From: Candidatus Binatia bacterium
GTDB taxonomy: Bacteria > Vulcanimicrobiota > Vulcanimicrobiia > Vulcanimicrobiales > Vulcanimicrobiaceae
DNA length: 64,000 bases
Assembly: GCA_035544215.1 (NCBI GenBank)
Contig: DATKHY010000007.1
Span: 620,001-684,000 of the forward strand
Direction of reading: 5' to 3'
Made by a program: the position numbers and the translations under genes. Shown one piece after another: positions 1 through 64,000 of this stretch; the stretch's first letter is position 1, and each line of letters starts with the position of its first letter. The notes below the pieces were generated by a model. It was not told where the DNA came from, did no database searches, and saw only the letters and a program-made list of their open reading frames with translations.

Positions 1-1178
1 CGCCCCACCCGCAACACCGCCAGCGACGCGAGCGCGAAGCTGAAACCCGAGAGGCCGAAGACCGCCTGATAACCCGCGCGCGTTCCGTGAAAGAGTCCGA
101 TCAGCCAACCGCCGACCAAAGGCGCGACGACGTTGGGCAGAAGCGTCGCGATGCCCCACAGGCCGAGATCGCGCGCGACGTCGCGGAGCTTTGGTATCGA
201 ATCCATCGCGAGCGCCCAGCCGCTGGAGATGACGCCGCCGAAGCCGATGCCGAACAGCACGGCGAACGGCAGGATCCAACTCAACCCTGGGGCGAGCGCG
301 AAGCCGATCGTCGCGACGGCCATCGCAGCGCCCGCGAGCGCCGTCACGATCTTGCGCGGAACGCGATCGGAGAGCAACCCGAGATAGAGGCTCGACGCCA
401 CCGCACCCGCGATGGTCGCGAACGCGTACAGCGCGGTTCCCGCGGAGGGATCGCCGACCTTCTGCACGTCGCGGAAGTAGTAAAGCACGAACGTCTGAAG
501 CATGATGAGCCCGAAGAAGACGAGCGTCCGTGCGGCGAAAACGACGAAGAAATCGTGCCAGTCGCGCACGTGCGCGTGCTCCTCGCCGTCGTAGACTCCG
601 TCGCCGACGCCGAGCAGCGAGAGGCCGCCGACCGCCATGATCGCGGCCGCCGCCAGGAACGTCAGGCTCGGATCGGGCATGGCGCCCGCGATCGCGAATC
701 CGAGCACCGTCCCCGCCAGCGTCGCCGCGCCGCGAACGCCCGACACGAACCCCCAGTGCCGTCGCGGAACCGATTCGGGCAAGAGCGCCTGATACGCGCA
801 GAGCGCGACGTTGGCGCCCGCAGTAGCCAGCACCAGGAAGACTCCGAACGACACGAGCGAGTGCGCGTACGCGAGCGCGATCAGCGCGCCGACGTCGATC
901 AGGATGCCTACCGCGACGAACGTGCGGCGCGAGCCGCCGTGCCTCCGCAGCGCGTCCGAGAGCCAGCCTCCCAGCGGCGGGACGACCATCGCGGCGAGGG
1001 CAGCGACGCTGGCCAGCACCGAGAGGACGAAGACGTGATTGCCGGGTGCCAAATGCACCGTTGCGGCGGGAACCGCGATCGTCATGAGCGCCGTATCCTG
1101 AAAGGTCAGCGGGAGCCACAGCGCATTGAGCATGACCCAACCGCCGATCTCGCGCGCGCGGCTTGAGGCGATACTCAA
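1..1178 (-). CDS. MFS transporter (3' part beyond window)
   Basis: Multi-spanning permease of the major facilitator superfamily, read on the minus strand and open to the window edge, so the C-terminus is missing. Hydrophobic segments start just after the N-terminal stretch SSRAREIGGWVML. Later parts include a basic inter-helix loop SDRVPRKI and small-residue helices typical of MFS (PFAVLFGIGFGGVISSGWA). The substrate cannot be told. A TTG at 1178 is preferred because it gives a charged N-terminus before helix 1. An ATG at 1133 would start inside the helix. Neither has a clear ribosome-binding site. It follows the lipoprotein gene by a few bases, so the two are probably co-transcribed. Confidence 0.8.
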   Translation of the reverse strand, partial: MSIASSRAREIGGWVMLNALWLPLTFQDTALMTIAVPAATVHLAPGNHVFVLSVLASVAALAAMVVPPLGGWLSDALRRHGGSRRTFVAVGILIDVGALIALAYAHSLVSFGVFLVLATAGANVALCAYQALLPESVPRRHWGFVSGVRGAATLAGTVLGFAIAGAMPDPSLTFLAAAAIMAVGGLSLLGVGDGVYDGEEHAHVRDWHDFFVVFAARTLVFFGLIMLQTFVLYYFRDVQKVGDPSAGTALYAFATIAGAVASSLYLGLLSDRVPRKIVTALAGAAMAVATIGFALAPGLSWILPFAVLFGIGFGGVISSGWALAMDSIPKLRDVARDLGLWGIATLLPNVVAPLVGGWLIGLFHGTRAGYQAVFGLSGFSFALASLAVLRVG

Positions 1179-1185
1179 AACGAAG

Positions 1186-1869
1186 TCAGTGCTTGACGGC
1201 GTCGATCAGCACGATGCCGCGTCCGCCGAAGTCGCGGAGCCGATCGAGTGCCGCTACGGCCGCGCCCAGAGGCGTGTCCGGGTTCGTCGCCTCGCTGATC
1301 GAAAATCCCATCTGGCGTTTCGCCTGCGCGTCGATTGGATCGCGCAACGTGCGCGGCATGAGCTTGAACTTGCCGATCAGTCCGAGCATCGGGCCGGCCT
1401 TCTCGTCCAGCGTCTGAGGATCGACGGCCATGACGACGACGCCGTGGCGCGATCCGTTAGCGCTTTCCTCGAAGGCGACGAAGTCCACGCCGAGATCGCG
1501 AGTGTGCGCGCGCACCGCGTCGACGCCGTTTCCGCGGATCGCGACGGTGTAACCGGCGGGAGGATGCGCGAGCAGATCGCCGAGCCACGCCTCGAGCGCC
1601 GGCATCATCGCCGGCGTTCCGGCGACGACGTCGTGGCCGTCGTAGGTGCCGGCGCCCTGCGAAAAAACCGCGCTATCCGCGAGGCCGGGCCGAGCGGTGA
1701 CGCGAGTGTGCCACGCGTGCGCCGACAGGACGCTCGCCCCCGCGAAAAGCGGAAACTCGATCGGATCGGTCGGCGACGGCGAGGGTCCCCCGGTGCCACC
1801 GTGGCTTGCGTTCGCGCAGCCCGCGAGCAAGCAAACCGCCGCGAGCGCCGCGAGGCCGGACTGCTTCAC
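1186..1869 (-). CDS. Hypothetical lipoprotein, 227 aa
   Basis: Starts with a signal peptide ending in a lipobox (LLAGC, Cys about residue 18), followed by a Gly/Pro/Ser linker, so it is predicted to be a lipid-anchored envelope protein. The rest is a mixed alpha/beta domain with no motif I recognise. It begins with GTG and ends a few bases before the MFS transporter gene, suggesting an operon. The function is unknown. Confidence 0.65.
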   Translation of the reverse strand: MKQSGLAALAAVCLLAGCANASHGGTGGPSPSPTDPIEFPLFAGASVLSAHAWHTRVTARPGLADSAVFSQGAGTYDGHDVVAGTPAMMPALEAWLGDLLAHPPAGYTVAIRGNGVDAVRAHTRDLGVDFVAFEESANGSRHGVVVMAVDPQTLDEKAGPMLGLIGKFKLMPRTLRDPIDAQAKRQMGFSISEATNPDTPLGAAVAALDRLRDFGGRGIVLIDAVKH

Positions 1870-1949
1870 AACCGCGTCGCATTCGAGGAGAAGCTGCGCG
1901 CCCCCCGTAAGGCAGAGTGGCCTGTGGCGCGGGGATGCACAGCGCCGCC

Positions 1950-2042
1950 GTCAGATTTCGGGATGAAATACAAGAAGCGATGAGCGACAAAAGTAGAGCT
2001 TTGCGAGCGAAGAGCGACGCCGTAGTTCGCCCGAAATCTGAC
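1950..2042. repeat. 13-bp perfect inverted repeat in a 322-base intergenic region
   Basis: The arm GTCAGATTTCGGG at 1950-1962 is matched by its exact reverse complement CCCGAAATCTGAC at 2030-2042, with 67 bases between. It lies in the space (1870-2191) between a divergently read lipoprotein gene and kynA. The arms are AT-richer than their surroundings. I see no coding gene in this space and no convincing -35/-10 pair. It could be an operator, a stem of a structured element or a remnant of a small mobile element. Confidence 0.5.
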
Positions 2043-2191
2043 AGCCCTCCGGGTCATGGGCAGCACGGGCACGCCGGCGGCGTTGCTCGTCGGTCACGGA
2101 GTCCGCGCTATGCTCCCTCCTCGCGCCTTGCCAATCGTACCCGTGGTTCCCATGACGGCACCATGTATCCCCGCGTCACAGGCCACTAACG

Positions 2192-2962
2192 GTGGCTCTT
2201 TCGTATGGATCGTACCTCAAGTTGGATGAGCTGCTGCGGCTGCAGCGGCCGCTGTCGGAGCCGCCGCACCACGACGAGATGCTCTTCATCGTCATCCATC
2301 AGGTCTACGAGCTGTGGTTCAAGCAGCTCTTGCACGAGCTCGATGGCGCAGCGGCGGCGCTCGACCGCGATGACCTGTTGCGCACGGCCAAGCAGTTTCG
2401 ACGCATTCACGCCATCCAGCGGCTGCTCGAGCAGCAGGTCGACATCTTGGAGACGATGACCCCGCAAGAGTTCAATCAATTCCGCGACCACCTCAACCCC
2501 GCGAGCGGCTTTCAGTCCGTGCAGTTCCGGGAGCTCGAGTTCGCCTGCGGCTTGCGGCGGACGGACGTCCTGCAGTGGATCGAGCTGGACGACGAGCGGC
2601 GCGCGCGATTGGAGCGCCGACGCGCCGAGCCGTCGCTGTACGACCGGGTAAAGGGCCTGCTGCAGCGACGCGGCTTCGCCGTCGACTCGAGCGAGGCACT
2701 AGTCGAAACGTACCGCCAAATTTATTCCAACGAGGTGGAGCACTACGATCTGTATCTATTGCTCGAAGACTTGATCGAGTTCGACGAGCGGTTCTTGCTT
2801 TGGCGCGGGCGGCACGTCCTTATGGTCGAGCGGATGATCGGTCAGAAGCAGGGCACGGGCGGATCCCCCGGCGCGAAATACCTCGAGAGCACGCTGGCCC
2901 GTCGCTTCTTTCCCGAGCTTTGGACGGTACGCACCTACCTTGGGGAAGGAACGTACGCATGA
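2192..2962 (+). CDS. kynA: Tryptophan 2,3-dioxygenase
   Basis: Heme enzyme that opens the indole ring of L-tryptophan to N-formylkynurenine, the first step of the kynurenine pathway. The 256-aa length is usual for bacterial forms. Family signatures: YGSYLKLDELL at the N-terminus, HQVYELWFKQ with the distal substrate-contacting His36, QVDILETMTP, LNPASGFQS, and RGRHVLMVER carrying the probable proximal heme ligand His208, then GTGGSPGAKYL. It starts with GTG. The stop overlaps the next start (ATGA), which couples it to the kynureninase-like gene. No kynurenine formamidase is seen in the window. Confidence 0.95.
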   Translation: MALSYGSYLKLDELLRLQRPLSEPPHHDEMLFIVIHQVYELWFKQLLHELDGAAAALDRDDLLRTAKQFRRIHAIQRLLEQQVDILETMTPQEFNQFRDHLNPASGFQSVQFRELEFACGLRRTDVLQWIELDDERRARLERRRAEPSLYDRVKGLLQRRGFAVDSSEALVETYRQIYSNEVEHYDLYLLLEDLIEFDERFLLWRGRHVLMVERMIGQKQGTGGSPGAKYLESTLARRFFPELWTVRTYLGEGTYA

Positions 2963-4116
2963 GCGACACCGCAACGCAGGCACGAACGGCGCGGGAGTAC
3001 CGCACTCGCTTTCCTATTCTCGCCGACTCCACGTACCTCGTCAGCCACTCGATGGGCGCGGCACCCTTCGGCGCGCGCGACGCGCTCGAAGTCTATTGGG
3101 ACGAGTGGGCGACGCAAGGTCCGGAGGCGTGGGAAGGCTGGCTGCCGCGAATCGCCGAGATTGCCGACGGCATCGGCGCGCTCGTCGGCGCGGCTTCCGG
3201 CTCGGTCTTCTTGGGACCGAACGTCTCCGTGCTACAAGCCGCCATCGCGACGTGCATCGATTTTCGCGGCGCGCGCAACGAGGTCGTATATGAGTCGCTG
3301 CAGTTTCCCTCGCTGACGTACGTGTGGCGCGAGTGGGAGCGCTACGGCGCCGCGGTCCGCATCGTGGAGTCGCCCGACGGCCGGACGGTACCCACCGAAC
3401 GAATCGTCGCGGCGATCACGGAGAAGACCGCGATCGCGGTGATCTCGCACGCGTACTACGTGTCCGGCGCGCTGGCGGACGTCGGCACGATCGCCGCACA
3501 CTGTCGCTCCGTCGGCGCGTTGCTCTGCGTCGACGCGTATCAGACGACGGGAGTTTATCCTTACGACGTGACCGCGCTGGATCTCGACCTCGCGACCGGC
3601 GGTTCCCACAAGTGGCTCTGCGGCGGCCCCGGCTGCGGCTGGATCTACGTGAAGCCATCGCTGCGAGAAACGCTTCGGCCGGCGATCACCGGATGGATGG
3701 CCCACCAGCGCCCATTCGCCTTCGAGGCCGCGCCGATCGAGCACGCTGCCTCGATGTACCGCTTCGGACACGGCACCCCGACGATCCCCGGATACGTCGT
3801 CGCGGCGCCCGGCCACGCGCTGATCCGTGAGATCGGCGTTGCGCGAGTTCGCGAGCACAACGTCCGTTTGACCGACAAGATCGCCGCGATGGCGCTCGAA
3901 CGCGGACTGCGCGTCAGCTCGCCCTTGCAGGCCGAAAAGCGGACTGGTTGGATCGGGATCGACTTCGACGATTCCGAGCGCGCGTGCCGCCGATTGGTCG
4001 AGGAGCGCGTCTTCGTCGACTACCGGCCCGGCTGCGGGATTCGCGTCGGCCCGCACTTCTACACCGAGGACGACGAAATCGACGCGTTCTTCCGCGCACT
4101 GGAGCGCGTCCGGTAA
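2959..4116 (+). CDS. kynU: Kynureninase-like PLP enzyme (class V aminotransferase fold)
   Basis: PLP-dependent enzyme of 385 aa whose likely job is cleaving kynurenine to anthranilate and alanine. The PLP-binding lysine is in GGSHKWLCGGPG, and the preceding CVDAYQTTGVYP holds the Asp that contacts the pyridine ring. The C-terminus (RPGCGIRVGPHFYTEDDEI) resembles the end of kynureninases. The start was placed at the ATG overlapping the kynA stop. The frame stays open upstream only as a shadow of kynA. The kynA context favours kynureninase over a cysteine-desulfurase-like or epimerase-like role, but activity is inferred. Confidence 0.75.
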   Translation: MSDTATQARTAREYRTRFPILADSTYLVSHSMGAAPFGARDALEVYWDEWATQGPEAWEGWLPRIAEIADGIGALVGAASGSVFLGPNVSVLQAAIATCIDFRGARNEVVYESLQFPSLTYVWREWERYGAAVRIVESPDGRTVPTERIVAAITEKTAIAVISHAYYVSGALADVGTIAAHCRSVGALLCVDAYQTTGVYPYDVTALDLDLATGGSHKWLCGGPGCGWIYVKPSLRETLRPAITGWMAHQRPFAFEAAPIEHAASMYRFGHGTPTIPGYVVAAPGHALIREIGVARVREHNVRLTDKIAAMALERGLRVSSPLQAEKRTGWIGIDFDDSERACRRLVEERVFVDYRPGCGIRVGPHFYTEDDEIDAFFRALERVR

Positions 4117-4136
4117 CGCCGGTGGACTCCTCGTCG

Positions 4137-5474
4137 ATGATCGTCGACCACACCCGAATTGGCGCCGCGTTCCGGCGCCTTTCGATTCCGGTTGCGGTAC
4201 AGATGCTCGGCGATCAGCTGCTCGGCGCGGCCGACACGATCGCCATCGGGAGCATCGGGACGGTCGCGCTCGCCGGCGCGACGGCGGCTAACACGCTGTT
4301 CCTCGCGATCGTTTTCGCCGTGTCGGGCTTCCTAAGCGGCACCTCGATCGTCGCGGCGCAGCGCATTGGCGCCCGCGACGTCGATGGCTTCGCACGGACC
4401 GTTCGCGCCGGCGTCGTCGTGCCCATGATCACCGGAGTGGTTTGCTTCGCGTTGAGCCTTGTGGGCTCGGGCCGGGCGATCCACTGGATGATCGGCGATC
4501 TCGCGAGCGCGCACGCGAGCGCGGTCTACCTCGTGCTGCGCTGCGCTTCGATCGTCCCGATCGTCATCTCGGGCACGCTGATCGTCGGTTTGGCGGCGGC
4601 CGGAAACCGGCAGCTCGGCGTGCTCGTGCTGTTGGTCGTCAACGCGGTTCACATCCCGTTGCTGCTGATGCTCGGCCTCGGCTGGTGGACGCATCATCCG
4701 TTCGGAATCGTGGGCGCCGGGGTCTCGTCGCTGATCTCCGAGACGATCGCGGCGACGTACGCCATCGCGTACGTCGCGCGCCGCCCGCACTACCGCGTGT
4801 TCGCGGATCGTGCAGTGCCGTGGGCCCTGGCACGGCGCTGCGCGGTGCTCGGCTTGCCGGAAGCCATCTTCTTGCTCGGGGTCCTCGCGCCCGACATCTT
4901 CATCGTCGCGATGCTGGCCCCGCTCGGGGCGATCGCCGTCGCAGCCTTCCGCGCGCTCAACGTCGTCTCGGACCTGACGTTCGTCGTCCCGGGCCCGCTG
5001 CAGTACGCCACCCAAATCGTAATCGGCCAGCGTCTGGGCGCGCAAGATCCCGCGGGCGCGCGGTGGTTCTTCGAACGAGCGCGCCGCTTCTCGTTCGCGG
5101 CAACGACGCTCACGGGCGTCATCACGGCCCTGCTCGCGTGGCCCCTCGCGTATGTGTTCACGCTGGACGCGACGGTCGCGACCATCGCGGCCCTGCCGCT
5201 GGCGCTTCACATGGTCACGCTGCCGCTCAAGGGTTGGGCGATGATCTCGCTCGCCCCAATCCGCGCGTCCGGCGACACCAAGTTTTCGATGACCGTCGGG
5301 ATCGCGTGCAGCGCGCTGGTCATTCCTCTGGCCTGGATCGGGATCGAGCGGCTACACCTCGGACTGTACAGCGTCGCGGTCGGCTGGATCGTCGCTTGGA
5401 CCGTGCGCGCGCTCCTGACGCAGTGGAAGCTGCGCGACGGATCCTGGATGCGGCGCACGCCGCTCGCGGCCTAG
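4137..5474 (+). CDS. MATE family efflux transporter
   Basis: About 12 hydrophobic helices over roughly 445 aa with MATE-type features: an N-terminal MLGDQLLGAADTIAIG helix, a second repeat beginning LGLPEAIFLLG, and GDTKFSM near the C-terminal bundle. These carriers expel cationic or aromatic compounds using Na+ or H+ gradients. It lies 20 bases after the kynureninase-like gene, so it is probably in the same operon, and a kynurenine-pathway product is a possible substrate (inference). A GTG at 4122 is an alternative start adding five residues. Confidence 0.85.
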   Translation: MIVDHTRIGAAFRRLSIPVAVQMLGDQLLGAADTIAIGSIGTVALAGATAANTLFLAIVFAVSGFLSGTSIVAAQRIGARDVDGFARTVRAGVVVPMITGVVCFALSLVGSGRAIHWMIGDLASAHASAVYLVLRCASIVPIVISGTLIVGLAAAGNRQLGVLVLLVVNAVHIPLLLMLGLGWWTHHPFGIVGAGVSSLISETIAATYAIAYVARRPHYRVFADRAVPWALARRCAVLGLPEAIFLLGVLAPDIFIVAMLAPLGAIAVAAFRALNVVSDLTFVVPGPLQYATQIVIGQRLGAQDPAGARWFFERARRFSFAATTLTGVITALLAWPLAYVFTLDATVATIAALPLALHMVTLPLKGWAMISLAPIRASGDTKFSMTVGIACSALVIPLAWIGIERLHLGLYSVAVGWIVAWTVRALLTQWKLRDGSWMRRTPLAA

Positions 5475-5524
5475 GGAACCTCGTCGCTAACGGATTTTCC
5501 GGCGGGACTGCCTAACGGCGCGGT

Positions 5525-6814
5525 ATGGCGTTTACGGAGGGGTTCATCTCGGAACTGGTCGGACGCCACGCGACGATCGACGACTCGCCGATCGGCAGGG
5601 TCGCGGACTTCGTCGTGCGCAAGCCGGAGGCCGTCTTTCCGCAGGTGGACGGTCTGGTCATCAAGACTTCGGCAGGCGCGCTCTTCGCGCCGATCGATAC
5701 CGTCGCAGACGTCGACCGCAACGGCAACGTCGCGTTGACGATCGCGCCGACGGAGCCCGCACCGCCCGAACACGAGGAGCTCTACCTCGTCGCGGACCTT
5801 CTCGACAAGCAGATCGTGGACGTCGACGGCCGCAAGGTGGTTCGCATCAACGACATCGAGGTCGCGAACGCGGGCGGACGGCTACGCGTCGTGGCCGCCG
5901 ACGTCGGCTTCGCGGGGCTGCTGCGGCGCCTCGGCCTGCGCTCTTTCGGCAAGCGCTGGATGTCGCGCATCGGCAACGTTCCGCGCTCGATGATCGCGTG
6001 GAACTCGGTGGCCCCGATTCGCGACGCGAATCCTTCTCAGGTGCACCTGTCGGTGAAAGAGAGCCGGCTGGCGCGCTTGCATCCGTCGGAGCTGGCGGAG
6101 ATCATCGGCGATCTTTCCGCGCGCGAAGCCGCGGCCGTCGTCGGTCAGCTCGACGACGAGACTGCGGCGGACGCATTCGAGCACCTCGATACGGAGACAC
6201 GCAAGAATCTCATCGAGGACATCGGAACCGAACGCGCGGCCGACATCATCGAGGAGATGGACGCGGACGACGCCGCCGATCTACTCGCCGAGCTGCCCGA
6301 GGAACAGCAATCGCAGCTCCTGGCCGAGATGAACGCGTACACCGCCGGCGAGCTGCGCGAGCTCGTCAAGTACCCGGAGGACACGGCGGGCGGGATGATG
6401 ACGACCGATTACGTCTGGATCTATCCGCATCGCACGACCGACGCGACCATTCGCAAGATTCGCGAGATCGCGCCGGCTTCGGAATTCATCTACTATCTTT
6501 ATGTCGTCGACGTAGAAGACCACCTGCTCGGGGCGCTTTCGCTGCGTAAGCTGCTGCTCGAGCTCCCGACCGCCTTCATCGATCGCATCATGCAGACGGA
6601 TCTCGTGACGGTCGCACCCGATACTTCGGCCGTCGACGTCGCCTCCGCGATTGCAAAGTACGATCTGCTCGCGGTTCCCGTGGTCGACGACAGCGGCAAG
6701 ATGCTCGGCATCGTCACGGTGGACGACGCCATCGATGCGATCATGCCCGACGAGATCGCCAAGAAGCTGCCGCACTTGCGCGCGCGGCACCATTCGCACC
6801 ACGGCGTAACGTGA
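5525..6814 (+). CDS. PRC-barrel / MgtE_N / CBS-pair protein without membrane domain
   Basis: 429 aa. The N-terminal ~150 residues form a PRC-barrel-like beta region (SPIGRVADFVV, then a second copy-like part around DVDGRKVVRINDIE). Residues ~180-290 are the acidic helical MgtE N-domain (EDIGTERAADIIEEMDADDA, LAELPEEQQ). Residues ~300-420 are two CBS motifs (TAGGMMTTDYVWI, DLVTVAPDTSAVDV). The MgtE transmembrane channel domain is absent, so this is the regulatory half of a Mg2+ transporter as a free cytosolic protein. Similar proteins often accompany NRAMP-type metal carriers, but none is next to it here. Its stop overlaps the next GTG start. Confidence 0.8.
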   Translation: MAFTEGFISELVGRHATIDDSPIGRVADFVVRKPEAVFPQVDGLVIKTSAGALFAPIDTVADVDRNGNVALTIAPTEPAPPEHEELYLVADLLDKQIVDVDGRKVVRINDIEVANAGGRLRVVAADVGFAGLLRRLGLRSFGKRWMSRIGNVPRSMIAWNSVAPIRDANPSQVHLSVKESRLARLHPSELAEIIGDLSAREAAAVVGQLDDETAADAFEHLDTETRKNLIEDIGTERAADIIEEMDADDAADLLAELPEEQQSQLLAEMNAYTAGELRELVKYPEDTAGGMMTTDYVWIYPHRTTDATIRKIREIAPASEFIYYLYVVDVEDHLLGALSLRKLLLELPTAFIDRIMQTDLVTVAPDTSAVDVASAIAKYDLLAVPVVDDSGKMLGIVTVDDAIDAIMPDEIAKKLPHLRARHHSHHGVT

Positions 6815-7929
6815 CGCCTCAGGCGATCGTCGAGTTCACCGAGGCGCTCGCGCGCATCGCCGCATCGGGCGGAGGTCCCAAGGCACTGACGGCGCACCTG
6901 GCACAAAGCGTGGGGGGAGGCGTGCTCCTGGAAGACGCCCGTTGGCGTCATATCGCAGCGGCGGGCGCGGGGCCGATTCCCGCCAGCGCACGCGCCACCG
7001 TTGAGGCGGGCGCGCCGGGCCGCGCCGCGCGCGTGAGCGCCGGAGCGAACCACGTGGGCTGGCTCTCCGTCTTCGGCGTGGACGCCGGCGACGCCGATCT
7101 TCTCCTGCGCCTAACCGCGGCCGCGATCGGCGTCGAACTCGCGCGCGAGGCAGCCGGCCAGCGCGGACGCAAGGAAGATTTTTGGGACGCGCTGCTCTCC
7201 GAAGCGTTCGCGGACTCGGCCGCTGCGCGCGACGACGCCACGGCCGTCGGCATCGCGCCGGCCGCGTCGTATTTGGCGGTCGCACTGGAAGCCGACTCGG
7301 CCGATCCCGGCGAGCTGCGGTCGGTCGTCGCCGACTGCTTTCGCAGCGCCGACGGAGAACTCGGCGTCGCGCAACGCGGCGTCGCCCTGCTGGTGTTCGT
7401 TCCCGCGGCGCGCGCCGTCGATGCGAGCAACGCAAAGACCGCGGCGAGCCTGCTGCCGAAGACGATCGCGCGACGCAAGCCGAGCGTGCGGATCTCCGGC
7501 GGCGTCGGCACGGTCGAGCCGCTGCTGGGCGTGCCCCGCAGCGCGGCGGCCGCACAGGCGGCGCTTGCGATCGGACGGCGCGTGTTCGGAACGGGACACA
7601 TCGCGTCGTACGACGAGCTGGGCGCGTATCCGCTGCTGTACGAGGGCGCAGGCGTCGAGCGCCTGCGCGCGTTCGCGTCCGAGGCGCTCGCGCCGCTGCG
7701 GCGGTACGATCAGAAACATCAGACCGAGCTCGAACGGACGCTCAAGCTATACTTCAGGCTCGGACAAAACGTGAAGACGGCGGCATCGGCCTTGAACGTC
7801 CATCGCCACACCGTATTTTACCGTCTGCGGCAGATAGGGGAAATCACGGCGCGGTCCCTGGAAAGCCCACACGATCAACTCACGCTTCGTTTGGCGGTAG
7901 CAATCGATGAACTCCACAACTCGACCTGA
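6811..7929 (+). CDS. PucR/CdaR-family transcriptional regulator
   Basis: 372 aa. The C-terminus carries the family's helix-turn-helix (GQNVKTAASALNVHRHTVFY, followed by RLRQIGEITARSL). The middle contains a GGDEF-like fold remnant (ISGGVGTVEPLLGVPRSAAA) and the N-terminal part looks like a small-molecule-sensing GAF-type region. Members regulate nitrogen or purine/sugar-acid metabolism. It starts with a GTG overlapping the previous stop, and its end overlaps glnA by 23 bases. Control of glutamine synthetase or of nitrogen use is therefore likely but inferred. Confidence 0.85.
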   Translation: MTPQAIVEFTEALARIAASGGGPKALTAHLAQSVGGGVLLEDARWRHIAAAGAGPIPASARATVEAGAPGRAARVSAGANHVGWLSVFGVDAGDADLLLRLTAAAIGVELAREAAGQRGRKEDFWDALLSEAFADSAAARDDATAVGIAPAASYLAVALEADSADPGELRSVVADCFRSADGELGVAQRGVALLVFVPAARAVDASNAKTAASLLPKTIARRKPSVRISGGVGTVEPLLGVPRSAAAAQAALAIGRRVFGTGHIASYDELGAYPLLYEGAGVERLRAFASEALAPLRRYDQKHQTELERTLKLYFRLGQNVKTAASALNVHRHTVFYRLRQIGEITARSLESPHDQLTLRLAVAIDELHNST

Positions 7930-9226
7930 GCCGCGGCGGCCCTCCGTCAAGCGCGACGTCGTCAAGCTCGCACGCGAGAGATCGGTACGCTTCGTCCGGC
8001 TCGTCTTCGCCGACATTTTCGGCGTGAGCAAGAACGTTTCGATCCCTGTCGACCAGCTCGAGTCCGCGCTCGACGGACACGTGACGTTCGACGGCGGTTC
8101 GATCGACGGCTTCGTACGCGGCGAGGAGCTCGACATGCTGCTCAAGCCGGACCCTTCGACCTTCGCGATCTATCCGTGGCGCGCCGCGCCCGAAGCCGCC
8201 GAGGCGCGGCTGATCTGCGACATCGCGATGCCCGACGGTTCACCCTTCGAAGGCTGCCCGCGCACGACGCTGCGCCGCGCGATCGAGAGCGCGACCGCAC
8301 TGACCGGACAAGGCATCGGACTCGAGATTGAGTTCTATCTCTTCGAACAGAGGGGCGGCGACGGCGCGTCCACCGCGACGTCGGATGTCGGATCGTACTT
8401 CGACTTTTCCGCAAACGACCGCGGGGAGGAGGCGCGCAACGCGATCGTGGCGGCGCTTCGCGAGATGGGCGTACCGATCTCATCGGCGCATCACGAACAT
8501 GGAGCCGGGCAGCACGAGATCGACGTCGCGCACGACGATCCGCTGGCGGCCGCCGACCACGCGCTCACGCTGCGCACGATCGCGAAGCACGTCGCGGCGG
8601 ACTTCGCGCTCGACGCGACGTTCATGCCCAAGCCGGTCGAGGAGTGCGCGGGGAGCGGCCTCCACGTCGATTTCCGTCTGCCCGCGACGGCCGAGGAGGA
8701 GACGGCGCTCTACGTGGTCGGCGGGCTTATCGGACACGCGGCGGCGACGACGGCGATCTGCAATCCGACCGTCAACTCGTATAAGCGGCTCGTCGCGGCA
8801 TGGGACGCGCCGATCTATACGGTCTGGTCGGAGCGCAGCGCGAACGCGCTCGTCCGCGTTCCACCCGGGCAGACGCCGGCGCGCATCGAGATGCGCAGCC
8901 CAGACCCGGCGTGCAACCCCTACCTCGCGCTCGCCGTGCTGATCGGCGCCGCGGCGGACGGTGTCGCGCAGCGCACGCTGCCCGGACCGGCGCTCGTGGG
9001 GTCGACCTACGACCTCAGCGAGATCGAACGCCGCGAGCGCGGGATCGGCACGCTGCCGAAGTCGCTTCGCCAGGCGATCGCCGAGCTCGACGGCGACGCC
9101 GTCGTGCGGGCCGCGCTTGGCGACCATCTCTATCACGCGTTCCGCGACGCGAAGCTCGAGGAGTACGAACGCTACCGCCGCGCGGTGCATCCCTGGGAAC
9201 GCGAACAGTACCTGCGGCTGTGTTGA
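7907..9226 (+). CDS. glnA: Glutamine synthetase, type I (short alpha form)
   Basis: Makes glutamine from glutamate, ammonia and ATP. At 439 aa it matches the short GSI-alpha class of Bacillus-like enzymes, ending VHPWEREQYL. Visible signatures: FADIFGVSKNVSIP and FDGGSIDGFVRGEELDM near the N-terminus, a metal-binding GLEIEFYLFE, HHEHGAGQHEIDV, GSGLHVDFRL (catalytic His), NPTVNSYKRLV, and RIEMRSPDPACNPYLAL. The tyrosine region used for adenylylation in the long form is not apparent, so feedback or regulator control is more likely. It is co-transcribed with the PucR-type regulator. Confidence 0.92.
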   Translation: MNSTTRPEPRRPSVKRDVVKLARERSVRFVRLVFADIFGVSKNVSIPVDQLESALDGHVTFDGGSIDGFVRGEELDMLLKPDPSTFAIYPWRAAPEAAEARLICDIAMPDGSPFEGCPRTTLRRAIESATALTGQGIGLEIEFYLFEQRGGDGASTATSDVGSYFDFSANDRGEEARNAIVAALREMGVPISSAHHEHGAGQHEIDVAHDDPLAAADHALTLRTIAKHVAADFALDATFMPKPVEECAGSGLHVDFRLPATAEEETALYVVGGLIGHAAATTAICNPTVNSYKRLVAAWDAPIYTVWSERSANALVRVPPGQTPARIEMRSPDPACNPYLALAVLIGAAADGVAQRTLPGPALVGSTYDLSEIERRERGIGTLPKSLRQAIAELDGDAVVRAALGDHLYHAFRDAKLEEYERYRRAVHPWEREQYLRLC

Positions 9227-9603
9227 AGCCGACGCTCGCCGTCATCGTAACGGCGGTTTGGGGCGTCCTCCTCCTGCCGGGTCTGCTGGGCGCAGCGCTC
9301 TCGCCGATGTTCTTCGACGCCCCCGGTTCGATGGACAACCCGGCCGCTTGGGTGAACGCGCTCATCGTGGTCTCTTTTCCGGTCTTGTGTCTGCTCTCGA
9401 TCGCCGGATCGTGGCTCGTGTGGAGTGTGCGCAGACGCGGCCCGACGCGGATATCGCCGTATGCGGCGATCGCGACGGCCGCACTGCCGCTGATCCCGGT
9501 CGCCTACTTCGTCGTCGCGATGGTGATCGCCACCGTCGGCGTGCTCTTCAGCGGCCAGCCGCTGGGCCTGCACAGCACGATCATCAAGCCACTGAACCAT
9601 TAG
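9220..9603 (+). CDS. Small membrane protein, 127 aa
   Basis: Three predicted transmembrane helices (around residues 4-30, 44-68 and 80-108) with short loops and no recognised domain. The GTG start overlaps the glnA stop region, so translation is probably coupled to glnA. It converges with the decarboxylase gene on the other strand, and the two coding ends overlap by four bases. The function is unknown. A role in the ammonium/glutamine context is only suggested by position. Confidence 0.65.
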   Translation: MLKPTLAVIVTAVWGVLLLPGLLGAALSPMFFDAPGSMDNPAAWVNALIVVSFPVLCLLSIAGSWLVWSVRRRGPTRISPYAAIATAALPLIPVAYFVVAMVIATVGVLFSGQPLGLHSTIIKPLNH

Positions 9604-11024
9604 GCACACATCGCCGCGGCCTCGCGCTTGAGCAGGCGCCAGGCGTGCTCGACGTCGGAACGCGTCGTGCGCAAGTTCCCGATCGCGAGCCGGATCGCAT
9701 AGCGGCCGCGTATTTTCGTGTGCGAGATGAAGACCTCGCCGGTCCCGTTGACGGCCTCCACGACGGCGGCGTTGAGCGCGTCGAGCTCGGCTTCGTTCAA
9801 TCCGGGCGGAGCGTAGCGGAAACACACGACGGAGAGCGGATGCGGTGCCAGGATCCCCCAGTTGGGCTCGTCGCGGATCCAGCGCGCGAGCTCCTGCGCG
9901 AGCGCGACGTGCGCGCGGAGGCGTTCGCGAATGCCTTGCGCGCCGAGACTGCGCAACACGAACCACAGCTTGAGCGCCCGAAACCGCCGGCCGAGCTGAA
10001 GTCCGTAATCCATGTAGTTGGTTGCGTCGGACTCGGGAGTCATCAGGACGTACTCGGATACGATGCTGAACGCGCGGCGAACGACCGCTTCGTCCTTCAG
10101 AAAGAGCACGGAGCAATCCATCGGGACGAACAGCCACTTGTGCGGATTGACGACCAGCGAGTCGGCCCGCTCGACGCCGTCGAGCAGTCCACGAAACTCC
10201 GGGACAATCGCCGCGATTCCCGCGTACGCCGCGTCGACGTGCAGCCAGACGCCGTGCTGGCCCGCGATCTCGGCGATCTCGAGCAGCGGATCGATCGACG
10301 TCGTCGACGTGGTGCCGACCGTGGCGACGATCGCCAGCGGCCGCATTCCGGCCGCGAGGTCCGCTTCGATGCTGGCCGTTAGCGCGTCGGGCCGCATGCG
10401 AAACGTCTCGTCGCACGCAACCCGCACGACGTTGTTGCGCCCCACGCCGAGCGCGATGGCCGCCTTCTCTACGTGCGAGTGCGTCTCGCCGGTGACGTAC
10501 ACGCGCAGCGGCGGGAGCTCCCGGCCGGCCATGCCCTCCTCCCGGATTGCGAGGCCGAGCGCCTCGCGTGCCGCGGCCAGCGCCGTGAAACCCGCCACCG
10601 AGGCCGTGTCGTAGATCACGCCTGTCCAGTCGCGCGGAAGGCCGAGGAGCCGGCCCAGCCAGCGCATCGTCACTTCTTCCAGCTCCGTCGCCGCCGGCGA
10701 CGTGCGCCAGAGCATCGCCTTCACGTCGAGCGCCGCGGCCAAGGCCTCCGCCGCGACGGCCGCCGGCGCCGCGCTGGTCGCGAAGTACGCGAAGAAGCGC
10801 GGATGATTCCAGTGCGTCGTCGCCGGCACGACGATACGCTCGAAGTCGTCGAGTATGCGCGCGAGCGGCTCGGCTGATTCCGGCGCCTCGGCGGGCAGCA
10901 CCGCGGCGACGTCGCCGGGTTTGACGTCGGGCAGCACGCGATGCTCCTCGGGGTGTTCGTAGTAGCGCCCGATCCATGCCGCAACGCGATTCAGGTCGTC
11001 GCGCAGTGCATCGCCTGAGTCCAT
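9600..11024 (-). CDS. PLP-dependent decarboxylase, aromatic-L-amino-acid type (group II)
   Basis: 474 aa, the usual length of DOPA/tryptophan/tyrosine decarboxylases. Residues THWNHPRFFAYFATSAAPAA match the substrate-entry region of the family. GETHSHVEKAAIALG contains the His that stacks on PLP. LHVDAAYAG holds the PLP Asp, and SLVVNPHKWLFVPMDC holds the Schiff-base lysine. It would turn an aromatic amino acid into its amine plus CO2. With kynA and kynU close by, tryptophan or kynurenine is a reasonable substrate guess, but sequence alone does not settle it. Confidence 0.88.
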   Translation of the reverse strand: MDSGDALRDDLNRVAAWIGRYYEHPEEHRVLPDVKPGDVAAVLPAEAPESAEPLARILDDFERIVVPATTHWNHPRFFAYFATSAAPAAVAAEALAAALDVKAMLWRTSPAATELEEVTMRWLGRLLGLPRDWTGVIYDTASVAGFTALAAAREALGLAIREEGMAGRELPPLRVYVTGETHSHVEKAAIALGVGRNNVVRVACDETFRMRPDALTASIEADLAAGMRPLAIVATVGTTSTTSIDPLLEIAEIAGQHGVWLHVDAAYAGIAAIVPEFRGLLDGVERADSLVVNPHKWLFVPMDCSVLFLKDEAVVRRAFSIVSEYVLMTPESDATNYMDYGLQLGRRFRALKLWFVLRSLGAQGIRERLRAHVALAQELARWIRDEPNWGILAPHPLSVVCFRYAPPGLNEAELDALNAAVVEAVNGTGEVFISHTKIRGRYAIRLAIGNLRTTRSDVEHAWRLLKREAAAMCA

Positions 11025-11066
11025 GGCCTGGAGTGTTGGCGCCGTGCGCGGAGAAGGCCCCTACTT

Positions 11067-12098
11067 ATGAAGTACCGGACGTACCCGAACAGCGACGTGA
11101 CCGTGAGCGAGGTCGGCTTCGGCCTCTGGACGACCTCGACCGGTTGGTGGGGCGACAAGAGTGACGACGAAGCCGTCGCCATGCTGCGCGCCGCCTGCGA
11201 TCGCGGCATCACGCTGTACGACGCCGCGGACACGTACGGCAACGGCCGCAGCGAGGAGCAGCTGGCCGCTGCCTTCGGCGATCGCCGCGACCGCGTCGTC
11301 TATGCGACCAAGTTCGGGTACGACTTCTCCGACGCCGACGCGACCAGGCGCGGACAGTCGGAGCTGCCGCACGACTTCTCGCCGGCCTTCGTTCGGAAGG
11401 CCCTCGAAGCGTCGCTGCGGCGCCTGCGCACGGACTACATCGACATCTATCAGATGCACAACGCGCGCATGGCGCAGATCGAGGACGACGCGCTCTGGAC
11501 CCTCCTCGAGTCGCTCAAGCGCGAGGGAAAGATTCGCATGTACGGCGTCGCGCTCGGCCCTGCGATCGGCTGGCTCTACGAGGGCGTCGACGCGGTGCGA
11601 AAGCGCAACGTCGCCAGCCTGCAGATCATCTGGAACATCCTCGAGCAGTTTCCCGGAAACGAGCAGATCGCGGCCGCAAAAGGATCTAATGCCGACACGG
11701 GCTACATGATTCGCGTCCCGCACTCGAGCGGGATGCTGGAAGGCCACTATACCGCCGACACCACGTTTCCCACGGGCGACCATCGCCGGCACCGGCCGCG
11801 CGAATGGCTGATCAACGGCATCCAGAAGGTCGCGCAGCTGCGCTTCCTCGAGCGGTCCGGCCGGACGCTTGGCCAGGCTGCGGTCGCGTGGCTCCTCGCC
11901 GAGCCGCGCGTTATGAGCGTGCTGCCGAATATCTACGATCGCGAACAGCTCGAAGAGTTTGCCGCGGCGCCGGACGCGCCGCCGCTGGAGCCGGAGGAGC
12001 TCGCCCGAATCGACGCGCTCTACAAAACGAACTTCGGAATCGAGGAGCCGGCGATGGCGTTCAAGGGGACGATGAGACGGGAGGCGGCGCTGCGATGA
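11067..12098 (+). CDS. Aldo/keto reductase
   Basis: 343-aa NADPH-dependent oxidoreductase with a TIM-barrel fold. The catalytic tetrad is visible: Asp and Tyr in LYDAADTYGNGRSE, Lys in YATKFGYDF, and His in IYQMHNARM. The C-terminal cofactor site appears as RTLGQAAVAWLLAEPRVMSV. A GGAGAAGG ribosome-binding site precedes the ATG by about 10 bases. The gene overlaps ridA by ATGA. The substrate is unknown. Confidence 0.9.
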   Translation: MKYRTYPNSDVTVSEVGFGLWTTSTGWWGDKSDDEAVAMLRAACDRGITLYDAADTYGNGRSEEQLAAAFGDRRDRVVYATKFGYDFSDADATRRGQSELPHDFSPAFVRKALEASLRRLRTDYIDIYQMHNARMAQIEDDALWTLLESLKREGKIRMYGVALGPAIGWLYEGVDAVRKRNVASLQIIWNILEQFPGNEQIAAAKGSNADTGYMIRVPHSSGMLEGHYTADTTFPTGDHRRHRPREWLINGIQKVAQLRFLERSGRTLGQAAVAWLLAEPRVMSVLPNIYDREQLEEFAAAPDAPPLEPEELARIDALYKTNFGIEEPAMAFKGTMRREAALR

Positions 12099-12475
12099 AA
12101 ATGGAGCACGTATCCACTCCTCACGCGCCCGAGCCGATTGGGGCGTATAGCCAGGCGATCGTGGTCGGCAACGAGCTTTACTGCAGCGGCCAGATTCCGC
12201 TCGACCCGCAGACCGGCGAGCTGGTCGATGGCGATATGGCGACGCAAACGGAACGCGTCCTCGAAAATCTCTGCTCGATCCTCTGCGCCGCGGGCTACGA
12301 GTGCGCCAACGTCGTGAAGACCACGATCTACCTCATCGACATGCGCGACTTCCACGCGGTCAACACGGTCTACGAACGCTACTTCGGGTTGACCAAGCCC
12401 GCGCGCTCCACGGTCGCCGTCGCGGCGCTGCCGCGCGGCGCGCGCGTGGAAATCGACTGCATCGCGCGCGACTAA
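12095..12475 (+). CDS. ridA: RidA/YjgF family enamine/imine deaminase
   Basis: 126 aa, complete. It hydrolyses reactive enamine/imine intermediates released by PLP enzymes. Family marks: PEPIGAYSQAIVVGN, LYCSGQIPLDPQTGEL, the ammonia-side residues in CANVVKTTIYLIDMRDF, and the C-terminal ARSTVAVAALPRGARVEID with the conserved Arg and Glu. Its start overlaps the aldo/keto reductase stop. Several PLP enzymes lie nearby, which fits a clean-up role. Confidence 0.93.
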   Translation: MKMEHVSTPHAPEPIGAYSQAIVVGNELYCSGQIPLDPQTGELVDGDMATQTERVLENLCSILCAAGYECANVVKTTIYLIDMRDFHAVNTVYERYFGLTKPARSTVAVAALPRGARVEIDCIARD

Positions 12476-12481
12476 AGAGCG

Positions 12482-13696
12482 CTACTGCGGGGCGGTCGAT
12501 GCCGAGCCGGTGAGGCGCGCGGTCTCCTCCTTGGCGATCTCGGCGACGTCCGGATCGAGCGACGCCTGCGCCGCCTTGAGCTGCGCGAGCGCCAGCGCCT
12601 TCTGTCCCTGCGCAGCATAGGCGCGCGCAAGGAGATAGCGGACTCGGCCGTCCCACGGCGCGGCGGCAACGCCCTTGATGAGCGCGGCCTGCGCGAGCGA
12701 ATAGAGACCGTTGTGTTCGTAGTCGATCCCGAGATTGACGTACGACTCGGGGACGTACGGATTGACCGCGATCGCCTGAACGTAGTAGGTCACTGCGCGC
12801 TTCCAATCGCCGTCGAGGTCGGCCAAATACCCGAAGTTGACGATGGCCTCCGGACGCTCGGGCTCGAGGCGATGCGCGCGCTTGAACTGATTGAGCGCGT
12901 CCCCGTTGGAGCCCGCCTGGATGTCGGCGACGCCGAGGTTATCGAGGCAGGCGTAGTTGCTCGGATCGATGTTGAGGCAATCGTTGAGATAATGGGTCGC
13001 CGAGGCGTGATCGCGGAGGTCGAGGTATGCCATCGCGAGACCGTTAAGCGCCGCGATCGAGTGCGGGTCCGTGTCGAGCGCACGCCGGAAGTAGATGATC
13101 GCGTCGAACGGACGATGGAGCGCCCCGTAGATCTCGCCCATCTCTTCTTGCACGTCGGCGTCCGTCGGGTTGTCGCTGGCGGTGTTAATCATGTCCGCCT
13201 CGTAGTGCGGCAAGTCCCCCTTGCGTAGATGCATGAGCACAAGGTCGCGAATTGAGTCGGTGCCCGGCAGCGCGCTCTCGAACTGCGTGATCGCATCGTC
13301 GATGCGATTCTCCGTCGCGTACACGACGCCGAGCCGATTGTGCGTCTCCTTGTCTCGCGGGTGCGCCGTGAGGAGCGCCCGATAGACGGCTTCCGCGCGA
13401 TCGAACTGTCCCTGGCGGTAGTAAAGATCGCCGAGGAAGCGTGCGGCATCGGTAGCCTGCGGATGGGTCGCGACGAAGTCCGAGAGCTGGTTTATCGCAG
13501 CGTCCATGTGCCCGGAGGCGATCAGCTCGCGCGCATATTCGATGGCGGCCTGTTGGTCGGCGGTCGCGTGGGCCTCGACGGGGATGATGACGGTCTCGCC
13601 CATGTCGGCCCGGGCCGGGCCGGCTAGCGTCGACGCGAGCGGCAGCGCCAGCATCACGGCGAAAAGCAAGCATCGAATCATTAGGAGGTACCTCAC
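12482..13696 (-). CDS. Secreted tetratricopeptide-repeat protein
   Basis: 404 aa with an N-terminal signal peptide (RCLLFAVMLALPLAST, cleavage near ARA) and then about ten TPR-like helix pairs, e.g. RFLGDLYYRQGQFDRAEAVY, FDAIIYFRRALDTDPHSI and RAVTYYVQAIAVNPYVPESY. TPR scaffolds mediate protein-protein contacts, here probably in the periplasm. It converges with ridA with six bases between the stops. The short space upstream contains a possible extended -10 (TATAGT on the minus strand) and a GAGG ribosome-binding site, so it may have its own promoter downstream of nuoN. Confidence 0.82.
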   Translation of the reverse strand: MRYLLMIRCLLFAVMLALPLASTLAGPARADMGETVIIPVEAHATADQQAAIEYARELIASGHMDAAINQLSDFVATHPQATDAARFLGDLYYRQGQFDRAEAVYRALLTAHPRDKETHNRLGVVYATENRIDDAITQFESALPGTDSIRDLVLMHLRKGDLPHYEADMINTASDNPTDADVQEEMGEIYGALHRPFDAIIYFRRALDTDPHSIAALNGLAMAYLDLRDHASATHYLNDCLNIDPSNYACLDNLGVADIQAGSNGDALNQFKRAHRLEPERPEAIVNFGYLADLDGDWKRAVTYYVQAIAVNPYVPESYVNLGIDYEHNGLYSLAQAALIKGVAAAPWDGRVRYLLARAYAAQGQKALALAQLKAAQASLDPDVAEIAKEETARLTGSASTAPQ

Positions 13697-13745
13697 CCTT
13701 ACTATAGCGCACGGTGGCGCCCGCCGTGACGCTCGGACTACTGAG

Positions 13746-15176
13746 CTATTGCACGAGCGGCAGCACGTTGCTGGGGGTGATCGGATAGAAGGCCATGGCG
13801 ATGACGGCCACGGCGCAGATCCCGGCGCTGACCCAGGCGAGCGGAACGAAGGGCCGCAGGTCGGCGGGCTCGTTCCCCTCCGGGCGCTCGTACATGGCCC
13901 GGATCACCTTGGCATACGCGTAGAGCGAGATGGCCGTTCCGACGATGAGCAGCGCGGCCAGCCACGGATAGCCGTTCTCGACGCTCGTCGCGAGGATCAG
14001 GATCTTCCCGAGAAAGCCCGCCGTCGGCGGCAGTCCCGCTAGGGCCAGCAAGAAGACGGTCATCGCGGCCGCGAGCCACGGCCGGCGGCGCGCCAGGCCG
14101 CGGTAACTGCTCAGGTGCGAGCCCTCCTCGGCCTCACCCGACAACGAGGCGGCTACCGCAAATGCGCCGAGGTTCATGAACGCATACGCCGCCAAGTAGT
14201 AAAGCGCGTAGCGCAATCCCAGCGGCGTGCTGCCGGCCAGCGCGACGAGGATGTAACCGATCTGCGCGATGCCGGAGTATCCCAGCAGCCGCTTGAGATC
14301 CGTCTGCGCGAGCATGCCGACGTTGCCCACGATCATCGAGATGCCGGCGATGATCCAAACCGGCAGCAGTACGCTCTGCGCGATCGTCGTGGGCAGCGCC
14401 GCATAGATGAATCGAGCGAAGACCGCCAGCGTGCCCGCCTTCGTCGCGACGCTCATGAACGCCGTGACGGGAAGAGGCGCGCCTTCGAACACGTCGGGCG
14501 TCCACGAGTGGAACGGCACGAGGCTCAGCTTGAAGACGAGCCCGATCAGAAACATGCCGGCCCCGGTCCAGAAGAGCGGATTGTACGCAAGCGACGGGCT
14601 GACGAAGTCCGCCAGCCGCACGCTGCCGGTTGCGCCGAAGAGCAGAGCCGCGCCGAACAGCAAGAAGCCGGTAGCGGTCGAGCTCAAGATCAAATACTTC
14701 AGCGCGGATTCGCGCGCCGTCTTGCGGTCGGACGCGGCGCACAGCGCGTAGAGACCCAACGAGAGCAGCTCGAGACCAAGAAAGATCATCAATAGGTTCG
14801 CGGCGCCGGCCATGAGCATGGCGCCGCACGCGCTCCAGAGCATTATCGCCGTCATTCCGGCGACGCGCTGCGCCGTGCCGATCGACGCGTACAGGATCAG
14901 CGATCCGGCCGCGGCGATCAAGATGATCTCCTCGAAGACCGTCGCGAATCCGCCCGTGATGAAGCCGCCGAAGAACGCGTCGTGATTGTGGCCGAACTGA
15001 CGCGCCGCGAGGTATGCCGCGGCGGCGACGCCCAGCAACGCGATGCCGATCGACACGTCGCGCTGCTCGCGCTGCCCGGAAAAGAGGTCGGCGACGAGCA
15101 CGAGCAACGCCGCCGCGGCGAGAACGCCGACCGGAAGGATCGCCGACCAGTCGGCTGCGGTAAACGGCGAGGTCAT
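13746..15176 (-). CDS. nuoN: NADH-quinone oxidoreductase subunit N
   Basis: 476-aa antiporter-like membrane subunit of respiratory complex I, one of three proton channels. About 14 helices. The conserved Lys in the LKYLILSSTATGFLLFGAAL helix and in FKLSLVPFHSWTPDVFEGAP, plus LAQTDLKRLLGYSGIAQIGY, are family signatures. The start was set at the ATG overlapping the nuoM stop by ATGA. It is the last gene of the nuo operon. A GC-rich imperfect hairpin follows within 30 bases but lacks a T-run. Confidence 0.95.
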   Translation of the reverse strand: MTSPFTAADWSAILPVGVLAAAALLVLVADLFSGQREQRDVSIGIALLGVAAAAYLAARQFGHNHDAFFGGFITGGFATVFEEIILIAAAGSLILYASIGTAQRVAGMTAIMLWSACGAMLMAGAANLLMIFLGLELLSLGLYALCAASDRKTARESALKYLILSSTATGFLLFGAALLFGATGSVRLADFVSPSLAYNPLFWTGAGMFLIGLVFKLSLVPFHSWTPDVFEGAPLPVTAFMSVATKAGTLAVFARFIYAALPTTIAQSVLLPVWIIAGISMIVGNVGMLAQTDLKRLLGYSGIAQIGYILVALAGSTPLGLRYALYYLAAYAFMNLGAFAVAASLSGEAEEGSHLSSYRGLARRRPWLAAAMTVFLLALAGLPPTAGFLGKILILATSVENGYPWLAALLIVGTAISLYAYAKVIRAMYERPEGNEPADLRPFVPLAWVSAGICAVAVIAMAFYPITPSNVLPLVQ

Positions 15177-16546
15177 GGATGCAGCAGCGGCGCCGGATAG
15201 ACGCCGATCAGCACGAGCGCGACGAGCAGCGGCGCGACCGCGAGCCCCTCGGCCCAGCCGAGATCGGGGCGGACCGGAACGTCGGCCACCGGCGGTCCGT
15301 TCATGATGTCCTGATACAGACGCAGCATGTACGCCGAGGCGAGCACGATCGCGACCAGCGCCACGATGACGGGCCACACGTAGCCTGCCTGATAGACGCC
15401 GATCAGGATGACGAGCTCGCCGACGAATCCCGCCAGGCCCGGAAGCCCCAGCGCCGCGAGCGCGGCGATGCACAACGCCCCGGCCAGCCGAGGATTCTTC
15501 CAGCCCAGGCCGCCGAGGCGCGCGAGCGAGCGCGTGTCCTCGCGCTCTTCGACATACCCCAATAGCAGGAAGAGCGCCGCGGAGAACAGCCCGTGCGCGA
15601 CGATATAGACGAGCGCACCTTCGAGCGCGATGCGATTCCCCGATCCGACCGCGAGCACGATCAGCCCGAGGTGCGACAGCGACGAATACGCCACGATTCG
15701 CTTCGCGTCGGTCTGCACGAGCGCGATCACGGCGCCGTAGATCAACGAGATCGCGCCGAGGATCATCAGCGGCAGCGCGTACGCGTGGACGTACTCCGGC
15801 ATCAACGCAAGCGCGATGGCGAGAAATCCATAGAGCCCGGCCTTCGACTGCACCGCGGAAACGACGGCGACCATCGGCGCCGGGAGGCCACTGTAGGTCG
15901 GCGGCATCCAGGTGTGGAGCGGCCATACCGGCGTCTTCACCAAGAACGCGAAGGCGAAGCCCGCATAGATCCAGCCTGCCCAGCCGCCCGCGAAGTGCGC
16001 GCCGGCGCGCCCGATGACGTCGGTCGAACCGTAGATCACGCCAAACGCCGCCGTCGCCAGCAGTAGCGTCAGTCCGCCGGCGAAGTTGTAGATGAAGTAG
16101 CGCCACGCCGTCGCCGGATGTTCGCCCCAGCCGATCAGCGCGAAGAAGACTGGGACGAGCATCAGGTCCCAGAACAGCGCGAAGACGAGCAGGTCGCGCG
16201 CAAAAAAGAGTCCGAGCATCGTACCCTCGAGCATCAACACGAGCGCCACGAAGTCGCGCGCGCGCGGGACGCGGGTGGCCGCGATCGCGCACGCCGTGCA
16301 GACCGCCAGCAACAACGCTAGCCAGAACGAGAGCGGCGTGGCGCCGAAGTGGAACGCCGCCGTAAACGGACGCGAGAGCCATCGGAAGCTCCACTCGCCG
16401 GTCCCCGCCGCCAGAAGCATCCCGAAGGTCGCCGCGGCAACCGCGGTTCCCGCGGCACGCGACAGCGACCGATCTTCCCGCGGCAGCAAGAACAGCAGCG
16501 CGCCGGCCGCTATCGGGAGCAAGATCGTGGCGAGAACGAGCGGCAT
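15173..16546 (-). CDS. nuoM: NADH-quinone oxidoreductase subunit M
   Basis: 457-aa proton-pumping antiporter-like subunit. Landmarks: LFWDLMLVPVFFALIGWG (conserved Glu/Lys region), FLVKTPVWPLHTWMPPTYSG, QSKAGLYGFLAIAL, and TDAKRIVAYSSLSHLGLIVL. It overlaps nuoN downstream and nuoL upstream by shared start/stop bases, showing tight translational coupling of the L-M-N block. Confidence 0.95.
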   Translation of the reverse strand: MPLVLATILLPIAAGALLFLLPREDRSLSRAAGTAVAAATFGMLLAAGTGEWSFRWLSRPFTAAFHFGATPLSFWLALLLAVCTACAIAATRVPRARDFVALVLMLEGTMLGLFFARDLLVFALFWDLMLVPVFFALIGWGEHPATAWRYFIYNFAGGLTLLLATAAFGVIYGSTDVIGRAGAHFAGGWAGWIYAGFAFAFLVKTPVWPLHTWMPPTYSGLPAPMVAVVSAVQSKAGLYGFLAIALALMPEYVHAYALPLMILGAISLIYGAVIALVQTDAKRIVAYSSLSHLGLIVLAVGSGNRIALEGALVYIVAHGLFSAALFLLLGYVEEREDTRSLARLGGLGWKNPRLAGALCIAALAALGLPGLAGFVGELVILIGVYQAGYVWPVIVALVAIVLASAYMLRLYQDIMNGPPVADVPVRPDLGWAEGLAVAPLLVALVLIGVYPAPLLHP

Positions 16547-18474
16547 CAGCGCGCCGCTCCGGCGATGGCGTAGTAAACGATAAAGCAGGCCGCGCCGAAG
16601 ACCAGAATCAGCGCGTACGTGCGCACGAGCCCGGTCTGGAACGATCGAACGAGCGCGCCGAGCCAGCGCGCCCAGAACACGACGTCGCGCACCGCTCCAT
16701 CGAACACGCGCGGGTCGAGGACGCGCCCCGCCGCGGCGCCCAGCAGCTGCGCCGGGCGAACGAAGATCAGGTTGATCGCGTCGTCAAAATAGAAGAGGTT
16801 TGTCAGTATCGCGGGCATCCGGCTCGTCTCGCGCTGCAGACGCTGCGTCGCGTCGGCCTGCGCGGCCGGGGTGGCGTAGCGTAGCCACGCAACGGCGAAG
16901 CCGGCTACGACCAGCACGAACACGATCGCTGAGGTGGCGGCTTCGGAGATCGCCGGGGCGCCCGCGGTCGCCACCGAACCGAACAGCGGCGCGAAAAATC
17001 TCGACCAGGCCGAGTTCTCGCCGCCGGCCATCAACGCGCCGCCGATTGCAACGCTCGGAACGACCAGCACGGCGACCGGCGCGTTCATGATCCACGCCGG
17101 CGCGTGCGGGTGATGCGCGTTCGGATCGGCATCGCCGCGATAATCGCCCAAAAACGCGATGAAGAGCAGACGGAACATGTAGTACGCGGTGATGCCCGCC
17201 GTGACGACCCCGACGGCGTAGAGCCACGGATGCCCGTGCTGCAGCACGCCGTAGATGATCGCGTCCTTCGAGAAGAACCCGCTGAAGCCCGGAACGCCGC
17301 AGATCGTGAGCACGCCCGTGAGCATCACCCAGAACGCGAACGGCATCCGCTTCCAGAGTCCGCCCATTTTGCGGACGTCTTGCTCGGCGCCGAGCGCGTG
17401 GATGACAATGCCCGCGCCCAAGAAGAGCTGCGCCTTGAAGAACGCGTGCGTGAAGAAGTGCGCTATGCCGCCCTCGTACGCGCCCACGCCGACGCCCATG
17501 ATCATGTAGCCGATCTGCGACATCGTGGAGTAGGCGAGGATCCGTTTGATGTCCCACTGCGCCGTGCCGAGAATCGCACCGAGCAGCGCCGTGAGCCCGC
17601 CGATAGTTCCTACGAGCATCTGCGCGCTCACGCTCCCCTGCCAGAGCGGCGCGCAGCGCGCGACGAGATAGACGCCGGCCGTGACCATCGTCGCGGCGTG
17701 GATCAGCGCCGACACCGGCGTCGGACCCTCCATCGCATCCGGCAACCAGGTGTGCAGCGGCACCTGCGCCGACTTGGCGGCGGCACCGATGAAGAGCGCC
17801 ACGCAGATCGCGAACAGCAGGGCAGGGCCGTAGGTCCCGGCGGCCGCAAACGCATCGCCGAACCCGATCGAATGCACGCTCGCGAAGATCAGGAAGATCG
17901 CGAACATCATGCCGACGTCGCCGACGACGTTCATCACGAACGCCTTGCGCGCCGCCGCGACGGCGCTCGGGCGCTCGAACCAAAAGCCGATCAAGAAATA
18001 CGACGCGAGGCCGACGAGGCCCCAACCGACGAGCAGGCCGACGAAGTTGTCCTGCAGGACGAGCGTGAGCATCGCGAACACGAAGAAACTCATATATGCG
18101 AAGAACCGCGCGAACGCGACGTCGCCGTCCATGTAGCCGATCGAATAGAAGATGATCAGAAATCCGACGCCGGTGATGATGAACGTCCAGAGCAGCGACA
18201 GCGGATCGAGCAGCAGCCCGAAATCGAACCCCGGCATCCACGCAAAGAGAGGCTGATGCGCGCCGAGTGCGCCGCCCGCGTTCCGCGTAGCTGCGCCCCA
18301 GGAGAGCAGGGCCAGGACGAACGACGCGCCGACCAGCGCCGAGACCAGCCACCCCGCGAGCGTGCGCAGCTGCGGTCCGAACGCCCAACAGATCACGGCG
18401 CCGGCCAGCGGCAGCAGCCACAGCGCGACGACGAGCGGATAGGCGCCGGTCACGCCAAGCGTATGATGCATCAT
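16546..18474 (-). CDS. nuoL: NADH-quinone oxidoreductase subunit L
   Basis: 642-aa subunit with about 16 helices and the long lateral C-terminal helix region. Landmarks: KSAQVPLHTWLPDAMEGPTP, VSALIHAATMVTAGVYL, WDIKRILAYSTMSQIGYMIM, and FFTHAFFKAQLFLGAG. The start is the ATG preceded by AGGAGAGCGGG, a strong ribosome-binding site. The frame remains open upstream but only through the repeat-bearing gap. That strong site right after a 370-base gap suggests nuoLMN translation is initiated independently. Confidence 0.95.
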   Translation of the reverse strand: MMHHTLGVTGAYPLVVALWLLPLAGAVICWAFGPQLRTLAGWLVSALVGASFVLALLSWGAATRNAGGALGAHQPLFAWMPGFDFGLLLDPLSLLWTFIITGVGFLIIFYSIGYMDGDVAFARFFAYMSFFVFAMLTLVLQDNFVGLLVGWGLVGLASYFLIGFWFERPSAVAAARKAFVMNVVGDVGMMFAIFLIFASVHSIGFGDAFAAAGTYGPALLFAICVALFIGAAAKSAQVPLHTWLPDAMEGPTPVSALIHAATMVTAGVYLVARCAPLWQGSVSAQMLVGTIGGLTALLGAILGTAQWDIKRILAYSTMSQIGYMIMGVGVGAYEGGIAHFFTHAFFKAQLFLGAGIVIHALGAEQDVRKMGGLWKRMPFAFWVMLTGVLTICGVPGFSGFFSKDAIIYGVLQHGHPWLYAVGVVTAGITAYYMFRLLFIAFLGDYRGDADPNAHHPHAPAWIMNAPVAVLVVPSVAIGGALMAGGENSAWSRFFAPLFGSVATAGAPAISEAATSAIVFVLVVAGFAVAWLRYATPAAQADATQRLQRETSRMPAILTNLFYFDDAINLIFVRPAQLLGAAAGRVLDPRVFDGAVRDVVFWARWLGALVRSFQTGLVRTYALILVFGAACFIVYYAIAGAAR

Positions 18475-18498
18475 CCCGCTCTCCTGAACGACGGGGAC

Positions 18499-18651
18499 GA
18501 TAGCAGCCAGCCTGCACGCAGTGCCTTTGCGGCCGTTTGCTCGGCGCATCCGGCGCCTCGCTGCACTCGACCTCTGCGCCGCTCCCGCCCTCCGTGGCTC
18601 CGCGGCGCATTCACACGCCGCTCAGGCAACGCGTGCAGGCTGGCCGCTATC
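18499..18651. repeat. Palindromic element A1 in the nuoK-nuoL gap
   Basis: Closed by 21-base inverted arms (18499-18519 and 18631-18651) that pair at 20 of 21 positions. Inside, TGCGCCGC (18575-18582) pairs perfectly with GCGGCGCA (18602-18609) around a 19-base loop. On the minus strand that loop contains AGCCACGGAGGGC. The same loop recurs at 25442-25460 and, with two changes, at 25644-25662, each time on a different stem that is also paired. No coding function seen. The element would be transcribed within the nuo mRNA. Confidence 0.65.
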
Positions 18652-18683
18652 ATCCCTCTCCCCTCCAACCTGCACGGGAAGTT

Positions 18684-18841
18684 GATCCGGGTTGGCGTTC
18701 CGTGAGCGAGGCGTGCGACTTTTTCGGGCCAGCCACGGATGGCTGCTTCAAAACTTTGTTTTCCCGAAAAAGCGCGCGAGCAGGAGCGGCACACGGAGGT
18801 GCCGCGACGAGCGTCCGAGCGATGGAACGCCAACCCGGATC
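18684..18841. repeat. 158-base multi-branch palindrome A2 in the nuoK-nuoL gap
   Basis: A perfect 18-bp stem closes it (GATCCGGGTTGGCGTTCC at 18684-18701 with its exact complement at 18824-18841). Inside are a perfect 10-bp stem (18719-18728 with 18763-18772), itself holding two hairpins (CAGCCA/TGGCTG at 18730-18745 and AAAAC/GTTTT at 18750-18762), and a separate perfect 7-bp hairpin GCGGCAC/GTGCCGC (18786-18805). The CAGCCACGGATGGCTG hairpin is a divergent version of the loop motif of element A1. With A1 it fills the gap of about 370 bases between nuoL and nuoK, in which I see no gene. Confidence 0.7.
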
Positions 18842-18843
18842 GG

Positions 18844-19149
18844 CTACCCATGGAGCGTCCTTATGTCGTCGACGTCCACGTACTTCTGCGGTCGGAACGT
18901 CGTGACGATGATCGCGAGACCGATGGCGGCCTCGGCGGCGGCAACGGTGATGACAAGAAACGCGAAGATCTGCCCGACGTTCTGCAGCCAAGAGCGCGCG
19001 AAGGCGATGAGCAGCAGGTTGGCAGCGTTGAACATCAGCTCGATGCTCATCAGCATGATCAGCGGATTGCGCCGGACGATCACGCCGATGACGCCGATGA
19101 AGAACATGACGGCGCCCAGCGCGACGTAATCGCCGATCGGAATCGCCAT
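18844..19149 (-). CDS. nuoK: NADH-quinone oxidoreductase subunit K
   Basis: 101-aa membrane subunit with three helices. The conserved glutamates of the proton path lie in NPLIMLMSIELMFNAANLLL and AAAEAAIGLAIIVTTFR. The start shares a base with the nuoJ stop. It is the last gene before the first structured gap of the operon. Confidence 0.95.
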   Translation of the reverse strand: MAIPIGDYVALGAVMFFIGVIGVIVRRNPLIMLMSIELMFNAANLLLIAFARSWLQNVGQIFAFLVITVAAAEAAIGLAIIVTTFRPQKYVDVDDIRTLHG

Positions 19150-19736
19150 CAGCCCTTGCCCTCGCGCAGGATCGCCTCACGCATCGCGCGATCGGCCTTG
19201 CGGTGGTCGCTTGGAGCCGGCTCGCGCATCACTTCGTCGCCCAGCGTGATGACGCCGATGACGGCAACCATCAGGATCAGTGCGGTGACCTCGAACGGCA
19301 GCAGCTGCACGGTGAACAGCGCCTTGCCGAAGTCGGCAATGCTGCCGAAGACGCCCGCGGTCCCCACGGCGCCGGCGGCGGGCGGAATCGCGCGCGGCGC
19401 GTGTGTTATGGCGTAGGCGACGAACGCAAAGGCCACCGCGACGAGGATGCCGCCCGGCACCCAGATCTTCGGCGCGCGGTTCGGTCCGGACGCAAACGGC
19501 GTAACACCGCTGTTCAGCAACGCGATGACGAAGACGAACAGCACCAAGATCGCGCCGGAGTAGACGATGATCTGGATCACGGCGAGAAATTCTGCCGAGA
19601 GCGTCAGATAGAGCACGGCCAGCGCCGCGAAGTTGAGCAGCAGGGCGACGACGCTATAGACGGGCTTGCTCGCGGAGATCGTCCAGACGGCGCTCGCGAC
19701 GACGATCGCCGCCAACACCCAAAACGCCGCGATCAT
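19149..19736 (-). CDS. nuoJ: NADH-quinone oxidoreductase subunit J
   Basis: 195-aa membrane subunit with five helices. Typical stretches: SASKPVYSVVALLLNFAALA, LYLTLSAEFLAVIQIIVYSG and ILVLFVFVIALLN, the pi-bulge helix region near the proton channel. A charged cytoplasmic tail follows. It overlaps nuoI by four bases. Confidence 0.94.
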   Translation of the reverse strand: MIAAFWVLAAIVVASAVWTISASKPVYSVVALLLNFAALAVLYLTLSAEFLAVIQIIVYSGAILVLFVFVIALLNSGVTPFASGPNRAPKIWVPGGILVAVAFAFVAYAITHAPRAIPPAAGAVGTAGVFGSIADFGKALFTVQLLPFEVTALILMVAVIGVITLGDEVMREPAPSDHRKADRAMREAILREGKG

Positions 19737-20356
19737 TTCTCCGGCGGCTCACGCAGCAGCGTGAGCCCCTTGCGCTGCGTCTTCAGGATCTCGCCGCGCC
19801 ATGTCGCGTCGTAGCCGCGCTCGACGTCGGTCGTCGCCTTGATCTCGGCGACGCGTCCCAAATCGCCGGGGATGCCGCCTGGACGCTCGTCCGGCGAAGG
19901 GCCGGTTCCGGCGTCCGGCGGCACGAGAAGCCGGTCCTTCGCGTAGATGAACGAGCCGCGGCGATAGTCGGCCATCTCGAAACGCGGGGTCAACACGATC
20001 GCGTCGGTCGGACACGCTTCTTCGCACATCCCACAAAAGATGCACCGCAGCTCGTCGATCTCATAGCGGGCCGCATAGCGCTCGCCGGGAGAGCGGCGAT
20101 CGTCCGGAGCGTTCTCCGCGCCGATGACCGTGATGGCGTTGGCCGGACAGACGCTCGAGCAGAGTTCGCAGCCGATGCAGCGTTCCTTGGCGTCGCCGTA
20201 CCGGCGCAGCTCGTGAAGGCCGTGGAAGCGCGGGGCGTGTTGCTTCTTGCGGGACGGATACGGAATCGTCGGCCGCTTGCGGAACATGAATCCGAAAGTG
20301 ATCGACAGCCCTTTTAGGATCGCGCCGACGTTATAGAGACGCTTTTTCGAAGCCAT
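19733..20356 (-). CDS. nuoI: NADH-quinone oxidoreductase subunit I (2 x [4Fe-4S])
   Basis: 207-aa ferredoxin-like subunit that passes electrons through clusters N6a/N6b. Both eight-iron motifs are intact: CIGCELCSSVCPANAI and CIFCGMCEEACPTDAI. An N-terminal amphipathic stretch (LKGLSITFGFMFRKRPTIPY) contacts the membrane arm. The C-terminal ~60 residues are less conserved. Confidence 0.95.
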   Translation of the reverse strand: MASKKRLYNVGAILKGLSITFGFMFRKRPTIPYPSRKKQHAPRFHGLHELRRYGDAKERCIGCELCSSVCPANAITVIGAENAPDDRRSPGERYAARYEIDELRCIFCGMCEEACPTDAIVLTPRFEMADYRRGSFIYAKDRLLVPPDAGTGPSPDERPGGIPGDLGRVAEIKATTDVERGYDATWRGEILKTQRKGLTLLREPPEK

Positions 20357-20365
20357 GCGATCCGC

Positions 20366-21343
20366 TTATCCCCGGTAGGCCACGACGACGGCGGTGACGA
20401 TGAGATTGAGCGTCGCCACCGGCAGCAGCACCTTCCAGCCGAAGGCCATCAGGCGGTCGTAGCGCAGCCGCGGCAGCGTCGCGCGCAGCCACATGTAGAA
20501 GAACATGAAGCACGCAACCTTGATGACGAACCAGACGACGCTGGGGACGGCGGTCAGGCCGAACGGCGCGTTCCATCCACCGAAGAAGAGCAGCGTCGCG
20601 ATGCACGAGACGGTCAGCATATTGACGTACTCGGCGATGAAGAACAGCCCGAAGCGCAGGCCCGAGTACTCCGTGTGAAAGCCGGCCACCAGCTCCGTCT
20701 CGGCCTCCACGAGATCGAACGGCGCGCGGTTGGTCTCGGCAACGGCCGTGATGATGTAAATGAGGAAGCCGACGAACTGCGGCAGCACGAACCACCAGCG
20801 AATCTGAGCGTGCACGATGCCGTCGAGCGAGGTCGTGCCGGCGAGGATCAACACGCCGATGAACGACAGGGCCATCGCGAGCTCGTAGCTGATCATCTGC
20901 GCCGTCGAGCGCACGCTGCCCAGCAGCGGATATTTCGATCCCGAGGCCCAGCCCCCAAGACAGATGCCATAGACCCCCAGCGACGTGATCGCCAGGATCA
21001 AGAGTATGCCGGCGTTGACGTTGCCGATCGCCCACGTCCCGCTCGACGACGAGCCGAACGGAATCACCGCGTAGACCGAAAACGCGGTAACCAACGAGAT
21101 GAACGGCGCGAGCTTATAGAGGAGGCGATCCGCGGTCTCGGGCATCAAGTCTTCCTTGAGCATCAGTTTGGCCGCGTCGGCAGCCGGCTGCAGCAGCCCC
21201 CACGGCCCGACTCGATTCGGTCCCGGCCGCAGCTGCATCCAGCCCAGCACCTTGCGCTCCACGAGCATCGCGTACGCAAACGACGTCACAACGACGAACA
21301 GCAAGAGCGCCGACTTGATCAACACAACGATCCCCGCGGGCAT
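20366..21343 (-). CDS. nuoH: NADH-quinone oxidoreductase subunit H
   Basis: 325-aa, eight-helix subunit forming the quinone chamber at the junction of the two arms. Landmarks: RKVLGWMQLRPGPNRVGPWG, the acidic loop NRAPFDLVEAETELVAGFHT, and EYSGLRFGLFFIAEY. The start codon directly follows the nuoG stop. Confidence 0.96.
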   Translation of the reverse strand: MPAGIVVLIKSALLLFVVVTSFAYAMLVERKVLGWMQLRPGPNRVGPWGLLQPAADAAKLMLKEDLMPETADRLLYKLAPFISLVTAFSVYAVIPFGSSSSGTWAIGNVNAGILLILAITSLGVYGICLGGWASGSKYPLLGSVRSTAQMISYELAMALSFIGVLILAGTTSLDGIVHAQIRWWFVLPQFVGFLIYIITAVAETNRAPFDLVEAETELVAGFHTEYSGLRFGLFFIAEYVNMLTVSCIATLLFFGGWNAPFGLTAVPSVVWFVIKVACFMFFYMWLRATLPRLRYDRLMAFGWKVLLPVATLNLIVTAVVVAYRG

Positions 21344-23338
21344 CTATGAAACCTCTTCGCGCATGCGCGCGAGCCACGGATCGTGCAGCCACGTGCCGCC
21401 GCCGGACAGAATTTTGCTCGCCCGCCTTGCATTTGGGCCTGTACTGAGCGAAGTCGAAGTTCCTGTGCTAATTGCAGTCGAAGCATCCGCAAACCGGTCG
21501 TCGCCGAGTGTGAAATCCCGCGGCGGGTTGGCCACGTTAGCGATCACCGCGCTCTCGATCTCCCCCATCGCCGGCAGCGGCGCGCCGAGCTGCTCGGCGA
21601 GCGCGCTCAGCATCTCGAGATCGGAGAGCGCGACGTCGGGAGCCTGCAGCGACGCGTTGTTCGGCAGCAGGTCGCCCGCGAGATTGGTCGTGGTCCCATA
21701 CTTTTCGAACGCGCCCTTGGCCGGCAGCACCAGCGTCGCGAGCGCGGCGGTGTCGGTCATGAAGAGCTCGCTGACGACGACGAACGGCGTGTGCTCGAGC
21801 GCACGCGCGACAGCCTCCGGATCGGCGGCGTTGCGCACCGGATTCGCGCCGAGTATCGCGAGCATCGCCATTTCGCCCGCGCGAGCGGCGTCGAACATGG
21901 CATTCGCGTCGCGCCCCGCGGGGACGGGTACGTAACCGGGACCGCTGTGCGGCAGCATGCCCATCGCCTCGGCTCCTCGAGCATTGCTCTGTTCGCCGGT
22001 GATGAACGTCGCGAGCTCCGGCACGCCGGATAGCGCCTGCACGTAGCCCTTGCCGATCGCCGGATCGACGCCGTCCCAGATCAGCGCGACGCGCGTCGCA
22101 TCTCTTACCGCCTCGCGGGCCGCGTCGGCGTTGCGCGCGTGGACGATTCGCGCGCGGTTGCGCAGCGCCGCCTTCCGCAGACGCAGCCAGAACACAGGCG
22201 CGCGTTCGGCGGGGGGCTCACCGGCGACGACGATCACTTCGGCGCCGTCCACCGCCGACAGCGAGGCGCCGCGCGCACCGGGCGTCGCCTGACGCTGCAG
22301 GCCGGCGCGCCAGTCGAGATTGGCGACGCCAAGCGCACGAAAGACGTGCTGCAGCGCGAAGGCCTCTTCGTTGGTCAGCCTCCCGCCGCCGATCGCCCCG
22401 ACGCTCGCGGGCCCCCGCGCGGCGATTGCGTGGCGTATCGCCTCGGCCCATAAGATGATTGCGTCGTCCCAGCCGATCTGGGTGAAGCTGCCAGACTTTC
22501 GGTAGAGCGGCTGCGTCAGCCGGTCCGGAGACTCATAGAAGCCGACGTTGTAACGCCCGCGATCGCACAGCCAGCCGTCGGAGATCGGATCGTCTTCCAC
22601 CAGCATAGTCCGTAGCAACGTTCCGTAACGCACGTCCGCGAACTGTTGGCACCCGACCGAGCACTGCGTGCAGGTCGTCTTCGTCCGATTCAGGTCCCAC
22701 GGCCGCGACTTGAAACGGTACGTCCGGGACGTCAGCGCGCCGACGGGGCACAGCTCCGTCACGTTTCCGGTGAAGTTATGCCGGTAGGGGCGTCCGCTCG
22801 CGGTTGCGATGATGTCGCGCGCCCCGCGCTCCTTGACGACCAGCTGTTGCTCGTCGGCGATGATGTCGTCGAAGCGAACGCAGCGCTGACAGACGATGCA
22901 CCGCTCCTCGTCGAGGACAATCGTCGGTCCGAGGTCCACGGCCTTGGGCTTAGACAGCTTCGGATCGGCGACGTCGGACGTGCCGCGAGCGTACGCCATC
23001 GCATAGTCCTGAAGATCGCACTCGCCACCCTTGTCGCAGATGGGGCAGTCCAGCGGATGATTGACGAGAAAGAGCTCGAGCACCACCGCGCGCGCCTCCT
23101 CGACGCGCTCGCCGCACGTGTGGACGACCATGCCGTCCGCCGCCGGGGTGTTGCACGCGATCTGCAGTTTGGGCATGCCCTCGATCTCAACCATACAGAT
23201 GCGGCACAGTCCGGCCGGTCCCAGCTTCGTGTGGTAGCAGTAGATCGGAATCTCTTGGTTGATGGTCTTGGCGGCCTCGACCAGCAGCGTCCCCTGGGGG
23301 ACCGTTACGGGCACGCCGTCGATCGTGAGGTTGATCAT
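21344..23338 (-). CDS. nuoG: NADH-quinone oxidoreductase subunit G
   Basis: 664-aa iron-sulfur subunit of the N-module. The N-terminal [2Fe-2S] cysteines are in IYCYHTKLGPAGLCRIC. HPLDCPICDKGGECDLQD and the following CIVCQRC ... CPVGA ligate two [4Fe-4S] clusters. CTQCSVGC with a later Cys in DGWLCDRGRY supports the additional N7-type cluster. A molybdopterin-oxidoreductase-like fold fills the rest. The C-terminal part carries an unusual 16-residue Ser/Thr-rich tandem repeat (see the repeat entry). The start is the ATG overlapping the nuoF stop; the frame continues upstream only as a shadow of nuoF. Confidence 0.95.
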   Translation of the reverse strand: MINLTIDGVPVTVPQGTLLVEAAKTINQEIPIYCYHTKLGPAGLCRICMVEIEGMPKLQIACNTPAADGMVVHTCGERVEEARAVVLELFLVNHPLDCPICDKGGECDLQDYAMAYARGTSDVADPKLSKPKAVDLGPTIVLDEERCIVCQRCVRFDDIIADEQQLVVKERGARDIIATASGRPYRHNFTGNVTELCPVGALTSRTYRFKSRPWDLNRTKTTCTQCSVGCQQFADVRYGTLLRTMLVEDDPISDGWLCDRGRYNVGFYESPDRLTQPLYRKSGSFTQIGWDDAIILWAEAIRHAIAARGPASVGAIGGGRLTNEEAFALQHVFRALGVANLDWRAGLQRQATPGARGASLSAVDGAEVIVVAGEPPAERAPVFWLRLRKAALRNRARIVHARNADAAREAVRDATRVALIWDGVDPAIGKGYVQALSGVPELATFITGEQSNARGAEAMGMLPHSGPGYVPVPAGRDANAMFDAARAGEMAMLAILGANPVRNAADPEAVARALEHTPFVVVSELFMTDTAALATLVLPAKGAFEKYGTTTNLAGDLLPNNASLQAPDVALSDLEMLSALAEQLGAPLPAMGEIESAVIANVANPPRDFTLGDDRFADASTAISTGTSTSLSTGPNARRASKILSGGGTWLHDPWLARMREEVS
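21435..21482 (-). repeat. Two 24-base tandem units inside nuoG
   Basis: On the coding strand two adjacent 24-base units both begin TTCGACT and end with AG.ACAGG plus three bases. They encode the eight-residue units STAISTGT and STSLSTGP, in frame near the NuoG C-terminus. The downstream unit contains TTCGACTTCGCTCAGTACAG, which resembles a dispersed repeat I remember from many bacterial genomes (recollection, not checked). It looks like an in-frame repeat insertion followed by duplication. Confidence 0.6.
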
Positions 23339-24591
23339 CGCGCCACCGTCTCGGCGATCCGCGATTTGAAGGCGTCGGGAAAGCGCAGCATGACGGACTT
23401 TAGGAACGGCTCGATCGAGTCGCCCAGCGCGCACAGGTTCAAACCGGTGATCGAGCGCGAGACGCGCAGCAGCATGTCGTAGTCGCCGGGGATGCCGCGA
23501 TGGTGCACGAGCCGCTCGAGGACTCGCTCCATCCAGCTGCTCCCCTCGCGGCACGGCGTGCACTGCCCGCACGACTCGTGCGCGAAGAAACGCACGAGAT
23601 TATACGCCGCGTTCACGAAGTCGGTCGTGTCGTCGAAGACGACGAACCCACCGGAGCCGAGCATCGAGCCGGCCTTCGTCATGCTCTCGTAATCATATGG
23701 CCAATCCAGATGCTCATCGAAGATGCACGCGGATGAGCCGCCGCCCGGCTGCACCGCCATGAACGTGCGCCCCGGCCTTAGGCCGCCGGCGATGTCGATG
23801 ATCTCGCGCACGGTCGTGCCGAGCGGCATCTCGTAGTTGCCCGGGTTGCGCACGTGGCCCGAGACCGAGACGATCTTGTAGCCCTTGCTGCGTTCCGTTC
23901 CGGCCGCAGAGAACCACTCCGACCCCCGCTCGAGAATCGGCACGAGATAGGCCAGCGTCTCGACGTTGTTGACGACCGTCGGCATTCCGTACAGCCCCTC
24001 GACCGCCGGGAAGGGCGGCTTGAGGCGCGGCTCCCCGCGCTTGCCCTCGAGCGAGTTGATCAGGCCGGTCTCCTCGCCGCAGATGTAGGCGCCCGCGCCG
24101 CGTTGCACCGTGATATCGAGATCGTAGTCGCTCCCGAAAATCTTCGAGCCGAACAGCCCCGCACGCCGCGCCTCGTCGAGCGCCGTGCTGAAGATCTCAT
24201 AGCCGCGCTTGAACTCGCCCCGAATATAAATGTATGCGTGATGGCACGCGATGCCGTACGCACCGAGCAGCATGCCCTCGAGCACCAAGTGCGGCGCCTC
24301 CTCGAGGAGCATGTGATCCTTGAACGTGCCGGGCTCGGCCTCGTCGCAGTTACAGATCAGGTACCGCGGGTATTTGTCGGCGGGCAGAAACGACCACTTC
24401 TTCCCGGTCGGAAACGCGGCGCCGCCGCGGCCGCGCAGGCCCGACTTCTCGGCAAGTTCGAGAACGTCGCTGGGACGCAACTCGCGCACGGCGCGCTCCC
24501 ACTGCTTGTAGCCGCCGCGCTCGCGATAGACGCCGATGTCGCGCAGATCGGCTTCGCCGATGCCGGCCGTCAAGACTTTAGTGACCGGCAC
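23335..24591 (-). CDS. nuoF: NADH-quinone oxidoreductase subunit F (FMN, NADH site)
   Basis: 418-aa NADH-binding flavoprotein. The NADH/FMN glycine-rich segments are SGLRGRGGAAFPTGKKW and GAGAYICGEETGLINSLEGK. The N3 [4Fe-4S] cluster ligands are ESCGQCTPCREG plus a later Cys in GLNLCALGD. It overlaps nuoE upstream by 14 bases and nuoG downstream by ATGA. Confidence 0.96.
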   Translation of the reverse strand: MPVTKVLTAGIGEADLRDIGVYRERGGYKQWERAVRELRPSDVLELAEKSGLRGRGGAAFPTGKKWSFLPADKYPRYLICNCDEAEPGTFKDHMLLEEAPHLVLEGMLLGAYGIACHHAYIYIRGEFKRGYEIFSTALDEARRAGLFGSKIFGSDYDLDITVQRGAGAYICGEETGLINSLEGKRGEPRLKPPFPAVEGLYGMPTVVNNVETLAYLVPILERGSEWFSAAGTERSKGYKIVSVSGHVRNPGNYEMPLGTTVREIIDIAGGLRPGRTFMAVQPGGGSSACIFDEHLDWPYDYESMTKAGSMLGSGGFVVFDDTTDFVNAAYNLVRFFAHESCGQCTPCREGSSWMERVLERLVHHRGIPGDYDMLLRVSRSITGLNLCALGDSIEPFLKSVMLRFPDAFKSRIAETVAR

Positions 24592-25345
24592 GATTCGTCC
24601 GTTCTTCGATGGTCTCCACTACCGCGCGCGAGTCAACGACCGCGCGTTCGGTCGTGCGCCCAAACATATACACGTCGCGATTGATGAGATGGTCGAGCAT
24701 GATCGTCCCGCTCGCGTCCCCGAGCCCGCCCGGGTTGTTGGGACTCTCAACCGCGACCGCCCCCGGCGACTTCCGCCCTTTGGCGATCTCCGCTTCGGCG
24801 ACGACCGCCCACGTCGGCCCCGGGGTTAGCGTCTGCGCCATCGGCTCCACGGGATACGCGCCCGCGCGCATCGCCGCGAGCATCTCGTCAATCTTCTGCG
24901 GGGTCAGGTCGTACACGAACTCGAGGTTGACCTCCATGCACGTCGCGCGGTCGCACGCGGCTAGGCACTCCACCTCTTCGTACGAGAACAGCCCGTCCGG
25001 CGTGGTCTGGAGGTGCCCGACGCCCAGCTTCTCGCGAAAGTAGGCCATGATGTCTTCGGCACCGTTGATCGCGCACGCGAGCCCGCGGCACACCTGCAGC
25101 ATGTACTTCCCCACGGGGCGGCGATACAGCAGCGTGTAAAACGACACGACGGCCTCGACCTCCGCGGGCGTGATCTCCAGCATCTCCGACGTCGCGTTCA
25201 CCGCATCGGCGCTGACGAACCCCTGATGCTCCTGGAACACGTGCACGATCGGCAGCAGGGCCGAGCGCTTGCGCTCGTACTGCGCGATCAGCGCTTCGAA
25301 CTCCGGCCGAAGCCGCTCGAGCAACGCCGCAAAAGCCTCAGCCAT
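24578..25345 (-). CDS. nuoE: NADH-quinone oxidoreductase subunit E with C-terminal extension
   Basis: The first ~160 residues are a standard NuoE: a helical start, EAVVSFYTLLYRRPVGKY, and the [2Fe-2S] ligands in VCRGLACAING and CLAACDRATC. A tail of roughly 90 residues (PMAQTLTPGPTWAVVAEAEI onwards) has no counterpart in typical 160-180-aa NuoE proteins. It ends just inside nuoF, so the tail is genuinely translated unless the true stop is masked by a sequencing error. It is the first gene after the second structured gap. Confidence 0.93.
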   Translation of the reverse strand: MAEAFAALLERLRPEFEALIAQYERKRSALLPIVHVFQEHQGFVSADAVNATSEMLEITPAEVEAVVSFYTLLYRRPVGKYMLQVCRGLACAINGAEDIMAYFREKLGVGHLQTTPDGLFSYEEVECLAACDRATCMEVNLEFVYDLTPQKIDEMLAAMRAGAYPVEPMAQTLTPGPTWAVVAEAEIAKGRKSPGAVAVESPNNPGGLGDASGTIMLDHLINRDVYMFGRTTERAVVDSRAVVETIEERTNRAGH

Positions 25346-25432
25346 TCCTCGATACCTTCGGCTTCGACGCGCGACATGACGCCTCGGAACCGCTCGTCGC
25401 TCCGCCGTCCGGGCTCCGCTCCTGCTGCCCGG

Positions 25433-25469
25433 CCGCCTCGCTCCCGCCCTCCGTGGCTCCGCTCGGCGG
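25433..25469. repeat. Structured motif B1 in the nuoD-nuoE gap
   Basis: A 19-base loop (25442-25460), identical to the loop of element A1, sits on the arms CCGCCTCGC and GCTCGGCGG. These pair at seven of nine positions, leaving a two-base internal mismatch (GA opposite GA on the minus strand). A 24-base stretch, 25439-25462, is identical to 18580-18603. It would be transcribed in the nuo mRNA just upstream of nuoE. Confidence 0.6.
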
Positions 25470-25508
25470 TCCGAGCTTCCTCGGTATCACGTCACGCGGC
25501 TCGCCGCG

Positions 25509-25572
25509 TTGGAGCAATTTATTTTTAGGATTTTGCAACCTTGCTTTCGCTAAGAAAATTGCACAATTCCAA
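25509..25572. repeat. AT-rich stem-loop in the nuoD-nuoE gap
   Basis: TTGGA and GCAATTT on the left pair with AAATTGC and TCCAA on the right, with a five-base bulge on one side. It is the AT-richest spot in a GC-rich neighbourhood. The central sequence (GCAACCTTGCTTTCGC) loosely resembles CAAAACTTTGTTTTCCC in element A2. In this gap it lies between one loop motif in each orientation, giving a roughly symmetrical arrangement. The full space of about 411 bases between nuoE and nuoD contains no gene I can support. Confidence 0.5.
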
Positions 25573-25605
25573 TCAGCGATCGATGATTCGCGAGCGAAGT
25601 CGAGC

Positions 25606-25734
25606 GGGCGACGTGCCGTTCCGGCGGCGTGTGAATCGGCCGCGGAGCCACGGACGGCGAGAGCGGCCGAGAGGCCGAGCGAAGCCGAGCGCCGGATGCG
25701 CGAGGCGAGAGGCCGCGGGAACGGCATGTCGACC
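25606..25734. repeat. Palindromic element B2 in the nuoD-nuoE gap
   Basis: Outer arms 25606-25622 and 25718-25734 pair at 15 of 17 positions. The inner stem CGGCCGC/GCGGCCG (25637-25643, 25663-25669) is perfect and encloses a 19-base loop with AGCCACGGACGGC. Relative to element A1, on the opposite strand, about 100 bases align, yet the stems differ in sequence and remain complementary. Confidence 0.65.
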
Positions 25735-25756
25735 GCGAAGACCAAGCGGCAGAGAG

Positions 25757-26977
25757 TCATCGGTCGACCTCTCCAAAGACTGGATCGAGTGAGCCGATCA
25801 TGACGACGAGGTCGGCGATGAGGTTTCCGGGCGCGATTCCCTTGAGCGCCTGGAGGTTGTAGAGGCTTGGAGGGCGCGTACGGACGCGGTACGGGCGGTT
25901 TTCGCCGTCGCTGACGATGTAGTAACCGAGTTCCCCACGCGGCGATTCGACGTTCTGATAGACGTCGCCGGGAGGCACGCGGAAGCCTTCGCTGATCAGC
26001 TTGAAGTGATGGATCAGCGCCTCCATCGAGAGCGCGATCGTCTCCTTCGGCGGCAGCGCGACCTTGGGATCGTCGATCATCACCGGCCCCGGCGTGTCCA
26101 GCCGCTTGCGCGCCTGCTGGACGATGCGGATGGATTGATCCATCTCGTCGAGGCGCACGAGGAATCGCGCATACGCGTCACCTTCGGTGCGCGACGGCAC
26201 GTCGAACTCGTAAGTGTCGTAACCCGTGTATGGATAGGCCTTGCGCACGTCATACGCGACCCCGCTGGCGCGCAGGCTGGGCCCGGTGACGCTCCACTGC
26301 AGCGCCTCCTCGGGCGTCAGGACGCCGACATCGATCGTGCGATCTTGGAAGATCGGATTGGCTTGGAGCAGCCCGCGCAGCTCGCGCATGCGGCCGGGAA
26401 ACTTCTCGATCAGAGCGTCGAGCCGGGCCAGGTAGCCGTCTGGCAGGTCGCCGTTGCAGCCGCCGACCCGCATGTAGTTCGGGTGCATGCGCGCCCCGCC
26501 GTTGGCCTCTTGGAGGTCGAGGATGTGCTCGCGCAGATCGAAGCAGTAAAAGAAGACGGAGATCGCGCCCAGGTCAATGCCGTGCGTGCCGAGCCACACG
26601 CAATGCGACGCGATGCGCGTCAGCTCCATGTCCATGACGCGAATAATCTGCGCTCGCTCCGGAATTCGATCGGTAATGCCGAGCAGCTTTTCCACGGCCA
26701 GCGAGTAGCAGAGCGCATTAGAGGAGGGCGCCAAATAGTCCATGCGCTCGATGACCGTCTGCGCCTGCGTCCAGAACAATCCCTCGGCGGTCTTCTCGAT
26801 GCCGGTGTGCAGGTAGCCGATCTCCGGGTCGGCCTTCACGACGTTCTCGCCGTCGATCTCGAGGACGATCTGCAGCACGCCATGCGTGGACGGGTGTTGC
26901 GGCCCCATCGACAGCACCATCGTATTGTCGCCCTGGCTCACGACCTCCGGCGACAGCGGCTTCGCGTAGACGCTCAC
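25757..26977 (-). CDS. nuoD: NADH-quinone oxidoreductase subunit D
   Basis: 406-aa, 49-kDa-type subunit forming the quinone-reducing site with NuoB. Landmarks: MGPQHPSTHGVLQIVLEIDG, IGYLHTGIEKTAE (quinone-site His and Tyr region), MDMELTRIASHCVWLGTHG, and the C-terminal SLDPVFGEVDR. The GTG start overlapping the nuoC stop is preferred. Longer open frame upstream is a shadow of nuoC. It is the last gene before the second gap. Confidence 0.95.
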   Translation of the reverse strand: MSVYAKPLSPEVVSQGDNTMVLSMGPQHPSTHGVLQIVLEIDGENVVKADPEIGYLHTGIEKTAEGLFWTQAQTVIERMDYLAPSSNALCYSLAVEKLLGITDRIPERAQIIRVMDMELTRIASHCVWLGTHGIDLGAISVFFYCFDLREHILDLQEANGGARMHPNYMRVGGCNGDLPDGYLARLDALIEKFPGRMRELRGLLQANPIFQDRTIDVGVLTPEEALQWSVTGPSLRASGVAYDVRKAYPYTGYDTYEFDVPSRTEGDAYARFLVRLDEMDQSIRIVQQARKRLDTPGPVMIDDPKVALPPKETIALSMEALIHHFKLISEGFRVPPGDVYQNVESPRGELGYYIVSDGENRPYRVRTRPPSLYNLQALKGIAPGNLIADLVVMIGSLDPVFGEVDR

Positions 26978-27567
26978 GACTCGCGGGCCCGTTTCACTTG
27001 CTCTTGCAGCGCCTCGAGCGTTCGCCCCGCCGGCGGTGTCCCCGCAACGACGTTGCTCTTGTTGGCAAACGCCGGTCGCGGGGCGCGCTCCCGCTCGGGC
27101 CCGCGCATCGGATAATCCTTGCGCAGCGGATGGCCTTCCCAGTCGCGCGGCATCTGGATTCGGCGCAGATCGGAATGCCCGTCGAAGACGATCCCGAACA
27201 GATCGTAGACCTCGCGCTCGGCCCAGTCGGCCGATTTCCACAGATCCATGACCGTCGGCAGGTGCTGGCTCGACTCGATGCCGCAGAGCACCCGCTTACG
27301 CGCGGGCGACCCGACGTCGGCGACGCCGGCTCGCACCGGCGCGAGCTGGAGCAAATGATATACGACGTCGAAGCGCGGCGTGCGGCGCAGGTAATCGACG
27401 GCGCCGAGATCCAGCAACACGGCGTAGCCGTCGCGCCGCAACGCTTCCAAGCGCTCGCGAAGCTGCGCCGACTCGACGCGCTCGATCGCGGCGTCGTCGA
27501 TCGGCGGACGAAGGCTCGGCGGGTCGATCGCGGCTCCGGCGATCGGCGGATTCTGCGTGCTCGGCAT
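26974..27567 (-). CDS. nuoC: NADH-quinone oxidoreductase subunit C
   Basis: 197-aa, 30-kDa-type subunit. The family signature lies in ADWAEREVYDLFGIVFDGHS and LRRIQMPRDWEGHPLRKDYP. The first ~60 residues are a variable extension rich in Pro and Ala. It is a separate gene from nuoD, not a CD fusion. Confidence 0.94.
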   Translation of the reverse strand: MPSTQNPPIAGAAIDPPSLRPPIDDAAIERVESAQLRERLEALRRDGYAVLLDLGAVDYLRRTPRFDVVYHLLQLAPVRAGVADVGSPARKRVLCGIESSQHLPTVMDLWKSADWAEREVYDLFGIVFDGHSDLRRIQMPRDWEGHPLRKDYPMRGPERERAPRPAFANKSNVVAGTPPAGRTLEALQEQVKRARES

Positions 27568-27590
27568 GGCGTTCCTAAATCAGGGTCAAG

Positions 27591-28070
27591 TCAGGCGGAG
27601 GCCACAATGCCGCCGCGGCCGCCTTCGCGGATCTGCTGCTGAATGAGGTTGACGGCATAGAGCAGTCCGTCGGGCGTCGGCGGACAACCCGGCACGTAAA
27701 CGTCGACCGGAATGATGGTGTCGATACCCTGAATGACGGCGTAGTTATCGAAGATGCCCCCGGAGCTCGCGCACGCGCCCATTGAGATGACCCATTTCGG
27801 GTCGGCCATTTGGTCGTATAGACGCTTCACCACGGCGCCCATCTTCTGCGAGACCCGTCCGGAGACGATCATGAGGTCGGCCTGACGCGGCGAGCTGCGA
27901 AAGACCTCCGATCCGAGGCGCGCGATGTCGTATTCCGACGACGTCGCGGTCATCATCTCAATCGCGCAGCACGCGAGCCCCATCGTTAGCGGCCACACTG
28001 ACGAGCTCTGGGCCCAGCGGGCAACGTCGTCGACGCGCGCCAGCATGAACTGCCCGGGGCCTACCGCCAT
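27591..28070 (-). CDS. nuoB: NADH-quinone oxidoreductase subunit B ([4Fe-4S] N2)
   Basis: 159-aa subunit carrying the terminal N2 cluster that reduces quinone. The ligand cysteines are in [20 protein letters not shown] and [11 protein letters not shown]. The ATG lies inside the end of nuoA (overlapping its last codons), so the two are coupled. An upstream in-frame extension is a shadow of nuoA. Confidence 0.95.
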
Positions 28071-28414
28071 ACGAAGCCGCCCTTCTTCCACACGTACGCA
28101 TAGCCGATCGCCAGCACGACGATGAAGACGATCATCTCGAGCAGGCCGAAGACCCGCAACGCGTGCATCTGCACGGCCCAAGGATAAAACGACGCCGCCT
28201 CCACGTCGAACACCACGAAGAGCATCGCGACCATGTAGAACCGTATGGGAAAGCGTCCGACCACCGGCGACGTGGGCTCGACGCCGCACTCATAGGCCTC
28301 CCGCTTGTGCGCGTTCGGCTTGGCGCGCGCCAGCAGTCCTGGGAGGACCGTGAAGAACAGCGCCGCCGCGACCGCTACGCCGAGGAAGATTGCGACCGGA
28401 CCGTACGGATTCAT
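28061..28414 (-). CDS. nuoA: NADH-quinone oxidoreductase subunit A
   Basis: 117-aa, three-helix membrane subunit and first gene of the nuo operon. The family motif is [20 protein letters not shown]. The last helix ends in KKGGFVWR. The start faces a divergent lipoprotein gene, so the shared 84-base space must hold the operon promoter. Confidence 0.95.
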
Positions 28415-28475
28415 GGCTCGTTAGAAAGTTGTGACAAACCGTTGGTCTTACCTGTTGGGCCAGGGGGACGTTGCG

Positions 28476-28487
28476 CGGTCCGGACCG
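28476..28487. promoter_or_regulatory. 12-bp perfect palindrome between divergent nuoA and lipoprotein genes
   Basis: CGGTCCGGACCG is self-complementary and lies 11 bases before the lipoprotein start and about 60 bases before nuoA. Its location in the only space that can promote the 14-gene complex I operon makes it a candidate operator. I could not assign -35/-10 boxes with confidence. Confidence 0.4.
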
Positions 28488-28498
28488 TACACTCGGGC

Positions 28499-29002
28499 AT
28501 GCGGTACGCCGTTTTAGGAATGCTTCTGCTCTTCGCCCTGGGCGACGGCTGCTCGCCTGCGCCAAATGTCGTAGGCGTGCAAGACTACGGGAGCGTCACT
28601 GGGCGCGTTCTCGACGCGATGACCAACCGGCCGATTCCAAATGCGCTCGTCTCGGTCGGCTCGCTCTACGCGAGCCGCGCCGACGTGAACGGCGCCTTCA
28701 CCTTGCGCACGGTAGCCGGCGATCAGACCGTTACCGCGCGCGCCGCCGGCTACTCCACGGTCAGCGCCGACACGACGATCAATAAGGACGAAACGGTGTC
28801 GATCGGCTACATCCGCCTGGTTCCGCTCACCGCGCCGCAGGGGCAGCCGACGCTTGCGCCGCCGGCGACGCCGACCCCGAGCGCTTCGGCCGCCCCGAGC
28901 GCGTCTGCAGCGCCCGCTGCCTCCACTGCGCCGGCCGCCTCCGCCGCGCCCAGCGCCTCGCCGAGCCCGGCCGTCCCGGAGGCTCCCTCAACTCAGACGT
29001 AG
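28499..29002 (+). CDS. Lipoprotein with carboxypeptidase-regulatory-like domain
   Basis: 167 aa. The N-terminus (LGMLLLFALGDGCS) reads as a lipoprotein signal with the acceptor Cys near residue 18. Residues ~28-105 match the beta-sandwich carboxypeptidase-regulatory fold (GSVTGRVLDAMTNRPIPNAL, TLRTVAGDQTVTARAAGYST), a common cell-surface module. The last ~60 residues are a low-complexity Ala/Pro/Ser tail with repeats like SASAAPSASAAPAAS, probably spanning the envelope. Its 3' end overlaps the antiporter gene on the other strand by 15 bases. Confidence 0.75.
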   Translation: MRYAVLGMLLLFALGDGCSPAPNVVGVQDYGSVTGRVLDAMTNRPIPNALVSVGSLYASRADVNGAFTLRTVAGDQTVTARAAGYSTVSADTTINKDETVSIGYIRLVPLTAPQGQPTLAPPATPTPSASAAPSASAAPAASTAPAASAAPSASPSPAVPEAPSTQT

Positions 29003-30574
29003 CGCGGCGAGATCCAGGTCGTACTCGATCGAGCGGTAGATGTCGTCGGGAATCTCGCCGGCCCGGCGCATCGCGACGATCGCCTCGCGTTCGGCCGCGA
29101 GTGCCTCTTTCTGAACCTTGCGATCGATCCGGCTCTCGCGCTCCTCGATCTGTCCGTCCTGATCCGACTTGCCGCGGAGCACGTCGATGCGCTGCCGGTA
29201 CTCCTCGAGGACGCGATCGGCCATTTCACGCTCCAGCGCGCTGCGGTGCGCCCGATCATCCTGTAGCCGAGCGATCCCGGACTCCAGCGCGCGGATGCGC
29301 AACCCTGTCTCGCGCCGGTGACCGCGGCTGGTCTCCGTGACGCCGAGCCGTTCGATCAGCGGCCCGAGCGTAAGTCCCTGGAAGACGAGCGTGACGAAGA
29401 CCACGCACACGGTGAGGAAGATCATCACGCTGCGCGCCGGGAACGGCTGGTCGCCGAGCGTGTACGGCAGCGATAGCGCGATCGCGAGCGACACGATGCC
29501 GCGCATGCCGGACCAGCCCAGCACGGCGACGGGCTGCCACGCGGGCAGCGGATCGCGCTCTCGCAGCCGCGGGTTGAACAAGCGCGTCAGGTACGTCGCC
29601 GGAAAGACCCAGGCGATGCGCACGAGGATCACGGTGACGCTGACGAGCAGACCATAGAGCACGTAGTCGCGGACGTGCGGCACGAGCGCCTCGAGAATCG
29701 ACGGCAGCTCGAGGCCGATCAACAGAAATGCGAACGCGTTGAGCACGAACGTGAGCAGGCGCCACACGGAGGTGCCGAGCACGCGAGTTTCCGGATCGAT
29801 GAAGCTCGCCGATCGGCGGCTGAGCAGGATGCCCGCGCTCACGGCTGCCAGGACGCCGGAGACGTGCAGCTCCTCCGCCGGCAGGTACGCGGCGAACGGC
29901 GCCAGCAGGAAGACGACGCTTGCGATCATCGCATCGCCGAATCCCAGTCGCCCGATCTGACGCAGGATGCCCTCGAGCAGAAACGCGGCAGCGATGCCCA
30001 CGAGGATTCCGCCCGCCGCTACGACGACGAACGCGACGCTCGCGCGCGCCAGCGAAAACGTTCCCGACACCGCCGCCGCTATCGCGAAGCGGTAGAGTAC
30101 GAGCGCAGTGGCGTCGTTCATCAGGCACTCGCCGCTGATGATCGCAGCCAGACGATTCGGAATGGCGAGCCGCTCGAAGATGGCCTCTGCCGCGACTGCG
30201 TCCGGCGGCGAGACGATCGCTCCGAGGGTGAAGGCCAGCGGCCACGTGAAATCGGGCAGCGTGGCGTGCACGACGACGGCGACGACAAGCATCGTGAAAA
30301 TCACGAGTCCGACCGCGAGCAGCGCGATCGGGCGCGCGTTGCGCCGCAGGGCGACCCAATCCGTCTGCCAGGCCGCACTGTACAGCAGCGGCGGCACGAC
30401 GAGCAGCATGATCGTGTCGGGCTCGACGTGCGGCCGCGGCAGATGCCGCGTGAACGCGAGTACGATCCCGCCGATCGTGAACGAAATCGGGTACGGTATG
30501 CGCAACCGTTTCGCGAGCACGGCGAGCGCCACGACCAAGGCTAGGAACGTGACGAGTACCGACGCCTGCGCCAT
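28988..30574 (-). CDS. Na+/H+ antiporter, CPA1/NhaP type
   Basis: 528 aa. The first ~400 residues contain about 12 helices with CPA1 signatures: FTLGAIVSPPDAVAAEAIFE (Asp of the ion site region), ISGECLMNDATALVLYRFA and GWSGMRGIVSLAIALSLPY. A charged helical cytoplasmic tail of ~120 residues (RIRALESGIARLQDD onward) is probably regulatory. It would exchange cytosolic Na+ or K+ for protons in pH and sodium homeostasis. The start was placed at an ATG a few bases after the cobU stop. Confidence 0.9.
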   Translation of the reverse strand: MAQASVLVTFLALVVALAVLAKRLRIPYPISFTIGGIVLAFTRHLPRPHVEPDTIMLLVVPPLLYSAAWQTDWVALRRNARPIALLAVGLVIFTMLVVAVVVHATLPDFTWPLAFTLGAIVSPPDAVAAEAIFERLAIPNRLAAIISGECLMNDATALVLYRFAIAAAVSGTFSLARASVAFVVVAAGGILVGIAAAFLLEGILRQIGRLGFGDAMIASVVFLLAPFAAYLPAEELHVSGVLAAVSAGILLSRRSASFIDPETRVLGTSVWRLLTFVLNAFAFLLIGLELPSILEALVPHVRDYVLYGLLVSVTVILVRIAWVFPATYLTRLFNPRLRERDPLPAWQPVAVLGWSGMRGIVSLAIALSLPYTLGDQPFPARSVMIFLTVCVVFVTLVFQGLTLGPLIERLGVTETSRGHRRETGLRIRALESGIARLQDDRAHRSALEREMADRVLEEYRQRIDVLRGKSDQDGQIEERESRIDRKVQKEALAAEREAIVAMRRAGEIPDDIYRSIEYDLDLAALRLS

Positions 30575-30582
30575 CGCGCTGT

Positions 30583-31170
30583 CTAAGATTCGCCGTCGAT
30601 CGGCTCGCCCGCGGCGCGCAGGTCCAGCGCGTATCCCGCGACGACCAGGTACACGCGCTGCGCGCTCTTGGCGAGGCGCTGCACCATTTTGCCCATCGCG
30701 TCCCGAAAGAGCCGCGCGGACGCGGCGACCGGGACGACGTCCCAACCGATTTGCTCGCTGACCACGACGACGTAAGCGGGCGACGCCAGCATCGCGTCGA
30801 CGAACTGGGCCGCCTCCTCGTCGAGCTGGGCCGCGAGCACCGAGTAGTCGATCTCGAGCAGATCGATTCTGGCCGCGATGCGCGCGGCCAGCCACGTGCC
30901 GAGCGCGTCCACCAACAGGCACGCATCCGGCGAGGCCTCGCGAAACAGCGCGAGCTGCGCGTCGTGCGTCATGCCGGCTGTCTCGACAGTGCGCCACGAC
31001 GCGGGCCGCTCGAGCACATGGCGCGTCAAGCGCGCGCGCCACTCCGCGTCCTCCGGCTCCCCGGCGGCCGTCGCGATGTAGGTTACCCCGCGTCCGCTCG
31101 TCGCGGCGAGCCGGACGCCGAACGCGCTCTTGCCCGAACGCACCGGACCGGTAATGAAGGTAACGGCCAT
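30583..31170 (-). CDS. cobU: Bifunctional adenosylcobinamide kinase / guanylyltransferase
   Basis: 195-aa enzyme that phosphorylates adenosylcobinamide and then adds GMP, a late step of B12 synthesis and salvage. The P-loop is TFITGPVRSGKSAFG. VTYIATA, EWRARLTRHVLERP (with the GMP-acceptor His) and CLLVDALGTWLA follow the family. An ATG at 31170 is preferred to a TTG two codons earlier. A B12 import locus lies 3 kb away, consistent with salvage of imported corrinoids. Confidence 0.92.
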   Translation of the reverse strand: MAVTFITGPVRSGKSAFGVRLAATSGRGVTYIATAAGEPEDAEWRARLTRHVLERPASWRTVETAGMTHDAQLALFREASPDACLLVDALGTWLAARIAARIDLLEIDYSVLAAQLDEEAAQFVDAMLASPAYVVVVSEQIGWDVVPVAASARLFRDAMGKMVQRLAKSAQRVYLVVAGYALDLRAAGEPIDGES

Positions 31171-31175
31171 CTGCA

Positions 31176-31220
31176 AAGTTCGTTCAACGGGGCGGCTTGC
31201 CGCCCCGTTTCGCCGAACTT
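31176..31220. promoter_or_regulatory. Nested inverted repeat between divergent cobU and channel genes
   Basis: ACGGGGCGGC (31187-31196) pairs perfectly with GCCGCCCCGT (31199-31208), and outside it AAGTTCG (31176-31182) pairs with CGAACTT (31214-31220). Both flanking genes point away from it, so it cannot be an ordinary terminator for either. It may be an operator or cruciform. It takes up almost the whole intergenic space. Confidence 0.5.
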
Positions 31221-31233
31221 CTACGGTTAGCTC

Positions 31234-32355
31234 ATGCTCAACGCCTTAGCCATCGCAATCGGCATCGTCGTCATCCTGGCCACGCTCAACGACGCCTTTC
31301 AAACCGTAGTCGTGCCGCGAGCCACCGGAAGGCGGTTTCGGATCAGCTTCTACTACTGGCGCACGATGTGGCACCTCTGGCCCAGACTCGCGTGGCGCTT
31401 CTTCGGCGCCGACAGCGACCGGCGAGAGGACTTCTTCGCGATTTTCGCGCCGCTGATGCTCGTCTCGATGCTGGCAATGTGGGTGGCGCTGCTGATCTTC
31501 GGCTTCGCGCTCGTCTTGTGGGGATTGCGGAGCGGAATCGCGCCGGCGCGGGAGTCGTTCGGTACGATGCTCTACTTTGCCGGAACGTCGCTGCTCACGA
31601 TCGGCTTCGGCGACGTCGTCGCCCGATCAGGCACCCCTCGGCTCGTTTCGCTCCTCGCGGGCCTCGCCGGCCTCTCGTTTCTCTCCATCATGACCGCGTT
31701 TCTCTTCGCGACGTTCGGCTCGTTTCAGCAGCGCGAAACGTTCGTGGTGACGGTCGGCGCGCGCGCCGGCACGCCGCCCAGCGGCGTCAACCTCTTGGCC
31801 ATCGCGGGGTACTCGCTAACGCAGGAAGACCTTCCGCAGCTCATGCTCGACGCGCAGCGCTGGGCCGCCGCGGTCATGGAGAGCCATCTCGCATATCCGA
31901 TGCTCGCGTACTTTCGTTCGAGCCACGACGATCAGTCGTGGGTCGGGACGCTCGGCACGCTGTTGGACGCGGCGACGGTGCTCATAACGACGGTCGACGG
32001 CGTTCGCGACGGCCAAGCCCGCATCTTCTACAACGTCGGCCGGCACGCGGCGATCGACCTGTCGCGATACTTCCGCCTCGACACCTCGAACGCGTCTGCA
32101 GGCATCGAGCGGGAGGAGTTCGAGCACGCGTGCGACCGGCTCGTCGCCGCCGGTTTCAAACTCTACGACCGCGACGAGGCTTGGAAGCGCTTCGCCAATA
32201 TGCGGTCGTCTTACGCGCCGCAGCTCAGCGCGATGGCGGCGTTCTTCCAGATCCCGCCGCTGCTGTGGATTGGGGATCGCTCGGCGATTACCATCGGGGC
32301 GCACGGCGGTTTCAAAATCCGTGACCAGCGTCCGAGCGATGAAGGAACTTCTTGA
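31234..32355 (+). CDS. Two-pore-helix-type potassium channel protein
   Basis: 373 aa. Helices near residues 1-20, 75-110 and 140-165 flank a pore loop with the selectivity filter TIGFGD (in FAGTSLLTIGFGDVVARSG), so an Ion_trans_2-type K+ channel. The first ~75 residues include a charged interhelical stretch. The C-terminal ~200 residues are a cytosolic helical region without a recognisable RCK domain. Its 3' end overlaps the protease gene on the other strand by 44 bases. Confidence 0.85.
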   Translation: MLNALAIAIGIVVILATLNDAFQTVVVPRATGRRFRISFYYWRTMWHLWPRLAWRFFGADSDRREDFFAIFAPLMLVSMLAMWVALLIFGFALVLWGLRSGIAPARESFGTMLYFAGTSLLTIGFGDVVARSGTPRLVSLLAGLAGLSFLSIMTAFLFATFGSFQQRETFVVTVGARAGTPPSGVNLLAIAGYSLTQEDLPQLMLDAQRWAAAVMESHLAYPMLAYFRSSHDDQSWVGTLGTLLDAATVLITTVDGVRDGQARIFYNVGRHAAIDLSRYFRLDTSNASAGIEREEFEHACDRLVAAGFKLYDRDEAWKRFANMRSSYAPQLSAMAAFFQIPPLLWIGDRSAITIGAHGGFKIRDQRPSDEGTS

Positions 32356-33013
32356 GGTCGTCGACCGGGAGTGCGAAGCCGATGCTGGGCTCGTCGTCGA
32401 AACGCGACTCCGCGAGTCCGATGACTTCTCCGGTGTCCGTGAGAAAGACGGGCCCGCCGCTCTCTCCCGGCACGACCGGGAGCGTCACCTCGAGCGCGTC
32501 CTTACGAATGGAGGAGAGGCGCCCGGCCCCGAGTGACGTAGCCAAGCCGAGGCCCTCGTCGTAAAACTCGTCCGGAACGGGATAACCCACAAGGCCGACC
32601 TCGCGTCCCACATCGCCTTGCAGGTCGGGGGCAACGCCGAGCGCGATCACCGGGAGATTGCCGCGCGGAGTCCGCAGCAGCGCGACGTCGAGGTCCGCGT
32701 TCGAGGCGGCCACACGCACCGGCGCCGACCAGCGGTTAGAGACGGTGATGCGCAGGTCCCACGCGCCGTCGATCGCGTGTTGCGCCGTCAGCAGATCGCT
32801 TCCCCACGGTCCCGACGCGACTACGAACGCGGTGGCGTACGCGTCGTCGTAGCGATCTTTTTTGTGTTCGGGCGGCACCTTCATGGAGAGCAGCACGACC
32901 GCGGGGCGCAGCCGCCGTGCCGCCGTCACGAACGCGTCATCTCTGTGGCCTCCGCAACCGAAGGCTACAAGCGCGAGGAGCGGCGCGACGAGCGCGGCTA
33001 CACGGCGCGTCAT
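32312..33013 (-). CDS. Trypsin-like serine protease, lipoprotein
   Basis: 233 aa with a lipobox-like signal (LLALVAFGCGG). The catalytic triad is visible: His in LLTAQHAIDG, Asp in NADLDVALLRT, Ser in PVVPGESGGPVF. No PDZ domain follows, unlike DegP/HtrA. It is probably an envelope protease. It overlaps the hflX stop by ATGA and so belongs to the btuF-hflX transcription unit. Confidence 0.85.
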   Translation of the reverse strand: MTRRVAALVAPLLALVAFGCGGHRDDAFVTAARRLRPAVVLLSMKVPPEHKKDRYDDAYATAFVVASGPWGSDLLTAQHAIDGAWDLRITVSNRWSAPVRVAASNADLDVALLRTPRGNLPVIALGVAPDLQGDVGREVGLVGYPVPDEFYDEGLGLATSLGAGRLSSIRKDALEVTLPVVPGESGGPVFLTDTGEVIGLAESRFDDEPSIGFALPVDDLKKFLHRSDAGHGF

Positions 33014-34068
33014 CGCCGACTCTCCGCAAGGTTCGTCAGCGCGGCGCGCAGCTCCGGGAGGCCCGCTCCGGTACGCGCGCTGACGTACAGCGCGTCGGCT
33101 TGTCCGGCGGCGTCGGAAACGAGCCGATCGGATTTGTTGAAGACCATCAGCCGCCGCGTGCCGTCCAGGTGCAGCTCGCGCAGGATGGCGTCGACCGCGC
33201 GGCGCTGACGAGGCCACTGCGGGTTGCTCGCGTCGAGCACGTGCAGCAGCAGGTCCGCCCCCTCGAGCTCTTCCAGCGTCGCCCGAAACGCATTGATCAG
33301 GTCCTCGGGGAGATCCGTGATGAAGCCAACGGTGTCGGCCACGCGCACGTAGGCGCCGGGCGCGAGGTAAGCGCGCCGAATCGTCGGGTCGAGCGTCGCG
33401 AAGGGTTGATCCGCCACGAGCGCGTTGCTGCGCGTCAGCGCGTTGAGCAGCGAGGTCTTGCCGACGTTGGTGTAGCCGACGAGCGCGACGAGCGGCTCGC
33501 CGCGCGGCGACGAGCGCCGCACGGAGCGCTGCCGCCGCACGCCTGCGATCAGCCGGCGCAAGACGGCGATGCGCGCCGCAATGCGGCGCCGATCGATCTC
33601 GAGCTTCGTTTCGCCGGGCCCGCGGGTGCCGATGCCGCCGCCGAGCCGCGAGAGGTCGGCGCCGGCGCCGATGAGATTCGACTGCCGGTAGCGCAGCTGC
33701 GCGAGCTCGACCTGCAGCTTACCCTCGCGGCTGCGCGCGTGACGCGCGAACACATCGAGGATCAGCATCGTACGGTCGACGATCGGCAGCGGAACGATCT
33801 TTTCGAGGTTATTGCGCTGGCGCGGACGGAGATCGTTGAGAACCAACAGCAGATCCGCGCGCAACTCGTGCGCGCGGCTCGCGATCTCACGAGCCTTGCC
33901 GCTCCCGACGAGGGTCGCCGGATCGATCCGGTCGCGGCGCTGGACGATGCGCTCCAGTATCTGCGCTCCTGCGGCCCGGGCCAACGCCTCGAATTCGTCG
34001 AGCTCCGCTTCGACGGCGCGGCGCTCGACGCGGCTGTCTACGGCGACGACGATCGCGCGCTGCGTCAT
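33010..34068 (-). CDS. hflX: Ribosome-associated GTPase HflX
   Basis: 352 aa. The N-terminal HflX domain (LVGSGKAREIASRAHELRAD, then VDRTMLILDVFARHARSREG and LGGGIGTRGPGETKLEIDRR) precedes a GTPase domain with G1 GYTNVGKTSLLNAL, G3 DTVGFITDLP, and G4 NKSD. HflX splits stalled ribosomes under stress. The start overlaps the btuF stop. Confidence 0.95.
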   Translation of the reverse strand: MTQRAIVVAVDSRVERRAVEAELDEFEALARAAGAQILERIVQRRDRIDPATLVGSGKAREIASRAHELRADLLLVLNDLRPRQRNNLEKIVPLPIVDRTMLILDVFARHARSREGKLQVELAQLRYRQSNLIGAGADLSRLGGGIGTRGPGETKLEIDRRRIAARIAVLRRLIAGVRRQRSVRRSSPRGEPLVALVGYTNVGKTSLLNALTRSNALVADQPFATLDPTIRRAYLAPGAYVRVADTVGFITDLPEDLINAFRATLEELEGADLLLHVLDASNPQWPRQRRAVDAILRELHLDGTRRLMVFNKSDRLVSDAAGQADALYVSARTGAGLPELRAALTNLAESRR

Positions 34069-34913
34069 CGCTGGGCGAGCGGAGCGATGCGTTCCTGGAG
34101 CCGGCGAATGCCCTCGTTATAGCTCGGGCCCGGCCGCTCCAAAACGTCCGGATCCACCGCGTAAACGCGATCCCGGCGCACGGCTCGCAGGCTGCGCCAC
34201 GGCTCGCGGTCCACGAGCGCCTCGAGATGCGTTGCCGGATCGGTGACGAGCAGATCGGGCTGATCGCGCAGGAGCGCCTCGGCGCTGTACTCGCCGTACG
34301 CCGCCCGCAAGTCCTCGGCCGCATTGCGTCCGCCCGCCAGCGCGATCAGCTTGGTGATGTACGAGCCGGAACCCGCCGTCCAGATCGGGCCGCTGCCGAG
34401 TACGACGAAGACGCTGGGATGGCGCGCGAAGCCGGCTGTGCGATCGTACAGCGCCGCGGTCTCGCGCTGCAGACGCGCGATCTCGGCATCGGCTTCGCGT
34501 CGACGCCCGGTGAGCGCGCCGACGGTTCGCAGGTTCGAGAAGATCTCGTCGTACGTGTCGTCCGCGAGCAGGTAGACCGGAACGTGCGCGCGCCGCAGCG
34601 GCTCCACGAAGCGGGCTTGCGCCGGTATCCCGATGACGGCGCTCGGGCGCAGCGCCACGATCGCCTCGGCGTCGACGCTGCTCGCATCCGCCACGCGCGG
34701 CAAGCGCCGCGCTTGGGGCGTGTTCGTGTACGCTGAAACAGCCACGAGCTGTTCGCCGGCGCCGATCGCGTACAGGTCGTCGGCAAACGACGGCATCAGC
34801 GCGACGACTCGCCCGGCGGTGTGCGAGGGCCGCACCCGTTGGTCGTCTGCGCCGTGGGCACCGCAGCCACCCAGCAGCAGGGTCAACGGTACGATCGCGA
34901 TCCAGGGACGCAT
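34065..34913 (-). CDS. btuF: Cobalamin ABC transporter substrate-binding lipoprotein
   Basis: 282 aa with a lipoprotein signal (PLTLLLGGCG). The body is a class III periplasmic binding protein (VVALMPSFADDLYAIGAGEQ at the start, ALRPSAVIGIPAQ, and a C-terminal PSYNEGIRRLQERI). It is divergent from btuB-btuC-btuD and would hand B12 to BtuCD. The cobalamin riboswitch lies on the opposite strand, so it cannot control this gene directly. Confidence 0.88.
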   Translation of the reverse strand: MRPWIAIVPLTLLLGGCGAHGADDQRVRPSHTAGRVVALMPSFADDLYAIGAGEQLVAVSAYTNTPQARRLPRVADASSVDAEAIVALRPSAVIGIPAQARFVEPLRRAHVPVYLLADDTYDEIFSNLRTVGALTGRRREADAEIARLQRETAALYDRTAGFARHPSVFVVLGSGPIWTAGSGSYITKLIALAGGRNAAEDLRAAYGEYSAEALLRDQPDLLVTDPATHLEALVDREPWRSLRAVRRDRVYAVDPDVLERPGPSYNEGIRRLQERIAPLAQR

Positions 34914-34975
34914 TGAAGAGGCCTAACGAGTACGGAGCCGCGCGCGCGCCGACCTCTGAAGGAGGCCGCGCGTCT

Positions 34976-35132
34976 TTCCGGCAAGTGCCCCTATCACGTT
35001 TGCGCGGGAAGCCGGTGTGAGGCCGGCACGGTCGCGCCACTGTATGCGGGGAGCCGCCCGAACGCCACTGTCTGACAACGGATGGGAAGGCGCGGGCACC
35101 GGCGATGAGCCGCGAGTCAGGATACCGTCGCA
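34976..35132 (+). ncRNA. Cobalamin (AdoCbl-type) riboswitch
   Basis: The conserved core is readable in order: GGGAAGCCGGTGTGAGGCCG, GGCACGGTCGCGCCACTGTA, a second GCCACTG followed by GATGGGAAGGC, then GATGAGCCGCGAGTCAGGAT and ACC (B12 box). It ends about 45 bases before the btuB start. When cobalamin binds, such switches usually hide the ribosome-binding site or terminate transcription, so uptake genes are expressed under B12 shortage. No T-run terminator is evident, favouring translational control. Confidence 0.92.
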
Positions 35133-35175
35133 GACGCTTTAGCATAATCCGCCTCGCGCTAAGGAAGGGATTGCG

Positions 35176-37074
35176 ATGGTTCCAATACTCGCCGCGATAC
35201 TCGCGGCTTCCCCGACGCCGTCGGCATCGCCGACGGCCGTACCAGAGATCGCTCACGTTGTTACCAGCGACCGCGGCGCCGAGTCTGCCGCGCGCGCCGC
35301 TCGAACGACGTACGTCGTCACCGCCTCCCAGATCGCCCGCGACGGCGACGTCACCGTCGCCGACGCGCTCGCCCGAGTTCCCGGCGTCAACGTGGTGCCG
35401 TACGGCGCCTTCGGCTCGCAAGTGGCAATAGGTATCCGCGGCAGCTCGTCGCAGCAGGTGCTCGTCTTGATGGATGGTCTGCCGGTTGCCGGCGCGCAGA
35501 TCAACGACGTCAATCTCGAAGAAGTCTCCGTGAGCGGAGTCGACCGGATCGAGGTCGTCGAAGGGGGCGGCTCGACACTCTACGGGTCGGCATCCATCGG
35601 CGGCGTCATCAACATCATCACCGCGGCGCAGCCGCCGCGCAGCACGGCGGTAGCGTCGACCGGATCGTTCAATCAGCAGACATACGCGGTTATGACGCCC
35701 TTTCTTTCGTTCTCGCGCACGTACGCCGCCAACGACTACTCTGTACTCGGCGCGCCGAACCGGCAGAACGCTCAGGCCGGCTTGACCGCGCTCAGCGCCC
35801 GCTATACGCATGCCGTCGGCGCGCTGGACCTCACGCTCGCCGGCAACATCGACGACGCGCAAGCGGGAGCGCCCGGCGAGCTCGACTTCTTCTCGCCGAC
35901 CAGCGAGGCGAACAACGTCGATCGCAACCTGCGTCTCGTCGCGCAGCACAAGGGCGCGCGCTCGACGACGTCGCTCGAGATCGGCGACTCGTCGGAAGAT
36001 CTGTCGTACACCTGCAATACGCCGGTCGATCCCAGCTGCCCAAACGCGTCTTTTCCGACGCCGGCTCCCGGGATGACGTCGAACCCTCCCTACGCGCAGG
36101 TGCTCTACGACCAGCGCTGGATGGCGAGCCTGCGCAACGTCGCGGGCGACGATCGCACGCGCGTCGTGTATGGCGTCGACCTGATGCGCGGCGTCGCGCG
36201 CGTGGACCCCGGCACCGGCGGCGGGTCGCCGCTCGCCGCCGACAACGCGCCGATCTTCGACGCGTACGCTCAAACCGCCGCGTACGTTCAGTCGCAATGG
36301 TTTGCGACCAAAGGCAGCGAGATTTACGCCGGGCTACGCGCGGAGCGCGACGGCGGCGTCGGCGGCGCGTACTCGCCGTCCCTCGGCGGCATTCTGCATC
36401 TTCTTCCCACGCTGACGCTACGTCTCAATGCCGCCACGGCGTTCCGGGCACCGACGGCCGAGGAGCTGTACTATCCCGGGTTTTCCAACCCAAGTCTCCA
36501 GCCCGAGCGGACGCGCGTCGGCGACGCAACCCTCGCCGCGCACGCGCCGTGGGGAGATCTCGAGTTCGGCTGGTTCACGACGAGCGGAACGAACCTCATC
36601 GTGTCGCCGCCGCCGACGTACGTACCGCAAAACGTCGGGCACGCTTCCATCCAAGGTCTCACACTCACCGCCAAGGCGCGCACGTTCTACGGATGCGTCG
36701 CCAGCCTCGGCGTAACGAACTTGTATCGCGCGCAAGACCTCATCACGTCGTCGCGGCTGTCCGGACGCGGTCCGGTGTTCGCCGTCCGGCTCGCGCTGCA
36801 GTACGAGGCTCCCGCCAACCGCCGCTTCGACGGGTTCGCAATCGAAGCGTTGACACAAGGGCCGCAAGAGGCTCCCGATCCGTTTCTCTCACCGGCTTAT
36901 GCCGTCTATCAGCCGGCGACATTTACGAACATCGACGGCTACGTCGGCTACCGATTGACGCCGGCGCTTATCCTCGCGCTGCGCGGCTACAACCTCGGCA
37001 ACGACCGCTACGCGCTCTATGCGGGGTATCCGATGCCGGGGCGCTCGCTGCGCGTGGAGCTGCGCAGCAGGTAG
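35176..37074 (+). CDS. btuB: TonB-dependent outer-membrane receptor, BtuB-like
   Basis: 632 aa. A signal-like hydrophobic start (VPILAAILAASPTPS) is followed by a plug domain (VADALARVPGVNVV, IGIRGSSSQQVLVLMDG, ERIEVVEGGGSTLYGS-like VVEGGGSTLYGSASIGGVI) and a 22-strand-type barrel ending in a canonical C-terminal aromatic/Arg region. Riboswitch control and adjacent btuCD genes indicate cobalamin import. AAGGAAGGGA is a strong ribosome-binding site. It also shows that the cell has an outer membrane. Confidence 0.9.
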   Translation: MVPILAAILAASPTPSASPTAVPEIAHVVTSDRGAESAARAARTTYVVTASQIARDGDVTVADALARVPGVNVVPYGAFGSQVAIGIRGSSSQQVLVLMDGLPVAGAQINDVNLEEVSVSGVDRIEVVEGGGSTLYGSASIGGVINIITAAQPPRSTAVASTGSFNQQTYAVMTPFLSFSRTYAANDYSVLGAPNRQNAQAGLTALSARYTHAVGALDLTLAGNIDDAQAGAPGELDFFSPTSEANNVDRNLRLVAQHKGARSTTSLEIGDSSEDLSYTCNTPVDPSCPNASFPTPAPGMTSNPPYAQVLYDQRWMASLRNVAGDDRTRVVYGVDLMRGVARVDPGTGGGSPLAADNAPIFDAYAQTAAYVQSQWFATKGSEIYAGLRAERDGGVGGAYSPSLGGILHLLPTLTLRLNAATAFRAPTAEELYYPGFSNPSLQPERTRVGDATLAAHAPWGDLEFGWFTTSGTNLIVSPPPTYVPQNVGHASIQGLTLTAKARTFYGCVASLGVTNLYRAQDLITSSRLSGRGPVFAVRLALQYEAPANRRFDGFAIEALTQGPQEAPDPFLSPAYAVYQPATFTNIDGYVGYRLTPALILALRGYNLGNDRYALYAGYPMPGRSLRVELRSR

Positions 37075-37085
37075 GTAGACGCGAC

Positions 37086-38078
37086 GTGAAGGCGCTGACG
37101 CTCATCGCGATTCTGGTGGCGGCCGCGGCGGCGGGCATGCTGGTCGGCGGGACGCCGCTGCCGGCAGCGCAGATCGCGTGGGCGCTCGCGCACCCGCACG
37201 CTTCGGGCGTAGTCGGCGCGATCGTATGGCAGCTGCGCCTACCGCGCGTGTGCGTCGCGGCGACGGTTGGGGCGTCGCTCGCGCTATGCGGCGCGATGTT
37301 GCAAGGCCTGCTCCGCAACCCGCTGGTAGATCCGTACCTGACGGGCGTGAGCGCGGGCGCGGCGGCGGCGATCGCCGTCGCGATCCTCGCCGGCGCATCG
37401 CCCGCCGCAACGCCCGCCGTCGGCTTCCTCGCCGGACTTGGCGCAGCGCTGCTCGTGGCGGCGTTGGCGCGACGCGGCGGCGGAATCGACGGCACCCGGC
37501 TGATTCTCGCCGGCGTTTCGCTGTCGACGCTCTTCGCCGCCATCGTCACGCTCGCGGTCGTTCGCGCGCAGTCCGGCGATTACGCTAGCACCATCGTGGC
37601 GTGGCTGGCGGGATCGATGGCGGGTCGCGGCTGGCGCGAGCTCGAGACCGTCGCGCCCTACGTGACGGCCGGGGCGGTTCTGGCACTGTGGGCTGCGGCG
37701 CCGCTCAACGCGCTGCGCGTCGGAGAGCTGCGCGCCCGCTCCGTCGGCGTCGGCGTCGAGCGAGCCCAGTGGATCATCCTCGCGGCATCGTCGCTACTGG
37801 CCGCGAGCAGCGTCGTGCTCGCGGGACTCGTCGGCTTTATCGGGTTGATCGTGCCGCATCTCGCGCGCCGTCTCGTCGGATCCGATTCGCGTGTTCTCCT
37901 TCCCGCGTGCGCCGCGATCGGGGCCACGCTGTGCATCGTCGCCGACGCGGTCTGCCGGCGCATCGTCGCCCCGGCCGAACTTCCGATCGGCGTCTTGCTC
38001 GCGTTTATCGGCGTGCCAACGTTCTTGTATCTGTATCTGCGCCCCGCAGTTCGCTCCGGCTCGGGCGTGCGCGGTTGA
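37086..38078 (+). CDS. btuC: B12 ABC transporter permease (FecCD/BtuC family)
   Basis: 330-aa inner-membrane permease with about ten helices. Family signatures: WQLRLPRVCVAATVGASLAL, GAMLQGLLRNPLVDPYLTGV, VGFIGLIVPHLARRLVG (the ATPase coupling region), and a Pro-rich C-terminus. The GTG start lies 11 bases after the btuB stop. Its stop overlaps the btuD start. Confidence 0.92.
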   Translation: MKALTLIAILVAAAAAGMLVGGTPLPAAQIAWALAHPHASGVVGAIVWQLRLPRVCVAATVGASLALCGAMLQGLLRNPLVDPYLTGVSAGAAAAIAVAILAGASPAATPAVGFLAGLGAALLVAALARRGGGIDGTRLILAGVSLSTLFAAIVTLAVVRAQSGDYASTIVAWLAGSMAGRGWRELETVAPYVTAGAVLALWAAAPLNALRVGELRARSVGVGVERAQWIILAASSLLAASSVVLAGLVGFIGLIVPHLARRLVGSDSRVLLPACAAIGATLCIVADAVCRRIVAPAELPIGVLLAFIGVPTFLYLYLRPAVRSGSGVRG

Positions 38079-38890
38079 TCGAGCTACGCGGCGTCGGACT
38101 GGGCATCGGCGGCCACGACTTGCTTGCCGGTATCGACGCACGCGTCGAGACCGGCGAGTTCGTCGCCGTGCTCGGGGCGAACGGAGCGGGGAAGACGACA
38201 CTACTGCGCGCCATCGCGGGACTGCATCCGGCCGACGGGGGGGCGATCCTGCTCGACGGTCGTCCAAGCTCGCGGCTCGCACCGCTCGACCGCGCCAGGC
38301 TCGTCGCGCTCGTAACGGGCGACGAGGTATTACTCGACGCGCTCCGCGTGCGCGACGTCGTCTCGATCGGCAGGTTTCCGTACCATCGCTGGTGGGAGTG
38401 GCGCGAGCGATCGAGCGACGAGGCGGCCGTGGCGCGTGCACTGTCGGCTGTGCGAATCGAGGCGCTTACGGAGCGCCTCTTTTCGACGCTCAGCGCGGGC
38501 GAGCGCCAGCGCGTCTGGATCGCGCTCGGCCTCGCGCAGGAGACCCCGATCGTGCTGCTCGACGAGCCTACGAGTCACCTCGACGTACGCGTGGCGCACG
38601 AAATTCTCGCGCTGCTGCGCGGGCTGACGCGAGCCGGCAAGAGCGTCGTCTGCGCACTGCACGACGTTAACGAGGCGGCCGCGTACGCGGATCGGATCGC
38701 GTTGCTGGGAGACGGAACGCTGCTCGCGATCGCTCCGCCGGAGGAACTCCTAGTGGGGTCGCTGCTCGAGCGCGCCTACGGCATCGCAATGGAACACGTA
38801 CGCCTGCCGGACGGGCGGCTTCGCGTGTTCGCACGAGAGGCCGTCAGTGCGTCATCAGACGCACATCGGAACCGAGCACCCAGCGCGTAA
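38075..38890 (+). CDS. btuD: B12 ABC transporter ATP-binding protein
   Basis: 271-aa ATPase. Walker A GANGAGKTTLLRAI, ABC signature LSAGERQRVWIA, Walker B IVLLDEPTSHLD, and H-loop ALHDVNEAA are all intact. A TTG start overlapping the btuC stop (TTGA) is the best choice, since no ATG or GTG lies between the stop and the first beta strand. The last ~45 bases overlap a gene on the opposite strand. Confidence 0.9.
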   Translation: MIELRGVGLGIGGHDLLAGIDARVETGEFVAVLGANGAGKTTLLRAIAGLHPADGGAILLDGRPSSRLAPLDRARLVALVTGDEVLLDALRVRDVVSIGRFPYHRWWEWRERSSDEAAVARALSAVRIEALTERLFSTLSAGERQRVWIALGLAQETPIVLLDEPTSHLDVRVAHEILALLRGLTRAGKSVVCALHDVNEAAAYADRIALLGDGTLLAIAPPEELLVGSLLERAYGIAMEHVRLPDGRLRVFAREAVSASSDAHRNRAPSA

Positions 38891-39224
38891 GGCCGTGCTG
38901 CGGGCCGTTCGAGATGACCACCCCGATCGCGTCATCGGGCGAGCGAAAGATCGGCGACTCCACATAGCCCGCGACGCACGTGACCACGACCGCGCGCGTT
39001 CCCGGCGACACGAGCAGCGCGTGGGGCAGCATGGCCTGCGCCTCGTCGAACGACGCCGCATGGTATTCGCGGAGGCGCTCGCGGGAATCCCAGACCAGCA
39101 CCGACGGATCGTCGGTCGTGCTATACAGCACGACGTGCTGGCCGCGATGCAGCCGGCAATCGGCCGAAGCGGAAGCCAGCGTTGCGGCTAGGAGCATCAG
39201 CAGCGCGAGAGCGGCGTTACGCAT
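38844..39224 (-). CDS. Secreted hypothetical protein, 126 aa
   Basis: A signal peptide (LALLMLLAATLASASA) precedes a ~100-aa small domain with two cysteines (DCRLHRGQHVVLYSTTDDPS ... VVTCVAGYV) that may form a disulfide. The start ATG overlaps the stop of the upstream phosphatase gene (ATGCGTAA), so the two are coupled. The domain is not recognised. Confidence 0.65.
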   Translation of the reverse strand: MRNAALALLMLLAATLASASADCRLHRGQHVVLYSTTDDPSVLVWDSRERLREYHAASFDEAQAMLPHALLVSPGTRAVVVTCVAGYVESPIFRSPDDAIGVVISNGPQHGLTRWVLGSDVRLMTH

Positions 39225-40584
39225 GCGGCTCCGAACTCCCGACGCGGATCGCCAGCACGGCCAGATCGTCCCGCAGCCGATTGCCGGCACGGCTCCGCAC
39301 CTGCGCGACCAGCTCGTCGGCAAGCGCCTGCGCGTGCGGACTCGCGCGCTCGATCAGCTCCATCGCGCCGCGCTCCGTGAGTTGGGCGCCCGAGCGATCG
39401 CGCACCTCAGTCAGGCCGTCGGTGGTCAGCACGAGCGTGTCGCCGGACCGAAGGTCGATCGACTCGCCTCCGAACGGTTCGTTCATCACGCCGAGCACGG
39501 GTCCGGTGATCGCGAGGCGCGAGACGGCCCCGTCGCTGCGAAGGTACGCGCAATCGTGACCGGCGCTGCCGTACTCCAAATGGAACGTGTTCGTGTCGAG
39601 CACACCAACGAACATCGATACGAAGAGATATGGGTTCCCGACGGCCCTGGAAAACGCGTCGTTGAACTCGTCCAGGATCGCCGCGGGGTCGCTCTTGCGC
39701 AGCGAGATCGCACGGATCATGAATTTGATGAAGGCGGTCAGGACGGCCGCATCCACGCCCTTGCCGCTGATGTCGGCGATCAGCACGAGCGCCCGGTCCT
39801 CGGAGAGCCGGTAGACGTCGAAGATGTCGCCGCCGACCGCCATGTGACTCGTCGCCGAGAGATACGCGCTCCCGACCTCGCAATGCGGCAACGGCACGGA
39901 CTCGCTGCGAAACGCCCGCTGCAAGATCTTGCTGACCGCGCGCTCCTCTTCCAGCTCGCGGTTGAGCCTCGTCCGGTACGTGTTAAAGAGTATGGCGAGC
40001 AGGCCGAACACACTCACCCAGAACGCGCGCACCCACGACGACCGATCGAGCTGCTCCTGCGTGCTGTGCACGAGGGCGGCGTCCGTGTTCGCCAACGCCT
40101 GGCGTATCGCCGCGACAGTCCCGGTCTCGTAATCCGAGAAGAGCTTGTTGCGCTTGTCGAGCTCGTCGAGGCGCTCGCCGGGATGGCGCAGGAGGGGCGC
40201 TGCGACTTCCCTGCGCCATTCGGATTGGAGATGGGCGTAGGTTCCGAGCAATTGTTCTGCGGCCGTAAGGTGCTGGGCGCGGAGCGTCTGCCGAATCGCG
40301 CTCACCGTGGCGTCATATCCGGCCGCGGCCTGCCGATACTGGCTTACGTAGAACGGGTCGCGCGTGAGAGAATATCCGCGTAACGAGTTTTCTTCGTCGA
40401 TCTGCAATCGCAGCAGCTCTTCCAGATCGATCTGAGCCTGCTGGATCTGCGACTGGCGAGTAAATGTGCTCGCAATTTGGCCTCGCGTCTCGAAGCTTCC
40501 CTGCACCGCGAAGACGAGCGTCAACACCAGGAAAACCGTCAATAACAGCGTCCCGGTGACGCTCGCGAGCGGAGCGTTTTTCAT
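39217..40584 (-). CDS. CHASE3-domain SpoIIE-type serine/threonine phosphatase
   Basis: 455 aa. Two helices (residues ~8-28 and ~187-205) enclose a helical extracytoplasmic CHASE3-like sensor (LEELLRLQIDEENSLRGYSL). The cytosolic part is a PPM/SpoIIE phosphatase with metal-binding aspartates in AVGGDIFDVYRL, LIADISGKGVDAAVLTAF, VLTTDGLTEVRD and LRDDLAVLAIRV. Such proteins dephosphorylate anti-anti-sigma factors in partner-switching stress control. No partner kinase or antagonist gene is adjacent. Confidence 0.88.
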   Translation of the reverse strand: MKNAPLASVTGTLLLTVFLVLTLVFAVQGSFETRGQIASTFTRQSQIQQAQIDLEELLRLQIDEENSLRGYSLTRDPFYVSQYRQAAAGYDATVSAIRQTLRAQHLTAAEQLLGTYAHLQSEWRREVAAPLLRHPGERLDELDKRNKLFSDYETGTVAAIRQALANTDAALVHSTQEQLDRSSWVRAFWVSVFGLLAILFNTYRTRLNRELEEERAVSKILQRAFRSESVPLPHCEVGSAYLSATSHMAVGGDIFDVYRLSEDRALVLIADISGKGVDAAVLTAFIKFMIRAISLRKSDPAAILDEFNDAFSRAVGNPYLFVSMFVGVLDTNTFHLEYGSAGHDCAYLRSDGAVSRLAITGPVLGVMNEPFGGESIDLRSGDTLVLTTDGLTEVRDRSGAQLTERGAMELIERASPHAQALADELVAQVRSRAGNRLRDDLAVLAIRVGSSEPHA

Positions 40585-40622
40585 AAAGGCGTCACACGGA
40601 CCCGGTCGAAAAACACTACGCC

Positions 40623-41978
40623 GTGCACGGTCTAGTCGAGCCCACGATATTCAAATCCTACGACGTTCGCGGCGTTTATCCGTCCCAGCTCGACGAAGAC
40701 GTGGCCTACGCCATCGGGCGCTGCTTCGTGCCCCTGATCGGGTCGAATGGAACGAGCGTCGTCGTCGGACGCGATATGCGTCCCTCCGGCGAGCGCCTCA
40801 GCGACGCTTTCGCGCACGGGGTTTGCGACGCCGGGGCTGACGTGGTCGACATCGGCATGGTCTCCACCGACGCTCTGTATTTCGCGGTGGGCCGGTTTTC
40901 GTTCGACGGCGGAGTGATGATCACGGCCTCGCACAATCCGGCCGAATACAACGGCATGAAATTCACGCGCGCCGCGGCGCAAGCGATCTCGCTGGAGACG
41001 GGGCTGGCGACGATTCGCGAGCAACTCGTCGCGCAAGCCCTTCCGCCGAAGGCGGCGAAGCCGGGCAACGTCGCGCGGCGCGACGTCTTGGACGATTTTG
41101 CCGAGCACTGCCTCTCGTTCGTCGACCGCTCCAAAATCAAGCCCTTCAAGATCGCCGTGGACGCGGGCAACGGGATGGCGGGAGAAACGATCCCACACAT
41201 CTTCAAATTCCTTCCGTGCGAGGTCGTGCCGCTCTACTTCGAGCTAGACGGCACCTTTCCGAATCACCCCGCCAGCCCGATCGAGCCCGAAAACATGCTG
41301 GATCTGCAGGCCGAGGTGCGCAAGCGCCGCTGCGATCTCGGCGTCGCTTTCGATGGTGACGCCGACCGGATGTTCATCGTCGACGAGAACGCCAACATCG
41401 TCGACGGCAGCACCGTCACCGCCCTGGTGGCGCTGAGCATGCTGAAGAAACATCCTGGAGCGAAGGTTCTCTATAATCTGATATGCAGCCGGAGCGTGCC
41501 CGAGCTCATCGCAAAAGCCGGCGGCGTGCCCGTGCGCTCGAAGGTCGGCCACTCCATCATCAAGGCCGTGATGCGCGGCCAGGACGTCGTGTTCGGCGGC
41601 GAGCACAGCGGGCATTTCTATTTTCGCGATAATTGGTACGCCGACTCCGGAATGATCGCGTTGCTGTTGTGCCTCGAGCTGTTCGGCGAGGCGAATATGC
41701 CGGTCAGCCAAGCGATCGCCCCGATCGACACTCGCTTTCGCTCGGGCGAGATCAACACCCAGGTCGCCGACGTCTCCGCGAGGCTGCGCGAGATCGAGGA
41801 ACGTTACGCCGACGCCGTCATCGATCACCTCGACGGCGTCACGATCTCCTACCCGAGTTGGTGGATGAACGTGCGGCCGTCCAACACCGAGCCACTGCTG
41901 CGTTTGAACGTCGAAGGCGAGACGCGGGTGGTCATGGAGCAGCACCGCGACGAAGCTCTGGCGCTGCTCCGAAGCTGA
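40623..41978 (+). CDS. Phosphomannomutase / phosphoglucomutase
   Basis: 451-aa alpha-D-phosphohexomutase interconverting hexose 1- and 6-phosphates. Motifs: FKSYDVRGVYP, the phosphoserine loop VMITASHNPAEYNGMK, the Mg2+ loop VAFDGDADRMF, the sugar-binding GGEHSGHFYF, and the phosphate-binding VRPSNTEPLLRLNVE. The GTG start is read just before HGLVEPTIFKSYDVR. It may work with nagA downstream in amino-sugar and cell-envelope precursor metabolism. PMM versus PGM preference cannot be told. Confidence 0.9.
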   Translation: MHGLVEPTIFKSYDVRGVYPSQLDEDVAYAIGRCFVPLIGSNGTSVVVGRDMRPSGERLSDAFAHGVCDAGADVVDIGMVSTDALYFAVGRFSFDGGVMITASHNPAEYNGMKFTRAAAQAISLETGLATIREQLVAQALPPKAAKPGNVARRDVLDDFAEHCLSFVDRSKIKPFKIAVDAGNGMAGETIPHIFKFLPCEVVPLYFELDGTFPNHPASPIEPENMLDLQAEVRKRRCDLGVAFDGDADRMFIVDENANIVDGSTVTALVALSMLKKHPGAKVLYNLICSRSVPELIAKAGGVPVRSKVGHSIIKAVMRGQDVVFGGEHSGHFYFRDNWYADSGMIALLLCLELFGEANMPVSQAIAPIDTRFRSGEINTQVADVSARLREIEERYADAVIDHLDGVTISYPSWWMNVRPSNTEPLLRLNVEGETRVVMEQHRDEALALLRS

Positions 41979-42032
41979 GGCCGCGCTGTCAAGAGGGGCG
42001 TTTGCGCGCGCCCCGTCGAAGGCCGTTTTGCG

Positions 42033-43175
42033 ATGTCCGGACTGACTCTTGGACCAGCTTTCATCGCCGTGGGCGATGGAACGTCGACGTTCGGACGGTT
42101 AGAAATAGAAGACGGGCGGATCGCGGGCGTGCTCGCCGCCGACGGACCTGCGGACTACGCATTGCCACCCGGCACGAGCATTGCTCCGGGCTTGATCGAT
42201 CTCCACACCAACGGGGCGAGCGAATATTCGTTCAATCGCGATCAGGGCAACGCCGTCGGCGTCGCGTGTACGGAGTACGCGCGAATGGGGGCCACGGGCT
42301 TCGTGGCCGGCGTGATGACGGCGCCGTGGGAATCGATGCTGCACGCCGCGTCGGAGATCGTCGAGGCGGCCAACCAGCTGGAGGAGGACGTCCCGCAGGG
42401 CGCGCGTTGCCTCGGCGTTCACTTCGAGGGACCGTTCCTCAATCCGAAGTTTCGCCGCATTCACAATCACGGGTGGCTCCTTGATGCAAACGCGGCGCGC
42501 GCCCAGGAGATGCTGGATGCGTGCAAGGGCGCGTGCCTTCTCGTCACGATGGCGCCGGAGGTCGAGGGCGCTAGCGACGCGCTGCGCGTCTTCGTCGAAA
42601 ACGGCGTCGTCTGCTCGGCGGGCCACACGGCGGCGCGCTACCGCGAGGGAATGCTGGCGATCGGCCTGGGCTTCCGCTCGTTGACCCACGCCTTCAACGG
42701 AATGCCGCCGCTGGATCATCGCGATCCCTCGATCTTGGCAGCGTTCATCCAGGATCGCCGCACCCTCGTGCAGGTCATCTGCGACGGATTTCACGTGTCG
42801 CCAGTTATGATCGATATCCTCCATCGCACCCTCGGCGACCGCGTCGTCCTCGTGACGGACCACATGCCCGCCACGGATCCCGGATACCACATCGAGGGCG
42901 GCGTGATGCGTTCCGCCGAAGGCACGATCGCCGGCAGCGCGCTGCGCATGGATGACGCGCTGCGCAACTACATGTCCTACGCGCAGATTCCGTTCGCGCA
43001 GGCGATCGTCGCGGCGACGTACGCGCCGGCCCGCCTGATCCGGCACGAGGCGGAACTCGGACGCGTCACGCGCGGAGCGCGGGCCGATCTCTCGTTCTGG
43101 GACCGCGACTACCAGGTCATCGGGACGATGGTCGGCGGCCGCTTCGTTTACAACACGCTCGAAGTCGCCGCTTAG
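42033..43175 (+). CDS. nagA: N-acetylglucosamine-6-phosphate deacetylase
   Basis: 380-aa amidohydrolase-fold enzyme removing acetate from GlcNAc-6-P. Metal and substrate residues: GLIDLHTNG, LGVHFEGPFLNPKFRRIHNH (Glu ligand), VCSAGHTAARY, LTHAFNGMPPLDHRDP and VLVTDHMPATDPG (catalytic Asp). Complete length. No nagB is nearby. Confidence 0.92.
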   Translation: MSGLTLGPAFIAVGDGTSTFGRLEIEDGRIAGVLAADGPADYALPPGTSIAPGLIDLHTNGASEYSFNRDQGNAVGVACTEYARMGATGFVAGVMTAPWESMLHAASEIVEAANQLEEDVPQGARCLGVHFEGPFLNPKFRRIHNHGWLLDANAARAQEMLDACKGACLLVTMAPEVEGASDALRVFVENGVVCSAGHTAARYREGMLAIGLGFRSLTHAFNGMPPLDHRDPSILAAFIQDRRTLVQVICDGFHVSPVMIDILHRTLGDRVVLVTDHMPATDPGYHIEGGVMRSAEGTIAGSALRMDDALRNYMSYAQIPFAQAIVAATYAPARLIRHEAELGRVTRGARADLSFWDRDYQVIGTMVGGRFVYNTLEVAA

Positions 43176-43181
43176 GGCGGA

Positions 43182-44099
43182 TTACCCGAGCGATTCGGCG
43201 GGGATTTCCCGGCTCGCGCTCGCTGCCTTCGCCTCGTGCGCGGCCGACCGCAGCATGGTGATCGCCGCGTAGAGCACGACGATCACGACGAGCCATCGCA
43301 CCCACACGAGCGGCAGCGATTTCACTAAATAGGCCGCGATCAGTACGCCGGGTACGCCCCCGATCGTCAGCCCGAGCGCGGCTCGCATCGAAAACGCGTT
43401 GAATTTGATGAATCGCAGGCTCGCCACGGGCATCAGGAAGGCGCAGGATCCCATCATGATCGGAAACGCCGCGATCGGGTTCATGCCGAGCAGACTCACC
43501 ATGATCATGCACGGCGCGTACAGGCCGATGCCGATCGTCATCAGCGCACCGAGGCAAAAGCTGATGAAGACTCCGATCCCGAGGCGCGCGCCCTCGAGGC
43601 CGAGCGCCGTGCCGCTCAGCCCGAAGTGGCTTCCCCGCAGGTTGCCGAGGACAAACAACACCGCCGCGGCCACGAGCGCCGTCCCCATCCCGATCTGCAC
43701 GTAGCGCCGCGGCAGGCGGGCGACGAAACCGGCGCCGAGCCAGGCGCCGACTATGGAAGCCAAGATCAGCAGCAGCAGTGTCGGCGGCTCGACGGCAACG
43801 ATCACGATGAAGATGGCGGCCTCGGCGATCGTGGGAAGCGTGTGTCCTACGTTGAGCGTCCCCGGTATCTTCTCATCGGGAACGAAGCGCAGAAACTTGT
43901 AGAGCGACGTCGTCGTCGCGAACGAGCCGATGCCGAGCGTATCGAAGAAGTTCGTAACGAACCCGATCGCGATCGAGATCGCGGCCGAAAGAGGGCTGGG
44001 GAGCGCCACGCGCTGCCGCGGCAGGGCGCGGATCAAAGCGACGATCGTCACGATCGCCACGATGACTAGCCCGACATACAGGACCGCCCGCTCCGTCAT
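43182..44099 (-). CDS. TauE/SafE-family membrane permease (DUF81)
   Basis: 305 aa with about eight helices, including SIAIGFVTNFFDTLGIGSFA and the second repeat LGLTIGGVPGVLIAAYLVKS. The family exports or imports sulfite, sulfoacetate or other organic anions, but the substrate is open. An ATG overlapping the stop of the upstream PQQ-repeat gene (ATGA) is preferred over one seven codons earlier. Confidence 0.85.
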   Translation of the reverse strand: MTERAVLYVGLVIVAIVTIVALIRALPRQRVALPSPLSAAISIAIGFVTNFFDTLGIGSFATTTSLYKFLRFVPDEKIPGTLNVGHTLPTIAEAAIFIVIVAVEPPTLLLLILASIVGAWLGAGFVARLPRRYVQIGMGTALVAAAVLFVLGNLRGSHFGLSGTALGLEGARLGIGVFISFCLGALMTIGIGLYAPCMIMVSLLGMNPIAAFPIMMGSCAFLMPVASLRFIKFNAFSMRAALGLTIGGVPGVLIAAYLVKSLPLVWVRWLVVIVVLYAAITMLRSAAHEAKAASASREIPAESLG

Positions 44100-45292
44100 C
44101 GCTTCAGACGGTACGCCCATAAGCGGCCGCGGCCTGCAACGAAGAGCGTATTGCCTTCGAGCGCGAGGCCTCGGCCATACAGCTCGGATGGGACGAAGAG
44201 TCGCCCGAGCTTGCGTCCGGTGCGCACGTCAAATGCCGCAACGGCGCCGTTGGCTTCCGCAACCAAAACGACTCCGCGCCAGATGACGGGCTCCTCGTAG
44301 ATGCCCTCGGTAGCGACGCGCCAGAGCACGCTTCCGTCATCGGAATGCAGCGCCACAAGCTCGCCATCCGTTGGGCTGTGGAAGAGCGGAACGATGATGG
44401 TGCCGGCGCTCGCGGCCGGCGTTCCGATCGATTGCATCCAGTGCGTCGCCGCCACCAGCTGGCGCTGCCAGAGAACCGCGCCGGTGAGCTCGTCCAGCAT
44501 GACGTACCGCGAGTTCTTCAGCGTCACGCCGACGCCGGGAATTGGACCGCCGTGCGACGCGATCGCGAAGAGCCCGGGGGCCGTGAAGACGTCGAAATCG
44601 TTCGCGTCGTGGGCGAGCAGCTGCGTCGCCCAGCGCCAATGCCCCGAGCGCGCGTCGACTGCGATGACGGAGTCGGTGTACGGATCGGGACCAGGCGGCG
44701 GTACGCTCATCGGGGTGGGGTTTCCGCTTCCGACGAACACGATGCCGCGACCTGAGTCGACGGCGGGAGTTCCGGAGATGCCGCCGCCCGTGCCGCTATA
44801 CCGCACGGGAGAGAAGGACCATACCGGAGCGCCCGTCGACGCGTCAAGCGCGATCTCGCGACCGGCATCGGTCGGCCGATCGGCAATCACGTCGATGCTG
44901 AAGAGCACGCGCCCGGCGGCCAGCGCCGGCGAGGCGAAGGTGTCGTCGTTTTTGGCGATCGAGCAGATTCTCCGCTGCCAACGGCGCGTCCCATCGAGGG
45001 CGTCGAACGCCGCGGCCTCACAGCTGCCGCTGACCGCGTAGGCAACGCCGCCGCGAACGACGACCGAAGAAATTACGCCCCGCGGGTTGCCGTACGTTTC
45101 GTCGGGATTGGCGCCCAGCGACGCGCGCCAGCGCACGCGTCCGTCGCGCTCGTCGAGCGCAAGCACGTCGCCGGGTGTCGTGCCCTCGTAGACGATGCCG
45201 CCCGCGACCGTCGGAATGCCGAGAAACCAGCCGCGCTCCGCGTGCGTCCAGAGATGCATGAACGCGACGGCGAGCAGCGCCAGCATCGTCAC
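44096..45292 (-). CDS. PQQ-repeat beta-propeller protein
   Basis: 398 aa. An N-terminal hydrophobic segment (MLALLAVAFMHLW) may be a membrane anchor or uncleaved signal. The rest is a set of PQQ-like blades: LALDERDGRVRWRASLGANP, AAFDALDGTRRWQRRICSIA, IAVDARSGHWRWATQLLAHD, VMLDELTGAVLWQRQLVAAT, VALHSDDGSVLWRVATEGIY. I cannot see a cytochrome c motif. It may be a quinoprotein dehydrogenase-like or BamB-like scaffold. It overlaps its neighbours on both sides. Confidence 0.8.
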   Translation of the reverse strand: MTMLALLAVAFMHLWTHAERGWFLGIPTVAGGIVYEGTTPGDVLALDERDGRVRWRASLGANPDETYGNPRGVISSVVVRGGVAYAVSGSCEAAAFDALDGTRRWQRRICSIAKNDDTFASPALAAGRVLFSIDVIADRPTDAGREIALDASTGAPVWSFSPVRYSGTGGGISGTPAVDSGRGIVFVGSGNPTPMSVPPPGPDPYTDSVIAVDARSGHWRWATQLLAHDANDFDVFTAPGLFAIASHGGPIPGVGVTLKNSRYVMLDELTGAVLWQRQLVAATHWMQSIGTPAASAGTIIVPLFHSPTDGELVALHSDDGSVLWRVATEGIYEEPVIWRGVVLVAEANGAVAAFDVRTGRKLGRLFVPSELYGRGLALEGNTLFVAGRGRLWAYRLKR

Positions 45293-46107
45293 CTAGGCTT
45301 TCGGCACCAAGCTCCCACGAGCCCGATCCAAGGCACGACGGTATTGGCCTCGGCGACTTCGTCTTGCAAACGCTCCGCAAGAGTCTCCAAGTCGCCGAGC
45401 GCTTCGTACGAGAGATTGAGCCTTTCGATTTGGGGCAGGACACTTTGAACGCAATCCGACGCCCACCGCGTGAAGTCGGGATCGCATCCCAGTTCCATCT
45501 CTAAACCCATGCGGGGCGCAGGCAGCCCGGCTTCTTGGAATGCTCGGTGCAACTCAATGCCCATCTCCAAATTCACGCCAGCGCGAACGGCCGCCTCGTG
45601 AAGCAATGAAATCGCAGAGCGCCAGAGCGGCACGCGCGCCGAAAGCGCTACAAACGGGGCCCACGATCCTTCTTGAAAGGCGACGATGCCGCCGGGGCGT
45701 ACGACTCTCGCGACGGAACGCAACGTGCTCACGGGGTCGGGAAGAAACTGTAAAACGTAGCGTCCGACCGCGGCATCGAACGATTCGCCCGTCGTATACT
45801 CGTCGATATCGGCCCGAACGAATTCGATGTTTTCCAACCCCGCTTCAGCCGCACGAGCTCGCGCTCGTGAGATCGATCTCGCATCCCGTTCGACCGCTAC
45901 GACCTTACCCGAAGGACCGACGATGAAAGCGGCGAGCATCGCTACATCTCCGACTCCCGAGCCGACGTCTAAGACGTGTTGGCCGGCTACTATTCCGGCG
46001 TCACGAAAGAACCGTTCGGTTACCGGCGCCAGGCGATTCGCTTGTCGGATAAGCCGCGCGCTTTCCGCGTCGGTATACCCGAGATGATAAGCAGCCGGTC
46101 CTTCCAT
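45289..46107 (-). CDS. Class I SAM-dependent methyltransferase
   Basis: 272 aa. Motif I is HVLDVGSGVGDVAMLA, motif II VVAVERDARSIS, and post-motif GENIEFVRADIDEYTT-like NIEFVRADIDEY, then VARVVRPGGIVAFQE. This is the UbiE/Ubi-type small-molecule methyltransferase fold. The substrate is unknown. The base composition looks less GC-rich than its neighbours. The gene overlaps the PQQ-repeat gene by four bases and is 15 bases before metH's end, all on the minus strand. Confidence 0.85.
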   Translation of the reverse strand: MEGPAAYHLGYTDAESARLIRQANRLAPVTERFFRDAGIVAGQHVLDVGSGVGDVAMLAAFIVGPSGKVVAVERDARSISRARARAAEAGLENIEFVRADIDEYTTGESFDAAVGRYVLQFLPDPVSTLRSVARVVRPGGIVAFQEGSWAPFVALSARVPLWRSAISLLHEAAVRAGVNLEMGIELHRAFQEAGLPAPRMGLEMELGCDPDFTRWASDCVQSVLPQIERLNLSYEALGDLETLAERLQDEVAEANTVVPWIGLVGAWCRKPR

Positions 46108-46122
46108 CGACCCTTCTACGCG

Positions 46123-49100
46123 CTACGACGCCGCGAGCTCCCGCGTTGCGGCCGCGTTGAAGTAGGCAGCCCGCGGGTGGTGCATGACTATGGCCGCGGT
46201 GGATTGCTCGGGTATGATTTGAAACGCCTCCGTGAGCGTCACGCCGATCTTCGCCTCGGCGTCGAGCATAGCAAAGACAACCTCGTGCTGGCGCAGGTCC
46301 GGACACGCGCCGTAGCCCCACGAGTAGCGCTTTCCACGATCGTTCTCGAGCCCCAGCTCGCGCCGGATGCGGCGGTGCGTGTACTCCGCGAGCGCCTCGG
46401 CCGACTGCACGGAAAATCCGTGCACGAAGTACGACTCGCTGTAATCACCTGCGGCCTGTAGTGCCGCGGTGCGCTCCGTCGCGCTGCTTCCGACCGTGAC
46501 GATCTGCAGCGCCACGACGTCAGTAGCGCCGCGCTCGTTCGGGTCGCGCAGGTAGTCCGCGAGGCTGAGGTGCTCGCCGCCGATCTGTCGCGGAAAAGTC
46601 ATGCGCGCGATCTCGCGGCTCGCATCCCGCGGGTCGAACAGGATCACGTCGTTGCCGAGACCCGCCGCCGGGAAATAGCCGTACACGACGCGGGGCTGAA
46701 GCAGGCCGTTTTTGAGCGCCTCGGCTTGGTAGCGGAACAGGCGCGGCGCGAACTCCTCGGCGACGATCCGCTCGAACGCGGCGCCTTTGACGTTCGAGGC
46801 GCCCCACGACAAACGATAGAGGCTGCGCAGATCGAAGCACGGCCACACGTCGCTCAGGTCTATGGAATCGAGCGTTCGCGTTCCCCAGAAGGGCGGTTCC
46901 GGCACGTCGGCGCGCTCGCCCTTGACGAGCGAGGGTGGCGCCGCAACGACCGGTGCGGCCGCGACGCGCCGGCTCGTGTGCGCGGCAACGGCCTCGCGCT
47001 TGGTGCGCTCGAGGAGATCGGCGCGTCGCGCGGCGTCTCCGGTGAGCGCGTCGACGAGATCCAGGCCCTCGAAGGCGTCGCGCGCGTAGAACAGACCGGG
47101 CTCGAAGAACCGCGTGCCGGCGTCGAGCAGCGCGATGCGCCGGCCGAAGTCGCGGTTGATCGCCGCGCCGCCGACGATCACCGGAAAGTGCAGCCCACGC
47201 GAGTCCTGTTCCTCGACGCAGATCGGCATCTGTTTGCTGGTCGAGACGAGCAGCGCCGAGAGTCCGATCGCATCCGCGCCGACCTCGACCGCCTTCTCCA
47301 GAATCACGTTCATCGGGACCTGCTTGCCGAGGTCGATGACCGTATAACCGTTGTTGGCCAAGATCGTGTGCACGAGGTTCTTGCCGATGTCGTGGACGTC
47401 GCCGAAGACAGTTGCGAGCACGACGGTGCCCTTCGTCGCGCCCTCGCGGCGCTCGAGAAACTGCTCGAGATGCGCGACGGCCTTCTTCATCACCTCGGCG
47501 GACTGCAGGACGAAGGGCAGGATCAGATCGCCGCGGCCGAACCGGTCGCCGACGTCCTTCATCGCCGGCAGCAGGATCTCGTTGAGCACTTCTACCGGCG
47601 TGCGCTCCCGCAGCGCCTCGTCGATCTTCGCCTCGATACCGTCCTTGCGCCGACGGAGGATCGCCTGATGGATGCGCTCCTCGACCGGGCCTGCCGGCTC
47701 TTCGGCGTGCGCCTCGTTTGACGAGCTCGCACCAGTCTCGTTGGCCTCGAAATGTTCGATCAAGCGCGTCAGCGCGTCGGGGCGGCGGTTGAAGACGAGG
47801 TCGTCGCAGAGTTCCCGGACCTGGGCGTCGATCTCGAAGTACGGCGTGATCTCCTTGGGATGCACGAGCGCGCAGTCGAGCCCGGCCTCGACGCAGTGAT
47901 GCAGAAAGACGGAGTTCAGCGCCGCGCGCGCCTCCGGCTTCAATCCGAACGAGACGTTGGACACGCCGAGCGACGTCAGCACGCCCGGCAACGCGCGCTT
48001 GATGCCGCGGATCCCTTCGATCGTTTCGATCGCCGAGTCGCGGAACTCTGCCTCGCCCGTCGCGAGCGTGAAGGTGAGGTCGTCGAAGATCAAGGCCCCC
48101 GGCGGCATCGCGTACTCGCCGACGGCGATGTCGTAGATGCGCCGCGCCACCTCGACCTTGCGCTGCGCGGTCTTGGCCATCCCATTCTCGTCGATCGTCA
48201 AAGCGACGAGCGCCGCGCCGTGCTCGCGTGCGAGCGGCACAACGGCGTCCATCTTCGCACGCCCCGCCTCGAGGTGCACCGAGTTGACAACCGCGCGCCC
48301 CGGATAGTTTTGTAGCGCGACCTCTAGGACTTTGGGCTCGGTCGAGTCGATGACCAGCGGCGCTTCGATCGACTGCGCGAAGCGGCGCACGAGCTCGCGC
48401 ATTTGAACGTCCTCGTCGGGACGCTCGGTCAGCGCGCAGCACACGTCGAGCAGATGCGCTCCGCCCTCGACCTGTTCGCGCGCGACCAGCACGATGTCGT
48501 CGTAGTTCTCCGCGAGCAGCAGCCGCTTGATCTTACGCGAGCCCTGCGAATTGATTCGCTCGCCCACGAGGAGCGGTCGCGGCTGTTGTTCCAGCGAGAC
48601 CGCGGTGATCGCGGAGGCCGCCTCTTGAGGGCCGTCGAAGGCGGCGCGCCGCTTGGGCTCCACGGATGCGACCGCGGCACGCAGCGCCCTTATATGCTCG
48701 GGCGTCGTGCCGCAGCACCCGCCGACCGCATTCACGCCGAAGTCGCGGATGAAAGCGGCCAGCTCTGCCGCGAGTTCCTGCGGGCCTTCGGGGTAGATCG
48801 TCTCGCCCTGCGGTCCCATCAGCGGCAGGCCCGCGTTGGGAACGACGCTGACGAAGCAGCGCGCGTTCTCGCACAGGTAGCGAATCGAATCGCGCATCTG
48901 TGCGGGACCGGTCGAACAGTTCAGTCCCACGACGTCGACGTTGAGGGCGTCCAGCGTCGCGCAGACCGCCCGGATGTCCGTGCCGAGAAGCATGCGCCCT
49001 TCCGTGATGAGCGTCGGCTGGGCCTGAATCGGCACGCGGCGGAGGCCGCGGGCAAACTCGAGCCGGATTCCCGCAATGGCGGCCTTTAGCTCCAACAGAT

Positions 49101-49602
49101 CCTGCATCGTCTCCAGCAACAGCAGGTCGACTCCCCCGTCCACGAGCGCGCGTGCCTGCTCCGCGTAGAGATCGCGCAGTTGCTCGTACGTTATCTTCGA
49201 CAGCGAGGGATCCGACGAGGAGACCAGCATACCGGTTGGGCCCATCGAGCCGGCCACGAAGCGCGGCCACGCCGCGGTCGCGACGGCATCGCACGCCTCG
49301 CGCGCGAGCGTTGCCGCGCGCAGGTTGATCTCGCGCGTGCGCTCACCCAGGCCGTACTCGTCGAGCTTGAGCCGCGATCCCGTAAACGAATCGGTCTCCA
49401 CGACGTCGGCGCCGGACGCCAGATAGGCTTCGTGTATTGCGCGGACGACGTCGGGACGCGTGAGGACGAGCGTCTCGTTGCAGCCGCGATAGGCCGCACC
49501 GCCGAAGTCCTCGTCGGACAGATCGAGCGCCATGAGCTGCGTGCCCATCGCACCATCGTAGATCAACACTCGCTCGCCCAGCAGGCGCAGATATTCAGAC
49601 AT
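46123..49602 (-). CDS. metH: Cobalamin-dependent methionine synthase
   Basis: 1159 aa with all modules. Homocysteine-binding domain (~1-320: IYDGAMGTQLMALDLS, zinc Cys in VGLNCSTGP and VGGCCGTTPEHI). Folate domain (~345-610: GERINSQGSRKIKRLLL, PLVIDSTEPKVLEVAL). B12 cap and B12-binding domain (~650-880: GDVHDIGKN with the lower-ligand His, then IGLSALLVSTSKQMP). C-terminal reactivation domain (~930-1159: RYSWGYGACPDLRQHEVVF, EAKIGVTLTEAFQIIPEQST). It methylates homocysteine using methyl-tetrahydrofolate. Its dependence on B12 links it to the btu locus 10 kb away. Confidence 0.96.
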   Translation of the reverse strand: MSEYLRLLGERVLIYDGAMGTQLMALDLSDEDFGGAAYRGCNETLVLTRPDVVRAIHEAYLASGADVVETDSFTGSRLKLDEYGLGERTREINLRAATLAREACDAVATAAWPRFVAGSMGPTGMLVSSSDPSLSKITYEQLRDLYAEQARALVDGGVDLLLLETMQDLLELKAAIAGIRLEFARGLRRVPIQAQPTLITEGRMLLGTDIRAVCATLDALNVDVVGLNCSTGPAQMRDSIRYLCENARCFVSVVPNAGLPLMGPQGETIYPEGPQELAAELAAFIRDFGVNAVGGCCGTTPEHIRALRAAVASVEPKRRAAFDGPQEAASAITAVSLEQQPRPLLVGERINSQGSRKIKRLLLAENYDDIVLVAREQVEGGAHLLDVCCALTERPDEDVQMRELVRRFAQSIEAPLVIDSTEPKVLEVALQNYPGRAVVNSVHLEAGRAKMDAVVPLAREHGAALVALTIDENGMAKTAQRKVEVARRIYDIAVGEYAMPPGALIFDDLTFTLATGEAEFRDSAIETIEGIRGIKRALPGVLTSLGVSNVSFGLKPEARAALNSVFLHHCVEAGLDCALVHPKEITPYFEIDAQVRELCDDLVFNRRPDALTRLIEHFEANETGASSSNEAHAEEPAGPVEERIHQAILRRRKDGIEAKIDEALRERTPVEVLNEILLPAMKDVGDRFGRGDLILPFVLQSAEVMKKAVAHLEQFLERREGATKGTVVLATVFGDVHDIGKNLVHTILANNGYTVIDLGKQVPMNVILEKAVEVGADAIGLSALLVSTSKQMPICVEEQDSRGLHFPVIVGGAAINRDFGRRIALLDAGTRFFEPGLFYARDAFEGLDLVDALTGDAARRADLLERTKREAVAAHTSRRVAAAPVVAAPPSLVKGERADVPEPPFWGTRTLDSIDLSDVWPCFDLRSLYRLSWGASNVKGAAFERIVAEEFAPRLFRYQAEALKNGLLQPRVVYGYFPAAGLGNDVILFDPRDASREIARMTFPRQIGGEHLSLADYLRDPNERGATDVVALQIVTVGSSATERTAALQAAGDYSESYFVHGFSVQSAEALAEYTHRRIRRELGLENDRGKRYSWGYGACPDLRQHEVVFAMLDAEAKIGVTLTEAFQIIPEQSTAAIVMHHPRAAYFNAAATRELAAS

Positions 49603-50624
49603 CAGGAGATACTCGCTTTTTCCACGGCGCCGGGCGAAACTCGGACCTCGCCCACGACGCGCCCGGCCCGATTATACACGCTGGGCGCGCCAAATCGAGT
49701 CAGGGCGGCCGCCTGAGCGCCGTTCAGCACTCCCAGGTCGCAGAGGGCGGCGACGGTCGACGGGCCGCGCGCGCGCGCCGCGCCGTCGCGAACTTTGGAC
49801 ACGTAGCCGCACTCCTGCGCGATCGCCGCGATGCCGTGAACGCCCTCGGCGCCGGCCTTCGCCGCGACGCTTCCCTCCGCCGCGAGCATGAGCTCGGTGT
49901 CGAGCTGCCCAGTGCCGGCGACGTATTGCGGATGCGCGACCATCGCCTCGCGCACGGCGCGTAGGGCCGCGGCCGTGCGCTCGTCGATCCCGTGCAACGA
50001 CGCGAGGCGTGCAAACGACAGCGCCGCCTTCTTCAGACTCGTCGCGTAGACTGGAATGCCGCAGCCGTCGATTGCGATCGGCCACCTCGCCGCGTCGTCG
50101 TCCGAGAGGCGCGCGCAGAACTCGAGTATCCGCCGTTGCGCCGGATTATCGGCCCGCAAGTACGTGGCCGGATCGGCGCCGGCGACCTCGCAGAGCGCCA
50201 GGATGCCGGCATGCTTCCCGGAGCAGTTGTTGTGAAGCACCGTCGGCTCTTCTCCGGCGCGGCGCAGCGCGTTCGCGGTCACCTCGTCGTATGGCCACTG
50301 CGCGCCGCACTGCAGCGCCGAGGGCTGCATGCCGATCTTGCGCAGGATCGAGCGCACCGCGTCGACGTGAAACGGCTGTCCGGCATGCGAGCCGGCCATC
50401 ACCGCAATCTCGCGCGCGTCGAACCCGAATCGGTCGCCGGCGCCGGCTTCGATCACCGCCGCGGCGATGAACGGTTTCGCGGCGGAGCGCAAATAGACGG
50501 GAGCCTCGACGTCGCCCGCCTCGTAAAGCGTCGCCCCGCGCGCGTCCACGGCACAGGCCGAGACCTCGTGTACCGACTCGACCAAATCGCCGCGCGTTAC
50601 CTCGACGACCAGCGGCTGATTCAA
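49602..50624 (-). CDS. L-asparaginase (Asparaginase_II / Rhizobium-type family)
   Basis: 340 aa. Family features: [19 protein letters not shown] (Ser-Lys pair), [26 protein letters not shown] (the Cys-Ser-x-Lys region with catalytic and zinc residues), and [20 protein letters not shown]. It hydrolyses asparagine to aspartate and ammonia. It sits between cysK and metH with overlapping start/stop codons, so all three are probably translated from one mRNA. Aspartate supply for methionine synthesis is a plausible connection. Confidence 0.88.
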
Positions 50625-51583
50625 ACCAGCGCGGGCTCGACGATCGTCGCTTCCTGTTCGGAAAAAACCGGATTGCTCAGATAACGTTCGCCGGTGTCGC
50701 AGCCGATGGTCACGATCGTCTTACTTTTGGATTCCGGGCGCGCCGCGACTTGGAGCGCAGCCCACACGTTCGCGCCGGTAGAGATGCCGACCAGCATGCC
50801 TTCTTCGCGCGCCAGGCGGCGCGTCGTCGCGATCGCGTCGGCATCCGTGACGCGAATCACTTCTTCATAGACGTCCGTGTTGAGCACCTTGGGCACGAAG
50901 CCCGCACCCGTTCCTTGGATCTTGTGCGGGCCCGGCTTCCCACCGGAGAGCACGGGAGAAGCGTCGGGCTCGACGGCGATCATCTTGACGCCGGGCTTGC
51001 GCGACTTGAGCAGCTCGCCGACGCCGGTGATCGTTCCACCCGTTCCGACGGCGGACACAACGACGTCGACCGCGCCGTCCGTATCGCGCCAAATCTCCTC
51101 GGCCGTGGTGCGCCGGTGGATCGCCGGGTTGGCCGGATTCTCGAACTGCTGCGGCATAAAGTATTTTCCCGGAGCGCTCGCGAGAATCTCGTTGGCACGC
51201 CGCAGCGCGCCGGGCATTCCCTCAGCGCCGGGCGTGAGCACGACTTGAGCGCCGTACGCCTTCAGCAAATTGCGACGCTCGATCGTCATCGTATCCGGCA
51301 TGACGAGGATCAGCGGATAGCCCTTCGCCGCGGCGACGAAGGCCAGCGCGATTCCGGTGTTTCCGCTCGTCGGCTCGAGGATCGTCATACCTGGAAGCAG
51401 TCTGCCGTCGCGCTCCGCGCCCTCGATCATCGCGACCCCGATGCGATCCTTCACCGAGCCGGCGGGATTGAACGATTCCATCTTGACCAGCACCGTGGCC
51501 GGAAGGCCCTGCGCCATCCGCGGAATCTTGACGAGCGGCGTGTTGCCGAACGTGTCGGCTAAATTCTCATAGATGCGTGCCAT
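50621..51583 (-). CDS. cysK: Cysteine synthase A (O-acetylserine sulfhydrylase)
   Basis: 320-aa PLP enzyme making cysteine from O-acetylserine and sulfide. PLP lysine in [13 protein letters not shown], the substrate loop [11 protein letters not shown], the phosphate loop [14 protein letters not shown], and the terminal [16 protein letters not shown]. It heads the cysK-asparaginase-metH unit. A short hairpin (51627-51645) lies in the space to the divergent hydrolase gene. Confidence 0.95.
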
Positions 51584-51665
51584 AGTACCTGCTTAACCCC
51601 TGCGAGGAAAGGGCCGTTTCAGCGCGGGAGGCTTTCGGAACCTCCTTCTCTTACTATCACCGACC

Positions 51666-53393
51666 ATGCGCCGGTCCGCAACCGCCGCCCTAACCCTCGC
51701 GGCCGCGCTTCTGCCGGCGGCGGCCGAAAGCGCACGCAGCGGGCAGACGCTCTCGGCAGCGCTCGCTGCGATCGCCGCCTACGCTCCCGCCGCTATGCGC
51801 TATCAAGGCACCCCGGGGCTCTCCGTCGCAATCACCGATCGCACGAAGACCCTGCGCGTCATCACGCTGGGCTACGCGAACGTCGACGGGAAGACGCCGG
51901 TTACGGCGCGGACGCGCTTCGCGATCGGCTCGATCACCAAGTCGATGACGGCGCTCGCGCTCCTCGAGCAGCACGACGCGGGCCAGATCGACCTGAACGA
52001 ACCGGTGCAGCGGTATCTTCCGTGGTTTTCAATCGACTCCGGAGGGACGCCGGTCCTCGTTCATCAGATCCTTTCGCACACCGCCGGACTGCCCGACGAC
52101 TACGCCGCCGAGATGGGTTACGTGTACGACATCGTCGCGCTGCGTGCGGCGAAGACGCTGTTCGTGCCGGGCACGTCGTGGTCGTACTCCAACGACGGCT
52201 ATGCCGTTGCGGGCGCGGTCGTGGCGCGACTGGACGGGCGCTCGTGGCCGGACGCGCTTCAGGATCGCGTTCTCCAGCCGATCGGAATGACGCACAGCGT
52301 GCCCGTCTATACGCCGGAGTTCATGGCGGACGCAGCGGTAGGCTATCAGTTCCGCGACAACGACCGGCCACCGCCGCTGCAGCCCGCGCTGGTCGCCGCG
52401 CAGCCGATGGACTTCGTCGATCCGGCGGGCTCGGTGCTCTCGACGCCGGAGGACATGGCCGCCTACATGCGGTTCTTTCTCAACGGCGGCAGGACGAGCA
52501 GCGGAACGCAGCTCGTCGCTCCCGCGACCTTCGCAGCGATGACGTCGCCCGACACGCTCAAAAACGGCAAACCCGCCGGCTCGCCGGGCGTCGTGCTGAC
52601 GGAGGCGCCGGCGTTCTACCGGCAATACGGATACGGGCTCGCCATCTTCAACGACGGCGGCGACCGGCTGATTGGGCACACCGGCGGATTCTCCGGGTAC
52701 ACGGCGTGCATGCAGATGAATCTCACGCGCGGATTCGGCGTCATCGCCTTCGCGAATCTTGTCGAGGCGCCGCTGCATCCATGCGCGATCGTGCTCTATG
52801 CGATGCGGGTGCTGCGCGCGCAGAGCCTCGGGCAGCCCGTTCCCGCGCCGCCGGCCGCGCCCGACCCGGCGCACGTCGACCGGCCGGGCGATTACGCGGG
52901 AGCGTACACGTCGGCCGGCGGAACGCTGCTGCGGGTCATCGCGGCGCGCGACCGGCTCTTTCTGATCGACGGCGGCAAGCGCAGCGCGCTGTATCCGCGC
53001 GGGGACGACAGCTTCTGGGCTGACGACCCCAAGTACGCCATGTTCTTGCTCGCGTTCGGGCGCGACCGCGGCGGCAGCGTCGTCGAGATGAACTACGGCT
53101 CGCAGTGGTTCGCCAACGCGCTCTATCGCGGACCGCGCTCGTTCACCTACCCGGCGGAATGGTCCGCGCTGGCCGGCAGGTACGAGAACGTGTTTTTCGG
53201 CGCACCGCAGATCACGCGCGTCGTGATCGTCAAGGACCGGCTGACGCTCGACGGCGTCGACGAGCTCAAGCCGCTCGGCAACGACGAATTCGCGTTGGGT
53301 ACGTCGGTCGTGCGCTTCGAAGACTACGACGGAAATCAGCCGCAGCGCCTCAGCATCGACGAGACCAACCTCTACCGCGTAGAACTGCCCTAG
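51666..53393 (+). CDS. Beta-lactamase-fold serine hydrolase (class C-like)
   Basis: 575 aa with an N-terminal signal (TLAAALLPAAAESA). The SxxK motif is SITKSM (in FAIGSITKSMTALALLEQH), the YxN motif is SYSNDGY, and the third motif is HTGG. The first ~370 residues are the penicillin-binding/esterase-type catalytic domain. The last ~170 form a separate beta-rich domain. Secreted peptidase, esterase or D-aminopeptidase are possible; beta-lactamase activity is not implied. The first 21 codons have no clear ribosome-binding site. Confidence 0.85.
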   Translation: MRRSATAALTLAAALLPAAAESARSGQTLSAALAAIAAYAPAAMRYQGTPGLSVAITDRTKTLRVITLGYANVDGKTPVTARTRFAIGSITKSMTALALLEQHDAGQIDLNEPVQRYLPWFSIDSGGTPVLVHQILSHTAGLPDDYAAEMGYVYDIVALRAAKTLFVPGTSWSYSNDGYAVAGAVVARLDGRSWPDALQDRVLQPIGMTHSVPVYTPEFMADAAVGYQFRDNDRPPPLQPALVAAQPMDFVDPAGSVLSTPEDMAAYMRFFLNGGRTSSGTQLVAPATFAAMTSPDTLKNGKPAGSPGVVLTEAPAFYRQYGYGLAIFNDGGDRLIGHTGGFSGYTACMQMNLTRGFGVIAFANLVEAPLHPCAIVLYAMRVLRAQSLGQPVPAPPAAPDPAHVDRPGDYAGAYTSAGGTLLRVIAARDRLFLIDGGKRSALYPRGDDSFWADDPKYAMFLLAFGRDRGGSVVEMNYGSQWFANALYRGPRSFTYPAEWSALAGRYENVFFGAPQITRVVIVKDRLTLDGVDELKPLGNDEFALGTSVVRFEDYDGNQPQRLSIDETNLYRVELP

Positions 53394-53665
53394 CTACCGA
53401 TGTCCCACAAAAGCCCGAGGTCTTTTTTCGAGAAAGAGCGGAACGCGATGAGCGTCTCGGTCCCGATGATGCCGTCGAGCGCGGCGACGTGCTCGGTGAC
53501 GAGGTCGTTGAGCTCTTCGTGCTGCCGGATCCGCGCGACCGCGACCAGGTCGTAGGGTCCCGCAACGGAGTATACCTCGGCGATCCCCGGGATCGCGAGC
53601 AGGTCCTCGGCGATCGTGCGGAGCCGCGGCCGCTCCACCTCCATCAAAATGAACGCGGTGACCAT
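53390..53665 (-). CDS. Lrp/AsnC ligand-binding-domain (RAM) protein
   Basis: 91 aa, only the ligand-binding half of Lrp/AsnC proteins: VTAFILMEVERPRLRTIAED at the start, IAEVYSVAGPYDLVAVARI and a Thr-rich ending TETLIAFRSFSKKDLG. No DNA-binding helix-turn-helix is present. Such stand-alone modules sense amino acids or serve as subunits. The start (ATG) shares its A with the preceding TGA stop of the zinc-ribbon gene. It converges with the hydrolase gene by a four-base overlap. Confidence 0.85.
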   Translation of the reverse strand: MVTAFILMEVERPRLRTIAEDLLAIPGIAEVYSVAGPYDLVAVARIRQHEELNDLVTEHVAALDGIIGTETLIAFRSFSKKDLGLLWDIGS

Positions 53666-53826
53666 CACGCGGAACCCGCGCGGGCCAGCAGGGCGCCACC
53701 GCAGTTCGGGCAGCGAGCGTTCATCTCAGACGAACAGTCCGCGCAGAACGTGCAGTCGTACGAACAGGCCCGGGCCTCGCTTTCGTCTCGCAGCGCCCGG
53801 CCGCAGCGCTCGCACGAGTTTTTCAT
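53665..53826 (-). CDS. DUF1272-family zinc-ribbon miniprotein, 53 aa
   Basis: Translation of the minus strand gives MKNSCERCGRALRDESEA then CSYDCTFCADC and CPNCGGALLARAG: eight cysteines in four CxxC-like pairs, the pattern of DUF1272 proteins. The reading is complete, from the ATG to a stop that overlaps the Lrp-like start. It is predicted to bind zinc. The function is unknown. Confidence 0.85.
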   Translation of the reverse strand: MKNSCERCGRALRDESEARACSYDCTFCADCSSEMNARCPNCGGALLARAGSA

Positions 53827-53865
53827 GAGCACACCATTACGGGATCACCAGGGGCGCCCCCTGGG

Positions 53866-54246
53866 CTAGATCACCTTACGCTGATGAAACGTTACCATGT
53901 TCCCCTCGGTGTCGTTGATCATTGCCATCCTGCAAACGGGCGTTTCGCGCTCCATCAAAATCGGGATGCGCCGCTCCTTCACGGCCTCGATTGCCGCATC
54001 CAAGTCGTCGACCGCAAACAGAATGCCGTTACTGGGTTGAAACGGCATCACGCGCCCTCCCCCGCCCCACAAACCGAACGTCGTTCCGTCCGGGAGTTCG
54101 TATTCCGCGCCACGATCCTCCGGATAAACTTTGGTAGGCTCGAGTCCAAGCACATCGCGGTAGAACGCAATCGCGCGCCGCGCATCCTTAACCATGTAGC
54201 CGCTGAGATCCAGCCCCGTTACCGTGAAGCGGCGTTGTTCTCGCAT
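53866..54246 (-). CDS. VOC-family (glyoxalase/bleomycin-resistance fold) protein
   Basis: 126 aa with two beta-alpha-beta-beta-beta modules: LSGYMVKDARRAIAFYRDVL and NGILFAVDDLDAAIEAVKER, ending NDTEGNMVTFHQRKV. The fold binds small ligands or metals. The substrate cannot be told. Complete. Confidence 0.85.
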   Translation of the reverse strand: MREQRRFTVTGLDLSGYMVKDARRAIAFYRDVLGLEPTKVYPEDRGAEYELPDGTTFGLWGGGGRVMPFQPSNGILFAVDDLDAAIEAVKERRIPILMERETPVCRMAMINDTEGNMVTFHQRKVI

Positions 54247-54356
54247 TAGAACTCCCTCCGAAGCAGGAATTACGTTAAGGCTAACACTCGCTCATGACCT
54301 TCTAAGGAGAAGGCGCCTCCCGTTTGGTCGCCCTCAGAACAGGGGACACCTAATCG

Positions 54357-55304
54357 ATGCTTCCAAAGAGGATGAAGGCCGCGGTCGTCGATCGTCCCGG
54401 TCCGGCTGAGAACATTCACATCCAGAGCGTTGCCGTACCCAAACTCACGCGTGGGCACGTGATAATTGCACTGGATTATGCCGGTGTTGGAATCTGGGAC
54501 GCAGAGCTGCGCTCGGGAAATTGGGGAACGATTCGGCGAGGCACGATCTTGGGCATCGATGGGAGCGGCACGGTTGCCGCTGCGGCCTCGGACGTGAAGC
54601 GCTTAAGAGTGGGCGACCGCGTGTACGCCTACAGCTACGCAAATCTAGTTGGCCGATTTTACGCGGAATACGTTAGTGTTCCGGCGGACAGAGTTGAGCG
54701 CGTGCCGGCCCAGCTCGAACAACGGATCGCGGGCGCCATACCGTGCGTCGCAATAACGGCACAATCCGGACTCAGGGCCCTCGAGACGAAGAGTGATCAA
54801 GATCTCCTTGTTTTCGGCGCAAGCGGCGGCGTCGGCTCATTGGCGGTATGGCTTGCAGCGAACGTTATTGGAGCGAGCGTGACCGCCACTGGGCGCCCCG
54901 ACGCACGCCAATACGTCCGCCGGCTTGGGGCCGTCCGCGCGATCGATCCGCATTCACCTGCCCGTGAGGCTGCGATAAAGCGGGCCGCACCGACAGGTTT
55001 CGATCAGGCTTTTATCACAGCCGGCGGCGAAGATCTCTCTCCCTTCTTAGCCCACTTGAAATCCGGCGCACCGCTTGCATTTCCCAACGGCGTCGAGCCA
55101 GAGCCGCATGCAGAGGGCCATAGCGCTTTGGCCTTTGATGGCAAGACGTCACGCACAGCGTTCAAGGATTTGAATAAGGCGATTGGCTCTCGGACGATCC
55201 CGCTTCGGGTCCAGGTGTTCTCGCTCGAGCGCGTGGTTGATGCTCACCGGCGCATCGAACGCGGACACGTCATCGGCAAGATCGTCCTACGCATCCATCG
55301 GTAA
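54357..55304 (+). CDS. Medium-chain NADPH-dependent oxidoreductase (quinone-reductase-like)
   Basis: 315 aa. The N-terminal GroES-like region has KAAVVDRPGPAENI and GIDGSGTVAAAASDV. The Rossmann NADPH site is LLVFGASGGVGSLAVWLA. There are no zinc-ligand cysteines, so it is a zinc-free quinone-reductase type. GC content looks clearly lower than in adjacent genes (by eye), which could indicate recent acquisition. An internal ATG five codons later is an alternative start. Confidence 0.82.
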   Translation: MLPKRMKAAVVDRPGPAENIHIQSVAVPKLTRGHVIIALDYAGVGIWDAELRSGNWGTIRRGTILGIDGSGTVAAAASDVKRLRVGDRVYAYSYANLVGRFYAEYVSVPADRVERVPAQLEQRIAGAIPCVAITAQSGLRALETKSDQDLLVFGASGGVGSLAVWLAANVIGASVTATGRPDARQYVRRLGAVRAIDPHSPAREAAIKRAAPTGFDQAFITAGGEDLSPFLAHLKSGAPLAFPNGVEPEPHAEGHSALAFDGKTSRTAFKDLNKAIGSRTIPLRVQVFSLERVVDAHRRIERGHVIGKIVLRIHR

Positions 55305-55312
55305 TTTCGGCC

Positions 55313-56170
55313 CTATTTATTTTTGAAGCGAGCGACGCGCTTTTCGTTGTACGCGGCGAGGCCTTCTTTGGCGTCCTCGCTCTTGAAGAGCAGCGACTGC
55401 AGCTCGCGCTCGAGCGCGAGCGCGTCTTGCAGCGGGAGCTCCGCGCCGGTCTGCACGCTGCGTTTGATGTGGCCGACGGCCATCGGCGCCTTGTTCGGCG
55501 AGCAGAACTGCTTCGCGTAATCGGCGATCTGCTCGCGGAAGTCTTGCGCGTCGCCCTCGAAGAGGTCCGTGAGCATGCCCCACTCGAGCGCCTGTTCGTA
55601 GCTCACCGTCTTGCCCGTCGTCATCATCTCAATCGCGCGCGACTTGCCCACGAGTCGCGCGAGCCGCTGCGTGCCCCCGGTGCCGGGAAGGACGCCCAGC
55701 GCGACTTCGGGCAGGCCGATCTTGCCGGCATCTTTGCGCGCGAAGCGCAGGTCGGCTGCCATCGCGATCTCCAGGCCGCCGCCGACGCAGTGACCGTTGA
55801 GCGCCGCGATCACGAGCTTGGGCGTCTGCTCGAGGCGCGCCAACGTCTCGTTCGCGTGCAGGCAGAACATGTACTTAAACTCGGGCGTCACCTGGTTGAG
55901 CATCCCGATGTTCGCGCCGGCGGAGAAGAACTTCTCGCCCTTGCCCGTGAGGACGATGACTTCGACGTCGGGGTCGAATCGCGCGTCGAGGATCGCCTCG
56001 TCGAGCTGTCGCATCATCTCGTGCGTATATGTATTGGCCGGCGGGTCGTCCATCTCGATGAACGCGACGTGACCGTCCTTCCAGTAGTTGATGACGCGCT
56101 TGCCGGATAATGGGCGATCTTCGCGTCCAAACGGCGTTTGCTGCGCCTTTCCGTCGACCGTTGTGCTCAT
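55313..56170 (-). CDS. Enoyl-CoA hydratase/isomerase (crotonase) family protein
   Basis: 285 aa, about 25 residues longer at the N-terminus than typical crotonases. Oxyanion-hole segments: FFSAGANIGMLN and NGHCVGGGLEIAMAADLRFA. The two catalytic glutamates lie in GHCVGGGLEIA and GLPEVALGVLPGTGGTQRL, as in true hydratases. Its start overlaps the stop of the BoxB-like gene, so it probably acts on the oxygenase product. Candidates are PaaF/PaaG-like hydration or isomerisation, or ring cleavage in place of BoxC (inference). Confidence 0.85.
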   Translation of the reverse strand: MSTTVDGKAQQTPFGREDRPLSGKRVINYWKDGHVAFIEMDDPPANTYTHEMMRQLDEAILDARFDPDVEVIVLTGKGEKFFSAGANIGMLNQVTPEFKYMFCLHANETLARLEQTPKLVIAALNGHCVGGGLEIAMAADLRFARKDAGKIGLPEVALGVLPGTGGTQRLARLVGKSRAIEMMTTGKTVSYEQALEWGMLTDLFEGDAQDFREQIADYAKQFCSPNKAPMAVGHIKRSVQTGAELPLQDALALERELQSLLFKSEDAKEGLAAYNEKRVARFKNK

Positions 56171-57288
56171 GCTAGTTTTCCTTTAGGTGCGATCCAGTTG
56201 GGATCTTTGAAGTATTCCTTGAGCTTGGCTTCGTCCGCCTCAGTCGGGAGGACGGTGGGCGCGTACGCCTGCCACTCCGCCTCGCTGAGCTTGCGCCCGT
56301 CGACGCCGTAGCGTTGTCCCGCGAAGTCGCCGATCTTACGGTTGAACTTCATGTCGGCAAGGTAGAGTTTCGTCTCGCTCGGATTGACTTCGTTGACGCG
56401 AGCCACGGTCGCCAGCGCCTCGTCGTAGAACTGCCGGCGCGCGCGCTCGTTGAGGTGCTCCTTGTCGGGCCGCTCGCCGGCTCGATCCTCGTCGACGCGT
56501 CCCTTGATGCCCCACGTATAGGCCCACTGCGCCGAACCCGAATGGTCGGTTCCGAAGAGGTCGAGCGAGCCGGACGACCATTTGTTATAGTACTTCTGCT
56601 GGATCTCGACCGGAATGACGCCGGCGTTCGCGATGCGCCGCAGGCCCGTGATGCCGGTGCCCATGTGAAACGACTCCTCGCGCAGCATTGGTCCCATCGA
56701 CGCGGCCAGTGGAGCGAAGCTGGAATGCGAGAGCATGGTGAGCTGAAACTTCCCGTCGCGATCCATGAAATTCGTGTACGCAAAAAAGTCGAGCCAGTGG
56801 GTCACGTCGTCGTTGAACGCGTTGAGCAGGCGATTCTTCTTGCCGAAGGCCCGCCGCTCGAGCATCTTCTGCGCCTCGATCTTTCCTTCGCTGCCGAAAT
56901 GTTCGACCATCAGGTGACACATCTGATAGCCGTGGCGCGTCTCCTCGACCATGATTCGCACGAGCGAGGCGAGATCGTACTCGCTCGGAGCGTTGTTGAC
57001 GAGAAAGCGCTGCTGTTCGTTGGAGGCGAATTCGGTGTCCCCCTGATAGACGACCATGTTCAGCACCGCGTCGCGCATCCGCTGATCCGGAATCTCGCGG
57101 ACCTTCTCCCAGCGCCTCTCGCCTTGAAAGTCGCCGAAGTATATCTCGGGTGTCGGGAGCTCGCCGTATTTCGCCTCGAAGCGATACCCCGGCATGAAGC
57201 GGTCGACCAGTTCGCGGTCGAGACCGATGTCGCGCCGCCACTCGTCCAGCATGGCAATCCAGTCGTCGAACGTCGCTATTCGATTCAT
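56167..57288 (-). CDS. boxB: BoxB-like di-iron aromatic acyl-CoA epoxidase (short form)
   Basis: 373 aa. The sequence follows benzoyl-CoA 2,3-epoxidase BoxB: YQGDTEFASNEQQRFLVNNA, IMVEETRHGYQMCHLMVEHF, TNFMDRDGKFQLTMLSHSSF, MLREESFHMGTGITGLRRI and DLFGTDHS. Six metal ligands can be placed by that pattern: Glu86, Glu116, His119, Asp176, Glu205 and His208, with spacing matching BoxB as I remember it. BoxB is about 470 aa; this protein lacks roughly 35 residues N-terminally and about 60 C-terminally. It would use a di-iron centre and O2 to epoxidise an aromatic ring linked to CoA. No BoxA reductase is nearby. Benzoyl-CoA or phenylacetyl-CoA is a possible substrate. Confidence 0.8.
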   Translation of the reverse strand: MNRIATFDDWIAMLDEWRRDIGLDRELVDRFMPGYRFEAKYGELPTPEIYFGDFQGERRWEKVREIPDQRMRDAVLNMVVYQGDTEFASNEQQRFLVNNAPSEYDLASLVRIMVEETRHGYQMCHLMVEHFGSEGKIEAQKMLERRAFGKKNRLLNAFNDDVTHWLDFFAYTNFMDRDGKFQLTMLSHSSFAPLAASMGPMLREESFHMGTGITGLRRIANAGVIPVEIQQKYYNKWSSGSLDLFGTDHSGSAQWAYTWGIKGRVDEDRAGERPDKEHLNERARRQFYDEALATVARVNEVNPSETKLYLADMKFNRKIGDFAGQRYGVDGRKLSEAEWQAYAPTVLPTEADEAKLKEYFKDPNWIAPKGKLA

Positions 57289-57300
57289 TCTGAGCCTTCC

Positions 57301-57341
57301 GATATAACGGTTTTCTATCGAGCGGAGAGAATATCGTTATA
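57301..57341. promoter_or_regulatory. Candidate PaaX operator/promoter between boxB-like and paaX genes
   Basis: TATAACG (57303-57309) and its exact complement CGTTATA (57335-57341) are 32 bases apart centre to centre, about three helix turns. GATAT (57301-57305) and ATATC (57331-57335) also form a matching pair. It is an AT-rich patch between two divergent starts only 57 bases apart, so any regulator bound here would affect both genes. PaaX repressors usually bind palindromes near their own promoters. The exact site is inferred. Confidence 0.5.
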
Positions 57342-57345
57342 CTAA

Positions 57346-58197
57346 GTGGAATCGGGACTGTCAAGGCCAATCACGCGGCCGAATTCCTTTATCTTCACCC
57401 TTTACGGCGACATGGTCCACCGGCTGGCCGGCGACGGATCGTTGTGGATCGGGGCGCTCGTTCGGCTGATGGCCTCGTTCGGCGTCTCGGCCCCGGCGGT
57501 GCGCCAGGCCGTATCCCGCATGTCGCGCCAGGGCTGGCTGTCCGCTCGCCGCCAAGGCGGCCGAGCGCGCTACGTGGTCACCGAGCGCGGCCGGCGCCGC
57601 ATCGAAGAGCTCAGCCCGCGCATCTACGGGCCGGTCATCGAATGGGATGGTCGCTGGCGTCTCCTCACCTACGCGATCGGGGAGCGCCACCGTAAGCGCC
57701 GCGAGCTACTGCGTAAGGAGCTCGCCGCGCTGGGCTGGGCGACCCTCTCGCCCTCGACGTGGATATCGCCCTCCGACACGCTGGCCGCCGCGCGGGAGGC
57801 GGCTCGCTCAACGCTCACGCTGGAAGCCGTCCACCTATTCAGCAGTGAGTACAGCGGGCCGCTGAGCGATCGTGAACTGCTGGAGCGCTGCTGGAACGTC
57901 CCGCAGATCGCCTCGGCCTACCATCAATTCATCGGTCGCTATGCACCGCATCTGGAGCGCGAGCGCGAGCGCGGGGACCTGAGTGACGAGGCCGCACTCG
58001 TCGAGCGTCTCTGGCTCGTGCACGATTACCGCAGGTTCACGTATCTCGATCCCGGCTTACCGAGCGAGCTCCTCCCGGCACACTGGCCCGGAACTGCCGC
58101 AGCCGCGCTGTTTCGGGAATATTACGCGACCCTCGACGCCAAATCACAACGATACTTTCATTTGTGCGCCGGCGGCGCGAACGGGGCTGGAGCTTGA
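57346..58197 (+). CDS. paaX: PaaX-family transcriptional repressor
   Basis: 283 aa. The N-terminus (FIFTLYGDMVHRL) and winged helix (MASFGVSAPAVRQAVSRMSR, QGWLSARRQGGRARYVVTER) are typical of PaaX, with a C-terminal ligand-binding part (VEWDGRWRLLTYAIG-like IEWDGRWRLLTYAIGERHRK, YHQFIGRYAPHLE). Known family members repress phenylacetate genes and respond to phenylacetyl-CoA. It is divergent from the BoxB-like oxygenase, its most probable target. GTG start. Confidence 0.9.
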   Translation: MESGLSRPITRPNSFIFTLYGDMVHRLAGDGSLWIGALVRLMASFGVSAPAVRQAVSRMSRQGWLSARRQGGRARYVVTERGRRRIEELSPRIYGPVIEWDGRWRLLTYAIGERHRKRRELLRKELAALGWATLSPSTWISPSDTLAAAREAARSTLTLEAVHLFSSEYSGPLSDRELLERCWNVPQIASAYHQFIGRYAPHLERERERGDLSDEAALVERLWLVHDYRRFTYLDPGLPSELLPAHWPGTAAAALFREYYATLDAKSQRYFHLCAGGANGAGA

Positions 58198-58613
58198 TGC
58201 GTCGAAGCGACCCGGCCATGCCCAAACGCCTGATGATCGTTTTGACCGGGGCCGCGCTCGTGCTGGCGATTGCCGCCTGTCACAGTGGCTCCGTGACGCC
58301 GTCGCCGTCGGCCTCAGGCCCCTCGCCGACGCCGAATCCGAAGATCACGGCGGCGACCGTCAACGTCACGGTCCTCGGCACACCCGCGGCGCGGATTCCG
58401 GTAGAGGCATCCACGCCCAAGAATACGGCGAGCCCACGCCCCGGAACACCCTTCGAGACGATAGGGACCAACAAAAAGGGCAACGCGATATTCAACCACC
58501 TCAAACCCAGCAAGACCTACTGCTGGGTCGCGATCCTCGGTCCCGGACACACGTCCTCGGATTGCGCCAGCTGGAGCGTCTGGCAAAACTCGACCATTAC
58601 GCTCGGCACCTAA
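58197..58613 (+). CDS. Small hypothetical lipoprotein
   Basis: 138 aa from the ATG that overlaps the paaX stop (TGATG). The signal (LTGAALVLAIAACHSG) ends in a lipobox Cys. A Ser/Pro linker and a ~90-aa beta-rich domain (VNVTVLGTPAARIPVEAST, FETIGTNKKGNAIFNHLKPS) resembling carboxypeptidase-regulatory-like folds follow. Its role in the aromatic locus, if any, is unknown. An ATG seven codons later is an alternative start. Confidence 0.65.
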   Translation: MRRSDPAMPKRLMIVLTGAALVLAIAACHSGSVTPSPSASGPSPTPNPKITAATVNVTVLGTPAARIPVEASTPKNTASPRPGTPFETIGTNKKGNAIFNHLKPSKTYCWVAILGPGHTSSDCASWSVWQNSTITLGT

Positions 58614-58618
58614 AAAGT

Positions 58619-58942
58619 TTACTCGTCGTCGTGTAGGTGGAGATGAGAGCCGTCGTCCGCCTCTGAAAGCACGTCGCGCGCTTCGGCCAGCACGGCATTG
58701 GAAAGCGGCCGGCTCGGCGGTTCGATGGATCCTTCCTCGGCGAGGAAGTCGACCTCGCTCCAGTCCTCCCAGGTCTCCAGCGGCTCGCCGTCGAGCGTCG
58801 CGGGAAAGCGAACGCAGAAGCCCTGATCCACGTGAAGACCGACGACGCTCACCTCGGTGCCGCGCGGAAAGTAGGTTCCGTCCTTCCAGAGCGTTCCGTA
58901 GCTTGTACTGTACAGGCCGCCGATCTTCAACGCTTCCCGCAT
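58619..58942 (-). CDS. Hypothetical protein, 107 aa
   Basis: A short soluble protein, acidic near its C-terminus (SEADDGSHLHLHDDE, rich in His and Asp). No family is recognised. The N-terminal half (KIGGLYSTSYGTLWKDGTYF) is beta-rich. It ends just after the lipoprotein gene on the other strand. Confidence 0.5.
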   Translation of the reverse strand: MREALKIGGLYSTSYGTLWKDGTYFPRGTEVSVVGLHVDQGFCVRFPATLDGEPLETWEDWSEVDFLAEEGSIEPPSRPLSNAVLAEARDVLSEADDGSHLHLHDDE

Positions 58943-58949
58943 ACCCTGC

Positions 58950-60440
58950 CTATACTCCGAACGGGTTCATCGGTTTCTCGCCGACGAACGTCAACACGCT
59001 CTTCGTTTCTGTGTAGAGCCGCATCGTCTCCATGCCAAGCTCCCGCCCGTATCCGGACTGTTTGTAGCCGCCGAACGGGACCCCGGGAAAGACGGCATAC
59101 GGCGTGTTGATCGCCACCGAGCCGGCGCGAATCCCGCGCGCCACCCGATTCGCACGCCCGACGTTGTTCGACCAAACGCTGGCGGCGAGGCCGTACTCGC
59201 TCGCGTTCGCCAGCGCGATGGCCTCCGCTTCGTCGTCAAACCGAATGAAGGTCGCGACGGGACCGAAGACCTCTTCGCGCGCGATGCGGTGCGAGCTCTG
59301 CGCCTCGAACGCAGTCGGGCTCCAGAAACGGCCAGCGACGAATGCGGCGCCTACGTCCGCCCGCGTCCCACCGAACAGCGGCTTCGCCCCCTCCGACGCG
59401 CCGATCTCGCAGTACGCCTTGATCTTGTCGTACTGTTCGGCGTTCGTGATCGCACCGATCTGCGTTTGCGGATCCTCCGGATCGCCGAGCCGCAAGCGCT
59501 GCGCTTTTTCGGCGAAGCCGCTCACGAAGCGGTCGTAGATCGCGCTCTGCACGAGGATGCGCGTGCGCGCCTCGCAGCATTGGCCCGCGTTGTAGTACAC
59601 GCCGTACAGCGCCCCGACGATCGCCGAATCGACGTCCGCGTCGTCGAACACGACCGACGGCGATTTTCCGCCGAGCTCCAGCGTGACGCGCTTGAGCGTT
59701 CGGGCCGCCGTTGCGGCGACGATCCGCCCCGTCGCCGTGGAGCCGGTGAAGGCGATCTTGTCCACGTCCGGATGCTCGACCAGCCACGCGCCGATCTCGC
59801 GCGTCCCTCCGGTGACGACGTTGAGCACGCCCTCGGGTACGCCGGCTTCGAGCGCGATCTTGCCCAGCTCGATCGCGGTGAGCGGCGTCACCGACGACGG
59901 CTTGAGAACGACGGTGCATCCGGCGGCCAGCGCCGGCGCGACCTTCCACGACGCGAGCAGCAGGGGAAAGTTCCACGGGACGATGGCGCCGACGACGCCG
60001 ACAGGCTCGCGCACGGTGGCGGCCATGTAGGTCGGAAGCGGCGGCGGCAGCGTTTCGCCGTAGTTTTTCGTGGCCGCGCCGGCATAGAATTCGAACGTGT
60101 CCACGATTGCGCCGAGCTCGCCTTTGGCAGTACCGATCGTCTTACCGTTGTCGCGCACTTCGCAGAGCGCGAGCTCCGCGCTGCGTTCGGCGATGAGCTG
60201 CGCGAGCTTGTAGACGATCTTGGCGCGTCGCGACGCCGCCATCGTCGGCCATTTTCCCTCGAACGCCTGCCGCGCGGCGACAACCGCGGCATCGAGGTCG
60301 TCGCGTGTCGCATCCGCTACGTCCGCTATGGGCGCGCCCGTAGCGGGATTCGTATCCCGATATGTTCCCTGATCCGAAGCGTCGCGCCACGCACCGCCGA
60401 TGAGCAGCTGGGTTTTCGGCAACGTAGAGGTCGTGGTCAT
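58950..60440 (-). CDS. NAD(P)+-dependent aldehyde dehydrogenase
   Basis: 496 aa, complete. The catalytic Cys lies in [13 protein letters not shown] and the general-base Glu in [12 protein letters not shown]. The cofactor contact is [20 protein letters not shown], and the C-terminal [20 protein letters not shown] is typical of class ALDHs. In this context it could oxidise a ring-opened semialdehyde such as 3,4-dehydroadipyl-CoA semialdehyde, as BoxD or the PaaZ dehydrogenase domain does (inference). The start overlaps the thiolase stop by ATGA. A MaoC hydratase domain is absent, so it is not a full PaaZ. Confidence 0.88.
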
Positions 60441-61651
60441 CGCGCTGCCTTCTCCTCGACGCGCTCGAATACCGTTGCAATGCCCTGCCCGACGCCAATG
60501 CACATCGTCGCCAACCCGTAGCGTCCCGAGCGTCTGCGCAACTCGTGGAGCAGCGTCGTGACGATGCGCGCGCCGCTCGCGCCGAGCGGGTGACCGAGCG
60601 CGATCGCGCCGCCGTTGACGTTCGTTCGGGCGGGATCGAGGCCGAGATCCCGCGCGCATGCGATCGCCTGGGCGGCGAACGCCTCGTTGATTTCAACGAG
60701 GTCGAGATCGGTGACGTCGAGGCGCGCGCGCGCCAGCGCCTTGCGCGTTGCCGGAATCGGGCCCAAGCCCATCACGTCGGGCGGGACCCCCGCCGACGCG
60801 CTGGCGACGAATCGCGCCAGCGGCGTCAGCCCCTGACTCCGCGCGGCTTCAGCCGCGCACAGCAGAACGGCCGCGGCTCCGTCGTTGACGCCCGAAGAGT
60901 TTCCCGCGGTTACAGTGCCGCCGTTTCTAAAGGATGGTTTGAGCTTCCCTAGCGCCTCTAGGCTCGTCTCCGGCCGAGGATGCTCGTCGCGGATCGCGAC
61001 GGTCCGCTCTCCCTGCGCGTCGAGAAGCGGCACCTCGCAGATCTCGTCGTGAAAGGCCCCGCGCTCCACCGCCGCCGCACACTTCCGCTGCGATTCCAGG
61101 GCGAAGCGATCTTGCTCCTGGCGGCTGATGCCGTAGCGTTCCGCGACGATCTCCGCCGTTTCGCCGAGCGAGATCGTCCACTGCGAAGGCATCTTGGGGT
61201 TGATCATTCGCCAGCCGAGCACCGTGTCGAAGAGCTGCTGCCGGCGGCCGAACGCGGCGTCGCTCTTCGGAAGAACGTAGGGCGCGCGGGTCATCGATTC
61301 CACGCCGCCCGCGATCATCACGTCGCCTTCGCCGAAGGCGATCGCCTGTGCGGCCGAGTTGATCGCCTGCAGGCTGGAGCCGCAGAGCCGATTGATCGTC
61401 GCTCCCGGAATCTCAATCGGCAGGTTCGCCAGCAGCACCGCCATGCGCGCGACGTTGCGGTTGTCCTCGCCGCTCTGATTGGCCGCGCCCAAATAGACGT
61501 CGTCGATCGCCGAAGGCACGACGCCCGTGCGCTCGACGATTGCGCGCAGTGCGAGGGCCGCGAGATCATCGGGACGCACGCTCGCGAGCCTACCGCCGGC
61601 GCGGCCGATCGGCGTGCGCACCGCGTCGATCACCCAAACCTCGCGACTCAT
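60437..61651 (-). CDS. paaJ: Acetyl-CoA acyltransferase, 3-oxoadipyl-CoA thiolase type
   Basis: 404 aa. The sub-family marks [20 protein letters not shown] and [10 protein letters not shown] match PcaF/PaaJ-type 3-oxoadipyl-CoA thiolases. The nucleophilic Cys is in [15 protein letters not shown], the active-site His in [18 protein letters not shown], and the second Cys in TMCIGVGQG. It would split 3-oxoadipyl-CoA to acetyl-CoA and succinyl-CoA, the last step of an aromatic-CoA route. It overlaps both neighbours by four bases. Confidence 0.85.
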
Positions 61652-63243
61652 TGCCCCGCCTCCGCGGGCTGCGGCTCGGCCTCATGTTCCGGTTCCACGT
61701 CCAAAACCCACAGCGAGCGATGCGGAGAGAACGCCTCGCCTTCCGCTTGGGCGAGGCGCATCAAGATGCGCGACAGGCGCGCTCCGCCGATCTCGCGTCC
61801 CCAGGCGATAGGCCCGAGCGGGTAGTTCGCGCCAAGGAGCAGAGCCGTGTCGACGTCCTCGGGTGATGCGACGTGCTCAGCGACGGCGATCATCGCCTCG
61901 TTGACGATCGAGCCGACGGTGCGGCCGAGAAAGAGCCCGGGCACGTTCTCCACTAAGATTGCGGCCTTGCCGAGGTTTGCGAAGAGCTCCTGCGCGAGCT
62001 CCAGTGCGTCGTCGGACGCCGCCGAGTCGACGATTTCGACCGCGCTCTGCTCCGACAGCGATCCGAGGATCCCGTATCCGATCAGGCGCTCGGGGTGCCG
62101 TACCCGGCGCGCGCAGGCCTCGAGATCGGTCGCATAGGCGTCGACGAAGAGGACCGTCTCGGGCCCGAGCGTCGCGTCGAGCCGCGCCATCACGTCGCCG
62201 CGATCGCTCGCGCCATCGCCGACGTCGATCACGATCGTCGCGCCTTTTTGTAGGTGGCCGAGAAACTCGTCGTTCTCGATGCGGCCCGCGCGTTCGTAGC
62301 GCTGCTCGACGGCGTCCGCAAGTTCGTCGCCGAGCCCGCCGAAGCCGACGACCACCACGAACTCATCCGGATCGCGATCGCCGCGCGGCGGTTCCACCGC
62401 CGGCTCGAACCGCTCGTTTCTCCCGTCGTGGTAATCGTAGAAGCCCGCGCCGGTCTTGCGTCCGAGCCGCCCCTCGGCGACCATGCGCCGCTGCAGGCCG
62501 ACGGGAGCGAGACGCTTTTCCTGCGTGCGCGCGTACACCGACTCGGTCGTTGCGAGATTCACGTCGAGGCCGATCAGATCCATCAACTCGAAAGGACCCA
62601 TGCGAAAGCCGGCCGCGCGCGCCAGCGCGTCGAGCTCTTCGGCCGAAGCGACGCCGCTCTCCAGCGCGCGCAAAGACTGCAGATAGTATGGGCGCGCTAC
62701 GCGATTGACGATGAAACCCGGCGTGTCCGCCGCGAAGACGGGATGCTTACCCAGCCGTACGGCGATCTCGAAACCTCGATCGATCGTGTCGTCGCTCGTC
62801 TGCGGAGCGCCCACGACTTCGATCAGCTGCATGCGCTGCGGGGGGTTGAAGAAATGCAGCCCCAGCACGCGCTCAGGGTTGGGCACGACGTCCGCGAGCT
62901 CGGCAACGGCCAGGGACGACGTGTTCGTGGCGAGCAGCGCATCCGGCGCGAGCACGCGCGCGAGTGCGACGAAGACGTCACGCTTGAGCTCAAATCTTTC
63001 GGGCACGGCTTCGATCGCCAGCGTCGCGCCGCTGCTCGACGGCATCGCGTCGCTCCAGCGAATGCGTCGCTCGATCGCGGCATCGTCCGCTCGCTGCGCC
63101 TCGCGCCGCACGAGCGCGACTCCTCGTTCGCGCGAAGCGGCCTGCGGCTCGACGACTTCGACGTCGTAACCGGCCCGCGCGGCGACGAAGGCGATTCCGG
63201 ATCCCATCGTCCCGCCGCCCACGATCAGCACACCGTCTCCCAT
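61648..63243 (-). CDS. paaH: 3-Hydroxyacyl-CoA dehydrogenase with two tandem domains (PaaH-like)
   Basis: 531 aa. The N-terminal Rossmann site is [20 protein letters not shown], followed by [20 protein letters not shown] and [20 protein letters not shown], typical of 3-hydroxyacyl-CoA dehydrogenase. Residues ~305-530 contain a second related module ([38 protein letters not shown]). In PaaH it oxidises 3-hydroxyadipyl-CoA. An ATG ten codons inside the longest frame is chosen. It is the first gene of the three-gene unit paaH-paaJ-ALDH on the minus strand. Confidence 0.86.
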
Positions 63244-63297
63244 GTCGAGTCCGCTTCGTGAGAGGAGCCGCAAACGCTTCGTCGGTAGTCATGACCT

Positions 63298-63849
63298 GTG
63301 AAGAAGCCGGTCTGGCGCGTGCGCTCGTCGAGTTACGTCGTCGACTCGCCATTCATGCGGCTGCGCGTCGATGAGGTTGTGCTGCCCGACGGCTCGATCG
63401 TCCCCAACTACTACGTGCGGGAATCGAGCGGTTTCGTCACGGTCCTGGCGCTGACGCGCGACAAGCACGTCGTCCTGGTCCGCCAGTACCGATACGGATC
63501 GGATTCGATCCATCTCGAACTCCCCTCCGGCATGCTGTTACCCGGCGAGGACCCGCGCGAGTGCGCGCTGCGCGAGCTCGCGGAGGAGACGGGCTACGAC
63601 GTGGAACGCTGCGATCTCGTCGGCGAGTATCTACCCGAGCCCGTGCGCTCCGCGGCGCACGCCTACGTCTTCGTGGCGTCAGGCGGCGTCAAAGCGCGCG
63701 AGCTGCAGCTCGACGCGACCGAGGACCTCGAAGTGGAGCTGGCGACGCTCTCGAGTTTCCGGACGATGCTCCGGGATGGGACGATCGACTCGGGCGGGAC
63801 CATCGCTGCCGGCTACCGCGTCCTCGACTATTTGGGGAACCTCCCTTGA
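63298..63849 (+). CDS. Nudix hydrolase (ADP-ribose pyrophosphatase-like)
   Basis: 183 aa with the full Nudix box: GMLLPGEDPRECALRELAEE followed by TGY, matching Gx5Ex7REUxEExGU. The N-terminal part (RSSSYVVDSPFMRLRVDEVV) and the VVLVRQYRYGSDSIHLELPS context are typical of ADP-ribose/NDP-sugar pyrophosphatases. GTG start. Confidence 0.88.
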   Translation: MKKPVWRVRSSSYVVDSPFMRLRVDEVVLPDGSIVPNYYVRESSGFVTVLALTRDKHVVLVRQYRYGSDSIHLELPSGMLLPGEDPRECALRELAEETGYDVERCDLVGEYLPEPVRSAAHAYVFVASGGVKARELQLDATEDLEVELATLSSFRTMLRDGTIDSGGTIAAGYRVLDYLGNLP

Positions 63850-63885
63850 AACCTGACGCCGTGGCGCCCGGTAGATAACGACGCT

Positions 63886-64000
63886 ATGCGTACTCCGACC
63901 CGACCCGGCTTTCACCCGATGGTCGCGCTGTTTCTCAAACTGACGGCGCTCGTCGCGATCGTTATCGTGGTGTTCGTGCTCACCGGCTACCTTTTGAAGA
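63886..64000 (+). CDS. Start of a small membrane protein (partial)
   Basis: The reading MRTPTRPGFHPMVALFLKL continues into a hydrophobic helix TALVAIVIVVFVLTG and YLLK before the window ends, so it is a membrane-anchored protein of unknown type. Only 38 codons are visible. Confidence 0.45.
   Translation, partial: MRTPTRPGFHPMVALFLKLTALVAIVIVVFVLTGYLLK

Follow-up and report, generated by a model that had tools for sequence, protein, structure and literature searches.

Element copies in two gaps of the nuo operon

The window, which here means the whole 64,000-nucleotide stretch of DNA that was analysed, carries a nuo operon on its minus strand. Two gaps of this operon, nuoK/nuoL (18475-18843) and nuoD/nuoE (25346-25756), hold a structured element. 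The covariance model placed four elements in the window, at 18509-18643 (-), 18684-18839 (+), 25367-25501 (-), and 25602-25736 (+). Each gap comprises two copies in opposite orientation; the one adjoining the downstream gene has the same sense as nuo, and the one that follows the stop codon of the upstream gene is antisense. The features, with the evidence for each in brackets, are as follows.

16546..18474 (-): nuoL (ORF list and start-region sequence)
18490..18660 (-): element copy 1, A type, between nuoK and nuoL, sense with nuo; core 18529-18623, P2 hairpin 18575-18609 (GGA 18591-18593), P3 hairpin 18539-18561 (GGA 18549-18551), long P1 arms outside (fold and R1 covariance model)
18673..18852 (+): element copy 2, B type, adjoining the nuoK stop codon, antisense to nuo; P2 loop 18731-18743, P3 hairpin about 18786-18805 (fold, R1 and R2 matches)
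18844..19149 (-): nuoK (ORF; orthologues in 26 of 30 genomes)
24578..25345 (-): nuoE (ORF; orthologues)
25355..25512 (-): element copy 3, C type, sense with nuo, lying upstream of the nuoE start by about 20 nt; P2 loop 25446-25458, tandem GA in the P2 stem (R1, R2, fold)
25577..25766 (+): element copy 4, A type, adjoining the nuoD stop codon, antisense to nuo; core 25622-25716, P2 25636-25670, P3 about 25684-25706 (R1 match, fold)
25757..27241 (-): nuoD, 3' end adjoining copy 4 (ORF, end sequence)

Judged from the sequence, position 18474, which follows the element and an AGGAG ribosome-binding site, appears a better nuoL start than the 18549 given by the ORF tool, and the nuoD start likely lies further inside its ORF. 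Copy 1 matched the covariance model at 18509-18643 with 136.7 bits, and its folding energy was -114.7 kcal/mol vs. -76.7 +/- 3.7 in shuffles (z = -10.3). Copy 4 scored 123.4 bits with R1 (25602-25736), and copy 3 scored 27.3 bits with R1 (25367-25501) and 59.4 bits with R2. Copy 2 is diverged, with the loop AGCCACGGATGGC at 18731-18743; it was matched by R1 at 18684-18839 and by R2 with 40.1 bits, and has orthologues in G004 and G001.

A sequence-only reading of this DNA had described three copies around a shared 19-mer. The 19-mer was recovered, as 18583-18601 is identical to 25442-25460 and 25644-25662 (opposite strand) differs at 2 bases. The stems that differ in sequence while remaining paired, the tandem GA in the second of those copies, and the outer arms that are complementary within a copy yet unlike between copies were all observed again. 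Those three copies are real, but the fourth, diverged copy at 18684-18839 (+) had been missed. The outer arms, which had been put at 21 and 17 bases, are longer, with P1 spanning 18490-18660 and 25577-25766.

Core architecture, covariation, and loops

Alignment and folds describe the core as a three-way junction of about 95 nt, formed by the inner P1, the P2 hairpin, and the P3 hairpin. The P2 hairpin loop reads GCC-ACGGAn-GGC, and P3 has a GGA(U) loop with tandem G.A pairs. The core is enclosed by inverted arms of 20-50 bp, which are different at every locus. The A-type alignment (22 copies from four genomes, 137 columns) was 95.7% paired and contained 134 double-change cells, compared with 40.5 in shuffled and 22-37 in slid alignments. 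For 79 copies from several phyla, which were selected by the P2-loop pattern and whose alignment was fitted to the model, pairing was 89.2% and double-change cells numbered 974 vs. 296 shuffled and 160-241 slid. A G.T (G.U) wobble occupied one P1 position in 15 of the 22 A-type copies. Additionally, AGCCACGGANGGC occurred 9 times in the 3.23-Mb genome vs. once for a reversed control pattern, and hence the recurrence of the element exceeds chance.

The loop consensus, C-A-(N)-GGA-U-G, is restricted to one strand. Of the 34 copies in set A6, 28 had GGA in the first hairpin and 24 in the last; of the 27 in set A8, 20 and 21 did, respectively, vs. only 3/158 hairpins on the antisense strand of the two sets; P3 and these sets were free of pattern selection, but were recovered with models that include the loops. 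Set A7 gives biased P2-loop statistics because its scan pattern included the P2 loop. Among 104 two-hairpin folds, which were partly pattern-selected, 82 had GGA in both hairpins. Some copies have a strict AYGGAY loop and others CAGGAUG, and in the A-type core the alignment places the GGA triplets about 42 nt apart. Folding of the sense strand is favoured over that of the antisense strand by about 10 kcal/mol. The conserved core, the loops confined to one strand, the tandem G.A pairs, and the G.T wobble all argue for a functional folded strand.

Copy number, distribution, and genomic setting

The recurrent structured element proposed by the sequence-only reading was supported by strong covariation and by the many further copies that the covariance-model search returned. 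The window genome itself (Candidatus Eremiobacterota, G000) holds about 12 copies according to model R2, so that the absence of further genome copies, which that reading had named as evidence against it, was not what we found. Across the 29 genomes searched, mostly MAGs, R1 copies were present in 21, the window genome counted. In a named-genome scan with R1 confirmation, full structures were found in Candidatus Eremiobacterota, Planctomycetota, Candidatus Eisenbacteria, the Chromatiales chromosome CP070671, Deltaproteobacteria, Syntrophorhabdaceae, and a Kuenenia-labelled MAG. By R2, the Kuenenia-labelled MAG carries at least 123 copies, a Planctomycetota MAG at least 86, and the Chromatiales genome 21. 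R2 copies were absent from several other genomes in the Eremiobacterota class, a useful check on the specificity of this model.

The nuo gaps, which were the setting first noticed, do not confine the element, since it also lies beside many unrelated genes. Copies occur between atpG and atpD, between rho and rluB, between a CDF transporter gene and a thiolase gene, and upstream of a tRNA (gene names read off translations). In most relatives nuoK and nuoL abut or overlap, and nuoD and nuoE are usually close; because these pairs are so tightly joined, the window copies are insertions. The computation shows structure, strand-specific loops, dispersal, and insertion at tight operon junctions. Orthologous nuoD-E gaps are occupied by the element in several species.

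For four G005 copies compared by synteny, core and arms were wholly absent at the orthologous G000 sites, which indicates that the arms arrived or arose with the element, unless G000 lost both. A palindrome already present at the target is opposed as the source of the arms by these four arm-less sites and by the tightly joined nuo genes, with loss in G000 possible. When the same four copies and empty sites were compared for target-site duplication, the boundaries were blurred.

The contexts of 110 copies, based on gene calls by a simple codon model for which the window served as training data, comprised 52 co-directional, 34 convergent, and 5 divergent gaps. The 3' side of the element faces a stop codon in 75/103 cases (p = 4e-6). 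Sense orientation was not enriched in operons, as the co-directional gaps contained 20 sense and 32 antisense copies; together with the inverted orthologous cores described below, this indicates no conserved gene-level orientation.

Arm turnover and core inversion

Within G005, many cores are 96-100% identical, whereas most of their arms are unrelated between copies, although still complementary within each copy. The close species G003 and G014 were compared at two orthologous loci, where identity was 91-95% in flanks, 96-99% in cores, and 57-67% in arms. The alignable arms contained 16 mirrored position changes, including a 4-nt indel, vs. 27 one-arm changes, many of them at arm margins. At three orthologous loci, the core was 94-96% identical yet inverted between collinear flanks; copy 4, whose orthologue in G005 has an inverted core, illustrates this. 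Five other orthologous loci kept a core of at least 96% identity in the same orientation. The core type differs at the L003/L135 site despite the orthologous locus. Concerted evolution of all cores was rejected, because orthologous cores of G003 and G014 agree better than paralogues (judged by eye). At the computational level, the turnover of arms, the mirrored nature of some changes, and the inversion of cores at orthologous sites are direct observations.

Because of the inverted cores, the fast arm turnover, and the mirrored changes, arm pairing is possible without RNA selection. The comparisons point to arm pairing being maintained, at least partly, by DNA-level arm-to-arm templating or recombination. 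We infer that template switching or recombination between arms would be the simplest reading of the mirrored changes and the core flips; an inverted core may also represent replacement by a fresh insertion at the same site. Kept pairing had originally been taken as the signature of a conserved structure. For the core, conservation and strand-specific loops still argue this way; for the arms, pairing alone is insufficient.

Comparison with known families

At the gathering threshold, the only Rfam match in the window was a cobalamin riboswitch and the element was unmatched, in agreement with the earlier remark that its family was not recognised. A search of ten element loci up to E = 5 matched nothing. 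Permissive Rfam matches of elements (e.g., plant miRNA models) were discarded as chance long-hairpin matches. The independently made RF01731 (TwoAYGGAY) model had its best G001 matches exactly on three R1 sites, each over the full length of the model, with scores of 27-32 bits (best 32.3), below the gathering threshold of 43 bits; it had no match in the window genome or in the window. RF01731 belongs to clan CL00106, with RsmY. The literature describes TwoAYGGAY with tandem GA, an outer stem of low conservation, and a predicted link to CsrA (PMC4333381), and reports it from the human gut, Gammaproteobacteria, and Clostridiales (PMC2864571). Like the element, it is multi-branched, has two hairpins bearing AYGGAY-like loops, and combines a tandem GA stem with a weakly conserved outer one; its descriptions, however, mention neither a dispersed repeat with arms particular to each locus nor inverted cores (PMC4333381, PMC2864571). 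Membership fails by the threshold, while the architecture agrees. We infer either a distant relationship of the element to the TwoAYGGAY RNA or convergence between the two.

CsrB/RsmZ-type sRNAs, which sequester CsrA, are dedicated, single-locus RNAs. They share with the element several GGA hairpin loops at a spacing that a CsrA dimer can bridge, whereas the element is a dispersed repeat among genes and has a long closing stem. MITEs, ERIC/IRU, and similar intergenic palindromes are likewise non-autonomous, intergenic, transcribable hairpins. MITEs and ERIC/IRU have terminal inverted repeats common to their copies; in the element, by contrast, the outer arms differ even among the G005 copies with 96-100% identical cores. 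Small hairpin-flanked inversions, in which the loop between inverted arms flips in place, are found in plastid genomes. These involve short loops at fixed sites, whereas here a conserved multi-copy core is inverted.

REP/BIME sequences (GTAG and CGTC families) are palindromic and multi-copy, lie in unidirectional or convergent gaps near 3' ends, often form opposite-facing pairs, and include some REP dimers inside longer palindromes (PMC3733652). The element shares the palindromic, multi-copy nature, the type of gap, the proximity to 3' ends, and the opposite-facing pairs. REPs are single hairpins of 20-40 bp (PMC3733652), whereas the element measures about 100-190 bp, branches at a three-way junction, and combines conserved GGA loops with arms specific to each copy. 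Many copies contain CGTC close to the junction, but not as a free REP-style tag. CGTC REPs have no known transposase (PMC3733652). For the element, Y1/RAYT was rejected as the mobiliser, as PF01797 was found in 0/18 genus genomes with positive search controls.

Candidate function and alternative explanations

The CsrA SELEX consensus, RUACARGGAUGU, normally lies in a hairpin loop, and a CsrA dimer bridges sites 10-63 nt apart (PMC7652899). The loop consensus C-A-(N)-GGA-U-G matches it, and the two GGA hairpin-loop sites of each core fall within the bridging range (about 42 nt vs. 10-63 nt). csrA (PF02599) is present in G000, in all 21 R1-positive relatives, and in G041-G043, although these co-occurrence counts are phylogenetically dependent. 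Three genomes (G029, G031, and G032) have neither csrA nor the element. Against the link, G034 and G035 are csrA-positive and element-free, and G013 (79% complete) has elements while csrA was not found. Autoregulation of csrA through an adjoining element was rejected, because an element lay nearby at just 1/9 csrA loci.

Because the loops match the consensus, the spacing fits, and csrA co-occurs, we favour a CsrA-site reading. We tentatively predict, with a confidence that stops just short of even, that this multi-copy, non-autonomous hairpin element of csrA-bearing bacteria is a dispersed bivalent module for CsrA docking or titration. Sense transcription of each copy would display two CsrA-type sites about 42 nt apart, which a single CsrA dimer could bridge, so that the element would act as a dispersed docking or titration module. 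In addition, the two sense copies, which directly precede nuoL and nuoE, could modulate the fate of the local mRNA. The arms would be kept paired mainly by replication or recombination copying one arm from the other, which would also flip the core. The orientation flips and the missing sense bias speak against each gene having a fixed cis role, but they are compatible with titration. The wider proposal, in which a mobile RNA family in several phyla (up to more than 100 copies per genome) plants predicted bivalent CsrA modules in operons while a hairpin cycle flips its core and recopies its arms, is speculative and, taken whole, somewhat unlikely.

The main rival to a CsrA site is selfish recognition of single-stranded DNA: a REP/MITE-like palindrome would be recognised, folded, by a transposase or recombinase, with loops, tandem GA, and wobble as recognition features and RNA uninvolved. 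Dispersal and insertion at tight gene junctions, the REP-like placement (34 convergent vs. 5 divergent), the 3' end toward the stop codon in 75/103, the inverted cores with mirrored arm changes, and the lack of orientation preference relative to genes all fit this explanation. We nevertheless consider it possible but doubtful, as Y1/RAYT transposase is absent from 18/18 genus genomes, the loops fit a known RNA-protein motif, and cores exceed flanks in conservation at several orthologous sites, unlike dead transposon copies.

The strong bias toward gene 3' ends and convergent gaps, and the long, very stable hairpins, would also suit a bidirectional 3'-end hairpin that serves transcription termination, RNase III processing, or mRNA stabilisation after stop codons. 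Such a role is improbable: it leaves the conserved GGA loops, strand asymmetry, and core conservation unaccounted for, termination would be harmful in the nuo and atp operons, which hold copies and are likely co-transcribed, and no U-tract was seen after the hairpins of the window copies. Less probable still is a locus-specific cis-regulatory RNA for nuoL and nuoE. Sense copies do lie directly upstream of both starts and several species carry the element in the orthologous nuoD-E gap, but the nuoK-L gap is missing in most relatives, the element lies beside many unrelated genes, and the nuoD-E orthologue is inverted in G005.

The element is an undescribed, widely scattered hairpin. If the CsrA reading is true, a repeat element seeds or titrates the targets of a global post-transcriptional regulator, and TwoAYGGAY would acquire a broad range of relatives as well as a function open to testing. 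In long hairpins, covariation of base pairs is insufficient as proof of RNA function. Regardless of CsrA, the orthologous copies are a naturally preserved record of how fast arms turn over and of how cores invert in long palindromes, through which palindrome-perfecting processes become measurable.

Element copies in the window and across genomes

The nuoL ORF (16546-18549 in the window) has its listed start, 18549, within the element copy located between nuoK and nuoL (18490-18660, minus strand). Judging from the sequence of the start region, in which AGGAG precedes a candidate start at 18474, the latter is probably the true start.

The element load is extreme in two MAGs: G042 (label as given, Candidatus Kuenenia stuttgartiensis; loci L255 and L256) harbors at least 123 copies, and G043 (label as given, Planctomycetota; loci L177 and L212) at least 86.

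Two other RNA features were recorded:
34962-35146 of the window, plus strand, cobalamin riboswitch (Rfam RF00174, 79.6 bits)
543-899 of L296, a locus from a Planctomycetota MAG, tmRNA gene (142.8 bits), about 600 bases away from a sub-threshold match to TwoAYGGAY (Rfam RF01731)

Possible core replacement and nesting of repeats in hairpins

An orthologous element lies upstream of a tRNA gene in the genome of the window (L003) and in G005 (L135). The arms are related, whereas the core subtype differs; identity is 74% in the core and 86% in the flank, as if the core had been exchanged.

At L012 1421-1588 (G000:C6:100757-100924) in the window's own genome, one element copy has a second repeat (CCTTCGACTCGCTTCGCTCGCTCAGGACAGGCTC) inserted into its P2 loop, and the B-type copies L016 and L020 are flanked by related arms (GTCATCCTGAGCCTGTCGAAGGA). 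From these two arrangements, we conclude that repeats nest in hairpins.
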